Assembly: GCF_964019385.1 (NCBI RefSeq)
Contig: NC_088643.1
Span: forward strand, 73,710,014 to 73,774,013
Origin: Sycon ciliatum
Lineage: Eukaryota > Porifera > Calcarea > Leucosolenida > Sycettidae
DNA: 64,000 nt
Direction of reading: 5' to 3'
The position numbers and the translations under genes are program-made. Below, piece by piece: positions 1 through 64,000 of this stretch (position 1 is the stretch's first letter; each line of letters starts with the position of its first letter). The notes under the pieces are model-generated. The model searched no databases, had not been told where the DNA came from, and saw only the letters and a program-made list of their open reading frames with translations.

Positions 1-127
1 TGTAGGTCTAACCTAAGCGGCTAAGACTACTGACAGTACTGTCGTATTGTTTGAATAAACCCGTTTTGACAGTACTGATAACACCAGTGACCTAAGTCCT
101 TATGATGGCTTATCATGTAGCTGGCCA

Positions 128-245
128 AGGCCACCACCACCACCACTAACCATCACCTCCACCACCACCACCATCAGTCACCACCACCACCAGTCCACCA
201 CCAGGCACCAGTCCACCACCAGGCACCATCACCACCCACCACCAT
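128..245. repeat. CCA/ACC-rich imperfect trinucleotide tract
   Basis: About 115 bases made almost wholly of CCA/ACC triplets, broken by CAGT and CAGGCA units. The segment CCAGGCACCAGTCCAC is directly repeated inside it. It looks like simple-sequence DNA, with no long open frame across it. Confidence 0.8.
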
Positions 246-836
246 TTGCCATTTTGGTATGGCGAGTTTCATCATGTACATGTACATGTCATGTACTGAT
301 GTAATGTCCATCTTCCGTCATGACGTCAGTATTACAAGTACAGTACTACTGAGTACAGTAAAGACTTGTGATACCCTTTCCAACGGCCGAAGAGAGTTTT
401 AAAGTAATTAGTTGGGAAGCGTGTGTCTTTGTGGGTAACCGGAGCATTCTGTGCTCACATTGTATGCATGGGGATTTACAAAACGTTTTCTTCAGCACAA
501 TGCCGTGGTTGACAGCATTACTAGTAAATCTTATCGTAGTGTCACGTCGCAGTGGCCCTTATATTTCGTAACGCCATTGCCGGGACACCGGGACACCGGG
601 ACACACCTGCTCACAGCAGAGACTTCTGTGTGCTGGTGTTGTGAAAGTGGTCCACAAAGAGAATGGGCCAATAATGGCCCAATATACACAATAATGTACA
701 TGACTGATTGTGCACATGGAGTACAACAGTCAACACTGACCGGTTGTTTCATTTCAAATCGATATAACGTTACAAGGGCAGGCCGGGCAGGGGTGAGATA
801 AGAGGCCACTTCGATCTTCCCCTTACTAGTGCAGAC

Positions 837-977
837 AACGAAGGCGACGACGACGCACAATGGCTCTCAAAGCATGCCAAAAGTGCAGCATGTGAATTGG
901 ATAACCGTGCAGAAACGAAGGCGACGACGACGCACAATGGCTCACAAAGCATGCCAAAAGGCCTGCATGTGAATTGT
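837..977. repeat. 77-bp tandem duplication
   Basis: Two direct copies begin with AACGAAGGCGACGACGACG at about 837 and 914. They share about 60 near-identical bases (…CACAATGGCTC[T/A]CAAAGCATGCC…), then each ends in a CATGTGAATTG block. The spacing is 77 bases. Confidence 0.8.
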
Positions 978-1440
978 TGTCAGAAGTGGATAACCTCTGA
1001 ATCTGAGGGAGTAACTATTACTTCACCGGCGACTGTTCTTTACTAATACATTGTACCAAGAGTACGGGTTATGTACTCTTGATTGTACATGTGACTCAAA
1101 CTCATACTAGTCATAGTAGAACATCGAGAGCGCATAAATCAAGATGACCCTGGTTGTACATACCACTGACTGCAGTAGTAGACTGTTAGTGTTAGTGTAG
1201 AGTCTACGACTGCTGGGATTCCACAATGCACTCTTCTTCAATAACTCAATGTTTTGTTTGAACCCTTCGGACGGAAGACAGTACATGTACATGACTGTAT
1301 AGTTCTAGTGTGTGATTGATGATCAAATCAGTATCATACATAGTACATACTGGTAGTAGTATTCATTGTACATGCTTACAAGTGTTTTCGGGAGTTGCGT
1401 CAGATGTACGTGTACATGTGGTCACTGACACTATGACAGT

Positions 1441-1649
1441 GTGTGTTATGTGGTGGGGACCATAACCACGATGTGACAGTATGTGTTATGTGGTGGGGAC
1501 CATAACCACGATGTGACAGTATGTGTTATGTGGTGGGGACCATAACCACGATGTGACAGTGTGTGTTATGTGGTGGGGACCATAACCACGATGTGACAGT
1601 GTGTGTTATGTGGTGGGGACCATATATGGCATAACCACGATGTGACAGT
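1441..1649. repeat. 40-bp minisatellite, five copies
   Basis: The unit starts GTGTGTTATGTGGTGGGGAC and ends CATAACCACGATGTGACAGT. Copies begin at 1441, 1481, 1521, 1561 and 1601. The only changes are a G/A at the third base and a 9-base insertion (ATATGGCAT-type) in the last copy. The unit contains the partly self-complementary GTGGTGGGGACCATAACCAC. Confidence 0.9.
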
Positions 1650-2787
1650 GTGTACAGTAAACACTGATCATGGTGATAGCAAGAGCCAAGACTTGGCAAG
1701 AGTGCCGTTTAGTACTCTTGTTGATAACCTGATAACGGCGATGTGTAGCCTACACAAAAAAACACTGCACCCACACAATGCACTATGATGTACCGGTACA
1801 TGCCACGACCAGCCAAGTCACTGAACCGGGAGTTACCCGATCTTATCCAGATCTTGGAGCATCCCCGACTTGAACCGGCCGGACCGCTATATCCCCGGCC
1901 ACTACTACAAGTACAAGCAATGTTGGCTGTTGTACTTGTAAAAGTTGTAGTGTTCCAGGCTATGCAGAGTGTGCGGTGTCCGGACTAGTACTTCGACTAG
2001 TTGGAGTCACCGGTAAGTGGGAGAGAATGCCGGGTGCAGATAAATCGCATTTTAATTCACAGTCCGTTCTCGGACTCGGAGTGTGCAAAATGAATGAACA
2101 GCATATTAAACATAGCGTCGAGTTCTTTGTCCATTGTTGTTCTCACATTTTGCTGATTGTAATAAAAAAATTGAAGTAAAATCTTTGTGTCGAGGTAGTG
2201 CATGGCTGACTCAACCAGCCATCCGCGTGAAGCTCCCAGACCCAGGCCTGCAGCAGTGCAGGGCCAATACACTCATAGTCATAGTCATTAGCAAGCCACC
2301 TCCTCCTTGCTTTGCCACAACGGGTACAGTAGCACTTGTGCTAGTATAAAGTAGAACATGAGTCTTGTACATAATTATACTACATGTACATGCACATGCA
2401 CATGCATTAGATTCATGAGGGTGGGCATGCAAAAGAGTAGTAACGTTACCACTGCAACTGTAGTGCGGCACATTACTGCTGTCCGTGCCTGTGCCATTGG
2501 CATTGAGCAGTTGCACAGCCGCCGCAGAATGAAGCAGTGAAGACTCAAGAGAAGATGGCAATGAATACAATCATGATTGTGTTGATCAACAATATTGTAC
2601 TATTGTCTTGATTGATACTATTCACGAGTCGAAATCATTGTACAGAGGCGTTGGTGTCAACACTGAACTGTGACTGTGTAGTCGTATGCCGTGACCTTGG
2701 CCCTTTCCCAAGATTACATCCTAGACTTGCATCATGTAAGCAAGTGTCCAAAACCCGCTGGGGTTACATGTATGTACATGTACATAC

Positions 2788-3143
2788 AATTGTTAGATTG
2801 ACAGCATGAAACAAGGTGGAGGACACTGTGTTCGGAAACAGTGACCTTACTACAACCTTCCGCGGTTGGCAGAGCTCCGGTCCCTGCGGACCATTTGAAA
2901 AAATGGGCAGAAGTTGGAAGAAAAAAGAAAAAAGAAGTCTTTAAAGAGCCAAGAAAACAAGACGACATCAGGAGTAGTCTCCTAACCCCCTAGCATAATG
3001 AGGGTCAGAACCGGGTGCGATACCCATATGGTTCAAATGGTCCGCAGGGACCGGGGCTCTGCCAACCGCGGAAGGTTGTAGTAAGGTCACTGTTTCCGAA
3101 CACAGTGTCCTCCACCTTGTTTCATGCTGTCAATCTAACAATT
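2788..3143. repeat. Near-perfect foldback with 112-bp arms
   Basis: Arm 2788-2899 is the reverse complement of arm 3032-3143, with one mismatch noticed (agctccgg versus agccccgg). The spacer is about 132 bases and contains an A-rich stretch. Both arms end outward in AATTGTTAGATTGACAGC. No open frame is preserved, so it resembles a foldback or MITE-type element. Confidence 0.85.
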
Positions 3144-3276
3144 ATGTACAATCATGTACTAGTACATATACTTCGAAGTACATGAGAAGGATGAGTGCCA
3201 GTTAGCTACAACGACATGTACATGTAGGCCAGGCATCAATAATTATTGAACATTACAGTCTCCGACTGGAGATATA

Positions 3277-3305
3277 GGATGGAGTATTATATTAATACTC
3301 CATCC
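3277..3305. repeat. Short perfect hairpin
   Basis: GGATGGAGTATTA and TAATACTCCATCC flank a 3-base loop. No poly-T follows, and nothing suggests a function. Confidence 0.6.
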
Positions 3306-3720
3306 AGAAGCAGACACCCCCAACAAGGTCAAACCGCTAGCTGTCCAGAGATCGAGTAGGAATAAGTATTAGTTAGTGGTTTGATAATGTTCTCCTTGGT
3401 CATAGGCGTTGCTCGTACTGTCGTAGTGGTGTTGCTGAGCGGCCGTCCTCAGCCAACTAATTACTTACTTGCCTGGAAGGTTGGACACATTGTTGACTTA
3501 CAATGTAGCTGTAATATAATAATTATTATAATTGTCAAAACTTGTCGCTGGCCTCAAGTGAAGGTCCCTGGTTCGATTCCTGGTGGTGACAGTCAAATTG
3601 TTTTTGAAATGTGTTGCACACCGGATGATTCACCTAGTGTGCTGAGAGTGCTCGATACTGCGGAGGCAGAGTGTATAACACAGAACAACAAAGGACAAGT
3701 CAACTCAACTTGTCTCAAGG

Positions 3721-3811
3721 CTAGTTTGCTGCTACTCTGAGTTTCGTGCTTACCGACGGTATGCCTGATGGTGGCATAAGCATGAAGCTCAGAGTACTAC
3801 CAGCAAACTAA
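3721..3811. repeat. Imperfect inverted repeat
   Basis: TAGTTTGCTG…CTCTGAGTTTCGTGCTTA at about 3722-3753 pairs with TAAGCATGAAGCTCAGAG…CAGCAAACTA at about 3777-3811. Just upstream (about 3563-3590) a GGTTCGATTCC word resembles a tRNA B box, so this may be the tail of a tRNA-derived element. That link is weak. Confidence 0.5.
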
Positions 3812-5224
3812 CCCCGCCATTGTTGCTCTGTGAAGTGCGTTGTACTTGCACTACAATACAATCATGTACAGTGTATGTACAAAGCATCTCAAACGATGAT
3901 GGTATACTATGGTATAAGTACTAACCTCGAGCTGGAGTAGGCACATGCACTTTTAGTTTTTTAATACTAAGTCTAAAAGACAATAATAATTATTATGATT
4001 AGTGTTTCCGTAGTTCTGTTAGCTGTAGTTCTACTGGACACTATCAGCAATTGCGCAAGTGTCCTAAACTATACATGTATTACTCATGGTGATCATGGTT
4101 TTTGCTCCTTGTAAATATGGCAAGTGTCGGATACTCCACGGGAGGGAGAAAAAAGGTGCCATTCTGGCAATCCGCCGGGGCTAATACGGTTGTTGCATTG
4201 AAACTGCGTGTGGAGACTTTCAGACTGTTGACCAAACATGGCGATGTTCCGGCACACAAAACTCCGCCAAAATACGTTTTGCCGGATTGCCTGAGGTACT
4301 ACTCCAGGCCCTGGCCTCACACTTACTCGGTCATGTACACTGACATTGTGCAGTGCTCGGAGTAATGTCAGGATGTGTGGAAAGAGTAGATCTACTCATA
4401 TCAGTAGCTGCTGCGGAATCAAATCAAGACAAGTAAAGAGTGTCACAAGGTCATTGTCCTACTCGGAGAAGAAGTAAAACACTTCTTGCACTTGCACGTG
4501 GATCTCTTGCTTGCATTTGCTTTTCAGTGGCTATTTTTAACCTTGAATGAGTAAGAAGTTTCACGCACGTGATTCGACATCTGCAACGACTCCAACCGTA
4601 ATTCCCGTTGTTGCCGTTGCTATTTTACAGTACGGAACAGGGCCGGAAGAAGGCTACAATGTAGTTCGTTGCAACGCAGACCACATTCAGGATTTGCCGC
4701 CGGAGTTGTAGTCACTGAACTCAGGGTTGCAACGAGCTAGCCTTGTTCCACTGTTCTCCATGACTGACTGTGTGTAGGACCTGTCACAGAGTGTGTAGGT
4801 CTACTTACCGCACAATCAACTGATGGCATGACTGATATTCATGATAAGTATTTAAAATTGTAGGTACCCATGCTGCAGTATCTACAGATCATGACTCATT
4901 GACTTGCTTCGGCCGGGGTAGATCTACAATCTGTAAGCGTTTGTGACAGTCGCCAGCGGGTCACAAACGCTGTGCTTTCACAGAGCAGCGAGAAGCAACA
5001 TGGCTTCGAGTCCGTAGCCTGCGTACTCAGCGGACATGTACATGGACTTATCACTCCCAGTATTGGCTATTGACTCCTATAGATTTTTGCTATACATGTA
5101 CCTATTTTTAAAAGCAGTCAAATATTCCTGCATATTTCACTCCTTAGGGCTACATTGTATATTGACTGCTTATATTTTACTCCTTTTTAGAGATTGAACA
5201 CAGGCTTTGGCTAGGCGTGATAAA

Positions 5225-5335
5225 TCTAATATTGACTTCGAACTTGGTCAGTATAGAAAATAAAAACCTCGTAAAAGTACTCGGCTTTTATTTCCTATAC
5301 TGGACCTCGTACTCAGTCAATAATATTAGATACCG
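5225..5335. repeat. Two-step inverted repeat
   Basis: An outer pair (TCTAATATTGAC at about 5225, GTCAATAATATTAGA at about 5319) encloses an inner pair (TCAGTATAGAAAATAAAA and TTTTATTTCCTATACTGG). The whole can fold on itself over about 110 bases. It is probably a degraded foldback/MITE. Confidence 0.6.
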
Positions 5336-6089
5336 TCATATTCAGGCCAGCCACACGCTTTCTCACTGTAGGAGAGTAGTAGTAGCCTGAGTAGATACTA
5401 TTGATGAGAGTGTACATGTACATGTATGTTTAGTCCCAAGGGGCCTTCAAAAAGCCACTCTAAAATATAACGGATGCTACGTATGGTGACACCCATGCGC
5501 ACCAAGAATTAAATTAAACTAATTTTAAAAATCAAAATTGAGAGCGCATCAAGCAACTGTTATGGCTGAATATTACTAAAGTTAAAGTTAGGCCTGATTA
5601 TGGTACACTCCTTATGAAGTTTACATGCTAATTGCAAGCGACAAAATAATGATCATGATCAATGTGCACTAAATCATGTACTGCAAGCACGTCATGTAAG
5701 TCGCACTGCATGCTCTGCCGGCATGGACTTTCCACATGCATTATGATCTACATGCAGTATGATCAACATGCGTTATCAAGTTTTATATTCACCGGAGTTA
5801 TTCGACAAACAGCACTGGCTTCTGAAGACATGTACAAGGCACCTGAAGGTATACGGGCTGCGTTCAGCAAAAACAAACCTTAGAGCTTTCGGAAACAATA
5901 GGCGAAAATGCAAAACAAAACGATTTCCTTGAATTGGTAGCTGCGAGGGTAATGTACTGCAGCCACGGTAAAAAAATCAAGGACATAATTTTCTGACATT
6001 CTCGCCAACTTTTAATTAAAGCTTCATGATTCACTTTTGTTAGGCGCGGTGGTTCATATCGTAACCAAATGGGGTGGGGATCATGATGA

Positions 6090-8328
6090 TCATACATGCG
6101 ATACAGCCATTTTCCCTTCAGCAAATTCCTGTATGTCAAATTGTCCCGAGTCGTCCAAGTAATCGTTGGCATCAGAGGATGCACCCTGATCAATACTGTT
6201 CAAGCTGTGGTCAGGTTCCTTCGTTATGTTCCCGCTGGAACGTTTCCTGAGAAGAGGCGCAGAGAGGCGCGACATCAGACTTGCACCTTTCCTCGACATT
6301 GACGCCCTTGCCGAGGAGTAAGTAATTGAGTTCCTCTTCCTGGAAAACGATGGAAGTGTTCCGTACCCGTAGCCTGCTGTCACCGCACCTGCCTCTGCAA
6401 TGGGCTCCTGAGGGACTGCCTTCCCCTTTGACTTTCTACTACCCTTTTTCGCTGGCATGCGTGCCGCCACCTCACCACCTCCATCAGCAGCAGCTGTGGC
6501 AGCAGTGGTTAATGATATTGTTCTCTTTGGCGGTGGAGGTGGTACGTGTCTCCTTGGAGTTTCCTGCAAGTTTCTCATGCTGTGCGAATACGGCAGCTTT
6601 GAAGGGTGACTAGTACCGGGCTGACAGGTCAGATTCCTGCTGTGTCCACCTTCCAGGTCGCTGGCTGACTGACGCCATCGTCTGTCCTCAACTGTCCTCG
6701 CTGCCATTGACCAATCTGCTGAGAACGATGCAAAGCGAGCGTCGCTGTCGGAACAAGTGCTGCTCTCACCGCCATCACCCTCTAGTTGACACACAGGCAG
6801 ATCACTGCAACTGTTGACCAAGTACCTGGCGTCAGGAACACCGAAAGCCGTCCGCCTGTGCCACTTCTGGCGAAGCAGCGGCGAACTCGTCAGGCTGCTT
6901 CGCTGTCCGCGGAACGGAGTGCGGCGAATGATGGCCTCTGAGGAACTCTCGTTAACGTGGCGTGGCGATACTGGAAATTTCTGCGACGTATCCAGAGACC
7001 TCTGTGATGACTTATCCTTCACTGTACCGCCGGGTGAAACAGGGACATCCGCATTTGAGTGTGTAGCCATGCCAACAGAAAGAGTTCTCCGTGATAGTGT
7101 TGTGTGTGTTGAGCAGGGATGTACAGTTTGAGTCGATCTTGGGGACAATGAGACTGGCAAGGATAGTGTTGACGTTAACTGCATATCTTTAGCTTCTTGT
7201 CCTTCTTCTTCTGTACTTGCACGATGTGCAGGTAGCATGCCTGTATACGAATGATGTCCAGGTGCCACAGCTGTACTTGCATGATGTCCAGGTGCCACAA
7301 CTGTACTTGCAAGATGTCCAGGCACCACTGCTCCTAGCACTGGCCCACTAGTCATAGATGGAGGGCTGTGTTCCGGGGTGGGAGGCACCAGCATCATCCG
7401 GTCGTTCGGAGAGGCTCCTATTGAGCAGCGGGGTCTGTACACGTTCACCGAGTCCGTAGACGGGAATCTGGAAGTACTCTCACCAACTGCCGGTGAGCTT
7501 GTCTTTCGGTGACTGCCAGGAGAGGGTACAGTTCCTTGACTGGCAAGTCCTGAGCTGAGCCTGAGGCTATTTGATCGCACTGTTGATGAATGTGCTGGGA
7601 GGCCGCCTGGACATGAAACATGGAAACTTGAATTGCTAGAATCGGAAAGAACACCGGCAGCTGGGGGCTCCAGAACACTACTGTGATGATGTGCAGCTGC
7701 CAGAGAGCTTCCCGAGTGAACAGCTGGAGGATCGTGGAAACCCGACCGAATTGCCGAAGTTTTGCGTCCAATTGACCGAACATATGCAGGGTATGTGAGA
7801 TCTGGACGATTGGCTCGAGAGGTGTTTTCGCCTGGAGTATAGGCGGTGCTCTTTAGGTGGGTTAGACTTTGTGCCACGGCTTTTTGCTGCAGCTGCAAGG
7901 CTGTAGCACGTGCGGCTGGTACCGGAAGATCTGCGCCTGTGCCATGCTGCTTCAGAGCATCCATGCTTACTGCTCGGCGTGGAGCATCAGATGCATTGAG
8001 CACATCCTCCAGACTACTCGACTTCAGCTGTGGACGTGGCCGTGGGCTACTCCCCGGCGTGTGATATGGCGAAATCCGTGGCGATGGATGTCCTGGCACA
8101 GTGCCAGGAAGTTCCGGGAGCTTGAGCATTGGCGGTACTGAAGGTAGGTCAATGGATGCAGAAACCGACTCCTCTGGCTCAGTTCTCAGGACAGGGGCAC
8201 CATCTCTGGTGTGGATCACCATCTTGCTACTGGGCCCAAACTGGAAGACCTCATCGCCTTCGGACGTGATGGCCGCTTTTTGCCGCTTCACCCTAGCCGA
8301 CTTGATGCTCTCAAACTTCCAACTGCTG
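6090..8328 (-). CDS. Exon 3 (C-terminal) of Ser/Arg-rich protein with a FAM167-like helix
   Basis: This is the last and longest coding exon, about 745 residues, ending at a stop at 6090-6092. The acceptor is the first AG of a CAGCAG run after TTCTGACCTCCTGCCA. Because AG recurs every 3 bases there, the frame is the same whichever AG is used. Exon 2 ends with two bases (AG), and this exon supplies the third, so the join reads …LEKR-S-SSWKFESIK. The protein is rich in Ser, Pro and His, with many basophilic R-x-x-S sites (for example RKRNSI, LRKRSSG). At 7215-7330 a 30-bp repeat encodes four degenerate 10-residue units of the type VVAPGHHAST. No enzyme domain is visible. It looks like a disordered scaffold or regulatory protein of unknown function. 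Confidence 0.75.
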
Positions 8329-8874
8329 CTTGGCAGGAGGTCAGAATTTGCACACACAAATGCAACACCCGCGCACGCACAACCCGCATAAAAGCAAGCG
8401 AAGACAGAAAAACACATACACACACACGTTGCTCACGGCCAAAACTGGTCACGTGGGTCTCCCCTAGGGAGAGGGGAGAGAGACTCAAAAGGAATCTTGG
8501 AAAGATTACTCAATTGGCTATTGAACCGCCCAACGGCCGATACCCCCGAAATCTCCAAAACTCTGGGTGGACTTGAACATGGTCCCACTTACGGGCTCAC
8601 CACACATCAGTAAGTGGGTGAAGGCATCAGGGTATCCGTCCCGGGATCCAACTGCAGTTACCCCAGACCCCAGTGAAGGTAATACTAGTACTTGCTTCTA
8701 GTGTGGGTGGCTAAATCAGGTATGTATTCTTCAAATAGAAAGTATATGAACCCTGGAACCAACAAAGGTGGCAGGTCCAAAATTACACCTTCAATCAGCC
8801 GAGCCCGTTGGCAACAGACCCAACACAATCAGGCATAAGTGTACCCACCAACCGAACTAGCTGGCACACGCGCG

Positions 8875-8930
8875 CATACACACACACACACACACACACA
8901 TACACACACATACACACACACACACACACT
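8875..8930. repeat. (CA)n microsatellite
   Basis: About 55 bases of CA repeats with two TACA interruptions, lying in an intron. Confidence 0.95.
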
Positions 8931-9263
8931 CAAACTTGCACGCATGTACAGACAGTAGGGGACATACACATCACCCATGGACATTCCAAACATGCACATG
9001 TACAAAACAAGTGAGTTTGTGCGCATACCCAGGGGACAGGCGTCGCACACGGTACAGGCAGGGGCGTCGCATACGGTACAGTCACTACGGTATTGACCGT
9101 ACCACTATTTGCCCCAAGTACCCCGTGAATCAATAAAATGCACTGATTTGGGCTCAAAATTTCCCAAAATTTTCGGCTCAGCCACCCCTCCCCCACGAGT
9201 AAATTGTACTTGAGATGGCTGACCGTACCACACTAAATTACCTTCCGACGCCCCTGATACCTG

Positions 9264-9497
9264 TAGTGCGTTTCAAAAGTCCAGACCTCTGGTTTAAAAA
9301 AACCGTTAGGCAAGCATCTATACATGTACCACATATCACTTTCTACATAACATTTCCGAAATTGGGCGTTTGTTATCCAATCGCTTAGAAATGTATATGA
9401 GAAAAATTGCGGGAGCTGCCTAAGCAGCATTCCGAAGAAATTTCTCAAAAAGCTCAAACCAATTTTGAATTATTCGAAAAAGTCTCGAGGTCTATTG
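9264..9497 (-). mobile_element. MITE copy, partner of 11802-12057
   Basis: It starts AGTGCGTTTCAAAAGTCC and is the reverse complement, with drift, of the element at 11802-12057. Shared inner words include GAAATTGGGCGT, GTTATCCAATCGC and CGGGAGCTGCC. The end near 9490 is eroded. Together with the other copy it brackets exon 2 of the surrounding gene in inverted orientation. Confidence 0.75.
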
Positions 9498-10028
9498 TTC
9501 AGAAGATCCCGGGCTGAGGTCTGAACCAGCGACGAAGTGTCACATGCATGATTGTGCTGTACTGCTACGCATCTGCTTCTAGTATGCTTGCATTCATGCT
9601 TGCATTGACTGTAGACCTGAGCGGTCACGTGCTCCTGTCCCGCGAGTTCCCGGATGCACCCAAGCTTGCGCCGCGGTGTGCTGTGCTGCGCTGCTTTTTT
9701 TAGTTCCTGGTTGTTGAACTTTAGGCTGCTTGGTGTGAACTGTTGCTTTCGGAGTTCAGGTAGAAACTTCAAGGTTGTTGTTCCTTCGAATCGTTTTCCG
9801 TTGTGCATGAATGTGGAATGTGTCACTGTGTGAGTGTGCGTTCCCTTTAGTGAGCCTTTCTTAGTAACCGAATGATTTATACTTTTGAAACGTACTACTT
9901 AGTATATACAGTCCTATCTGGGCAACTACTTGCTCATCCACTGTGCATTGCACAGCATGCACATAGAATGTAGTCGCATATGAGTAACTGCTCATGCTAA
10001 GAGGTGGTGTGGATGCACACTGTCATAC

Positions 10029-10837
10029 CTGCGCTTCTCCAGCTTCACCTGCTTCTCAAACGTGACATCCAGAAGTGACTCGGTGGATGATCTCTGCAAA
10101 TTCTTTGCAGCCTCGTCAAAACTAGTCACAATGGGGAGAGTGCCGGGTGTGCATAGAACAGGAACTTCGGGTTTCGTGGCAACAGCTTCATCTCTCGACG
10201 ACTGTGACGGTATTGTCCGCCGGCTCGAGCATCGGGAAAGTATGGGACTTTCGGTCATTGGCGGGCTGTTACAGAGGGTCAATTGACTGCCAGTGGCTTG
10301 GTTAATGGTCAGCTGGCTGCCAGTGACTTGGTTAAGGGTCAGCTGGCTGTCAGTGACTTGGTTAGTAGGCTTGTGGCTGCCGGCCAGTGGACTAACAGAT
10401 GTGCAGGCTGATGCAGACCGCTGTAAAGAGGGTTTTGCAGGTGCCGGCGGTGCGTTGTGTAACTCCTCTGCGTCTTGCTTGACACGGTCGATGGCGCGTG
10501 GTGTTGCCTGCGGTTTGCGCCTCTTGGACCGCCGGCACAGGCTCTGCGTTCTCCAGTCCTGCTGCCAGGGATGAAGCGACGCGGTGTCTTCACTCTTGCG
10601 AGCACTAATATTGTCTTCGGACACATACTCATCCGGCAGGCCACGGCCGCCGTACTCCGACAGAGGGTTGCCGCTGGTTTCTTCATACATCGCATCCCAC
10701 ATCACGCTGGACCCGGACTGAGTCAAGACACTGCTCCGTCGAGCAAGACGTCGCCTGCTGGGCTTGGCAGCACGTATCTTGTCCAGATTGGTGGAGAGGT
10801 GTTCGGTCAGATCCACATCGGTTTGTCGAAGCTCTTT
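10029..10837 (-). CDS. Exon 2 of Ser/Arg-rich protein with a FAM167-like helix
   Basis: A 269-codon open exon plus two bases. On the minus strand the acceptor is a TAG at 10838-10840 that would be an in-frame stop if unspliced, so the exon enters at phase 0 and starts KELRQTDVDLTEHL. The donor is CGCAG|GTATGA, with last exon base 10029. Joined to exon 1 the helix reads …ALGWIVQSL-KELRQTDVDLTEHL. The remainder is low-complexity and basic/Ser-rich (for example RRRLARRSS). An imperfect repeat NQVTGSQLT occurs three times at about 10276-10362. It is followed by a Glu/Lys helix, FEKQVKLEKR, at the splice. Phase agreement on both sides is the main evidence that these exons belong together. Confidence 0.75.
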
Positions 10838-10844
10838 CTACGAA

Positions 10845-11257
10845 TCAGAATACAGATTCAGAATACAGAATACAGATTCAGAATACAGAATACAGATTCA
10901 GAATACAGAATCAGAATACACAATACAGATTCAGAATACAGAATATACATTCAGAATACACAATACAGATTCAGAATACACAATACAGATTCAGAATACA
11001 GAATACAGATTCAGAATACAGAGTACAGATTCAGAATACAGAATCAGAATACACAATACAGATTCAGAATACAGAATATACATTCAGAATACACAACACA
11101 GATTCAGAATACACAATACAGATTCAGAATGCAGAATATACATTCAGCAGAATACACAATACAGATTCAGAATGCAGAATATACATTCAGCAGAATACAC
11201 AATACAGATTCAGAATGCAGAATGCAGAATACAAAATCAGAATACAGAATCAGAATG
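10845..11257. repeat. Minisatellite of ATTCAGAATACA-type units
   Basis: About 410 bases built from GAATACA and GATTCAGAATACA words, with higher-order repeats of about 40-65 bases. On the minus strand it reads TGTATTCTGAATC over and over: pyrimidine-rich runs with branch-point-like CTGAT/CTGAA words, directly upstream of the exon 2 acceptor. Confidence 0.9.
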
Positions 11258-11801
11258 GGTAGTTGCAGTGCAGTACATATACATGTATTTGACAACATTG
11301 TAGCTTTCCCCAAAGTGCAAATAGGACCATGGAGCACCTATCCTTTGCGCTAGAACTGCTGTACCTCTCTGGACATGATAGTTGAGTAATGACATGTACC
11401 ATGCCCTACCATATTTCATGAATTTTAATTTTGAGCTTGCTTATACTTCTCGTTTGGAGAGCTGAAATGTGAACTTTCGCACTTTTAGTTCAGAAAAGTT
11501 CGGAACAGTGCCGCGGGATAGTCACGAAGTGACTACACTGTATTGTCTTTACACATGCATGACTTGTCAACGTCATGCAAGCCTGAATTCTGTTTCCTTA
11601 TCCTCAGCACCACAATGCTAGTCTCGTCACTGAGTTCGAGTCTCATTGGAGGGTGAACACAAATGCGAAATTCGTCTTGCTAGACCTCAGTGCCGATGGT
11701 GATGTCATGTTTTCAACCCATTCATTAACGTAAGCTTCTTGACATCATAAACACTTTTTTTCTTGACATCATACAAGACGTTCATGAGCTTCACTATAGT
11801 G

Positions 11802-12057
11802 TGCTTCAAAAGTATAGACCTCAGGCTCTAGACTTTTTCGAATAATTCAAATTTGGTTCGAACTTTTTGAGAATTTCTTCAGGATATTGCTCAGGCAGCT
11901 GCCGCAATTTTTCTCGTATAAATTTCTAAGCAATTGGATAACAGACGCCCAATTTCGGAAATTCTACACACAAAGTGATCACAGATTTTATGTGGTATAG
12001 ATGCTGGCCTAACGATTTTTTGAAACCAGAGGTCTGGACTTTTGAAACGCACTATAG
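11802..12057 (+). mobile_element. ~250-bp MITE with ~31-bp terminal inverted repeats
   Basis: The left end GTGTGCTTCAAAAGTATAG and the right end CTTTTGAAACGCAC are inverted copies (core TTTCAAAAGT…AGACCTC). Both are flanked by TATA, consistent with a TA target duplication as in mariner-type MITEs. There is no coding capacity. Confidence 0.75.
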
Positions 12058-12569
12058 CTTCTAATTGAAAGTTGGGTGGTCACAGTACTGAGTACGGTAT
12101 TTATGTTTATTGCAGTGTATGTCAGCATTCCGGCACACATACTAGGACCCGGCATTCCCAGCCGACCCGTGACTGTAGGGTAGAGTACAGTAGAGATCAC
12201 TACAAACTGAGCCGTGCAGCAACTACAGTAGTTCCCAATGAATGGAAGAAGCAACATGGGATCTGGAAGCAAGCAGTGCAGTGCGCTTTGAGGCTTCGAA
12301 CGCGAATCAGTAGTCTCTATAGGCCTTATGCACATTGTACAGATGCACGGAGTCCCGTAGAATTTCGTAGAATCCCGTAGGCCCGGTTGGGTGTTGAATG
12401 TGCAGGACCCTATTGTGTTTACTGCTATTTCCACTACGAAACGGGCCCTGAAGGCATTTCATACGAAAACCTTTTCCGGCGAAGATCTAGCTTGTCATTG
12501 GTTCAATCCCAAAGTGAGGAAGCTGGAAAAGCGATTATTCAGCAGGCGCATCGGAACGACTTTGGAGGT

Positions 12570-12789
12570 GGGGCGGCCATGGAAGGGGGGGGGTGCGGGG
12601 GTCCTCCCCCGGGAAAAAATTCAAAAATTGAAGCCAATTGCAAGCATTTCCGGGCATTTGGTGCCATTTCAGTGTACGGTAACTACAATGAAAGATTTTT
12701 TGATTCTGCAAAAAAACAAGATGCTACGATCGGGGACAAACATTACCCTCCCCGGGAAGAAATTCAAAAATTGAAGCCAACTGCAAGCA
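12570..12789. repeat. ~150-bp repeat family, split copy (left part)
   Basis: One copy runs from about 12600 (CCCGGGAAAAAATTC…) to about 12750. A second starts at about 12752 (CCCGGGAAGAAATTC) and is interrupted after TGCAAGCA at 12789 by the LINE fragment. Its remainder resumes at 13746 with CAAGCATTCCCAGGCATTTGG. Confidence 0.7.
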
Positions 12790-13745
12790 CAGGAAACGAA
12801 GACACAGATCATGTCGATATCGCCAGTACGATCTCAAACATTTGACTTGCAACTGCAATGTAATGGACTGCCTCTGCCAACTGTTCCCTCTGCGAAATAT
12901 TTAGGTCTCCACTTTGATGCGGACATGAGCTGGAACACCATGGTCGACCACGTCGCACGGGGCGTTGCGTCGAAAGTTGGCGTGCTCAGACGATACGCTA
13001 CGTTCCTGCCTTTTCAATGTCGCATAGCCTATTTTCGTTCTTTCATTTTATCACACTTTATGTATGCCGCTTCTGCTTACCTACCATTTCTCACGGCGTA
13101 TCAAAGTCGACGGCTTAATGGGCTCTTCAAGCGTGCTGTACGCACAGTCTGTCGGGTACCTCCCGGGACACCCACAAGCAATATTCTTACACGCATGAAC
13201 ATCCAAACATTGACCACATACGCCAACATGCACCTTCTGGTTTTTATCTGGCGTTGTCTCCATGACTCCTCTAACATCAGCATGTTGTTCGCTAACTTTT
13301 TCAGCCCCAGTAATTCCACTCAAACTCGTGGTGGGCACAGCAATTTACTGATTGTCCCAGCCAGCCCAACTGCATATCTTGCCAAACGTGTTACCTATGC
13401 TGGGACCATCTTATGGAACCAGCTCCCCGCTGCGGTCAGGCAAGAAAGAAAACGCAATCGCTTTAAGTCAATGGCTCTTGCCTTTTTGCTTACCAGATAA
13501 ATAAGCCTTTTTACAAATGCTGTATGCACTGCTCTTTACGTTATTTTCTCCCTATGCAAGTCGCAACTCCTGTTTTGAGTTGTTTTTCTTCTCTCTTTTT
13601 CTTTCCCTACTAGTTGCTGTTACACTCACTGATCCTTATGCACAGATATACAGCATTCCCTCACTAGTGGGACCATTGTTATTAGGCTAGGGCCTGTTTT
13701 GGACTTCCCACTCTAAATAAAGAATACAAACAAACAAACAACAAA
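12790..13745 (+). mobile_element. 5'-truncated non-LTR retrotransposon, nested in a repeat
   Basis: The fragment starts abruptly inside the reverse transcriptase, at KTQIM, and ends in an AATAAA signal (about 13714) and a (CAAA)n tail. The hexamer CAAGCA occurs at 12784-12789 and 13746-13751 and probably is the target duplication, though the CAAA tail partly confounds this. Removing 12790-13751 restores the interrupted repeat unit exactly. Confidence 0.8.
12811..13500 (+). pseudogene. Reverse transcriptase C-terminal fragment of a LINE
   Basis: About 229 residues remain of a much larger pol protein. Visible landmarks are AKYLGLHFD after the catalytic palm, a run of basic helical thumb/connection sequence, and LWNQLPAAVR near the end, a signature of Jockey/CR1-group C-termini. 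The polymerase palm (FADD) and endonuclease are absent, so the copy is dead on arrival. The frame itself is open, suggesting a fairly recent insertion. Confidence 0.8.
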
Positions 13746-13850
13746 CAAGCATTCCCAGGCATTTGGTGACATTTCAGTGTACACGGTCTTTTGATTCTGC
13801 AACAAACCACGATTGGGGACAAGGATTTGCCAAGTTTGCGCTGAGATCAT
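13746..13850. repeat. ~150-bp repeat family, split copy (right part)
   Basis: This continues the repeat interrupted at 12789: CATTTGGTGACATTTCAG and TTTTGATTCTGCAA match the unit at about 12655-12710. Confidence 0.65.
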
Positions 13851-14906
13851 CGCGCTTTGTTGCAGTGTGCTCAAAAAAAAAACAAAAAAAAAACGGCAGA
13901 AAAAGTGGGGCGGCCATGGCCGCCCCGGCCGGTGCGGTTCCGACGCCCTTGTTCAGTTACCATGAATTATGAGGCTACATGGATCAAACACGCATGTATA
14001 GCACACAATGAACACCCAACCGGGTATGTACACACCTACGGCCCTAGTACAGAACTTCGTACATCTGTACAACGTGCATAACTGGACCATCTGAAGCCCA
14101 GTGAGTGGTTAAAGGCGAAACTTCAAGTGGCAATTTAGCACAACACGTGTTTCTAGCCAACCTACTTGGGGTGGGTAGGATAGGAGAATGTAGGAGAGCG
14201 TAGACCCCCCCCCCCCCCCCGCGTATTCTGGTGGTGTGCCCTCCTAGGAAAAGGGCAGCCCACCCGCAGTATTACAGTGAAATTTCAAAATAATGCTTGA
14301 CAGGAATGTGTCCTGCACTTCCTGGGACCTGGTGCCATCCTCCAGAGTCTCTAGCTCCAACGTTTGATGGCAGCTCTGATGAAGCTGTACTACATCCAAG
14401 GGCCTCCCCAGATCACTGTTTTGCTGGCACCAACCAACGTCCCCCGATACACGCCTCTTGCGCACACAACACCAGCCTCAGGAGTACCATTGGCTCAAGC
14501 TCCAGTGTACACCCCTCGGATAGCGCCTGATCAAGTCCCATTTCTTTCTCCTTTTTAACCATCACAATTCACACCCTGGAACACCCTACCTGCAAGCCTG
14601 CTAGGACTAGAACCTCACCCAAGGCCTTCCCTATTAAAATAATACATTCTGCTACTATTCTACTACCTCCAAACCTGTTAGCAGTCTCTAAGGACCCAAG
14701 CTGCACATGTTGGCTCTGCTCTATATCTACTGCGGGTAACTAGCGTGCCCTGCCTTCTCATTTTATTGTTGTGCATAACAATTACTTGCACATACGACTC
14801 GTATGTCCACTGCGTGCCACTAACTCGATAAAAGGCACATTTCAATCTTGGGCGAAATCATTTACAGGCTCCATCCTCACTCCTCCCTGCACACTCTCCT
14901 TCTTAA

Positions 14907-15766
14907 AGGGGAAGTTAAGCCTAAAATCAATGTTTCACCAGTTGTAGTCTTCGGGGTGCTGAGTCGAATGGTCTTGGTCCGAGGAAGCTGAGACGCTCCC
15001 TTCCCCCTTAATTCCTAAACGATCTCGCGCACTTCCACCAAAACTGGGTGACTGCGCCCTACTAGATCATAGTAAATGGAGATTTGCATGCAAAATGTCA
15101 CTAAAAGCGCCATTTCGTTCTTATAAAAGCATGGATGACCGCGATTGGCCCTTATGTTGTAGTCTTTTGGACGCTGAGTCGACTGGTTTTTGTCCGAAAA
15201 GGCTGCAATGCAGCGTTCGGGCCTTGTTCCCAATCGAACATGGTTGAACAAGCGGTCACGTGCTCCTGCGTACACCAGTCATCTGGTCACCGCCCCAGCA
15301 GGGTACAACTTACAGCCTGTTTGGGTGCATTCCTGTCACTCGACTTGAACTCGAGTTGAACCTTGGTGTGAAAGTTGGCGCCTGCTGGGGCGGTGACCAG
15401 ATGACTGGTGTGCGCATGAGCACGTGACCGCTTGTTCAACCATGTTCGATTGGGAATAATGTCCGAACGCTGTATCGCAGCCTTTTCGGACAAAAACCAG
15501 TCGACTCAGCGTCCAAAATACTACAACATATGGGCCAATCGCGGTCATCCGTGCTTTTATAAGAACGAAATGGCGCTTTTAGTGACATTTTGCATGCAAA
15601 TCCTCATCTAGTAAGGCGCAGTCACCCAGTTTCGGTGGAAGTGCACGAGTTCGATTGGGAATAAAGGTGGAAGGGAGCGTCTCAGCTTCCTCGGACCAAG
15701 ACCATTCGACTCAGCACCCCGAGGACTACAACTGGTGAAACATTGATTTTAGGCTTAACTTCCCCT
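14907..15766. mobile_element. 860-bp foldback element with ~390-bp arms
   Basis: Left arm 14907-15302 (AGGGGAAGTTAAGCC…) is the reverse complement of right arm 15381-15766 with scattered differences, around a 78-base spacer centred on TTGAACTCGAGTTGAA. Both arms carry ACGTG words and a mirrored 70-residue frame that is clearly a by-product. A TAA lies just outside each end, possibly a 3-bp Harbinger-type target duplication. There is no transposase, so it is non-autonomous. Confidence 0.85.
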
Positions 15767-16589
15767 GTAATTTACCCCTTCTGTCTTTCCTCCTCCAAGT
15801 GCGTTTGTGCAGGCCATGCCTCCAAGACCAGTGGGCAGTGGTGGGATGAGCCCCATGCATACCCAGTGACATCCTCTCTAGTGCCCACTAGTGCCCTGTG
15901 GTTCCCTTGTTTCTTGTCTTGTGTCAAAGTCACCTGAACTCCCCCCCCCCCCCCCAATGTCCTGATGAGATTAGAAACGAGAGAGCTTGGAAGCTCAGGG
16001 CCCTACGCTATGTTTTATGCTTTTTTGCCTAGCTCATCGTACATGTTATAAGAACTGATGGAATTGTCTTTTTCCGTTGATTGGCCACATCACTGTATTG
16101 CAAAAACGTTTCAATCGGTTTGAATATTATGAGTTAGGCAAAAGTATTTGCAGAATTTATTGTGGATTGTTATTTCTCTAATAATCATCTACTTTTGTTT
16201 TGCTCCTTCTTTAATTTTTATCTCCTTATATTGTAAATCAACAAATTTTGGCCGATGAGAAATAGAAACCTCTCGATTAGAGAGGTTAAGATGCACGTTA
16301 TTTCCGACGTGACGCGCAGTTTCACGTCAAATTTGAAATCGATCGGTATTTTTGCTCTCACATGCATCCATTGCTCAATCATGCATCATTTGCCTATATG
16401 ACAAACGTTGGCCTGCGATTTACTTTGGCCGGTTGGTACCAAGCGGCGAAATCAGCAAAATTAAATCGCCAGCGAACATTAGTTGATTTTAATACAGGAA
16501 TCGGATTTTCTGGCCTTTTTGTAGTAATACATGTACATAATCATTGACCTGTTGAGCCAATGACGACGCCGAATGCATGGTTGCCTGTG

Positions 16590-16865
16590 GAGCACATTAC
16601 ATAACTTTACAGTCTCCTAAAATACGTATCCTGTCCGACGGCAAAAGAGGCTGCAGATTTAGTTTTTCTGCGCGTCGACGGGATGTCTGCGACGCGAAAG
16701 TTCAGCTCGCGTTATTTGGCTCGCACGTCGAAAAAATCAACGCGAGTGACCTGCTGCTCACGTCGAAATTTGGACATTACATAACTTTACAGTCTCCTAT
16801 ATAAATACGTATCCTGTTCGACGGCAAAAGAGGCTGCAGATTTAGTTTTTCTGCGCGTCGACGGG
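16590..16865. repeat. ~190-bp direct duplication
   Basis: ACATTACATAACTTTACAG at about 16596 and 16775 begins two copies. Both continue through ACGGCAAAAGAGGCTGCAG to CTGCGCGTCGACGGGATGTC. The second copy leads directly into the 69-bp tandem array. Confidence 0.8.
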
Positions 16866-17141
16866 ATGTCTGTCCTGACGTTTACTGGGACCGGCGCTGA
16901 CTCTGCCGATCACGGGCGTTCTGGACTCGACGGGATGTCTGTCCTGACGTTTCCTGGGACCGGCTTAGACTCTGCCGATCACGGGCGTTCTGGACTCAAC
17001 GGGATGTCTGTCCTGACGTTGCCTGGTACCGCCGGACTCTACCGATCACGGGCGTTCTGGAGTCGACGGGATCTCTCTTCCGACGTTTCCTGTGACCGGC
17101 ACTGAATCGCTCGTTCACGCTTATTTTGGAGACGACGGGAT
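16862..17141 (+). repeat. 69-bp (23-codon) tandem repeat array
   Basis: Copies start with GACGGGATGTCTGTCCTGACG-type sequence; the ATG/ATC of successive copies falls at 16866, 16935, 17004, 17071 and 17140. Because 69 is divisible by 3, the first three copies stay open as repeats of the type MSVLTFPGTG. Later copies lose the frame (67-base step). I regard it as a minisatellite in an intron rather than a gene. Confidence 0.8.
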
Positions 17142-17792
17142 CTCTCTTCCAAAGTATGTTTATGCTGACGCATCCTATCACCTAATCGGCATCTATTCTA
17201 ATTTAATTTCCTCCTCGTCTCCCTATTTCTTTCCAAATCCCCCTCTACATCAGGGAGTCGTGTGCATAATACGACGAATATTGGTACGGTACGGGACAGA
17301 TACAGGAGCCCGCAAATATTGTGGACAGCTGTTATGTACAATCCTGTAGAGCCTTTGTAGTCACAGATACGGGACAGATACGGGACAGATACGGGATAGC
17401 GCCAGGCGTGACACAAACAAACAAACAAACACACACACAAATACCAAATTAAAGCTGTGTGGACCCTGGCTAGCGCCAGACGTTACTGAAGTAACGTCTT
17501 CTGCATAGCTACGGGAATAATAATAATTACCGTACACATGTACAGACGTGGCCAACGACATCCAACCTGTGAACGGAAGGCAGCGCCAAGGCTCATGTCG
17601 CCCTGGGATGGGTTTTGGACCGTGCATGATATAAGAGAAATGGAAACTACATGACTCGTGGGTCGGATTTCAAGTCTTTGGCCACGCCTGTACTTCACTC
17701 AACTAGATCTTGCATTCCGGCTCCACACCTATTTTCTGTATTTTGTATTCGTGGATTCTCCACAGGAGAATGATATTCCGTTGCGTGCTTAC

Positions 17793-18143
17793 CAAACTCT
17801 GCACGATCCAGCCCAATGCCAAGCCTATGTCACGCTTTCTACAAGCCATCTCTTCCCTGCTGACAACAGGTATCGACTTCGCGCTGCCGCCGGCGTCTTC
17901 CGGGGACGTGGCCTCGTCATCCGGCGTGTCCGTAGATCTACGGCCTGTACGGGTGCAGGTAGTTTCGCCGGCAGCAGCAGCACCCTGCATCACTTCATCA
18001 TGTGCGCGTACGCGCCCCTGTATGTTCTGCACAGCAATCCTGCACTTGAGTTTGAGCGAGGAGTGTGAACGGACCAGGCGCTTCTCCGCCGACACGAACG
18101 TCTCGCTGGTGGAGATTACACTAGGAGGACTCTGCACAGCCAT
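17793..18143 (-). CDS. Exon 1 (start) of Ser/Arg-rich protein with a FAM167-like helix
   Basis: The ATG at 18141-18143 sits in an ideal ACCATGG context with an in-frame TAG four codons upstream. The exon is exactly 117 codons and ends at TTG|GTAAGC, a strong donor, at phase 0. With 809 bases from exon 2 and 2239 from exon 3 the coding total is 3399 = 3 x 1133, giving 1132 residues. The last part (RKRDIGLALGWIVQSL) joins KELRQTDVDL to make a helix with the spacing W-I-x3-L-x-E-x-R-x2-D-x2-L. That resembles the single conserved helix of the FAM167 family (A-W-L-x3-L-x-E-M-R-x2-D). The resemblance is from memory and unproven; the molecular function is unknown. Confidence 0.7.
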
Positions 18144-19470
18144 GGTTGTTAGCTAGGGAGGCCAGGGTGGACTCCCCTGTACTCTGGACTAGAGTTGAAG
18201 GGACAACCGTTGTGACGGATATTGGCCTGGCGGCTAGATCAATCGTCGGCACGGTCGTCGCCGTATCGACAAGAACCACAGGGGAGTGTCATGACGGTGT
18301 GAGCACGGGTGACTTCTGGGATGTACTAAGGAATTAGTTTCATCGGCAAGAAGTCCTGAGAGATTAGCTGGACATACACACTACCACCACACGGGCTAGC
18401 TGAAGCTGAGCCAAACCAACATCAATCGTCCAAGTTAGTTGCATGGACGAGATTTTGCCTATTCTTGGTTCGGTCAAGCGGCGCAGGTCTAGTCACAGTC
18501 TCCCACCGATACTGAGGAGTGAGGTGGCAACGGTATCGGCGAAACGACAGCATCGCCCCGGGGAAAATACTGGAGCTACATTTAGCCGCGGGCCTTGCAG
18601 TTCCAGGCAAGGCTAGGCTGCACCTGGGGTCTACTCTGCGGTCCAGTAGTGGCAGTATTGACTATTGTAACAAAAACTGATATCCAACGTACCAAAACAG
18701 TGTTCTCGCCTCCGCTCCCAGCTTACCCTTGGATTCAAACAGATTCTGTGTATTTGTGGGACAGTTGGACTTGCGTGCAGGCATTGGTCTTCAGCTGCAT
18801 GATCGACACAACAAAAGACTCGGTCATCGAAATGTAACTGTGAATGTGTGACCGTGAAAAGCTTGGACTTCGCTTGAAGTGCTTTGCGTGGTCGGTGCCG
18901 CGTACCGGTCAGTAGGTGTGCACGCGTTCTGCTCTTCGAGTCTGACCTGCCGCCCGATCCCATCCGGCATACGTATTGTGTCTTTGCTGTCTTCCACCAT
19001 GTGTCCATGTCCACTTTTGTGTGTTTCCTGCGCAAATACACAATGTAAAAGGACCGATGACCTCCACTGCTCCAGCTCCTTAGATCATGTAGACCTTACT
19101 ATAGTAAGACTAGTATATAGTATATAGTATACTATATACCAGGGAGTCGTATAGACCCGGGAGGCGACACGCGCATCACTTGTGCACAACCATGATCGAC
19201 TCAACGATTCAAAATATTACGACCTGCTCGGTGTGGGACAAGTCCGTACATAGCCTATAGGCCATAGCGCGCGGGAAATCCGTACATAGCGTCGTCTTCG
19301 TCCTTTCGCTGAACAATTGTGGTCAGACTTTCGATCTCCATTGCCGAAATACAGCCATCTGTGGCCATCGCTGAGGAGTTCACTAATAAAGGGTCTTGTT
19401 CACTGGCTTACTCACCGGCTTTGCACTGCCACTCGAACTCTGAGGCACTTTGACCACCTAAGATGAGGTA
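18144..19470. other. Upstream region of the 18143 gene; no gene seen
   Basis: This is the presumed promoter of the minus-strand gene starting at 18143. No clear TATA box was found. A segment at about 19100-19175 (TATACTATATACCAGGGAG, then GACCCGGGAGGCGACAC) recurs inverted at about 24365-24410. Confidence 0.35.
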
Positions 19471-19477
19471 ATCCTTT

Positions 19478-20045
19478 CTTTACAAATTGCCTCAATATTT
19501 TCTCACCTTTAGGGCAATGAAGTAATTTTTTTCCTCTTGACTAACTTCGACCGACCAAGTTGCCCTGTCCCAGTGATCTACAATACTTATATTGCACATT
19601 TGTGAAATATTGGACCTATCCAGATAAACGAAATGACTTATATTCGAAATTACATTTTCCAAAGTTTTCCTTCACAAATAGTCCCAATTTGTTCTCACCT
19701 TTAGGGCAATGAAGTAATTTTTTTCCTCGTGACTAACTTCGACAGACCAAGTTGCCCTGTCCCAGTGATCTACAATACTTATATTGCACATTTGTGAAAT
19801 ATTGGACCTATCCAGATAAACGAAATGACTTTTATTCGAAATTACATTTTCCAAAGTTTTCCTTCACAAATAGTCCCAATTTCTTCTCACCTTTAGGGCA
19901 ATGAAGTCAATTTTTCTTCAGGACTAACATCGGCTAACAAAGTGGCGCTGTCCCAGTGATCTACAATACTTATAATCATTGCACATGTGAAATATTGGGA
20001 GTCACAGAGTGAGGAAATGGCCTAAATTGAAACTTGAACTGTTCT
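19478..20045. repeat. 192-bp tandem repeat, about three copies
   Basis: TCTCACCTTTAGGGCAATGA occurs at 19501, 19693 and 19885, an exact 192-base spacing. The copies share GACTAACTTCG and CCCTGTCCCAGTGATC. The third copy is the most diverged, and the array fades at about 20045. Confidence 0.9.
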
Positions 20046-20530
20046 GCCAAGTTTTATGCAGTGAACGCAGGGCTGAGAGCCCGCAAGAGCCATCCCGGAA
20101 GATCTTGTGCGCCACCAACCGAACCTTCGGTGAATGTTCACAAGGTTAGAAGCTCGCACAGATAACACACATTGGATGCTAGTAGTAATACAATGTACTC
20201 AGGAATGTGTGCAAATACGACAGAATTAATTCCAAATAAAGTCAACAATAGCTGCCTCAACACAGTGCTATCAACCTTCCGTATTTTCCATATTTGTACG
20301 GAAAATCACTACTTCGTCCGCGCTATGGATTTTGAGAAAAATGTACGGAAAATTGAACGGGATTGATCAGTATGTATAAGCATTGCAAGTGCAAGCTGAG
20401 CGATGAAAAGAAGAGAACCGAGTGGAAAGAAAACGCTGCAGTGGAGAGTCCTTAGAAAAGACTTAAAAAATATAAATAATATCGCTGCACGAGATCATCC
20501 TTATAAGTTATAACGTCAGCTGATCGTACT

Positions 20531-21120
20531 GTGGTTGATTCATACGGCGGTAAATACACACCTGCCTACACACGCTTTCTAAACTGAAAAGTTATTCTGG
20601 CACAGAGCTCTCCTTCCCGCCACCACCACCATCATCAGTTCGCGTCTGGCGCCTAGTCGATGCAGGGTGAGTGGTGTCCGACATAGTAGGCTGGTACATC
20701 AGGTAGCGTATGGCGCATAGCAGATGACACAGCAACAACATAGCTTGATTGCGACGTACCTTTCGTCCCGGCTGGACTCATCAGGCAATCTTCTTCTTAG
20801 ATGTCTTCACAAGGAGCTTGACTCGGGAGAATGAAGTTGAAGACTCCACTGCAACTGCACTTATGGTTGGTTCATATGGTGGTAAATACACACCTGGCAA
20901 TATGGGGGTAAATACACGCCTGCCCAGACACGCTCTCTAAACTGCAAAGTTACTCTGGCACAGAGCTCTCCTTCTCACCACCACCACCACCATCAGTTCG
21001 CGCCTGGCGCCTAGTCGGTGCATGGTTAGCGGTATCCGACATAGCAGGCTGGCACATCAGGTAACGCATGGCACATAGAAGATGGCAACGACATAGCTTG
21101 ATTGCGACGTACATTTCGTT
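20531..21120. repeat. Direct duplication, ~340-bp spacing
   Basis: GGTAAATACACACCTG occurs at about 20550 and 20880, followed in both by CTCTGGCACAGAGCTCTCC-like sequence, a CCACCACCACC tract, TTCGCG…TGGCGCCTAGTCG and CATAGCTTGATTGCGACG. The copies are about 85-90% alike by eye. No protein frame is shared cleanly. Confidence 0.8.
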
Positions 21121-22691
21121 CTCTTGGTTGTACTGTAGCCTGAAAAAGGAAATAAGACAATGCATCCACATGACACAGACAAGTAATTACTGTTACAAAT
21201 AATGCATACTGCTTGATAACAGAGAAAGAAAGTCAGTGGTCACACAAGTTTTTGGTCGTCCCTGAAACGAAGATCGTTCCAGGGGGGGGGGAGCTAAAAT
21301 CTCAGTCGACTGACGCTATGCATACACATGTACATGCATGCGATTTTCGTCGTCCATTCATTTTGGAGGGTGGAGAGGAGGTCCGAGTACGAAATGAATG
21401 TTTTTTTCAGGGATGACTAATCACTTTCGCGATGACCCCTTATTGCATCAATTTATCGTCTGACCTGCGCAAATGAGTCCCACTTTTATTATGTTGGGTC
21501 CAGATTTCAAGACTCGTGAAGTTCGAGGCGAAAAGCAGGCCGATGAAGGGACGCCAGTAATTCAGTCTAGTCCGGTGTCATGGAGAGGGGCCGATGAACC
21601 GGCAACAAGAGAATTCAATACGCATGCTACTCTTCAGTTCATTGCTGGGGAAGACTACTCAAGCCCACGTCACTCCGGCAATTCAACGTACAAATCAGCA
21701 GCAACACTTGCAAACGTATTCCTACCAGCTGACCAGCAAGTTACCAGCCATCAGCTCTTCAAATAATTTCAACTTAACAAAGAGAGGAGATGGACAGATC
21801 GGAAAGTATCGTGGCAAGCTCAGGACAACACACTTCCGGCCCTATGTAACAACAGTGGAAAGTGCGTGCCATGGTATATTTTCGAAGGCATATCAAGAAC
21901 CAGCTAATGTGGACTGGGAGTCCATTTGCATCGTCCGATCAGCTGCTACAAGTGCCGTGAGCCAATGGCAAACACGTTTGACAGAGACTACTACCTCTAC
22001 TGAATGCAACTTTGGCATGGCAGAGATCTACAAGCACGTTATCTTATCTATCAATAGAGTTGTATCCTCGTATGACTATGTGAAGTGTGAGGTCGTACTG
22101 TACTGCAGACGCGTCTACGACCTGGTTGGAAATGTACGCAACAGTTCCCACCCTCTTGACCAGAGATCGCACACACCCAAGGGTTTTGATGGGTTTGTAC
22201 GACTCCCAGCTCTTGACTTTTGTTGGGTGTACGAGACGCACGCACAGTTTTCTTAGGGTTAGTACTTTTTCATGTAGTACTCAGGGCCTGCTCTAGACAT
22301 TCAACACAGCCCGGTCAGAGTGTACCTGGTGCATGCAGGCCAGCCGGGTCAGATCATCCGGCAGAAAAACAACCAAAAAGCCTGCTCAAAACGACGTAAA
22401 ACAGAAAGGCGAATTTATTACCGGTAATCGTTTAGAGAACAACAAGGCGAACTATCAAAGTCTGCAAATGTAGAAGGTAAACGACATTACGTGAAGAATG
22501 CAAAGCAGTTCCATTGGATTCTGATTTAACAATTTGAAAAATTGGAATTCTGGTTTCTAATTAGTGCTAGTAGCAGGACGAACATGTTCACATAATAGAG
22601 CACTAGGGGGTGCCTGCAGCACCCAGGAGCCGAGCAGCATGCCGATAATTCGAAGCAGTGAGTTCTTACCTTTCAACCACGCATCGCGAGC

Positions 22692-22738
22692 AAATCCACC
22701 GCCGCTCGTGTTCCCGAAACACGAGCGGCGGTGGATTT
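22692..22738. repeat. Perfect 21-bp hairpin with 5-base loop
   Basis: AAATCCACCGCCGCTCGTGTT (22692-22712) pairs with 22718-22738 around CCCGA, with no mismatch. The stem is GC-rich and stable. No T-run follows, so it is not a simple terminator; its role is unknown. Confidence 0.85.
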
Positions 22739-25343
22739 CCAAAGTTTGGAAATGCGTCTTGCACAAAGCACATTACAATACATGGATAGACTGGCATGCT
22801 CGTAGTCCAGCCAGGGTCGACCTTTCTTCCAAGAGTCTTAGAAAGCGTGAGTTCTTTTTCTCTTCGCTGCGAGCTCCATCGTCCAAATCACCAGTCGGAT
22901 GAAAACTTGCAACTTTGTCAAAAGCTATAGCCAAAGTTACGCTTTTGACTGCATGACTGCCCCATCGACTTTGAATGTCCTGACTTCCTGCTCGCCGCTG
23001 GCCAGATCGCGCTGGAACCAGTCGACCCCAGTTGACCCTAGCCGAGTCTGTTGCTTGTAGACTAGTGTGTACGGTTGCGCTAGATTTGCAACAGATGGGG
23101 TCCGCGAGTCGGAAAATACCGGTATTTTAGGAATCCATTGGCAGTTTGAGACATGTTTCAACCGGGTCAGACTGGACCCGGTGTTATCTGTTCAGCCAGG
23201 TCGTGCAGTTCCCCAGCCGGGCGCGTGACCCGGCTGACCCGGCTCTCCAGCAGGCCCTGGTACTGAATGCGGCAAGCAGGATTCGCCCATCCGCCCCTCC
23301 CCAAATGGATCTACTCGAATGGTTCCGGAGGTAGGGGTGCTCTGGCGGCATTTAACGACATACACAAGCGCGCACACACGCACACAATATACACACGCAC
23401 GCACACACATACACACGAACGCACGCTATGTCGCACGTCTTGGGCATGGCTTCGTGAATACAAATAATAATTTAATGTTATAATTTATAGGATCCAAATG
23501 TTAGAGCAGCTTTACAAAACCTACCGCTCAATACCGGATCATCTTGTGATAGCTTCCTTGCAACACCCATGACTTGACCCCACTTCGTCTTGACGTCGGG
23601 AAATCGTTCACACCGGAGTTGGGACACGACTCATTGAAATCCAGGCCTATCTGCAGCTGGGAGCAGGACAGAGCTGATGGACGTCAGCAGCGGCTGTAGA
23701 ACAACCATAAACGAGTCTTCTTTCTCCGCAGTCAGGCGGGACAGCAGCTTTGCAACGCAAGCTTCTTGCCTTCTGTGGGTTTTTAGCGGCTGGGATTCGG
23801 AACGCTCTGTAGAAACCATTGAACAAGTACTGCACTCTATCAACCCACAAGTATTTCTTCCAATTCATGATTATTCGCAACTTTTTATGCAGTACGCGCA
23901 CCAGATCAGAAGCCGCTAAGTAGCAAGGTTGAAAGTTTCAAGACAAATTGAAAAATATAATAACATAGAAAATTAGAATTCAAACCATACCTGTGGCCCA
24001 AGCCAATACAGACTGAGCGTTCACGCGAAGAGAACGTAGATCTACGTCAGCTGAGGTTTCCTTAGGATCAGGAGGTGATTCTTGACCCGGATCTGGATCG
24101 CGATCAGCAGCACTCTCTGCCTCAATCACGATCATCAGATGCAACTAATTACTTGGAAAAGTAGTTCATTCTTCTTCTTCTTTTCGAGCTACGATTTCCC
24201 ACGATCCTATCGATCCTGCACGAGTCCGTTCCCCATGCACTCCCAAAGTCCCATGGCATAAGTACGCGGAGTAGTTGGTTTATAACTCAGGGCATGCACC
24301 GGGGATATCTGAGGGAAAAGTGGGAGAAAGTGCCGCGAGTCAATCATAGTCGGCCCGGAAGGCCTCGTGTCGCCTCCCGGGTCTATACGACTCCCTGCTA
24401 TATACTAGTCTAAGCAGACTAGTACTCGAGTCGTAGTAGTGTCGGTCTACACTACATTGGCTACTGATCATAGTCTATTTTGGTGAGGCTCAGAGCTGTC
24501 CGGTGCTGGGCTGTGCTGTTACTGTTACTGCCTGCAAGTACTATGGCCATACTATTATTATTATTATTATGGCTAGTAGATCGACTCTCTCCTGCAGTTT
24601 TAGTAGATCTGCTAGCTGCTGTAGATCTCCTAGCTGCTGTAGTGTAGATCTCTGGTGTAGATGATCTGCTGTAGATCTCTGCGGGTGTTCATGCACATGA
24701 CTCTCACTCTCAGTCATCAGGTCATGTGGACCAGTAGTAGAGGACTGCGCTGGTGAAGACTGGAGGCTACAACGGTTAGAACTAAGATTTAGACGACACA
24801 AGGACACGTGGAGACTGTCTTGTTCTTGTCTTGTTATTACCACTCCTCTGTATGCGCGCAGTCATCCGCTCCAGTCGCTGAAAGCTTACAAGTATTAGTT
24901 AGGTGGACTCCTTCCTATGTATGCACACCACGTACCGCGTACTGGTTCACACTCACAGGGAAAGGAGGAGCATTGATGGAAAGCGATGGAAGACGGCAGT
25001 ACAATCATGTACTTTTTAAAGAATAGCATCAAAGTCAGTGAACATAAATAGCCTTGATATGGATAAGGTCGTGGCCTGGGGAGCTCTTACTAGTCTTACT
25101 CTTAGTCCCAGCTAAGCAGCTTGTTATCGTCAACATCACCATGATCACCGACGATTTCAATCCATCAAGACCTCATTCTTTTACTTAGTATTCTAAGTGC
25201 CAGTTAGTACTAGTACTCGTAGTGTCAAACAAGGTTTAACCTGGTTACTTCAGCGATCAGCTAGACGTGTAGTAGATCTACATTGTGCAGTTGTACTGCA
25301 GTCTACATGGTCTAGACTAGAGAGAGACTTTAAAACTAACTTG

Positions 25344-25479
25344 CCACATGCATTCAAAAAGGCCGCAGTTCGGGTCGGGGATTGTGGCTTGGGGTGGGTC
25401 TAATTACCTTCCCACATGCATTCAAAAAGGCCGCAGTTCGGGTCGGGGATTGTGGCTTGGGGCTGGGTCTATGCTTGGC
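25344..25479. repeat. 68-bp tandem duplication
   Basis: CCACATGCATTCAAAAAGG begins at 25344 and 25412. Both copies run through GGTCGGGGATTGTGGCTTGG with almost no differences, implying a recent event. Confidence 0.9.
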
Positions 25480-26036
25480 TTGCACCTGTCTGTAAATGGC
25501 ACCAGATGCATGTTCAGGATCACACGATCGGTTTCAGCAATGCGCATGCAACCGTGACTTCCGATTTCAGTCATGTTTCAGATCCTATTGCACTGAACAC
25601 AGCAGATCAGTCTTGTCTTTAATTTTAAATAATTGCTGTGTGCTGCAGGCCTGCTGGTAGATCATCATGGTAGATCAACAGTCATGTAGATCTACATGAC
25701 TACATCATACATGGTGGTCTTGCACCCGGCCACAGGCGTTGCGAACACATGCCATGGGCCCCCGGCTACGGGACAAGACTGAGTACTGTGAAACGACTAC
25801 AGCTGAGCCAGTGTTGGAGCCGGGGCGTGGCCCTAGCAGGGGCCCCAGACTAAGGCATCACAATCATTTCTGTAAATCTGCTAACACCAAGTAACACCAA
25901 GTAACACGTTAGTTCAGTAGTTCACACCAATACTACAGACTCAGTAAGTGAAGATAAGAGTGCGCAACCCATGGCTTTGGGGCTGAGTCAGTGTGTGCTC
26001 GAATCTTGGTAAACACGTAACCCGTCGTTCAGCCAC

Positions 26037-26083
26037 CTCCAGTCTCTCCGGAGGCGTGGGTTCGAATTCCACCGCTGCCACCA
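26037..26083 (+). other. tRNA-Leu 3'-half fragment ending in CCA
   Basis: The segment holds the anticodon-stem end (CTCCAG), a long variable arm (TCTCTCCGGAGG), a T arm with B box (GGGTTCGAATTCC) and the acceptor strand CGCTGCCA of a leucine tRNA, followed by CCA. The 5' half (D arm, A box, anticodon) is missing, so it is not a working tRNA gene. The encoded CCA points to a copy of a mature tRNA. A sibling lies at 39964-40010. Confidence 0.7.
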
Positions 26084-26574
26084 GTGTTAGCTGCTCCCGG
26101 CTAATGATGCCCCCTCACACCGGAACACAGGGGTTTTATATGATTGGATTATAGAAGTATTCGACAAGAATGTAGACAGAAGGAGAACAGGACAACGACA
26201 ACTCAAGACTAGACTAGAACAGAACAGAACTGGAGCATGCGCTCTTCTATGTGAGTGGCTCATTGCCAAGGGGAACGAGCGGGAAATACGAATAGTGAGT
26301 ATTCAGGTCGTAGCATACATACACCTATTACAGACGCACCAAGGGTGGGCAGGGGAGGAAGAGCCAGAGAGAGAGCGAGAGAGAGAGAGAAGGAGAGGGA
26401 GAGAGAGAGCGAGATAGCGCAGTCGTTGTCTCGGACGTTACCGTTCATACTAGTCCATCCAGTCAAACACCGAATTTAGTTATGAACGACGTTACGTTCG
26501 TCCATGCATTCCTAAGGCCAGTAAGGGGCTCGTTACAGATTTTAATACTGTCAGCCTGGAGAAACAGAGAGAGA

Positions 26575-26576
<2 letters not shown>

Positions 26577-26618
<42 letters not shown>
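26577..26618. repeat. (GT)n microsatellite
   Basis: An uninterrupted GT run of about 40 bases, continuing into impure GTGT/GCGT sequence to about 26665. Confidence 0.95.
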
Positions 26619-26621
<3 letters not shown>

Positions 26622-27306
26622 TATGTGTGTTCGTGCATGCGTGCGTGCGTGTGTGTATGTGTGTGGGGGTCACTTTTGACTTGGTCACTTGGTTTGTCTA
26701 CCATAGACCATAATTATGGCGCACTTGAGTCTTAGTAAGTAAAGTTAGTTAGCCAGCCGGACTTGAGTCTTGGTACTAGAGGGGGGGGGGCACACTGTAG
26801 TCTGAGTGTGGAGAACAATAGCAGCAGGAAGGACCACGTGACCAGGTTTGGAAACCACGGCAACTCTCAACATAGTTTTCAACTGCTCACACAGCTAGTA
26901 CAGCTACAACCATGGCAATTCCTTCGTTTTACCAACTTTCACTTGCTGTGGCAACACTGGCATGGTTGCGAAAATCAAAAGTTGTGAAAATGTTGGCACC
27001 ATAGGAAAAGGGCTATTGGTAACGAACTCAATCAATAAACTGCAGTGTAATAACATCTGATAGGTGCTTTTGGTGCAAATAGTATAATAGCTGGAAGGTG
27101 ATTCGCCGGTGAAAGTGTACTTTACATGAACTTGATCAAAGAGTAAACAGTCACAAGGATGACGACGACAACAAGAACAAGAACAACAACAGCCACAACT
27201 GCTACTACAACTACACATCAAAGTGAAGAAACCAGTCCAGTGTGTGAGCAACGAGAAGAGTAACTGACTTGGTGTGGACAAGCGAATCGCTCTAATTTTG
27301 TCCAAT

Positions 27307-29229
27307 TCAACCATCACACACCTGCGGTGGAACACATTTACACTTGCCGTCCTGGAGGAGAGCGAAGAATGGCATGGCAGGAAACATGGACGGTGATCCC
27401 ATCACTGGACACGAGCCGGGTGGACAGGGCGCAAGGCTTCTATCCAATTCGCCACAGCAGGGATAGTCCTGCCATGCGTAACGCACAGCGCTGGGTTTCG
27501 TGCCGTTCAGGGAGCTCAAGTCGACCAGAATTCCACTGCCACTGCTGTCCACTTTCACATCGACAGTCGTCCAGTTCTTGTCGTTGAAGTTGGGCGCGTA
27601 CGGCGGATCCACTTCTCCCGTACACACTTCCATGCCGCTTGCCAACAGTGTCTGATTATAGTCTTGAACAATCACTTTATCCGTGGTAAGAAGTGTGGAA
27701 TTGAAGCGCACTGTTATCATGGCACCGTCCGTCGACATGGAGCAGCCGGCAATCACTGGACCTGTGGCAGGACCCTTTGCCCCGTACACCACGACTGCTG
27801 CTGCTTTGGCCAGACGCTCGGCAAACGGCCGTTTTGGTCGTGGATGAATAGGACCCATGAAGAAGTGCGTTGTCTTCACATTCCAGCGGATATCACCACT
27901 ACACGGTGGCTTAGGAGGTGTTGTATCCGACACACAGCAGTTTTGCTTACCACACTTCTTCCCCCAAGGATCACCCAAGTCATAACCACTTGCCACAAAG
28001 CAGTTGGGCATGGCAGGGTTGGGGACGACACCGTAGTTTGCCGTCTCCGACCAGCGGAATCCACCCATGTGAGTACCGTGTCCTTCACTGGTGCCCGCAG
28101 CTAACGTGTAGACACCGAATGGAGCCAGAGGGTCTGTGGTGCCCTCTTCCACCGACCATGCTGTTCTCCACGTGCTTATCATGTTAGGCAGCATACAGCC
28201 GTAGCCAGTGTGCTCCAGTGAGTTACCAGTGAAGCCTCCAACATTGTTCTCACCCTGATACCATAGGAATCCCTTGACGGTCATGTTGACAAATGGTGAC
28301 ACCATGCCATTGTAGAGGCGACCGCATGTAGTCATATTGAGCTTCGCTCCGCACAAGGTGTCCTGGCAGTTGGTAATCTTGTCGCGCGGTGTCCAAAGCT
28401 CTATGATAGTCCCTCCAACGCTGCTAGCAATCAGACCAATCGGAATCGTTGTTCCGTTGTTCATCTTGGCAAGCTCGTCAGACAGCGCCTGACCAAAGTA
28501 CCAACAAGCCGCGCTGAAGTGTATCAGCACTGTACGATTGGCCATGCCGCAGTTATAGCATGTCTTTTCAGGCAGTTCTAAGGCCAAAGCCTGACCGGCA
28601 CCTAGCCAAGTGGAGGCATTCGGGTACAGCGCCCCCTTTCCCGGCTCAAACATATATGTTGGTTCGTCCATGGGGTGGTTGGGGAATTGCCGGATGCGTA
28701 TGTTGTGGTACATACCCTTTGCAATAGCATCCAGCGTGTCATTACGACTGAATGTATAGTGAAGTTCTAACTCCATGTTACTCTGGCCAGAGCAGAAGTA
28801 GACATCACCAAATGTAACATTCTGGATCGTACCACCCACACTGCTGTTGACACAACCTTGAGTACATGCACAGGTGATGGTGTAGTCTCCACCAGCCTCG
28901 GCAGGATCCAACAGAACTTTCCAGTTCATATTGTTCTCGGACACCTGTGCTGCGTAGGTCTTACTGCTACCCTCTGCCGACGAGACCGTCACAGTGACGG
29001 TAGCTGTGGAAGAGCTGAGGTTCATAGCGCTGCCAAACACTGCTGCTTTTGCAGGAGCTCGCTGTAACACCATGTTGTCGTCGAACACACCAGAGAACCT
29101 GGCTGGTTGCGGAGGCAATGGTACCGGAGGATGGTGACCTTCCCAGCCATGGCCGTGAGATCCAATTGCAAGAACGAGCAGCACCGATATTACTAGGCTA
29201 CCTACCAACGTAGAAGGGAGCCGCTTCAT
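27307..29229 (-). CDS. SIAE: Sialate O-acetylesterase, copy 1
   Basis: A 640-residue intronless gene. SIAE hydrolyses O-acetyl esters from sialic acids and is an SGNH-type serine esterase of lysosomes or the secretory route. The N-terminus is a signal peptide (basic KR, then a hydrophobic run from about residues 8 to 22). Blocks in order are FDDNMVLQRAP, GQSNMEL with nucleophile Ser150, SSVGGTIIELW, WYQGENN and GPIHPRPK with catalytic His462. Near the C-terminus VRYAWQDYPC matches the conserved end of animal SIAE. Many N-x-S/T sites and paired cysteines fit secretion. It ends PPQVCDG, like its divergent neighbour. The ATG at 29227-29229 precedes the signal peptide directly. Length is above that of vertebrate SIAE (about 520) because of Cys-rich insertions around residues 400-450. 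Confidence 0.92.
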   Translation of the reverse strand: MKRLPSTLVGSLVISVLLVLAIGSHGHGWEGHHPPVPLPPQPARFSGVFDDNMVLQRAPAKAAVFGSAMNLSSSTATVTVTVSSAEGSSKTYAAQVSENNMNWKVLLDPAEAGGDYTITCACTQGCVNSSVGGTIQNVTFGDVYFCSGQSNMELELHYTFSRNDTLDAIAKGMYHNIRIRQFPNHPMDEPTYMFEPGKGALYPNASTWLGAGQALALELPEKTCYNCGMANRTVLIHFSAACWYFGQALSDELAKMNNGTTIPIGLIASSVGGTIIELWTPRDKITNCQDTLCGAKLNMTTCGRLYNGMVSPFVNMTVKGFLWYQGENNVGGFTGNSLEHTGYGCMLPNMISTWRTAWSVEEGTTDPLAPFGVYTLAAGTSEGHGTHMGGFRWSETANYGVVPNPAMPNCFVASGYDLGDPWGKKCGKQNCCVSDTTPPKPPCSGDIRWNVKTTHFFMGPIHPRPKRPFAERLAKAAAVVVYGAKGPATGPVIAGCSMSTDGAMITVRFNSTLLTTDKVIVQDYNQTLLASGMEVCTGEVDPPYAPNFNDKNWTTVDVKVDSSGSGILVDLSSLNGTKPSAVRYAWQDYPCCGELDRSLAPCPPGSCPVMGSPSMFPAMPFFALLQDGKCKCVPPQVCDG

Positions 29230-30120
29230 CTTGCTCTTTTCTTGCTCCGTTACCGCGTCAGTCCCCTGCCGTATTTGCGCTTCAGCACTGTTGCTTGTTA
29301 GTGTAGTCGTCTAGACTATAAATCAGGAATTTGCCGAACTCTGTGAGGGATTATCGTTCTTGTTTGGGCTTTTTCCGATTCAGTCGGTTTCAAGTATTGA
29401 TGACTGATATGTTTCCAGACATGAAGACCATGCAAATGCCGCAGATCCAGGTCGTGTGATCTGACCTGTCCACTGTCTCCCACTGTCCCAGTGGATCCAA
29501 CCCTGCACCAGTACTCTCCCGAGCCAAGCAATAACCACGACAACAAGTCGGCTGGCTCGCATCGTCTTGGCAGACAGAGACCATGGAGACAGCCGGAGTC
29601 AGATCACAAGTCAGGTCGCTGATCTGAGTAGCCCTCTACATTGTAGGCTCTAGGCTCTACTGCTCTAGTTAAGTCTAGCTCTACGCGAAGTCACTGGATG
29701 CTCACGAGTTTTATGAAAGATCTGCACCACTTGGCTGCGGTGCATGGAGTGGTAGATCTACATCAGTACAATCATGGCGGTTGACAATCCGACACATAAA
29801 CATGATAAAGTGACATAGCATAGCCTATCATACAGGCGCCCAGTTCAGACGCGCGTAAACATCGCCAGAAACCCTTGTCCAGTCATTCGAAGTTCGAACC
29901 CACCTGCAGCACTCCCACAATATGGTGAAAATACTGACATGTCCGATTTCTGACTCTGCATGGACCTGTCTACAACGAACACAGCAGTTCAAACTCATTC
30001 CCATCAAAAGGATTCGCTGCCACTTGCCAGTACAGAGCTCCGGTTATAATATTTTTGAGCGATACAACCCGCTGTTGCATGCTCGGCTTCTCATCAGCAG
30101 TGATTTACTTGTCCGGCGCA
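29230..30120. promoter_or_regulatory. Shared divergent promoter region of the SIAE pair
   Basis: About 890 bases separate the two start codons of the head-to-head esterase genes, so regulation may be shared. No convincing open frame and no clear TATA pair is seen; GTAGATCTAC occurs at about 29752. The assignment follows only from gene orientation. Confidence 0.4.
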
Positions 30121-32016
30121 ATGGCGAGCGCACCCATTACGCTGGTGGCCACGCTGCTCCTTGCCGCGCTCATGCGTTGTCAGGCCGGAGGTCCCGCACC
30201 GCCACAGCCAGCCATGTTCTCTGGTGTGTTCGACGACAACATGGTGTTGCAGCGAGCTCCTGCAAAAGCAGCAGTGTTTGGCAGCGCTATGAACCTCAGC
30301 TCTTCCACAGCTACCGTCACTGTGACGGTCTCGTCGGCAGAGGGTAGCAGTAAGACCTACGCAGCACAGGTGTCCGAGAACAATATGAACTGGAAAGTTC
30401 TGTTGGATCCTGCCGAGGCTGGTGGAGACTACACCATCACCTGTGCATGTACTCAAGGTTGTGTCAACAGCAGTGTGGGTGGTACGATCCAGAATGTTAC
30501 ATTCGGTGATGTCTACTTCTGCTCTGGCCAGAGCAACATGGAGCTGCTCCTTCATTTCACATTCAGCCGTAACGACACGCTGGGTGCTATTGCAAAGGGC
30601 ATGTACCACAACATACGGGTACGCCAGTTCTCCCATAACAGTCAGACTGAGGAAACGTTCATTGTACCGGCTGGAATGGGGAGACTGCACCCGGACAGCT
30701 CCACGTGGCTGGGTGCAGGCCAGGCACTGGCGCTGGAGGAAACCATGAGCATTTGTCCATGGTGCGGCAAGACGAATCGCAGCGTCCTAGTTTCATTCAG
30801 CGCAGCGTGCTGGTACTTTGGCCAGGCCCTTTCCGACGAATTAGCCAAGATGAACGATGGCAAGGCTCCTCCGATAGGCCTGATAGCTAGTAGCGTTGGT
30901 GGCACTAAGATCGAGCTGTGGACGCCTGTCGAGGAACTGGGAAACTGCAAGAATCAATCGTGCCCAGCACCCGTCAACACCACCACATGCGGCTTGCTGT
31001 ACAACGGCATGGTAGCGCCGTTTGTCAACATGTCAGTCAAGGGCTATCTATGGTACCAAGGTGAAAATAATGTCTACGAAGATACTGGTAATGTCCTGGA
31101 ACACACTGGCTATGGCTGTATGCTGCCCAACATGATCAGCGCCTGGAGAAAGGCATGGTCGGTGGAAGAGGGCACCACAGACCCGCTGGCTCCATTCGGT
31201 GTCTACACGTTAGCTGCGGGCACCAGTGAAGGACACGGTACTCACATGGGTGGATTCCGCTGGTCGGAGACGGCAAACTACGGTGTTGTCCCCAACCCTG
31301 CCATGCCCAACTGCTTTGTGGCAAGTGGCTATGACTTGGGTGACCCTTGGAACAAGGACTGCTACTTCAAGAACTGCTGTACGCATGGAGTTGTGGAGCC
31401 TCAAGCGCCCTGCAGTGGAGACACCAGGTGGAGCTGGTGGGCAACCAACTTCTTCATGGGCCCCATTCACCCTCGTCCTAAACTGCCGTTTGCCACGCGC
31501 CTGGCAAAGGCGGCGGCTGTTGTTGTGTATGGTGCAAAAGGCCCTGCGACCGGTCCGGTCATCGCGGGCTGCTTCATGTCGGACGATGGCAAGAGCATAT
31601 CGGTGAAGTTCAACACGAAGTTGCTGACTAGCTCAGAAAAGGTCATAGTTCAGGAGTACAATAGGTCATTGGAGATGATGGCTAGCGCCATGGAGGTTTG
31701 CATCGGGGAGGTGAATCCTCCGTACTCACCTGACGCTGCTGATAAAAACTGGATGTTTGTCAACGTGATGGCAGATAGCAGTGGTTCCGGGATCACCGTT
31801 GACCTGAGCACGCTGAGCGGCAGCAAGCCCACGGCGGTCAGGTATGCGTGGCAGGACTACCCGTGCTGCGGTGCATTGGATCGCACGTACACACCGTGTG
31901 CTCCCGGCTCATGCCCGGTCATGGCCTCTCCGTCCATGCTGCCGGCCATGCCATTCTTTGCACTGCTAGAAGGAGGCAGGTGCAAGTGCATACCACCACA
32001 GGTCTGTGATGGCTGA
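30121..32016 (+). CDS. SIAE: Sialate O-acetylesterase, copy 2
   Basis: A 631-residue intronless paralogue, divergent from copy 1. I chose the ATG at 30121 (GCAATGG context) because it starts a textbook signal peptide (MASAPITLVATLLLAAL). An in-frame ATG at 30079 lies in a poor context. The catalytic blocks are the same: GQSNMEL with Ser138, SSVGGTKIELW, WYQGENN, GPIHPRPK with His450, and VRYAWQDYPC near the end. Two blocks (30217-30543 and 31153-31350) are almost identical in DNA to copy 1, while the rest is clearly diverged (for example about residues 145-190). Both copies keep all catalytic residues, so both are probably active, perhaps differing in substrate or tissue. Confidence 0.92.
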   Translation: MASAPITLVATLLLAALMRCQAGGPAPPQPAMFSGVFDDNMVLQRAPAKAAVFGSAMNLSSSTATVTVTVSSAEGSSKTYAAQVSENNMNWKVLLDPAEAGGDYTITCACTQGCVNSSVGGTIQNVTFGDVYFCSGQSNMELLLHFTFSRNDTLGAIAKGMYHNIRVRQFSHNSQTEETFIVPAGMGRLHPDSSTWLGAGQALALEETMSICPWCGKTNRSVLVSFSAACWYFGQALSDELAKMNDGKAPPIGLIASSVGGTKIELWTPVEELGNCKNQSCPAPVNTTTCGLLYNGMVAPFVNMSVKGYLWYQGENNVYEDTGNVLEHTGYGCMLPNMISAWRKAWSVEEGTTDPLAPFGVYTLAAGTSEGHGTHMGGFRWSETANYGVVPNPAMPNCFVASGYDLGDPWNKDCYFKNCCTHGVVEPQAPCSGDTRWSWWATNFFMGPIHPRPKLPFATRLAKAAAVVVYGAKGPATGPVIAGCFMSDDGKSISVKFNTKLLTSSEKVIVQEYNRSLEMMASAMEVCIGEVNPPYSPDAADKNWMFVNVMADSSGSGITVDLSTLSGSKPTAVRYAWQDYPCCGALDRTYTPCAPGSCPVMASPSMLPAMPFFALLEGGRCKCIPPQVCDG

Positions 32017-33146
32017 GCATGCATGCGAACACAAAATGGCTGAGCATGCAGGTCGGGGGGCACTGTAGTGCATGCAAACATTAGCGAACTTCTTCTCCCA
32101 GAGTCAAGGCTCAGGCTTTTATTGCTTAGAAGTTAGAATTCTTTCTCCCATTCCAGATCGAACTCCGCTGGACAGTTTCCATAGTCAAGTTTTTATAGGT
32201 CCTGGGTTATTGAACTCTCTCTGTCTCTTTGCAAGCTCGCCCCCCCCCCCCCCCCCCATTGTTGGTGTTAACTGAATCCTTTCTTCTTTGTTGGTCTCAA
32301 CTTGACCTCGAAATATTAGCTAATGGAGGTCATACCTGCAATAGGGTGTTTCATTTACCAACTGTTTGAAACCGTGTGGTTCTTGGTGAGGTACTGTAGT
32401 GTCGCGTATAAAAGCATGACCTGTATAGAAGCATGGCTCGAATAGAAGCCGTTTTTTTTAAGCACGCCGTGACACAGAAGCATGGTTTGAATAGAAGCAG
32501 CTCTCTGCAAAAGTACATGTGCACGTACATGCGTGGCAGTATGCACTGCACAGTGCAGACTGATGATGTTTACATAGAAGCATGTCTTGAATAGAAGCCT
32601 AGCACTGAAATTGGCTTATACGGCCGTAAGCACCTGCTTTTGTACGCGACATTACGGTATGCATGCGCATGCAAGTACTCGGAGTGGCACTCCCGGCGCT
32701 TGTGTGTGCATGTTTCTGGGTCACAGTGTTGTGTGTGTCACAGTTTGTGCATGTGTGTGTGTGTGTGTGTGTGCATATTAGTCCGTGAGCCAAAACTCAA
32801 AATCACAAGTGCCGTTGCACTCTCGGAGGGACAAGTCGCCGCTTACAGTGTTGGTCAAGGACATCACAAAGGATACGTTTTCGCTTGTTGGACGTTCCAG
32901 AACCGATCCAGAGACCTTCGGGAGGGCTTCTTTTCTCGACCAAATTCCACCGTGAGAACAAATATTTTACGCGAGTGGTGAGGTGTGCATCGGACGAGTA
33001 AGCACAAAAGTACGATTTCGGGTGGAGTGAGGAAAATTATTTATTTTTTAGAAGATAACGACGTTGACGACAATATGGATTTGGGGTTTTGTGATCACTT
33101 TATTGAAGTTTATTCCTTTCGTGTACATTGATGTTGTTTGACAACA

Positions 33147-33500
33147 ATGGAAGAGGAGGAAGACGTTTCTAGTGGCAGCGAGGTGCCAGATGGGGCAGCT
33201 GACGGCAACGAAGTGGCAAATGACAGCCCAGCGGAGTAATATTGCTGGAATTTGTGTCTGTGTGACAGCACCCAATTTAGTAGAAACGAGAAGCCTGCAG
33301 CGAGTAATATCGAGACTACAAGTTGGCGTCGCATCGTCAGCGCTGTTCGAGAGAAGGACGACCATGTCTGGGATTTTCTCTGCCAGCACAAGGGCTCAGG
33401 GAAGAGCAGATGGTGTGGCTGGTATCATGGAAAGTGCTACACCAATTGCACGCATGTGATCCTGAGCATTTGCAACACTGGAGAAGACCAGTGCCTCTGA
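33147..33500 (+). pseudogene. Short acidic + Cys/His-rich frame broken by one stop
   Basis: An ATG at about 33147 opens an acidic 30-codon stretch (MEEEEDVSSGSE…) that ends in TAA. The same frame then stays open for about 85 codons and ends in a Cys/His-rich part (RWCGWYHGKCYTNCTH). The continuity across the TAA suggests a relic of one protein, possibly the N-terminal part of a retroelement, given LINE finger remnants 600 bases downstream. The family is not recognised. Confidence 0.35.
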
Positions 33501-34089
33501 TTTTGCTTAACCTATACTTACTGACAGTGATGTGCATGTAGTAGTGAACCCAGAGCCACATCCTAAGGCCAACAAGGGGCTACCTACCAGGAGCTTAGTG
33601 GCTGATACGAACAACGAATGCCATGAAAGCAGAGCACGGTGTAAACACAACACCGAGAACTGGTCCACCCAGAGTTTACGGAAGGGAATGTTTTGTTGCA
33701 GGCAGCACTGGAGAGGGCAAGACGACAAGTAGCGAGGGCGAAACCAGCGGTCCTGGAGGTCCAAGCCAGAGCACCTGGCTGCTTGACGAGGAACATACTA
33801 TACCATTGTCTGTGTATGTGTGCCAGTGTGTGCATGCGTGTGTGCGTGCACGTTTCTGTGTGTGCGCGCGCGTGTTTGTGTGTGTGCGCGCGCGCGTGCA
33901 TGTGTATGTGCTCGTGCGTACATGTGTGTGTGTGCGCGCGCGCATGCATGTGTGTGTGTGCGCGGGTGCATGTGTGTGCGTGCTAGGCGCTTTCCTTTGT
34001 TGGTGACACCACCCCAGGCTACAACTGCGGGCCGGATGGTGGGTGTCGGGGCACGGTGTTGCCACAATCACTGTGGTCAGTGTGATCCG

Positions 34090-34190
34090 TGTTTCAGGTC
34101 AGTGGTGGGTTTTAGCTCACTGCAGCCAAAGCGATCATGTTGCAAGTCAACCCAAGGGTTCCAGCTGCACAACTGCAACAAATGGATTCA
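34090..34190 (+). pseudogene. Remnant of the LINE C-terminal zinc-finger region
   Basis: One frame reads CCKSTQGFQLHNCNK, close to CCKSIRGFAIHNCNR in the intact RTE-like element at 35848-39791. Flanking coding sequence is lost in GT-rich DNA. Confidence 0.5.
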
Positions 34191-34646
34191 AGAAAAGTCT
34201 AGATCTCGCTAGGACGTTGATGCGAGCAGCGCCTCAGCCAAACTCTCCATGTCTGTCGGCCCCTCACACGAGGGGACATGTAACCGGAAACGGCAATGTT
34301 CAGGACAGGACAAGACAGGAAGTGTGTTCCGGCCGCGGGACATGCTGTTGTTGCTGGTTTCGCAGCAGAGGAGCTTTGGCCGACCACACGTGCATCCCTA
34401 GATTGCCTTCACTCCCCCATCCGCTACTGGACTCTGCCTCGGTGATCAGGCAGGCACCAGGGACATCTGCTTTTCCTTCGTTCGGTCGCTGTCCGTCTTG
34501 TGAAGAGAGATCAATTTACAACTGACGGCAGCAGGACCACAACAGACAACGGGCATCGGTCATTTTGCACTCACTGAGGTGGGTCCTCCTCCTGATCCGG
34601 CGTCCTCCTGGAGTCTGTTCTTCTCCCATTGCCATTGGGGTTGCGT

Positions 34647-34893
34647 GCCTGGGAGACTGCATAGTCGGATTCGGCAGCTGGTCCATGTGTGTGTGTGTGT
34701 GCGCGTGCACGCGTGCCTGGGAGACTGCATAATCGGATTCGGCAGCTGGTTCATGTGTATGTGCGCACGCGCGCGTGTGTGGATGTGCACGCATGCCTGA
34801 GAGACTGTATAGTTGGATTCGGCAGCTGGTTCGTGTGTGTGCCTGTGCGCGCGTGTCTGGGAGACTGCATAGTCGGATTCGGCAGCTGCTTCA

Positions 34894-34895
<2 letters not shown>
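34647..34895. repeat. ~70-bp minisatellite with GT/GC linker
   Basis: Four units start at about 34647, 34715, 34795 and 34855, each GCCTGGGAGACTGCATAG followed by TCGGATTCGGCAGCTG and then a variable GT/GC-alternating tract that expands in the last copy (about 34895-34960). Confidence 0.85.
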
Positions 34896-34927
<32 letters not shown>

Positions 34928-35364
34928 CATGCGCACGCGTGTGGGTGTGGGTGCGCGCGTATGCGTGTATGTATGTATGTATGTGGCATCATCTTATATC
35001 GGTAGTTATCATTCTGTGTATTACTGTGTACTGCGGTGGACTGCGATAGCACACATTATGTGCCAAGATGTGCACCTAGCTGGTGATTTCCAACTGTGTT
35101 ATGTTGAGTGGAAAATGAGCAATGACAGATAGTTTTTGGTGCTGTATGAGTGTGTTAGGCAATCAATAGCCAATTCCAACCTCTTGCATTGGCTGTCAGG
35201 TTGGATAGGATCAGCGCGTGCATTTACAACAGTGGTGACGTACTTCCTATTGTACTACCGTAATGTCACATTAGCTTCAGTGTTCATATCATTCTATACT
35301 GGAGTATTCTACGTACATGTATTCAGTAATGGAGTGGTTATTATATACTTCACTCACCAATGGT

Positions 35365-35403
35365 CCTTATTCACAATTACGTCATCGGCTCGCGCCGGGG
35401 GTA
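35365..35403 (+). repeat. Left terminal inverted repeat of the THAP-DDE transposon
   Basis: It shares CCTTATTCA, ATTACGTCATC and a G-rich GGGGGTA word with the right end. A CA insertion and internal drift separate the blocks. Confidence 0.7.
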
Positions 35404-35557
35404 TACTTGAGATTTCGTGGTGAGAAAGACTTCACTTCTTCCAAAATTTTCGTCTTGGACATCAGACAGTTGTGGTTGTTTTTATTTCGAGAGTTAGCCC
35501 TCACGTCGAGTTCCAGGCAGTGCCTGTCGTGGAGTATCACCGACTGGTCCGTCAGCT

Positions 35558-35670
35558 ATGAGTGCCAAGAAAGTTTCGTCTTTAGCCGACTTGAGAGTGC
35601 CTGAGCTGAAGAGGCTACTCCGTGAACATGGCTTACCCCTTTCCGGAAAGAAGGACGAACTGATTGGGAG
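35558..35670 (+). CDS. SAP-SWIM-C19-like transposon protein, exon 1 (SAP domain)
   Basis: The ATG at 35558 opens 37 codons plus two bases that form a nearly complete SAP domain (a helix-turn-helix that binds A/T-rich DNA): LADLRVPELKRLL, then HGLPLSGKKDELIG. The exon ends GGGAG|GTAAGC, a consensus donor. The two spare bases (AG) are completed by the first base of exon 2 (A) to give Arg, continuing RLKTFAK, the canonical end of SAP helix 2. This makes the join very likely even though 4.6 kb separates the exons. Confidence 0.85.
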
Positions 35671-35847
35671 GTAAGCTTTCTTCGTTTCACTTCTTACTCA
35701 GTAGTGTGTTGCCGAAAATTACTAAACTCTCCCAGGCGTCTGTTTTTTCGTTATTGGCCCGCGTGCAAAGAATGGAGCTGAACTAAAAATATTTTTCAAA
35801 AACCAGTAGACTTGTGTAGCATGGCTACTTTATAACACGTTATTTGT

Positions 35848-38800
35848 CCTGGTCCTGGTCCTGGTATACACTGCCATGTAGGTCACGTGTTTCTCGTTGA
35901 GCGAGACGGAGACGAGAGGAGACATGAGCGTTGGTGACGGGATAAGTCGTTTCGCCTTTTGAAACGCCTCCGGCAATTCTGACATTGCAATTGGAACTTG
36001 TCCCTTTCATCAGCAGTTGGGCGCCTGGTGGATCGGTTGCAGTTGTGGATAGCAAAGCCCCGGATTGACTTACAGCAGCGTTCACAAATGGGACAGTGAG
36101 CGGTACAGCACGGTTTCCGAATACATAGGCGTACAGGTGAAGAGCTTGTGGCATTGGCAACATTCGGGGCAGAATTGGACTGGACACAGCGATGGACTGC
36201 AATGCCACCCGCACTCCGAAACCATCGGTGACACTGGGAGCACTGGCGGCTGTTGGCTTGCTGCTGGACTGGTTTACGCCGTTCCATGATGCACTTGTGG
36301 CGGGCGATATCTTGCTGCCGAGCAAATGCACGCCGGCACACCTCGCAGACTATCTCCCGAGCCGGTTTCTGAGCTGGTTGTATTGCTCGATAAGCTTGCC
36401 GCCACTCAGATCGTTCCTGCGCTGTGTCAAACCATGACTCGTCGGCGATGTTTATTCGTCGCAGGTCGACCCTAATTGCGTCTCGCCATCGTTTCCGCGG
36501 GCCACACGCTGGGCGTGGTGGCAGCAATGTGCCAAACAACAACATCCGCGGCATCCGCTCCTCAGGCATGCGTACCACGTGCCCAAGCCATTCCAGTCTT
36601 CTCTGCATGAGGCGGTCGGGGATATCCAGTGGGTTTGCTGCATTCCATGTTTTCAGAATGGTGTCCTTGGCTATCTTTAAGTCCCACACATCCCGCTGTG
36701 CAACACTCATGATGGAAAGAAGCGACCGGTAGTAGAAGGTCGTGATCCGTTGCACATCACTTTGCAGCGGTACCCACGTCTCCGCACAATAGAGCAGTAA
36801 GGACAGAACACAGGCCTCGAAAACCAGACGCTTGGTGCGCAGAGAGAGATTGTGGTCATTGAAGACAGCATGACGGAGCGCTCCAAAAGCACGGGAGGCA
36901 GATGAAACACGGGTCGATACATCTTTGTGAGATCGGCCAGAATCATGGATAACAGCACCCAGGTATCGGAACTCACGCACACATTCCAATGTGCCATTCT
37001 TCACAGGAAGAGGAAGTCGGTCATCATCCGTGATACCATAGCCAACCGCCATAAATTTGGTCTTGTCCAGATTGACGGTCAGACCAAATGCAGACGAGAC
37101 ATCGATGAACATATCCAGAGCAAGAGCAGCAGCAGTACGGGTAGTGGCAAACAGGGCAGAGTCGTCAGCGAACTGGCAGTCGTTGATGGTAGTCTGATCG
37201 TCAGTACGCTTTCTCTTGAAATAAAGCGAGCCCCCAGGATTGAATGCCAACGGGACGCCGATACCAGGCACATGCTCGACCACTCTGGACCATCTCTGGA
37301 AAACAGCCCACATGAATATGTTGAATAAGACTGGTGCCATACAACAGCCCTGCCGCAAACCACTCTTCACTGCAATGGGTTGGATGGGTGTTGACCCGAT
37401 GGAGAGAGTAGCCGACATTGAGGTGTGAAACGACTTGATGATGTTTACGATGTTACTAGGGACCCCTGCCTTCGCGAGAATCAGCCACATGCATTCACGG
37501 TTTACTGAGTCGTACGCCTTACGTAAATCAACAAAGACAACGTATCCCGGGCAGCGATGTTCGTACAACTTCTCCAGGACTTGGCGAACTGCAAACACCA
37601 TGTCTGTGCAAGATCGACCCTTACGAAAGCCGCACTGGGAGTCGGGTAGAATATTCTCCGCAATAATCTGTAATCTGGACTGAAGTACTCGAGCAGCAAC
37701 TTTCCCAACAACATCCAGGAGTGATATGCCACGCCAATTATCACACAATGAGAGGTTACCTTTCTTTGGGATTGGCACAAGGTTGCAGTCTACCCATTCC
37801 TGCGGAACAGCCTCGTCATCCCAGACATGGTGCAACAGATCCAACAGTGCCTCCATGAAACTCTCACCACCCGCTTTGACCAACTCAGGCAGGATAGCTG
37901 AGGCGCCAGCGGCCTTGCCGTTGCTGAGTTGTCGAATAGCTCGCGCCACCTCTGCTGCATCCGGCTTGCCAGCGATGTTCTGGTTGATAGGCTGCTGGTC
38001 TATTTCGTCAATGGCACATGGATCAAATGTGCTAGGGATGTTGAGTACGCCATCGAAATGTTGGTACCATCGTCCACCTTGTTCCTCCACAGATTTGCAG
38101 ATGTTGCCATTTGCATCCCTAATAGCGGTAGTAGACACAGGGCGTAATCCCTGCTTGGCAGCCTGCATATCCTTAACACATGCCCACACCCGTGAGGAAC
38201 TGAACCGTGCACCATCAAGAGATTTGGCTTTGTTGGTGAACCAGGAGTTCTTGGCAGAGCGGACAGCAGCTCTTGCCTTACTCCTGGCAGCCTTGAACCT
38301 GTTCCACGTGTCATCAGACCTGCCACTTGAAATCCATTCTTGATATCGCTGATTCCTTTCATTCAACAAGGGTTCGAGGGTATCTTTGCTCTCAGTAAAC
38401 CAATCTGGTTGACGACGTTTCTGAAAACCGAGGGTCTCCTCTGCAGACTCGGTGACCGCGGTGCGCAACCTCGACCATTTGCATTCAACGGTGGTATGTT
38501 CATTCGGCTGTTGCAGACTGTTTGTGAGGCATTCACGATAGACATCAGCAACTCGTGTGATGTTTCCAGATGAGTCAGTGCTGTGGACATCCTTCAAACG
38601 TGCAACATCAAACCGCTTACATTTCTTCGTTTGCACACAACGCGAGCGGCGCTGCAGACGGCCTACTACAAAACGCGCAGCCACCAGGTTGTGGTCGCTC
38701 CCACATTCCGCACTTCTTATAACTTGAGCATCAATACATTGGTGGTAGTCAGCTTGTGACGTGATGACAAAATCAATACAATGAAATCTCTTTGACCTTG

Positions 38801-39791
38801 GATGTTGCCAGGTCCACTTCCTATCCTCTGTCTTGCAGAACCATGTGTTACACACCATCGCCTGAATAGTTGCAAGAAAATCCAACAGCTCACGTCCTGC
38901 AGAGTTCATCTCACCCACTCCATGTGGGCCCCGTACACGTGACCACTCATCAGCGTCAGCATGCGTACGGGATCCAACTCTGGCGTTGAAGTCACCCAAC
39001 AGAATAAACTTTTCTGTGGCCATCCGTGGCAAAGTCGCTTGCAAGTCCGCAAAGAACTGTTCCTTGGCAATTCGCTTGCTGGCGAACGTCGGAGCATATG
39101 CGGAGATGACAGTATACCATACCGGTGAACACCCATGAATATCAAACTTCAATCGCGCTGACACAATCCGAGAGCTGCGGGCGTCGTATTGACAACCGCC
39201 GTCACGCCACGCGCGAGCTGCATTTCCCAGCAACAGAATCGCAACACCTTCACCCCTTCGACACGACTCTCCCTCGCCAGGTGAAGGTCTTCCAGACGAA
39301 ATTAGCACTGCTCCGTCGATGTTGTAAACGTTCTTATCCAGCCAGTAGGTCTCTTGAAGACAAACTATTTCCAATCCAAGACGTTTGAAAATTTGAATTA
39401 TCCGATAAATTTTCTTGTCGTCAGCCACTTGATGTCGAGTGGATGCTGTTTGGACGGGTCCTTCACTTTCCAGCAACGAGCGGACATTCCACGTCCCAAC
39501 GCTCAGGGTAAACTCCTTTCGTCTCCTACTGCGTGCGGTAGATGGCTCCATTCGCGGGCTTGCAAGGCCTCGCGATGGGTCCAACAGCGGAAAACAGAGT
39601 CAGAGTGACGACACCCGAAGTTCGTCCTGTAATCTGCTCTGCTGACTTTCCGCTGTGGACTTCTACTGGGAACTGTCCCAGGGACGACCCTGGAAGCCCA
39701 GAGTCGTCCCTGAGAACTGAAAACTAACAAAAACTAATCAAACGATGAGAGCTACAAAATTCCTAACTGACTCCTGTAGAGTCCCACACAC
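35848..39791 (-). mobile_element. Full-length RTE-like non-LTR retrotransposon in a transposon intron
   Basis: It is flanked by the 13-bp direct repeat ACACGTTATTTGT at 35835-35847 and 39792-39804, a clean target-site duplication. The element is 3.94 kb: about 210 bases of 5' leader, one intact ORF, and only about 35 bases of 3' UTR ending in three CCAGGA hexamers, the short-microsatellite tail typical of RTE-group elements. The intact frame and perfect duplication point to a recent insertion. It lies antisense within the intron of the SAP-SWIM gene. Confidence 0.9.
35883..39551 (-). CDS. LINE ORF: AP endonuclease - reverse transcriptase - four C2H2 fingers
   Basis: About 1222 residues from the ATG at 39549-39551; the frame is open a little further upstream. 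The N-terminal third is an APE-type endonuclease (VGTWNVRSLL, CLQETYW, VISAYAP, LLGDFNARVG, then HNLVAARF). The middle is reverse transcriptase: PIPKKG, NWRGISLL, CGFRKGRSC, FVDLRKAYDS, GLRQGC, and the catalytic QFADDSALFA at about 37165. The C-terminal connection has LLYCAETW and RLEWLGHVVRMP, typical of RTE-related proteins. It finishes with four Cys/His fingers (CEVC…HKC, CSQC…HRC, CPIC…HNC, CQNC…RSC), probably for nucleic-acid binding. No stop or frameshift; potentially active. Confidence 0.92.
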   Translation of the reverse strand: MEPSTARSRRRKEFTLSVGTWNVRSLLESEGPVQTASTRHQVADDKKIYRIIQIFKRLGLEIVCLQETYWLDKNVYNIDGAVLISSGRPSPGEGESCRRGEGVAILLLGNAARAWRDGGCQYDARSSRIVSARLKFDIHGCSPVWYTVISAYAPTFASKRIAKEQFFADLQATLPRMATEKFILLGDFNARVGSRTHADADEWSRVRGPHGVGEMNSAGRELLDFLATIQAMVCNTWFCKTEDRKWTWQHPRSKRFHCIDFVITSQADYHQCIDAQVIRSAECGSDHNLVAARFVVGRLQRRSRCVQTKKCKRFDVARLKDVHSTDSSGNITRVADVYRECLTNSLQQPNEHTTVECKWSRLRTAVTESAEETLGFQKRRQPDWFTESKDTLEPLLNERNQRYQEWISSGRSDDTWNRFKAARSKARAAVRSAKNSWFTNKAKSLDGARFSSSRVWACVKDMQAAKQGLRPVSTTAIRDANGNICKSVEEQGGRWYQHFDGVLNIPSTFDPCAIDEIDQQPINQNIAGKPDAAEVARAIRQLSNGKAAGASAILPELVKAGGESFMEALLDLLHHVWDDEAVPQEWVDCNLVPIPKKGNLSLCDNWRGISLLDVVGKVAARVLQSRLQIIAENILPDSQCGFRKGRSCTDMVFAVRQVLEKLYEHRCPGYVVFVDLRKAYDSVNRECMWLILAKAGVPSNIVNIIKSFHTSMSATLSIGSTPIQPIAVKSGLRQGCCMAPVLFNIFMWAVFQRWSRVVEHVPGIGVPLAFNPGGSLYFKRKRTDDQTTINDCQFADDSALFATTRTAAALALDMFIDVSSAFGLTVNLDKTKFMAVGYGITDDDRLPLPVKNGTLECVREFRYLGAVIHDSGRSHKDVSTRVSSASRAFGALRHAVFNDHNLSLRTKRLVFEACVLSLLLYCAETWVPLQSDVQRITTFYYRSLLSIMSVAQRDVWDLKIAKDTILKTWNAANPLDIPDRLMQRRLEWLGHVVRMPEERMPRMLLFGTLLPPRPACGPRKRWRDAIRVDLRRINIADESWFDTAQERSEWRQAYRAIQPAQKPAREIVCEVCRRAFARQQDIARHKCIMERRKPVQQQANSRQCSQCHRWFRSAGGIAVHRCVQSNSAPNVANATSSSPVRLCIRKPCCTAHCPICERCCKSIRGFAIHNCNRSTRRPTADERDKFQLQCQNCRRRFKRRNDLSRHQRSCLLSSPSRSTRNT

Positions 39792-39963
39792 ACACGTTAT
39801 TTGTATACACATAAATAGTACACCGTAGGAATGCTTGGATAGCTCTGCGCACACTCGCACGGCCTTGTCTTCTTCTTCTCCTTGTGTGAGACAATGAACG
39901 AATGATAACTACTTACGTAACTACAAGTATGTGCTTTGAGTGCTGAGAGTATACGAGTTACAA

Positions 39964-40010
39964 TGGTGGCAGCGGTGGAATTCGAACCCACGCCTCCGAA
40001 GAGACTGGAG
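39964..40010 (-). other. tRNA-Leu 3'-half fragment ending in CCA
   Basis: Read on the minus strand it is CTCCAG, a variable arm (TCTCTTCGGAGG), a T arm with B box (GGGTTCGAATTCC) and the acceptor strand CGCTGCCA followed by CCA. It matches the fragment at 26037-26083 but lies in unrelated flanks. The D arm and anticodon loop are absent, so it is not a tRNA gene. Confidence 0.7.
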
Positions 40011-40285
40011 GGGGGATTACACTTGGACTACGTTTGGTGTGGGCATGGACGAAGCCATAGCCATGACCATGTGCATGGCAGCATTGCGACTCTGCTGAGA
40101 GTTGCTATAATGGGATCTGCTTTCAACTCAGTGTGCAACAGCATCCATAGTCATTTTACCTGTATTATGTTCTTGTCATTTTACTTTTGTTTTGTGACAC
40201 CGTACCCATGAAACGAGACAATATTCCTTGCTGAGCCTAAAAACTCCAAATCTTCCTGTGGCTTGTGTTCCTGTGTCAACTGCAG

Positions 40286-42281
40286 ATTAAAGACATTTGC
40301 GAAAACTTCAGGCCAAGCTGAAAGTAGCTTTCTATCGCCACCGGTACAAGGCAACGTCAGTAATCCCCCAGCACAGTCACAACCACCGCATATACCACTA
40401 TCCACAGAGTCGATAGAAGTGACCCGTACGAAAAGCAAGCTTCCAGTCGACCCGAACTTGTGGAAGCCCTTGGTTGACATTCGGACTGCCTTGCCGATGT
40501 TCACCATGGCCAACATGGTGGCTTATTTCATTTATGGTCAGTCCACTGATGGGAGCCGAATGAACTTCAAGGCTGTAAATGAGCATGCCCTGCTTCTATT
40601 CAGCAATGGATTGGTGCAGGCCATTAAAGGTGCAGTGGATCCCGAAGAGCAAGGAACAATGTATCTCCGCTGCATTGTGCTGGCAGAAATGAAACAAAAA
40701 AAAACCTATACCCTATACATGAAGCTGGACAGACATGCAGAGGTCCTGTACGCAGAGTGTGGCTGTCCTGCTGGCCGCCCTCCTCACGCTTCCTGCAAAC
40801 ACCTTGCGGCATTTGCGTATGCTCTTGAGGAGTTTGTGCGGCTGGGGTACCACCGGTCAGCATTGACTTGCACGGAAGAGGCCAGCAAATGGAATGTGCC
40901 ACGGAGCAAGAAGGTTGAAGTGTGCCTGCTAAAGGATCTGGTGTTTAAAAAGGCTGCGTACAGCAAGAGCAGCGCAACGCCGGTAGCTGCTGCACGGAAG
41001 GAACTGGACAAGCCACTTGCCCCACCTCGGCTGCCAGCAACTGCCTTGCTGACTTTCGCCAAGAACGTAAACGAACTTAGTACCCGCGGCGTGGCAATGG
41101 CTTTCACCCACGTTCTGCCGTCCGAGTCAACGCTGGTTGCAAGGGTGGAACGCATTGCACGGGCGAACGAACAGCAGCAGGCGTGTCGTGAGTTGCGGGC
41201 TGAAGGCACAGATAAGGCTTCTAAGGGTGCATCCTGTGAACCTAGTCCTAGTGGTGAACCTAGTCTCAGTGGTGAACATAGTCCAAGTGGTGAACCTGAC
41301 ACGCAACTTACCCGAGAGGAAGTGAATCCGCAGTCGCCCATGGATGTGACTGGGAATGCTAGTGACAACAGACAAGTGCAAGAGTACCCCCTGCCTTGGG
41401 GTGGCTCTCACCGGACAGAAGATGGCAAACAGTTCTATTTTAGCAATACGTGCCCACTGGACAATGGCTTGATGTTTTGTTTTACTCTCCTCAGCAGCAA
41501 TGACATATATATTCATGAATTTAGAGACGCAGCTAAAAGTGGGAACCGCGCAGCTCATGCCCTGCTGGATATGTGTGGGTTCATTGACATTGGCGAACCA
41601 GGCGCAGCGAAGTACATCTGGTGGCACGCCCTTGAACTTCTAGGCCTTCCCCGAGTACCCTGTGATGGACAGAACATTAATTTCTATGGTTCAGAAGCAG
41701 ATCGGTTTGTTATAGCGTTTAATCAATCGTTTTGTCTTCCGTCAGTATCCTACGAATGTGACACGTGCAATGTGAAGAAAGATGTCGTCACTCCAGAAAT
41801 CTTTATCTCTGCAGATGGAGACCTATCTCACCTGCCTGGGCCGGACCAGGTAAAGGTGATGTTGAATGCCTGGTTTTTTCCGGGAAGTCAGCCTTGTCGT
41901 TGTGGTGGTGTGCGCTCGTATTCTCGACGGAGGTTGCAGGTGCTACGTGGCTCCAGAGTGGGGTGCTCTGTGGCATTCTTTTGCTGCATTTGCCGCGAAA
42001 TGGTTGGTCGGCACACAATTTATTCTGCTGCAGATTTTCCTTTACAGGTTAAAGTGCCAGGCACTGATTCCGGCCGCCTGACTGCATACCGGTTGCTGGG
42101 TGTGACCTATGGAAATGGTCAACATTTTGTGTCTCATATTCATGAAAATGGCACGTTTTATTTCTACGATGGCATGAATGCAGCCACAGGGGGGCGGCCT
42201 CAGGCTGTGGTTGGCCCTCCAGTGGCTCCAGCTGGCTATCAGCTTGGCCACATTATGTATGCTGCAGTTGTACCGGCATGA
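40286..42281 (+). CDS. SAP-SWIM-C19-like transposon protein, exon 2
   Basis: The acceptor is TGTGTCAACTGCAG|A at 40285/40286, completing the Arg codon left by exon 1; the full product is 702 residues. After the SAP tail comes a SWIM zinc finger, C196-x-C198-x9-C208-x-H210 (numbered on the joined protein), a DNA/protein-binding fold found in transposon proteins. A linker carries SGEPS-type hexapeptide repeats. The C-terminal ~290 residues resemble a ubiquitin-specific (C19) cysteine protease: Cys box SNTCPLDNG with C427, a zinc-binding 'fingers'-like insert (C529-x2-C532, then CRC and CCIC pairs), and a His/Asp box YRLLGVTYGNGQHFVS…FYFYDGM with H651 and D666. All three candidate catalytic residues are present. 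It may deubiquitinate proteins at the transposition complex; that role is inferred. Confidence 0.8.
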
Positions 42282-42831
42282 AGAGCATATTTTATGTGAG
42301 AATTTTCATGATCTGTCACTCATAATGTCGTAATGAGAATGGATACTTGTTGGGTGTGTACGGCATCACATCTGCTTGGGAGCACGGCTCCAGAGCAGAA
42401 CATCTTTAGTCACAGAAAAGTGAAGGCCCATTCCAAGTCCGATGTAACAAACAAACACCAAAATATCCTACAATGTACTGCATTAGATGCCTAACGGAGT
42501 AAGGTGTGCTGTCCTGAAGGCAACAATACAGGCTACATAAGGAGGCGCACAGATCACAAGTAATGCAATGTCGACAGTATACAAATTCAATGGCAGCAGG
42601 GGGGGGGGGGGGGGAGTCTTAGGCTGTTGCTGAGCACCATTCTGTCCCACACGCTACAATAGCTGTCACTACCATAGTGACTGTCACTTGAGATGCACGA
42701 AAGTAACTAGTTGGTCGCAAGCAACCGCGTTATGGAAAGGTTATGTGGAATAGCTGTATGTACACGGAAGTATGTAAATTACGCGATTATGTGCGCGACA
42801 GTCCCGGAGGGAGAGACCATTGCAGAATAAC
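42282..42831. other. Intergenic space between the convergent transposon genes
   Basis: No gene is seen. It contains a G homopolymer (about 42599-42614). Confidence 0.5.
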
Positions 42832-44319
42832 TTACATCAATGGTGGATTAAATAGAGTGAGAAGGGCACAGCATGAAAAGATTTCATCTCCAATATCAGC
42901 CATACTGATCGGCAGGAAGCGAAGGATGGAATAATTCTTGATCTGCTGAATGGCTCGCTCCACATGAATCCTCAGTGATGCAATGCGTCGTGTTGTAAGT
43001 AGATCTTCTTCGGAGAACTGTTGATGGTGGAGAAAGGGTGGGATATTGACACCAACACCATACACAAGTGCGTCGGATGCAATGTCAAACCCTTTGTCGG
43101 CCATAATCACATCGCCTTTGTCCAGCAGCTTCAGTAGTTCGCATCTCCTCACCAACTCCTTGTCAGACGTCCGTCCACCATACAGCTGCGACACAAACGA
43201 CAGAGCACCACCAGGTGTTATTCCTACAAGCGCTTTAACGGTGTTACGTTGCTTGTATTCCGACCATGTGGCAGCTTGAGTGGTGGGGTTCTTTGGCTTT
43301 TCTATCGGAATCTCCAACGCATCGATGATAATCCGTGTCCGTGGATACATTTCGCGGAACGACAGTGACATTAGCTCATCCACTTGGGATCTGCTCGGGA
43401 AGATCGGGATTTGGCGAAGTGCATTGGCAGTCAACGGAATCCAATGGCGGATAATCCTGGATATTGTTGGTTGGGAGACACCAGTTAGCCGTGCCAGCTC
43501 CTCTTCCGGATAATCCTTCCACACCTTCACCATTGCAATAAAAAAGCAGTCTTCCAGTGGAAGGATTGGTGCAGTACCTCTTGCTTGGGTGGCAGAACGG
43601 GTGGACAAAACAAGTTTGAACATCTCCTCAAACTGTCCGAATGTTCTGAACCCAGTATACCAGCGAATGTTTTTGTCCGATGTGAACTGCCGTGCCGTAA
43701 AACGCTGCCGTTCAAGCTGAGCTTCGAGGATCGTGTTTTGGTCTTTCAATAGCTCTAGCTGTGATTTCAGGTCCAAGATCTCATCCCTCAGCCGCTGATT
43801 CTCTTCGACAACGTCCACCTCTCCAGTATCTTCGGTGCTGGCCACTTCTTCCTCATCCACCGTCATACTTTCTTCCTCGGCCTCACTCGCTTTCTTGGAG
43901 GTCAGTGTTTGGCGCTCCACCACTGGGATGGTCCAAGCAAATACAGAGGGAACTTCATCGTCATTCTGGCGTTGCAGGGCTGGGAAATGTGCTCCACATA
44001 CACGCACATCGTTTGTTGCAGTCACAGTCAAATTTTGTTTTCGAACAGCATCTTTCCACGATTTGATTAATTTTCTTTGCCGTTTAGCTAGATGTGGATC
44101 AGCGCTTTCGGGCAGGGGTTTGGGGAACTTGGCGAACGGCAACGTCCTGCACACGCTGCAAGCGCCCCTACAGCCGACTCGCTTTGCCGTATTCCCACAA
44201 AGACGATACTCTTCCATCGACCATTTGCCAGTGCAGTCCTGAACACGTCGGTACCCTCGCTTGCATTTCTTCGCCCCAGACACGTTCCGACAGCCAGGAA
44301 CAGTACAGGAGTGCGGCAT
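42832..44319 (-). CDS. THAP - coiled coil - DDE_Tnp_4 transposase
   Basis: 495 residues from the ATG at 44317-44319, chosen because MPHSCTVPGC is a standard THAP start; upstream residues in the same frame look like leader. The THAP-type zinc finger (site-specific DNA binding) runs from CTVPGC through KFPK and LIKSWKDAV to CGAHF. It is expanded by about 50 residues with six extra cysteines. A Glu-rich linker and a leucine-heptad coiled coil (EENQRLRDEILDLKSQLELL) follow, then a helix-turn-helix (ARLTGVSQPTISRII). The catalytic domain is DDE_Tnp_4, as in Harbinger/ISL2EU/IS5-like enzymes: IIIDALEI with D333, MADKGFD with D408, HVERAIQQIK with E454. All three acidic residues are intact. It converges with the SAP-SWIM gene inside the same terminal repeats. 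Confidence 0.9.
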   Translation of the reverse strand: MPHSCTVPGCRNVSGAKKCKRGYRRVQDCTGKWSMEEYRLCGNTAKRVGCRGACSVCRTLPFAKFPKPLPESADPHLAKRQRKLIKSWKDAVRKQNLTVTATNDVRVCGAHFPALQRQNDDEVPSVFAWTIPVVERQTLTSKKASEAEEESMTVDEEEVASTEDTGEVDVVEENQRLRDEILDLKSQLELLKDQNTILEAQLERQRFTARQFTSDKNIRWYTGFRTFGQFEEMFKLVLSTRSATQARGTAPILPLEDCFFIAMVKVWKDYPEEELARLTGVSQPTISRIIRHWIPLTANALRQIPIFPSRSQVDELMSLSFREMYPRTRIIIDALEIPIEKPKNPTTQAATWSEYKQRNTVKALVGITPGGALSFVSQLYGGRTSDKELVRRCELLKLLDKGDVIMADKGFDIASDALVYGVGVNIPPFLHHQQFSEEDLLTTRRIASLRIHVERAIQQIKNYSILRFLPISMADIGDEIFSCCALLTLFNPPLM

Positions 44320-44504
44320 TGCTAGTTTAGAACGTATGCTGACAGCGGTGAAAACAGAAAACCCCTTAGCTAGTAAGGGATCAAAACAACACACGTTCCA
44401 AAACTAAGTCACGTCAAAAGAAAACAAGCAAAGCGGACTTCTTGTTCGTAAAATCTTTCTCCCAGACAATGCAAATGCTGCCTCTGCCAGCTTGATTTTG
44501 AACA

Positions 44505-44553
44505 GTACCCCCGCGCCGGCCGCGCGGTGAAAGGATGACGTAATTGAATAAGG
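44505..44553 (-). repeat. Right terminal inverted repeat of the THAP-DDE transposon
   Basis: Its reverse complement begins CCTTATTCAATTACGTCATC and ends in GGCGCGGGGGTAC, matching the left end at 35365-35403 apart from internal drift. Confidence 0.7.
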
Positions 44554-45370
44554 TCTATTCATTGCTCGCTATTATCTACAAGTCCAATTCCAGTATGATG
44601 AAGTCAAGAGGCGATTTATCCAGCCAAGTAGAGGAACTTGGGATACGAAATCCAACAGAAATCATTAGGGTATTCTCAGTTCAGCCATTCACGAATGTAA
44701 TTGTTATTCTTCAACGCAAACTGAGTAATATTTGACCTTGAACAGGATGAAAAGAAGTTCATGCTCGGGGCAGAGTCCGCCATTCGCTCCAGAAGGTTAC
44801 TCACTACAGTCTTCTACGCCTAGGAAGTGGTGAACAAATATCTCGAGAGGTATTTAGGACATTCTTTGAAGTCAGTTTAGTTCTGAACGAATGCATTGTA
44901 ACTTTGCTGCAGTTTGCATGCATGATCCGGATTGATAATTCTCAGCGGTAAAAAAATTCAAATCTAGTTTTGTGCACTGGTTTCCGCGTTATGTGCACTC
45001 GTGGAATCTGCTCATGGCTTCAAAAAATGAGAATCCGTGAACAAGCGCAAAAAAATCAAGTGAAGAAGGCGAAAATGGCCGCTGCTGTCCGTGAGCAAAG
45101 TTGGATGTTTGGCGTCTTCTGTGACCTCCCTGGATCAGTTTCGAATTGTCCAACAAGTGGAAATCGCTTCAGGATACCATCCTGAAGCGGTGTGCTGAAG
45201 GACGATTTGTCCCTCTCTGGGTGCAACGGTCGATGCTAAAACAGCCGATTCTGAGATTTGGCTCACGGACTATAATTATTATTAGCTAATGTGAATTATT
45301 ATATGCACACACACACACACAAACAAATACAGTATGTGTGTGTGTGCGTGTGTGTGTCACAGTGTGTGTG
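44554..45370. other. No gene seen
   Basis: Short frames only. A hairpin (CGCTTCAGGATA / CATCCTGAAGCG) lies at about 45166-45190. Confidence 0.4.
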
Positions 45371-45372
45371 TG

Positions 45373-45512
45373 GGTTCAAGCGTCACAACTGCAATCGTGG
45401 TGCGAGACCATCTGCTGCTGAGAGAGCAGCTCTGCCCCTCAGCTGCCCACATTGTAAACGCAATTTCCGCCGGCAGCAGGACCTAGCCAGACATTCGCGG
45501 TTCTGCCTGTGA
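45373..45512 (+). pseudogene. LINE C-terminal zinc-finger remnant
   Basis: The frame reads GFKRHNCNRGARP, then CPHCKRNFRRQQDLARHSRFC and a stop. This parallels the last finger and the stop of the intact LINE at 35848-39791 (CQNCRRRFKRRNDLSRHQRSC). Everything upstream is lost in CA/GT repeats. Confidence 0.6.
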
Positions 45513-45579
45513 TCCGACTCCCGTTTTCTGGTCCCCTTTGCATAGGGATGACACTTGCCCATCTGGGCAGTCATGCTGC

Positions 45580-45760
<181 letters not shown>

Positions 45761-45761
<1 letters not shown>

Positions 45762-45888
45762 ACAGTGAACAGTCCTACCAACATACCGGCTAGCACAATT
45801 CCGCTAGCACAATACACTTCATACCCGTCTACACAACGATGCGTTCGTTCACGGTGTTGAAGGACGTCCTACCAACCCATCATTTAAG

Positions 45889-45954
<66 letters not shown>

Positions 45955-46085
45955 GTGTACAGTGAACAGTCCTACCAACATACCGGCTAGCACAATTCCG
46001 CTAGCACAATACACTTCATACCCGTCTACACAACGATGCGTTCGTTCACGGTGTTGAAGGACGTCCTACCAACCCATCATTTAAG
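45761..46085. repeat. 197-bp tandem duplication with GT linker
   Basis: TACAGTGAACAGTCCTACC begins at 45761 and 45958. Each copy is about 128 identical bases ending in CCATCATTTAAGT, and each is preceded by a GT tract. The duplication covers the start of the Penelope-like fragment, so MRSFTVLKDVLPTHH is encoded twice. Confidence 0.9.
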
Positions 46086-46146
46086 TCATGTAATCTACAA
46101 CTTTGAATGCCGGAATTGTGCTAGCCGGTATGTTGGTAGGACTGTT
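45965..46146. repeat. 36-bp inverted repeat inside the Penelope-like fragment
   Basis: Arm 45965-46000 (AACAGTCCTACCAACATACC…) is the exact reverse complement of arm 46111-46146, which lies inside the coding frame at the CRNCASRYVGRT codons. The first tandem copy at about 45768-45803 carries the same inverted word. Confidence 0.85.
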
Positions 46147-46887
46147 CAGCACCTGAGCGAACGCATCAAGCAACACACTCCTTTACACATTATCCCACGT
46201 AGCGCACAACTGGAGCGTCCCACGCGGGGAAGACCCCGTAAACAACCACTACCTCCGCCAACACAGGACCTAGCGTCTCACTCGACAAGTCCACCATTGG
46301 CTCCCGTGGCCATGACCAAGTCACTCCCTCCACCAGCGGAGGTGGATGTGGCTTTGGCGACGCCACGTGTGTTGCATGCAGACACGTTTGCATCAGCATC
46401 GCTTGCTGCATCACCGGCAGAGACGACAACAATACCTACCTCAATATCAACGAGACCCAGAAGAACAACTGCTAATTACACCATGACCTATTTCAGTACG
46501 GAAGTACCGAGCCAACGGAATACACAACAGGAACGTGAGACGAGGGATGGGAGGAGACGGGACCTGATTGCTCCGAGGCAGGAAGTCGTCGAGGAGGATT
46601 CGGCCAGTGAGTCCAGTGATTCCGGTGAGTGTGAGAGCGAGAATGATCGTGTGAGTAAGAGTGGGTGCGAGCGTGTGTTTTCTAGTAGGAAGTCATCAGT
46701 GTATAAGCATCTTGCATCTCGTCCTGATTGCTGTAAGGTTTATTCTGATTCTTCTTTTTCTGTTTTGTGCCGTGCTCGTCATGGTTATAAGTTGCAGTTG
46801 AGTGTGTTAGAAGCCGTTTGTCAACGTATTCATAAGCCTAATCTGTGTGTCCAGAAGGACAGCATTATTCGTTTGAAATTGTTTTAG
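46036..46887 (+). pseudogene. Penelope-like element fragment: GIY-YIG endonuclease end
   Basis: 283 codons. The first part reads VIYNFECRNCASRYVGRTVQ and then LSERIKQH. This matches the Cys-pair plus GIY-YIG-type nuclease at the C-terminus of Penelope-like pol, where the preceding KDVLPTHHLS is the usual linker from the reverse transcriptase. The RT itself is absent because a microsatellite lies upstream, so the copy is 5'-truncated. The remaining ~220 residues (Pro/Ser-rich, then acidic, then a Cys/His-containing tail) are not standard for the family; they could be flanking sequence read in frame. Confidence 0.65.
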
Positions 46888-47634
46888 TAGCAACTTGTTC
46901 TGTCTGTTTGGCTCTGGTTGGCCATGGTGTCATATCGTGTGTCACAGTATACTAGTAGTCCTTACAAGTTCGTTAAGTGCTTTCGCAGTTTTTCCTGTTA
47001 TTACCTTAGTGCTAGGATTATCATTTTCATAGGTGTTGTTTCTTCTCACTCCATTTCTCTTTATTAGTATCTTTCTGGATTGTTTTTCATTAGTACAACG
47101 TAGCTTCCTGAGGAGTGTTGTGCGAAATCTAGTTCGAAGTACAATTTTTTGTTCATCATTTCTTCCATATCACATTTTTTCTTTCTTCCATGTTCTTCAC
47201 TGCCTTCGTATACACTCGTTTTTTGAATACAATAAAAGCCTTTGGGAAAATGTCGGTTCAGCTCGTTCTGTTGATCGCAATTCTAAAACTATTGTCGCCT
47301 CGACGCCTATTTACAATCAGTAGTATAGTATTTGTGTATATTTCTCAAGGGCAGTCCCCACAGACCTATGGTCTCCATAATTGATTGCGATACGAAATTG
47401 ACTTGGTGAAGCAGCAAGTCGGACCCCCCGACCGATGCCGGAACTGAGTTCCAGCGGTCAGCGGGTAAATAAGAAAGAGAGGAATAACAAAATCGAGAGG
47501 AGGCTCGTGGCAGTACAAGTCCAAGCGAGACTTGAGACCTTGTGCAGGTGCGACGGCTACGTGCCTCGGAATTGGCACGAAGGCAGTGATTGAGGCTTGT
47601 GTAATGTTGTGGTAGCAGCAGAAATTGGGACCGA
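46888..47634. other. No gene seen
   Basis: T-rich sequence with an AATAAA at about 47230 and no supported frame. ACAGACCTATGGTCT at about 47360 recurs inverted at about 48919-48933. Confidence 0.4.
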
Positions 47635-47707
47635 TTTTGGCACCATCATTGGCATAATTCCAGCATAATGACATTATGCTGGAATTATGCCAATGATGGT
47701 GCCAAAA
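47635..47707. repeat. Perfect 35-bp palindrome with 3-base loop
   Basis: TTTTGGCACCATCATTGGC… (47635-47669) pairs perfectly with 47673-47707 around GAC. No T-run or neighbouring gene suggests a role. Confidence 0.9.
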
Positions 47708-47759
47708 ACGTTACATTTGGCGCTTTCGTCGATTACACGCATTTCGGTCAATTCTAGAA

Positions 47760-48071
47760 TACCGTATTATCTATAAGCACGGTCCTTTATTTTTCCAATG
47801 TACCTCCGCCCGGGCCCCGTGCTACTAATGGAGACGTTCCTTTATTGGAGACTGTTCCATTATTTCAACCTCATTTCAGAGGCATGTTGCCATGCCAAAT
47901 TCATGTATGACACACACATTTCAGGGGTTTTTCGCCGACACAGATAATGAATTTACACAGTGTGCTTATAATGGAGACTGAGCACTTTATATTTTGAATG
48001 CCGCCCCAAGGTGTTCTATTATTGGAGACGTGCTATTATTGGAGACTGTGCTTATAGAGACAATACGGTAA
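47760..48071. mobile_element. ~310-bp MITE with GGAGAC repeats
   Basis: The left end TACCGTATTATCTATAAGCAC and the right end (reverse complement TACCGTATTGTCTCTATAAG…) are inverted copies, with TA flanks. Inside, ATTATTGGAGAC-like words recur at least five times. No protein is encoded. Confidence 0.75.
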
Positions 48072-48298
48072 GTTATTGTTGATGCACAGTTCGATTACAC
48101 AAAAAGTGACAAATTCCGTCGTTAGAATTGATTTTATCCAATTCCGTCGAATCCGTCAATTCTGAAGAGAGGGCGGAATTTCTCTAATTCTGGCGCCAAA
48201 ATAATTGCACAGTCGGTGTGTTACCGGTCTGGTCATGACTCAAGCGCGCGAAGAGCCTCCCTGGCCGGCGTGTGCGCGATGGGTCCAAGCAAGAGTCC

Positions 48299-48706
48299 AT
48301 TATAGCAATAAAAACTGCTTTATGCAGTTTTCTAAAAAAGGTTATTGTGTTCTAGTCCATGGACCCCGTCTAAAAAGTAAGAAATTACCGAAATGTGATA
48401 GCTGAAAATTAAAATTTCACACAAAACCTCACAATAATCACAACACTTGAAAATCTGCTTTCAACTTGAACTTGTACTGCACCAACAATTGGCAACATGC
48501 ATGCATAGGAAAGAGGATCACGAGGGGAAAAGGTCTTCTACATGTAGCTTTTAATTCTGTGTGTGATTATTGTGAGGTTTTGTGTGAAATTTTAATTTTC
48601 AGCTATCACATTTCGGTAATTTCTTACTTTTTAGACGGGGTCCATGGACTAGAACACAATAACCTTTTTTAGAAAACTGCATAAAGCAGTTTTTATTGCT
48701 ATAATT
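48299..48706. repeat. 400-bp foldback inside the left terminal repeat
   Basis: ATTATAGCAATAAAAACTGC at the outer side and its reverse complement at the inner side bound ~145-bp arms. Each arm contains the same CTAGTCCATGGA and GTGATAGCTGAAAATT words. The same structure closes the right end. Confidence 0.85.
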
Positions 48707-49689
48707 TCTTTTGTTTTTTCTGTCACCAATCAATGGAATGTAAATCAATATGGAAATGATGGCCTTCACATCATATCAAGAGGTTTATGTACTCTTGATC
48801 ATATCAATACCGTATTATACGCATTGATGTGCAAGCCTTTTCTTGCAGAAAATGGCACTAGCATAATGCATGTTCTTCTGCGGGGGAACAGATTATTAAC
48901 CTTTCTAGGGGCTCCCGTAAGAAGACCATAGGTCTGTGGGAAACACCCTAGTAAAATAAATAACAATAATAACATGTGAGTAGTGGTGGTTATACTTTTT
49001 TTATACACAGGTCATTCTGTGCATGTTGCTGTTGCAGAATTTCATGACTCATAAATTTGTCTTGCCTTTCAGATTTCCCCACCCTCTATCAGATTTATTT
49101 GAGAAATGTAGCCATGCGCAAGGTGCGTGTCGCAGATGTTTTTGTTGATTCTTTGTTTATAATGGTTTATAATCATGGGTTATCGTGATAAGGTCATCCA
49201 GCATCATTATTGCACTGAAATCGTAATCCTGTTGATGTCGTTACAAGGTTTGGAAGTAGTTCAATGACTTCAAACTGTTAGTCCACGATTTTCTAAAACA
49301 ACACAGCAAAGGAGGAACAATAAACATGTATTAAAATGTAAACAAATACATTGCTGAGTCCGACACCTCGTTCCAACAACTACACTGATCCTGAGGATAA
49401 AAGGGTCAAGGCTATGGTTGGAGGTACTGATACTGAGAGATAAACAAGGCACTCCGTGATAATAAAATCTTACACATCTTTTGGTGAGTATGAATGATAT
49501 CCAGTCGAACCTCTTTAGGACGAACACCAAGGGACAGATGGTATTTATTCTGTGAGTTTGTCTTAACCTATTTTATAACCAGTGAATACAATTATTTCTC
49601 CAATAGACATACGAATAGATTTCTTCTTCAGCGAAAGATTCTAAGCCACACCGACTCATTGACTCGTCTCGTATGAACCAAAAGAGTCA

Positions 49690-49973
49690 CTAGAGAGGTT
49701 CTGCAAAACGAAAATGCGTACAAACTTTCGCTCTACATCATGAAGTGCGAAACCTCGCACGAACTTTCGCAACTTTGGACGAGAAACTTGCAGGGAACGC
49801 GAAATGAACTGTTGTAGGAAATTTCGTGAGATCGGGTCATGGCGTACGTGCACTTGGCCCGCGCAAACCACGAAAATGTGCAGAACGCAAAGTTCGTGCA
49901 AAAATTCGTACACACTTTCGCAAGGACTGTCGCGAAACTTCGTTCGAATTTTCGTTTTGCAGAACCTCTCTAC
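49690..49973. repeat. ~285-bp foldback inside the left terminal repeat
   Basis: TAGAGAGGTTCTGCAAAACG at the left pairs with CGTTTTGCAGAACCTCTCTA at the right; ACTTTCG and GCGAAA words alternate between. The matching copy in the right repeat spans about 56719-57004. Confidence 0.75.
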
Positions 49974-50884
49974 TGAAACAGCAACAGAGAAAGTACGATA
50001 CATGTACCGCACATTCTTGCAGGTACTACAGGTACTACAAACAGATTGAAGATCGTAATTCTTGCTTTGGCGGCACGAAACTTTATTTGGGGCAGCGCAA
50101 TCTCGGCGGTACTCACAAATCAAACAGCCCAGACTCGAGTAAACAAATCCAATCATACAAGTACGAGATTTTCACGAGACGAGACTGCACCCATTGGCTT
50201 GTTTCGTATGAAGCAAACAAGTTACTGAACCTCTCCACAATGGAGATTTTCCCTGATATGAGTATTTCGACAACACATCTAACATAAGCCTTACCGTCAA
50301 GAAGGTGAACTCGCGTTCTTCGCACACTGTAGGCAAGGGCAAAGAGATAAAAATGGATCTAAATCCGAATAAAATCAGCACACGTTTCCGTAAATGAAAG
50401 GGTGAGCATAAGCAAATGAATCGAAGGAAACTGGTCAACTCAGAGATCACCTGTGTCATTGAGTATTCTGTAAAAGGAGGCCTCGGCAGCGGAACAGCTA
50501 AATTTAGAAAGGAGATCCTGTCAGCTTTTCCATTATTTATTGCATTCCGCCCAAAATCAGCACACTTTTCGTAAATGAAAGAGTCAACACAAGCAAATGA
50601 ATCAAAGGGAACTGGTCAACTCACCTGTCATTGAGTAATATTCCGCGAAAGGAGGTCTCAGCAGCGCCGAAACGAAATAAGCCAGGCCAGGAGACGAAAT
50701 ATCCGAAACAGCTCATGCAAGAAGCAGTTCCAAAGAAGGAAGTTCCTCGTGCATGCACATCCGAAAAGGCAACAACAAAAAGTCTGCAATGCACACGCAT
50801 GCGGCCAGCCGGCCGCGCGATGGTAGGAGCCATGGAGTAGCTCCCCGGTCCAGGACCAGGTACCGAGCATCTTACGTAGATAAT

Positions 50885-51006
50885 CAAGCGAGGTACAGAG
50901 GGCTTGATGGCTGATCAAAGCCCAAGGGTCCAGCCCGAGGGCCGTAGGCCCAAGGGCTGGGCCCGAGGGCTTTGATCAGTCATCAAGCCCGACTGTACCT
51001 CGCTTG
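50885..51006. repeat. ~120-bp palindrome (CAAGCGAGGTAC…)
   Basis: CAAGCGAGGTACAG and CTGTACCTCGCTTG form the outer pair. Inner pairs are GGGCTTGATG with CATCAAGCCC and GATCAAAGCCC with GGGCTTTGATC, around a GC-rich core. It has no counterpart by the right repeat, so it is probably a later insertion with the 51-kb sequences. Confidence 0.8.
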
Positions 51007-51599
51007 AATATGCTTCAGACGATCCCCAACATTTTTTTTGATTTTGAATCAAACTCGCTTTATTCTTTGGGTGATCTCGAGTGTGGACAATGTCGGCCTT
51101 TCGTTTGGGATTTCAGAGCAGCCTGAAGTCTAAAGTGCATGTCGTTTTCGTCCCGTTCGTAAGTTTCACACAGAGATTACAGCAAAGGGAAAGTAATGTA
51201 AAACGTGTTTCGTGAGAAATTTCTCAGGACTCCGTGTCAAGAGCCAGACGTGGCTGAAGAGTCACGGAAGTATTTTCACTTCCACCACACACGCCTTGCT
51301 CACGCTGCATACTGCTGAGAGTTCTGCGGTGCTGGAGCTAGATTTCCAACTCCACAAGTTGAGAGCCACCGGATCCCCGACCACCACCCCTATCGGTTTC
51401 TTGTTCTTATAGCCAGATCACCTTGAAAAGACTGAGATTGGGCATGATCAGGGCTTTGATGGTTTTGTCGTACAGTTGCCAATGGCAGCGGGCTTTGATG
51501 GTTTTCTCGTACAGGTTGTCAATGACAGCGGGCTTTGATGGAATATCAAAGCCCGCTCTCCGAGGCTGCTGATTGGTCGTAACCTAGCAAAGAGCACGT

Positions 51600-51880
51600 G
51601 GGTCGTTTGAAGTAGAAATCTACGTAGCTACGTAGACAACGTGTCTGAATAGCGGTGTCGTTAGGTAGCGCCATGTGAACACAATAATAGAAAAGCTGAC
51701 AGGATCGCTTTTCTAAATAAACTGTTTATTTAGAAAAGCGATCCTGTCAGCTTTTCTATTATTGTGTTCACATGGCAAGAAAAACGACACCGCTATGCTA
51801 CGTAAGTTTCTACGTAAGGTGCTCGGTATTTCACTTAGGCTACGTAAGTCTCTACACGGCTGTTACGTAGATCACAAAAT
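51600..51880 (+). promoter_or_regulatory. Cluster of TACGTA words upstream of the RAG1-like gene
   Basis: CTACGTAGCTACGTAG, then CTACGTAAG twice, TCTACGTAAGG and TTACGTAGATC fall within 280 bases. TACGTAGA and TACGTAAGG also mark the inner edges of the terminal repeats (about 50875 and 55709). They could be promoter elements or transposase binding sites; neither is shown. Confidence 0.4.
51651..51794. repeat. ~140-bp nearly perfect palindrome upstream of the RAG1-like gene
   Basis: AGCGGTGTCGTT (51651) pairs with AACGACACCGCT (ends 51794). The inner 51671-51775 is a perfect hairpin centred at 51722 that carries GATCCTGTCAGCTTTTC. That word also occurs inside both terminal repeats (about 50516 and 56070). 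Confidence 0.85.
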
Positions 51881-52336
51881 CGGACATTCAAAATGGCGTC
51901 ATTTTTTTGAAACTTTTTGAATTTTTGAACGCGACGGCCCCCAGAGAATAGCTGAGAATTGCATTTTTCACGTTGGTATCCAGGCTATTTTGGCTCCCAT
52001 CGTCTCCCATCGACACGGTTTACCATACAACCGCGATTTTCGTCCAGGGGAAGCTTCAAGGAACGCATTGATGCCTTTTGGATCGTCTTTCCCAAGAGGC
52101 GACAGGTTTCTGTCGCCATGTCGCCTCCACGTCCTTTGTTCTTTCGATTCCCAAAACTGCTCTACTTTCATTGCTGCCTACATCCCGGCTCCGAGTTTTC
52201 GCAGCTGCTTGCTGTGTTTTTGGTGGCCCTAGAGACCTTCTATAGCTCGAAAATCGCGCTCTTGTCCCAGATCGTGCAAAGGAAGTCTCGATCGCGCATC
52301 GACATTTTAGCCTTGTTTGTTGGTTTCTGCTCTGCG

Positions 52337-55300
52337 ATGGAGCACCACTCGAGTATTCTTGAATCCGTGTGTCGCATTGGTGGGCAAAAACTTGCCAGTG
52401 CTAGTCACAAAACTCCATATCCGGTGAAGAATTATGTTGAAGAGATCGCCAAAGTTTTTAAAATTGATGTTTCCAAAGATTCCCCTGACGTGCATCCCCA
52501 GTACATGTGCTCACTTTGTCAATTTGCTATTGCACGTTCAATGAGAGATGACACATATAAGTATTGTAGTGGGGGCTGCAATGGCCCAGTTACATGGCAA
52601 CCACATACGAGATCTAACTGTGCCGTATGTAAGAGTGATGCTGTACGAGCCAAGGGCGGCCGTCCACCGAAACGGAAAGCCGTCAGTGAACTGCGTGGCC
52701 AAGCGGCAAAACGACAGACATCAACGGCATCAACATCAGCAGAACTGCCAGAAGGCAGTCCTAGCTCTCAGCAAAGACGCACCAGCAGCAGTAGCAGCGG
52801 TGACACCAACACAGTAGCACACACCACTGATAGTCAAACATCCGCAGTTACTTTGGACGAGATTTCGGCGCACGCAGCGCCTATGTATCGGGCTGAAGCA
52901 GCATTAGAGAAAGAGCGGTTTATTGACAGTGGAGCTGTGCAGGAATGCATGATATGTTTGCAAGTGGTAAATGGAGCAGTTCAAGCCAAATGCTGTGAAA
53001 ATATATTCTGCTCAACATGCGTGCACACGTGGATGAAGAGTCACAATACATGTCCAGTATGCAGACAGCCAATGGCACTGGCGACACTGCAGAAGCCATG
53101 CAAGCTAGTGTGCAATATGGTTAGCAAGTGGGGTGTACATTGTGACTTCCATGAACCAGCATTGTCAGGTTGCCCCGCAACCGTTCGCCTCCATGAATTA
53201 CGAGGTCATGTCACATCATGTCCGTTCAATCCATCCACATCCTCAGGAACGCCCATTCGTACTGCAACCAAAGCTGCAACAGTGGAGGAGATCTTAGCAG
53301 CGTCACCATCAAAGCTACGGGGCGATGTGAGTGACAGACTGACCTGTCACCTTGTGTCCGCCAAAGCAGAAGATGGGAGGCTGGAAGTGAAAACCAGCAG
53401 CCAAGGAAGACCGCAAGTTTTCATGCGAACAACAGTTGGCAGCAAGCAGCCGGAGGAGGCATCAGCCAGGACGCTGAAACGACGGTCACTGGAAATGGAG
53501 CGCATCACAGAGACAGTTTGCACCACAGCAGATGCAACACGGCATGGCGTTGCTGGACTTGGCGCTACCAGCATCAAACCACCTTCAGGCACTGCCCTTG
53601 CCATCAAGGCCGATCTAAGCCTTCCTTGGGCGCAACTCCGGAAGCTGCGCAGATGGCTCCGCTCCTTCGGAGTTCAGCTTGAATCGGAGAGAAGCATTCG
53701 CTCATTCATCGCCACCACCTTGCCGAAATACACAGTGAAGCAGCTCCCCTTTGTCAAGCGGACTGGCGAGTTGTCACTTGCTGCAGCTGTCTACTTTCCA
53801 AACCTAACCGACATCATTATCCACTACCTCGACATACTTGACAGCGGCAGTAAGCTGACATGGCATGATGGCGCCATCCCAGAAACGGAGATATGGGTCA
53901 AGCTGGGCGGTGACCATGGTAAGACATCATTTAAATTCGTGATGCAAATCGCCAACACCATGCATCCAAACTCACTCGCCAACACTGTGCCAATCTGCGT
54001 GTTTGCAGAGAAGGACTTGCCGGCAAACCTGGAAACTGCACTCTCAATGTATCGGAACCAAATTGCAGAGCTACAGGGCCAGAAATGGAAAGGCAAGACC
54101 ATTGTGCCTTATCTGTTTGGTGATTACGAGTACCAAACCATGAACTACGGCTTGTCGGGTTCCAGTGGCGTAAGGCCTTGCCTCCATTGCTTGTGCACGA
54201 AGAAAGACATGCAGGTCCCACCAGCGAACCGCGACGTACAGTATGGAGCACGGTCCTTAGAGAAGATGGCGGAGGACTATGCACAGTTTACTAGCGCAGG
54301 TGCTCTGCTGTCAAAGGCAAAGCTGTATAACAACACCATCCGACCAGTCCTATTGCCAGTGCCCGTTGCGCGCGCCATCATTCCAGTGCTGCACCTGGAC
54401 CTCGGTGTATTCCCGTGGATCTTTGATGTATTCACACGCGAGGTCCGTCTTCTGGACATGCAGCTTGCAGAACAATGCGACGCTGAAGAGCAAGACAGTG
54501 GACGGTTTAGAGCCTTGTCAACTGCAAATCACAAGTTGTCTGGCTGCAAAACAGCGTTCTCGGAAGCAACAGCGAAAGCCACCGCTCTGGAGAATCATCT
54601 GCACTTCATCGTCTTGTTTGGCCAGCAACAGGGCATGGCGATAGAAGCACTCGCAGGCGTGCTACAACGGGAGGTTGAGCAAGCACAGGCCGACACAGAG
54701 CAGTGTAGCTCGCAGCTGAAGATTGCTGAAGCCGAACTGGCCAAGTTGCGCCGCAGCAAGGATGTTCTCGGCCCGTGCGAAGCGTCCATAGAGCCAGTAC
54801 TGCAGAAGAACATTATCCATCGGCAGGCCTATCACGGCGGTGCTTTTGTAGGGAACCATATCCACCGTGCCCTCAAGCCCGCCGTGATCACAGCTATCAC
54901 TGAGGCCCCAGCAATTGTCATTGGAGATCGGTGCCCAGCTCTGCAGAATGACGCTCAAGTAGTCAGTGAGCGGTACAAGTCCCTGTTCAGCCAGTACGCA
55001 GCGTGCAGATCTTCCTTCAGCCATTGCAACAAATGTGGAGAGGAGGAACTGCAGCAATTGGAGCTCTCCATTGCCTCGTTCTTACAGAAATGTCGGAGCG
55101 AGGTGGTGGAGAGAGGCTTAGGTCACATCACTCCAAAGCTGCACCTCCTTGAGGAACACACTGTGCCGCTGATGCGGAGAGTGCACGTCGGGCTTGGTCT
55201 ACTGTCGGAACAGGGCGCGGAAGGAATTCACGCCGAGTTCAACCTGCTCGAGAAGAGATACGGTTCCATTCCCGGCGAGCTTGAGCGCCTGCATGCTGTT

Positions 55301-55414
55301 GCAGAACAACACCTCGTATGCACTCTGCCAGACGTTGCAGATCAACGGCCCAAAGTTCGATCGAGGCAGCGGACTGCTCCATCGCAGGCAGATCAACCAG
55401 CCAGTCCGCCATAA
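52337..55414 (+). CDS. RAG1-like transposase (N-terminal zinc region, RING, DDE-type core)
   Basis: 1025 residues from the ATG at 52337 (GCGATGG); the frame is open upstream to about 51959 without family signal. Residues 11-98 follow the RAG1 N-terminal pattern: VCRIGG, EEIAKVFKIDV (37-45), DVHP (51-54), C58-x2-C61, WQPHT (87-91), C95-x2-C98, then basic GGRPPKRK. A RING finger spans C204-x2-C207 to C239-x2-C242 (ubiquitin-ligase fold), followed by a Cys/His zinc region (~262-290), as in RAG1. The core has KLGGDHGKTSFKF (D526), PYLFGDYEYQ (D596) with C615-x2-C618, HLDLGVFPWIF, a coiled coil (~765-812), and LLSEQGAEGIHAEFN (E958/E962). These are candidates for the DDE triad. The length is close to vertebrate RAG1 (about 1040). 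It is the only gene inside the long inverted repeats. Confidence 0.85.
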   Translation: MEHHSSILESVCRIGGQKLASASHKTPYPVKNYVEEIAKVFKIDVSKDSPDVHPQYMCSLCQFAIARSMRDDTYKYCSGGCNGPVTWQPHTRSNCAVCKSDAVRAKGGRPPKRKAVSELRGQAAKRQTSTASTSAELPEGSPSSQQRRTSSSSSGDTNTVAHTTDSQTSAVTLDEISAHAAPMYRAEAALEKERFIDSGAVQECMICLQVVNGAVQAKCCENIFCSTCVHTWMKSHNTCPVCRQPMALATLQKPCKLVCNMVSKWGVHCDFHEPALSGCPATVRLHELRGHVTSCPFNPSTSSGTPIRTATKAATVEEILAASPSKLRGDVSDRLTCHLVSAKAEDGRLEVKTSSQGRPQVFMRTTVGSKQPEEASARTLKRRSLEMERITETVCTTADATRHGVAGLGATSIKPPSGTALAIKADLSLPWAQLRKLRRWLRSFGVQLESERSIRSFIATTLPKYTVKQLPFVKRTGELSLAAAVYFPNLTDIIIHYLDILDSGSKLTWHDGAIPETEIWVKLGGDHGKTSFKFVMQIANTMHPNSLANTVPICVFAEKDLPANLETALSMYRNQIAELQGQKWKGKTIVPYLFGDYEYQTMNYGLSGSSGVRPCLHCLCTKKDMQVPPANRDVQYGARSLEKMAEDYAQFTSAGALLSKAKLYNNTIRPVLLPVPVARAIIPVLHLDLGVFPWIFDVFTREVRLLDMQLAEQCDAEEQDSGRFRALSTANHKLSGCKTAFSEATAKATALENHLHFIVLFGQQQGMAIEALAGVLQREVEQAQADTEQCSSQLKIAEAELAKLRRSKDVLGPCEASIEPVLQKNIIHRQAYHGGAFVGNHIHRALKPAVITAITEAPAIVIGDRCPALQNDAQVVSERYKSLFSQYAACRSSFSHCNKCGEEELQQLELSIASFLQKCRSEVVERGLGHITPKLHLLEEHTVPLMRRVHVGLGLLSEQGAEGIHAEFNLLEKRYGSIPGELERLHAVAEQHLVCTLPDVADQRPKVRSRQRTAPSQADQPASPP

Positions 55415-55704
55415 CACTGACTACACGCAAAGCCAGAGAGGTAAGGTCTAACTCTAACTGTTCACTTCTACTTCCTCCAATAATAATTCTTCTTGATGTT
55501 TTCGACAGCAAGACTTCTGTTCTTACTTCCTTGTCGTTTCAAAAAATATTTGGGTTTAGACCGACTTTACCGAAAGAAAGTACTAAATCCGGCGAAATTA
55601 TATAATTCTATACATTTTGTACTAAGTCGAAAGGATTTTAGTAAATCCGCAGCGATTTCAAACTTTTCGCCGCCATCTTGTTAGATGTCCACTGCGTAAC
55701 AGCC

Positions 55705-58299
55705 GTGTCTACGTAAGGTGCTCGGTATAGATCTACCAACGGTTGGTAGCCTCGTGCTGTGCACGTGCACGGCATGGCAGACATTTTGTTGCATGCAGTG
55801 CATGCATGCAGTCCGTGTTCGGATGTGCATGCGCATATGCGCGAGGAACTTCCTCCTTTGGAACTGCTTCTTGTATGAGCTGTTTCGGATATTTCGTCTC
55901 CTAGATCCTGGCCTGGCTTATTTCGTTTCGGCGCTGCTGAGACCTCCTTTCGCGGAATATTACTCAATATCGACAGGTGAGTTGACCAGTTACCTTTGAT
56001 TCTTTTGCTTGTGTTGACTCTTTCATTTACGAAAAGTGTGCTCATTTTGGGTGGAATGCAATAAATAATGGAAAAGCTGGCAGGATCTCTTTTCTAAATT
56101 TAGCTTTTCCGCTGCCAGGCCCCCTTTTACGGAATACTCGATGACAGGTGATCTCTGAGTTGACCGGTTTCCTTCGATTCATTTGCTTATGCTCACCCTT
56201 TCATTTACGGAAACGTGTGCTGATTTTATTCGGATTTAGATCCATTTTTATCTCTTTGCCCTGGTCTACAGTGTGCGAAGAACGCGAGTTCACCTTCTTG
56301 ACGGTAAGGCTTATGTTAGATGTGTTGTCGAAATACTCATATTCATTGTACATTGGTACGTTACAAGTAAGGCACTGGTCAGTGGCATACTATCGTTGGC
56401 AGTTCCCAATCTGGAGGGAAAGGTTCAAGGACCCATTGACCGAGTTTGCAAAATAAATTCGCATATCAGGGAAAATCTCCATTGTGGAGAGGTTCAGTAA
56501 ACTTGTATGCTTAGATTTGTTTACTCGAGTCTGGGCTGTTTGATTTATTATTTGTGAGTTCCGCCGAGATTGCACTGCCCCAAATGAAGTTTCGTGCCGC
56601 CAAGGCAAGAATTATGATCTGCAATCTGTTTGTAGTACCTGCAAGAATGTGCTGTACATGTATCGTACTTTCTCTGTTGCTGTTTCAGTTGCCGTCATGT
56701 TGCTAAAGAAAGATTCAGTAGAGAGGTTCTGCAAAACGAAAATTCGAACGAAGTTTCGCGACAGTCATTGCGAAAGTGTGTACGAATTTTTGCACAAACT
56801 TTGCGTTCTGCACGTTTTCGTAGTTTGCGCGGGCCAAGTGCACGTACGCCATGACCCGATCTCACGAAAGTGTGTACGACTGTTCATTTCGCGTTCCCTG
56901 CAAGTTTCGCGTCCAAAGTTGCGGAAGTTCGTGCGAAGTTTCGCACTTAACTTCAGGACGTGGAACGGCTGTTTGTACGCATTTTCGTTTTGCAGAACCT
57001 CTCTAGTGACTCATTTGTTTCATACGAGACGAGTCAATGAGTTGGTATGGCTTAGAATCTTTCGCTGTAGAAGAAATCTATTCGTATGTCTATTGGAGAA
57101 ATAATTGTATTCACTGGTTATAAAATAGGTTAAGACAAACTCACAGAATAAATACCATCGGTCCCTTGGTGTTCGTCCTAAAGAGGTTCGACTGGATATC
57201 ATTCATACTCACCAAAAAATGTGTACGATTCTATTATTATGGAGTGCCTTGTTTATCTCTCAGTACCTCCAACCATAGCCTTGCCCCTTTTATCCTCAGG
57301 ATCAGTGTAGTTGTTGGAACGAGGTGTCGGACTGAGCAATGTATTTGTTTACATTTTAATACATGTTTATTGTTCCTCCTTTGCTGTGTTGTTTTAGAAA
57401 ATCGTGGACTAACAGTTCGAAGTCATTGAACTACTTCCAAAAGTTGTATCGACATCAACAGGGTTACGATTTCAGTGCAATATGGTGCAGGATGACCTTA
57501 TCACGATAACCCATGATTATAAACCATTATAAACACAGAATCAACAAAAACATCTGCGACACGCACCTGGTTACATTTCTCAAATAAATCTGATCGAGGG
57601 TGGGGAAATCTGAAATATCTGAAAGGCAAGACAATTTTATGACAGAGTCATGAAATTCTGCTACAGCAACATGCACAGAATGACCTCCGTATAAAAAAGG
57701 TATCACCACGGTCCACCACTACTCACATGTATCCCCGCAGAAGAACATGCTAGTCCCATTTTCTGCAAGAAAAGGCTTGCACATCAATGCGTATAATACG
57801 GTATTGATATGATGTGAAGGCCATCATTTACATATTGATAGGGCATTTCATTGATTGGTGACAGAAAAAACAGAAGAAATTATAGCAATAAAAACTGCTT
57901 TATGGCAGTTTTCTAAAAAAAGTTATTGTGTTCTAGTCCATGGATCCCGTCTAAAAAGTAAGAAATTAACGAAATGTGATAGCTGAAAATTAAAATTTCA
58001 CACAAAACCTCACAATAATCACACACAGAATGAAAAGCTACAAGACCTTTTCTCCTCGTGATCCTCTTTCCTATGCATGCATGTTGCCAATTGTTGGTGG
58101 AGTACAAGTTTAGTGTTGAAAGCAGCATTTCAAGTGTTGTGATTATTGTGAGGTTTTGTGTGAAATTTTAATTTTCAGCTATCACATTTCGTTAATTTCT
58201 TACTTTTTAGACGGGATCCATGGACTAGAACACAATAACTTTTTTTAGAAAACTGCCGTAAAGCAGTTTTTATTGCTATAATGCACTCTTGGTCCAAGT
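55705..58299 (-). repeat. Right long terminal inverted repeat of the RAG1-like element
   Basis: Inverted copy of 48279-50880. The inner edge is TACGTAAGGTGCTCGGTA at about 55711. It contains the matching foldbacks at about 56719-57004 and 57876-58283. Confidence 0.85.
57876..58283. repeat. 400-bp foldback inside the right terminal repeat
   Basis: Bounded by ATTATAGCAATAAAAACTGC and its reverse complement, GCAGTTTTTATTGCTATAAT. It is the counterpart of 48299-48706. Confidence 0.85.
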
Positions 58300-58324
58300 G
58301 CGCGCGAGGGTGTACGTGATCTCT

Positions 58325-59206
58325 TTTTACGATTCATCTATTTTATTATTTTTTATTTTTTATTTTGTTTTACATCGGAAGCTCAACAGTGCAGCTGCAC
58401 AAATATGAAGAGGCCGATGGGACCAAAAAATATATATATATAAAAATAATAATAAAATAAAAATAAAATAAAAAAATAAACAATGTATATACATCAGTGT
58501 ATATGTTCATACATCAGTGTCAATGTTCAAATGTTTAGAAAAAAAAGGGGGATGAGTGGTGAACATAAAGAGAAAAGAAGAAAAACGTATGCTGAATGAA
58601 CCTGGGCAATACATACATGTAGCTGGTGAGAGACTAAACGTTGCCAACGTTGTCAAACAAAATTGCACGATATCGTTCAAACCAAACTGGATCATCCAAT
58701 AAGCGCTTAAAACCGCGATCGAACTGAGAGGTAAACAAAGAGGATTTCAAGTCATTAGGTAGAGCATTAAAAAAAAGAGCAGCACGAAGCACAAAGGATT
58801 TTTGACCGAGTGTTGTTCTGCATTTTAAATAAGGGATATCATGTGTGTCGCGATTACGCGTGCTCCGGGTAGATTGCGGGGCTGGGAATAACGATGTGAA
58901 TACAGGCAAAGGGCGAAGAATATGATTAATGAAAATGAACTTCCCAGTTGACACCAGGAAATAGTAGTCCAGGGGCTTAACATCAAGGTTTTTCAGAAGA
59001 CCAGAAATACTGTCCCGGCTCGAAGCCCCACAAGCCGCTCGGATAGCTCTATTGTACACGCTTACTAGACGACTGTGATCCTTCGCAGTAATGAGTGTGA
59101 CGAAGGAACAGATGCAGTACAGAATGTCAGGAAGAACGACAGACAGGATGTACTGGCGGCGTGCAAGTTTGCTCAGTTGCCGGAAGGTGCGACGTAAGAC
59201 ACCCAA
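58325..59206 (-). mobile_element. 5'-truncated non-LTR retrotransposon
   Basis: On the minus strand the fragment ends in an A-rich tail with AATAAA-like words (reverse complement of 58335-58372). It lies about 20 bases outside the end of the RAG1-like element. Only the end of the reverse transcriptase frame remains. Confidence 0.7.
58634..59206 (-). pseudogene. Reverse transcriptase C-terminal fragment of a LINE
   Basis: About 190 residues: GVLRRTF, then YILSVVLPDILYC…, YNRAIRAACG, and near the end FFNALPNDLK, the counterpart of the LWN-x-LP signature. The polymerase centre and endonuclease are missing. It belongs to the same broad Jockey/CR1-like type as 12811-13500 but is clearly a different family. 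Confidence 0.75.
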
Positions 59207-59403
59207 TGTTGTGTATCGTGTCGGAGAAAGGTCTTCTGGGGTGTCGTCGAGATCTCGTTGCGACCGTGACTCCTGCTTGTCTCCCTGGCTAGGTGCTGCT
59301 TGCTTTGCTTTTTGCGTAGTGTTTTTGATTATTGTTTACTATTGCGTATTGTTAGTGTTCGTTTTGATTTGGTACAATACTTGTTACGAGATACGACACA
59401 TTG

Positions 59404-60168
59404 TGTAGTGTGTGTTTGCAGCACGAAGAAGACTGCTCACCAGAACGGTTAGCTCAGGAGCTTGGGCTTACCTTGTGCAATCACAGTTCATCAGCTTGGA
59501 CATTGCGCTTGGTCCCATGCGAATAACCGACTAGAATAGTAATTATTTCTTCGTTGCATTTTTGAATTGTGTTCTTGCTAGCTTGTTGATTTATTTAGTT
59601 GATGTGTTGATTTGTGTTTGATTACTTATTTATTTGATGCGCGATTTATGTGCGCTGATTGCGTGATGGCATGCAATTATGATCATGCTTGCGCCAGCTA
59701 GCTAGATGCCTGCGCCGCGCACTGATGTTGAATGAGTTAGTATGCGCCCCGCGCGGTTCATGCATATATGGTACATGGTGTGTAATGTTTGCCGCACACG
59801 CGTATACGTGCCGCGCCTCGTACTGCTCATGTGCCTCGCGCCATACTTATGCTGTCGCTTTGCCGCCAAATTTAGCTTCCGCTTTCCGAGCGCTGTACGC
59901 TCTTCTGTACGCTCATGCCAAAGTTGGACGCACGGTGTGGCTGGCCAACGCTTTACCCCTCATGCGTTGTTCTTTTCCTCGATGCTGTGGTTTGTTTTCT
60001 TTAGTGTTCTAGAGTTCTCTTTCCGATGTAGTTCGTATTTTTCCAGTCTCTTCTTCTCAATGTATTCTACTGTTCATTCATTATAGTCCGTAAAGAATTA
60101 CGTGACCTTTTGTCTTGTGGCGTCTGTGCGATCCTGAAACTTTTGAGGTGTTAGTAGTGAACACAACA
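59404..60168 (+). other. Probable 5' LTR of the BEL/Pao element (left edge uncertain)
   Basis: The sequence just before the primer-binding site ends …GTGAACACAACA, a fitting LTR end. The left edge cannot be fixed because the 3' LTR is outside the window; 59404 (TGTGTAG) is only one candidate. A TATATGG word at about 59765 could be the TATA box. Confidence 0.4.
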
Positions 60169-60171
60169 TTT

Positions 60172-60189
60172 TGGCGACCACGCCAGGAT
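60172..60189 (+). other. Primer-binding site of the BEL/Pao element
   Basis: TGGCGACCACGCCAGGAT starts with the TGG expected of a sequence complementary to a tRNA 3' CCA end, and lies 4 bases after the presumed LTR and 15 before the gag-pol ATG. The tRNA species was not determined. Confidence 0.5.
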
Positions 60190-60203
60190 CGAGACGCGTG
60201 AAC

Positions 60204-63200
60204 ATGGATGAGGTAGAAGCGAAGCTGATCGCAAATGGTCAAGCTTATGGCTACACTGGAGAGGCATTGCGTACTTACGTAGAGGAGCGTATCGAGAAGC
60301 ACGAGGAGAAAGTGCGTGCAGACAGAGAGCGCGACGAACGAGCAGGAAGTAGATTGGAAAGGAAAGATGACGAGCAGCTGCTTGCGAGGATTGCAGATTT
60401 GGAGTTGCAAGTCCAGCACGCACGAGAGACTCAGAGTGATGAGAGCACTTTGTTGAATACGACGAATGGCAGTTTAGCGAGCAAGAGGGCTGCCATCAAG
60501 ATGCCGAAGTTCGACGGTAAGCAGACTGTTGAGACCTATCTCGAACTGTTCGAGGATGTGGCAAAGCAAAATGAGTTCAGCGACGACGAGTACCTGATCC
60601 GCTTGCGCGTGGCTGTTGCTGGCAGCAAGTTGGAAGGTGCATGCTATGGCTGCAACACCTTTGCCGAAGCGAAGCGCGAGCTGCTGATGGCGCATGGGAA
60701 GACCGCCGACAAAGCGTGGCAAGCCCTGATGGCCATACAGCAGAAAAGTGAGGAGAGTTTCTACCAGTTTGTGGTACGAGTGACGCGCGAGACGGAGAAG
60801 TGGGCAAAACTCGCCAGGCCTAGCCGTACCTCTAGCCGCGGACAAATCGGTGAGCTGGACGACACTGAATTGTTCGGATGTGTCGTACGTCAAGTCCTGC
60901 TAGAAGCTGTGTCGGCAGAAACTAAGGCCTTCTTGATCGAGAAGAGATGTTACACGAAGGACTTGAAGGCGTTTGCGGAGGATGGTATGGCTTACCAAAC
61001 AGCCCACGGACGTAGCAAGCTGAAGCCTGCCAAGTCTAGCACCAGCGACAAACGTATACCGTTTGCGTCGGCAGAGTGTTTGACGGTCAGCGTTGATGAG
61101 GCTAACAAGAAATTGTCAGCTATGGCGTCTGAGCACCGAAACGCGTACGTCAAGGCAGAGGGACTGTGTTTCAACTGCCTGAGACCAGGACATCGAGTGA
61201 TGAATTGTCAGAACAAGGGTCGTTGCAAGCACTGCAACAAGCGACACCACAGTCTACTGCACAGAGAGGACAAACAGGTAACATCCGAACCGATAGCCGA
61301 ATCGAAAGTCGGTACGTATGAATGTAGTGCAAACAGCGTGCACTTGATGACCGGCGTGGCTGAGGTACAAGGACCTAGCCGAAAGGCCAGTGTACGCATA
61401 TTCATCGACCCAGGTGCGCAGGCATCGTTCATCACCGCGCCACTGGTGAACTCGCTGCAACCGGCACACCTTGGATCGCAAACTGTCAGGCTGAAGGCGT
61501 TTGACGTGGAGCCGAAGTTTGAAAAGATGGACAGGTACCGTGTCACCATCAAGGGTGCAACGAAGTCCATTTCCGTCAATGCCTGGCAAAAGAAGTCGCT
61601 AGGTCTCCGATTCGATCCGCTAGCAGACAGCACAATTGCACGTTGGCAGTCACAGGGATTGCAGCTGTCTGATGACTCGACAAAGGCCGGATCAAGCGAA
61701 GTGCACATGCTGATTGGAGCTGACTACTGCAATGAGTTCCTTCTCCGCAAGGAGCAAATCAATGGAGAGACGGCCTGGCACACTGAAATAGGCTGGGTGC
61801 TGTCAGGACCGGCTAATAGTGAAACCAAGTCAGCGACCGTCAGTGTGAGTTGTATTGAACTTGACCGACTGTGGAAGATGGAAGAGGTGCCGGAAATAGC
61901 TGAGACGTTACCGGACTTCCCGATAGAGCGGCAAGGCCCTCATTACCAAGTGGGATTGCTATGGCGATCTGAGAAGCGTCCGCCAGCCAACCTAAACCAA
62001 GCGATGGCAGCGGCACACTCACTGCTGAAGCAGCTACAGAGACGAGGTCAACGTCTAGCGTATGATGACGTCCTCATCACTGAGTACTTGAAGCTGGATG
62101 CCATTGAAAAGGAACCGCATCCGGAGGAAGCCGGCTATTACATGCCGCATCATGCCGTATTCCGTAGCGACGCCTCAACGACGAAGACACGGGTCGTCTT
62201 CAATGCATCCGCCGCCTGCACCGGAGCACCATCCCTAAACGACATGGTCGATCCCGGGCCATCACTCCTACCGGATCTCACTGGTATCCTCCTCAGGTTC
62301 CGTGAGTATGAATGTGCTGTACAAGCCGATATTCGCAAGGCTTTTTTTATGATCGGAATGCGTGAAGAAGATAGGCCATATCTGCGTTTTGTTTGGCCTG
62401 AGATAGGTAGCGAAGAAATGTGTATTTGGCGTTTAAAGAAGCTGCCTTTTGGAGTGAATTGTTCTCCTTTCATACTTAGTGCTGTGCTGCGCTTTCATCT
62501 CGATAGTGCATTCGAGTCTGCTTCTGCTGCTGAGCGTGATATCATAGAGCTGCTGCTGCGTAGTTTTTATGTTGATGATTGCGTTTCTAGCTTGCCATGC
62601 TGTGCAGATGCTGAAAAGCTGCAGGAGTATAGCGTTAATGTTTTGCAGGGAGCAGGCATGGAGTTGCGGAAGTGGCGAGGGAACACGATGACCTCAGACC
62701 CCGAGGCTGGTTCCAAGGCACTGGGTATTGTGTGGAACACCGAGTCAGATTGTATTTCGGTGGCTGCGCTCGGTGATGTTGAGTGTCCCAAGGAAGTGTC
62801 TGGTTGGTCTCGTCGTGCGTTGTTGCGTTGTGTTGCCGCTGTGTTCGATCCGCTAGGTTGGGCGTCACCCGCAGTTGTGCCAGGCAAGATGATGTTGCAA
62901 GAGAGTTGGAAGCTCGGCGGTGGTTGGGATGACCCATTCCCTATTGATTTGGCTGTCCGATGTGCTTCATGGTGGGGAGAGCTCGCAGCGCTTTCGTCCG
63001 TTAAAATCCCCAGATGGATCGGGTGTACTCCAGATGCTCCAGTCACGTTGCATGTATTCTCAGATGCATCCGAGAAGGGCTATGGCTGTTGTTTCTATGT
63101 TGTGTCCGGTTTGACGTCTTCTTTGTTGTGTGCGAAGGCGAAGGTTGCACCTGTTGTACGTCCCACTCTTGCGCGTCTGGAATTGTCGGCTGTGTGTCTT

Positions 63201-64000
63201 GGCGTGAAGATGTTGTCCTTTGTCGTCAATGAATTGAGAGTGCCAATTGAAAGGATTGTGGGGTGGACAGACAGCCTAACCACATGGCACTGGATCTCAA
63301 AGCCGTCGTATCACTGGAAGACGTATGTTGCTAATCGAGTTGCTGCAGTGCAAGAAGTTTCGCAGAAGCTGCAAGTAGAATGGCGTCACTGTCCAGGAGT
63401 TAGCAACCCTGCAGATCTTGTCTCGCGTGGTGTCCCAGTGTGTGACTTGCAGAAGGAGATGTGGCTGCATGGTCCGTCATGGTTGAGCGATGAGTCTCAG
63501 TGGCCACCAGTCATCTCGTTTCAGAGCACCAATGAGTCCGTCACCGAAGCACGCGTGTTGGCTGTGGAGGTTGACACTCCAGTTGTTTGGCCGTGGGAGA
63601 AGTTCTCCAAGTGGCAACGAGCTCGCGGTTTGGTCGCAAGTATGCTGTCATGGCGACACAAGGGTGTTTCGCGTGCAGAATTGATTCCATCTGCTGAGTC
63701 TGTGATGTTTCGCGCCATCCAAGAGCAATGCTTCCCCAAGGAGTTGTCCCAGTTGCGGAGCAAGGAGCCACTGAAGAAGGGTTCGAAGCTGTTCAAGTTG
63801 TCTCCGTTTCTGGATGAAGCTGGTTTGCTCAGAGTTCGTGGTCGTCTGCAGGAGAGCGATCTGTCCTACGAGGTTCAGCATCCGATCATCCTGGGCAGAT
63901 GTCATCTAAGTGAGTTGTTTCTGCGTGATGCTCACCTTCAGCGAATGCACCAGGGTGTAGAGAGCGTGCTTGCGTTTCTACAACAGCAGTTCTGGATTCT
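60204..64000 (+). CDS. BEL/Pao retrotransposon gag-pol polyprotein (runs off window)
   Basis: One uninterrupted frame of 1265 codons from the ATG at 60204 to the window end. It starts with a charged coiled-coil gag region and a capsid-like part (KMPKFDGKQTVETYL at about 60500). A zinc knuckle pair follows (CFNCLRPGHRVMNC, then CKHCNKRHHSLLH at about 61170-61265). The aspartic protease has the FIDPGAQASF centre (about 61400), followed by reverse transcriptase with ADIRKAFF and the catalytic YVDD (about 62570). RNase H begins DASEKGYG (about 63065), and the BEL-typical WRHCPGVSNPADLVSRG stretch lies at about 63390. It ends inside the H2C2 zinc part of integrase (HLQRMHQGVESV). No defects are seen in the part shown. 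Confidence 0.9.
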   Translation, partial: MDEVEAKLIANGQAYGYTGEALRTYVEERIEKHEEKVRADRERDERAGSRLERKDDEQLLARIADLELQVQHARETQSDESTLLNTTNGSLASKRAAIKMPKFDGKQTVETYLELFEDVAKQNEFSDDEYLIRLRVAVAGSKLEGACYGCNTFAEAKRELLMAHGKTADKAWQALMAIQQKSEESFYQFVVRVTRETEKWAKLARPSRTSSRGQIGELDDTELFGCVVRQVLLEAVSAETKAFLIEKRCYTKDLKAFAEDGMAYQTAHGRSKLKPAKSSTSDKRIPFASAECLTVSVDEANKKLSAMASEHRNAYVKAEGLCFNCLRPGHRVMNCQNKGRCKHCNKRHHSLLHREDKQVTSEPIAESKVGTYECSANSVHLMTGVAEVQGPSRKASVRIFIDPGAQASFITAPLVNSLQPAHLGSQTVRLKAFDVEPKFEKMDRYRVTIKGATKSISVNAWQKKSLGLRFDPLADSTIARWQSQGLQLSDDSTKAGSSEVHMLIGADYCNEFLLRKEQINGETAWHTEIGWVLSGPANSETKSATVSVSCIELDRLWKMEEVPEIAETLPDFPIERQGPHYQVGLLWRSEKRPPANLNQAMAAAHSLLKQLQRRGQRLAYDDVLITEYLKLDAIEKEPHPEEAGYYMPHHAVFRSDASTTKTRVVFNASAACTGAPSLNDMVDPGPSLLPDLTGILLRFREYECAVQADIRKAFFMIGMREEDRPYLRFVWPEIGSEEMCIWRLKKLPFGVNCSPFILSAVLRFHLDSAFESASAAERDIIELLLRSFYVDDCVSSLPCCADAEKLQEYSVNVLQGAGMELRKWRGNTMTSDPEAGSKALGIVWNTESDCISVAALGDVECPKEVSGWSRRALLRCVAAVFDPLGWASPAVVPGKMMLQESWKLGGGWDDPFPIDLAVRCASWWGELAALSSVKIPRWIGCTPDAPVTLHVFSDASEKGYGCCFYVVSGLTSSLLCAKAKVAPVVRPTLARLELSAVCLGVKMLSFVVNELRVPIERIVGWTDSLTTWHWISKPSYHWKTYVANRVAAVQEVSQKLQVEWRHCPGVSNPADLVSRGVPVCDLQKEMWLHGPSWLSDESQWPPVISFQSTNESVTEARVLAVEVDTPVVWPWEKFSKWQRARGLVASMLSWRHKGVSRAELIPSAESVMFRAIQEQCFPKELSQLRSKEPLKKGSKLFKLSPFLDEAGLLRVRGRLQESDLSYEVQHPIILGRCHLSELFLRDAHLQRMHQGVESVLAFLQQQFWI

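Follow-up and report, generated by a model that had tools for sequence, protein, structure and literature searches.

Transposase gene and domain content

The window, the whole 64,000-nucleotide stretch of the Sycon ciliatum genome that was analysed, contained a transposase gene on the forward strand at 52337..55414. The gene was read as one uninterrupted frame from a Met at 52337 to a stop at 55414, bearing out the original prediction of a 1025-residue protein. The RAG1-type N-terminal zinc region and RING finger reported in that prediction were also recovered by profile searches. Residues 3–148 (52343..52780) formed a Chapa domain, equivalent to the RAG1 N-terminal zinc region (PF12560, RAG1_imp_bd, E 9.1e-14), and residues 202–243 (52940..53065) formed the RING finger (PF13639, E 1.8e-7). 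A Cys/His cluster (C269, C279, H291, C295; 53141..53221) followed the RING at the place of the RAG1 zinc finger, inside the region aligned to RAG1 102–381.

The remainder of the protein contained a DDE core. Its DUF1280 segment, residues 422–579 (53600..54073), matched PF06918 (E 2.1e-13) and included the acidic residue D526; the PF12560, PF13639 and PF06918 matches all lay above their respective cut-offs. Two further segments followed: 54122..54190, with D596 as the second acidic residue and the cysteines of C615-x2-C618, and 55142..55222, with H936-x4-H941 and E962 as the third acidic residue. The C615-x2-C618 and H936-x4-H941 arrangements agreed with a published motif (PMC12730594).

Conservation was assessed in a main alignment of 16 sequences. 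Both PF12560 and PF06918 were matched by 16/16, membership having been decided by a match to PF12560, PF06918 or the window protein; the alignment excludes L091, which has no Chapa in its frame, and L044 and L081, whose frames are broken. The Cys/His cluster, D526, D596 and the C615-x2-C618 pair were each invariant in 16/16. H936-x4-H941 and E962 were invariant in all 14 sequences that reached this region, L089 and L092 being omitted from the C-terminal alignment for an incomplete C-terminus. Conservation and alignment suggest a catalytic role for D526, D596 and E962 and a zinc role for C615-x2-C618.

Termini and target-site duplications

Identity with other genomic copies, and ends read in those copies, delimited a complete Chapaev-type element of 3853 bp on the forward strand at 51855..55707. 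In 15/15 other copies with the left side covered, DNA identity to the window ended at 51850–51855; the right end fell at 55707, and the same termini were found in other genomic copies. The element was bounded by a 13-bp terminal inverted repeat of the CAC...GTG type: the left repeat, CACGGCTGTTACG (51855..51867, forward strand), and the right repeat, CGTAACAGCCGTG (55695..55707, reverse strand), were identical at 13/13 positions once one was reversed. Other than the transposase, the longest uninterrupted open reading frame wholly inside 51855–55707 encoded 131 aa, and no RAG2-like partner gene occurred among these uninterrupted frames, a survey that intron-split genes would escape.

The element was flanked by a 4-bp target-site duplication, TCTA, on the left (51851..51854) and on the right (55708..55711), as established from the copies and an empty site. 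Duplications were surveyed in 17 copies. Fourteen copies had both ends readable (13 plus C2:46105654), and all 14 carried a 4-bp duplication, one of them being poly-C and thus uninformative for duplication length. The three copies left out were C2:38461393 and C1:406835, in which the right end was truncated, and C9:25107043, in which the right end was not found. When other lengths were considered in 13 copies, a duplication of 3 or 5 bp fitted only the poly-C copy and a duplication of 6 to 8 bp fitted none.

The palindromic host repeat

The original prediction had placed the gene in a 10-kb element (48279..58299) with inverted repeats of about 2.6 kb as its ends. Arms of about 2.5 kb do flank the region, at about 48290–50754 and 55837–58291; they were 82–100% complementary in ungapped pieces and 89–94% in three gapped pieces. 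However, comparison with other copies and the empty site revealed that the gene-bearing element does not end in these arms and extends over 3853 bp. Ends at about 48290 and 58291 were rejected as candidates, as no outer motif occurred at the corresponding distances in 10 other copies. All 20 stretches searched (both ends of these 10 copies) lacked the motif, and 16/20 showed no similarity to the window at E values up to 1e-5. Given these results, the search was moved to the true ends, where identity was lost at 51850–51855. A search for other copies with the same ends had been suggested; the copies share the termini at 51855 and 55707.

Both element ends fell between the two arms of the long inverted repeats. 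These repeats belong to a separate family that also occurs without the transposase gene, and the host repeat at 48290..58291 is a different palindrome, not part of the Chapaev element, in which a Chapaev copy landed. A copy of the palindromic repeat elsewhere in the genome (L094) represented an uninterrupted empty site, with TCTA present once.

Copies and relatives in the genome

In total, 17 near-identical copies of the element were spread over several chromosomes, and 11/12 full-length near-identical copies had no stop. When L083 and L084, sequences of two families, were compared, dN was much smaller than dS across the Chapa, RING and core regions; in the dN/dS analysis, 3/15 copies (L004, L011 and L027) were set aside for a frameshift or indel. 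Core sequence was present at 20/20 scanned Chapa-bearing loci, representing 18 distinct places. The copies, their duplications and the one paralogous empty site together suggest that the element has been mobile. A search for relatives in viral contigs gave 30 stretches that fitted a pattern, none of which was confirmed.

PF12560 and PF06918 matches were paired within 8 kb in 50/122 and 50/150 cases, with only part of the candidates scored in both searches. This count was set aside for that reason and because most members of this Chapaev family were missing from the PF06918 list.

Relationship to RAG1

A family profile aligned strongly and collinearly with RAG1 102–381 (E about 1e-25), the collinearity extending from the zinc region across the RING to the zinc finger behind it. 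As judged from this alignment, the similarity of the N-terminal part to RAG1 reflects true homology. Of the profile comparison with RAG1 proposed originally, the N-terminal half was thus upheld, while the link through the core proved distant and weak. Against RAG1 the same family profile gave a weak C-terminal alignment at RAG1 880–1006 (6.2 bits), in which H936, H941 and E962 were aligned to RAG1 positions 937, 942 and E962. A broken relative, L081, matched PF12940, the Pfam RAG1 family, at 1e-6, over the cut-off. Searching the sponge's own genome with the PF12940 profile returned one match (seven candidates, all seven scored); this match was considered as a RAG-like element and rejected, being a broken, shortened Chapaev.

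Two domain searches with the window protein listed 10 and 11 families, and PF12940 was in neither list; nor was it among the best 25 of 40 families listed for the 16 aligned sequences. A core-only profile searched against the PDB at E values up to 10 matched 12 chains, none of them RAG1 or Transib, and hhalign of the core against a RAG1 fragment gave a probability of 7.5% with an E value of 0.0047, a result that was discounted as too weak. The link between core and RAG1 is therefore thin by sequence. Homology of the core to RAG1 would be distant, with a weak direct alignment and a better one through a relative.

Identity of the element

The window protein combined a DUF1280-type DDE core with a Chapa domain and a RING, and the element had both CA...TG termini and a 4-bp duplication. 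These are taken as Chapaev traits; the 4-bp duplication is a known feature of Chapaevs. Kapitonov and Jurka, cited in PMC4411706, reportedly described Chapaev transposons with Chapa and RING domains in Repbase Reports in 2007. DUF1280 has been equated with Chapaev transposases in a published survey (PMC3985635). Chapaevs with a Chapa domain, which precedes a RING in two of their subgroups, are already described in PMC4411706, so the Chapa-RING-DDE architecture is not new. The stretch 51855–55707 is almost certainly a young, probably autonomous cut-and-paste DNA transposon of the Chapaev type (CMC/CMCT clade), nested in a palindromic repeat; target-site duplications in the clade are reported to be 2 to 5 bp (PMC12730594). 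The DUF1280 core, together with four direct observations (13-bp ends, a 4-bp target-site duplication, near-identical copies and an empty site), favours this reading over a RAG1/Transib element.

A RAG1/Transib-type (RAG-like) element with a full set of N-terminal modules and with the 2.6-kb inverted repeats as its boundaries is very improbable. The strong collinear N-terminal homology to RAG1, the weak core alignment at RAG1 880–1006 (6.2 bits) and the broken relative over the cut-off of the Pfam RAG1 recombinase family all speak for it. RAG-like elements, however, almost always have 5-bp duplications (PMC7204232), whereas here 14/14 were 4 bp and 5 bp fitted 1/13, the poly-C copy. In addition, the core was of the DUF1280 type with PF12940 not among the families listed for the window protein, the copies and the empty site exclude the long repeats as ends, and no uninterrupted frame wholly inside the element exceeded 131 aa besides the transposase. 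N-terminal modules joined to a transposase, as originally proposed, do occur here in one frame and with RAG1 homology, but the DUF1280 core and 4-bp duplication point to Chapaev and not to the RAG1/Transib type.

An N-RAG-TP-type element, in which RAG1 N-terminal sequence only would lie by chance beside an unrelated transposase, is likewise highly unlikely. The RAG1-like part is indeed an N-terminal domain, and N-RAG-TP of Aplysia is described as made up entirely of such sequence (PMC8355894). In the window, by contrast, this part and the DDE core shared one uninterrupted frame; the joint PF12560 and PF06918 matches (16/16), the core at all 20 scanned Chapa-bearing loci (18 distinct places) and the termini in copies, which enclose both halves, also contradict chance proximity. 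Least probable of all is a domesticated gene kept by the host and no longer mobile, since the intact frame and the low dN/dS between L083 and L084 are countered by 17 near-identical copies on several chromosomes, with duplications and ends of their own, and by the empty site for the window copy.

The element encodes, in one single-frame gene, a Chapa-RING-zinc-DDE transposase, which would bind the short 13-bp CAC...GTG ends. With its D526/D596/E962 site the enzyme would excise the element and then insert it at a target cut with a 4-bp stagger. By analogy with RAG1, the Chapa-RING half may serve in DNA binding, assembly or as a ubiquitin ligase.

Implications

The attractive but wrong reading of the locus as a RAG element of 10 kb bounded by giant inverted repeats is corrected here. 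It is conceivable, though less likely than not, that the genome holds a large, recently active Chapaev radiation in which selection maintains the RAG1-type Chapa-RING half alongside a core traceably linked to RAG1. If true, this would provide a present-day model of the pre-RAG fusion that is open to experiment, and the Chapa-RING half would have joined an ancestral core before the lineages of RAG1 and Chapaev diverged, not been added to Transib later. The idea of an ancestral fusion is already in print (PMC4411706). With its termini and duplication exactly defined, this young and apparently intact Chapaev could help to show what the RAG1 N-terminal half does in a transposase.

Comparison with known systems

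Known Chapaevs with Chapa and RING share with the element the Chapa domain, the RING, the DUF1280-type DDE core, the CAC...GTG ends and the 4-bp duplication, in a comparison made by description. Vertebrate RAG1 has the same order of zinc region, RING, zinc finger and DDE core. Its core, however, is barely matched by sequence, and the gene here is a transposon gene, without RAG2 and with a 4-bp instead of a 5-bp duplication. ProtoRAG and other RAG-like transposons (PMC7204232) are likewise animal transposons, and their transposase also carries a RING region and the zinc motifs of the RAG1 N-terminus; ProtoRAG differs in its RAG1-type core and RAG2-like partner gene. N-RAG-TP of Aplysia (PMC8355894) is similarly a mobile element with sequence resembling the RAG1 N-terminus, whereas in the sponge element this sequence is joined in one protein to a complete transposase core.

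Copies and Termini of the Element

The transposase gene occurred in at least 17 near-identical copies (96–100% protein identity; 45 of 2110 candidates scored) in the genome containing the window (538 Mb, 313 contigs). Twelve of the 17 copies were full length, and 11 of these 12 were stop-free. Identity to the window was lost at 51850–51855 in all 15 other copies with left-side sequence. The copies had common termini, CACGGCTGTTACG... on the left and ...CGTAACAGCCGTG on the right, with different flanking DNA each time. Searching the genome with the right end recovered all but one of the 17 copies, together with weaker matches (20 rows in total). A 4-bp duplication (TCTA in the window) was present in each of the 14 copies with both ends readable, one of which lies in poly-C and is uninformative. 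Among 13 copies tested for other duplication lengths, 3 and 5 bp were found in one (the poly-C copy only) and 6 to 8 bp in none. The element (51855–55707, forward strand) was 3853 bp long, with a perfect inverted repeat of 13 bp at its ends.

Palindromic Repeat and Empty Site

Long inverted arms were located at about 48290–50754 and 55837–58291. Their assignment as the ends of the element in the original prediction was contradicted by the left boundary of the copies and by two further observations. Positions 49200–50200 of the arm belonged to a separate repeat, with near-full-query matches besides the window that were 89–98% identical (40 of 2186 candidates scored). Locus L094, a copy of this repeat with inverted arms over most of its length, crossed the insertion point uninterrupted and contained TCTA once; it is an empty site in a paralogous repeat copy. 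Chapaev therefore inserted into a pre-existing palindromic repeat.

The palindromic repeat (window 48290–51850 and 55712–58291; arms about 2.5 kb) was highly repeated in the genome. Inner palindromes of 404–407 bp lay near both outer ends, and the outer flanks had a common GTCCAAG (7 bp), or GGTCCAAG when shifted by one. Another stretch, at about 50886–51612 (about 730 bp), was also absent from L094 and from L093, and had a possible 5-bp flanking duplication, GTAGA.

Transposase Gene and Conserved Residues

A single open frame at 52337–55414 encoded 1025 aa. Three Pfam domains were above cut-off: RAG1_imp_bd (PF12560, the Chapa domain; residues 3–148), RING (residues 202–243), and DUF1280 (PF06918; residues 422–579). 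The family alignment contained 16 sequences from the same genome, including the window protein (pairwise identity 34–77%), and 14 of these reached the C-terminus. All 16 sequences matched both PF12560 and PF06918, and 12 matched zf-RING_2 (Pfam, E up to 1). D526, D596, and C615-x2-C618 were invariant in all 16 sequences; H936-x4-H941 and E962 were invariant in all 14 sequences extending to them.

Chapaev derivatives at L028, L032, and L034–L037 had the Chapa domain and core parts without a RING match. In the Chapaev frame at L089:2-3430, an Ala/Val/Pro-rich repeat of nearly 200 residues interrupted the core between conserved blocks.

Relationship to RAG1

A single-sequence PDB search with P0001 (the window protein with four residues added before Met, numbered +4 accordingly) matched RAG1 at residues 27–104 and 207–298, alongside many RING proteins. 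The family profile aligned collinearly, in one alignment, with residues 102–381 of two full-length RAG1 chains, presumably mouse (E 2.2e-25 and 9e-25), bearing out the predicted RAG1-type N-terminal region. A second, insignificant stretch (6.2 bits) covered RAG1 880–1006 and placed H936, H941, and E962 at RAG1 937, 942, and 962; its score fell to 4.2 with the RAG1 chain carrying Q at 962.

For the predicted RAG1-related core, the results pointed both ways. Against it, the core profile alone found no RAG1 or Transib chain in the PDB, and hhalign of the core with a RAG1 fragment gave a weak match. In its favor, the C-terminal piece of a broken and shortened Chapaev relative (L081:1623-3330) shares 37% identity with the window protein (E 2e-43) and scored 27.6 bits against the Pfam RAG1 recombinase model, above the cut-off of 25 (E 1e-6). 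This relative was the sole match of the Pfam RAG1 core model in the genome, and no RAG-like element was found there by that model (E up to 0.001, 7 candidates scored). In sequence, L081 is a possible bridge between the Chapaev and RAG1 cores and would close the gap between them in part. Homology to RAG1 is thus firm in the N-terminal region and distant in the core.

Selection and Predicted Activity

Twelve of 15 copies were in frame over 649 codons, with 1 to 34 base differences from the window; one of them, C2:10285969, differed by a single base. Per-site synonymous changes exceeded non-synonymous changes in 11 of the 12 in-frame copies, the exception having one change in total. Between the sequences L083 and L084, dN/dS was about 0.19 for Chapa, 0.11 for RING-zinc, and 0.07 for the core, with dS near saturation. 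The substitution pattern and the target-site duplications suggest that both protein halves have been under selection and that the element was recently mobile.

Direct observation covers the termini and the 4-bp duplication, along with the empty site, the intact gene, and the conserved acidic and Cys/His residues. The transposase would bind the short ends of the element, D526/D596/E962 would perform cutting and joining, and the Chapa-RING half may have a regulatory or ubiquitin-ligase role.

Comparison With Known Chapaev Elements

In PMC3985635, DUF1280 is assigned to Chapaev transposases, in the same clade as RAG1. In PMC12730594 the CMCT clade is characterized by two motifs, C(2)C and H(3-4)H, and by CA...TG termini, and the window element has all three. 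The element is a well-preserved Chapaev of known type, nested within an unrelated repeat. Its RAG1 resemblance is genuine, yet already published for Chapaevs: PMC4411706 names the N-terminal part of RAG1 the Chapa domain, after lancelet and sea anemone Chapaevs, and describes Chapa followed by RING, as in RAG1, in two Chapaev subgroups, a description with which the window element agrees.
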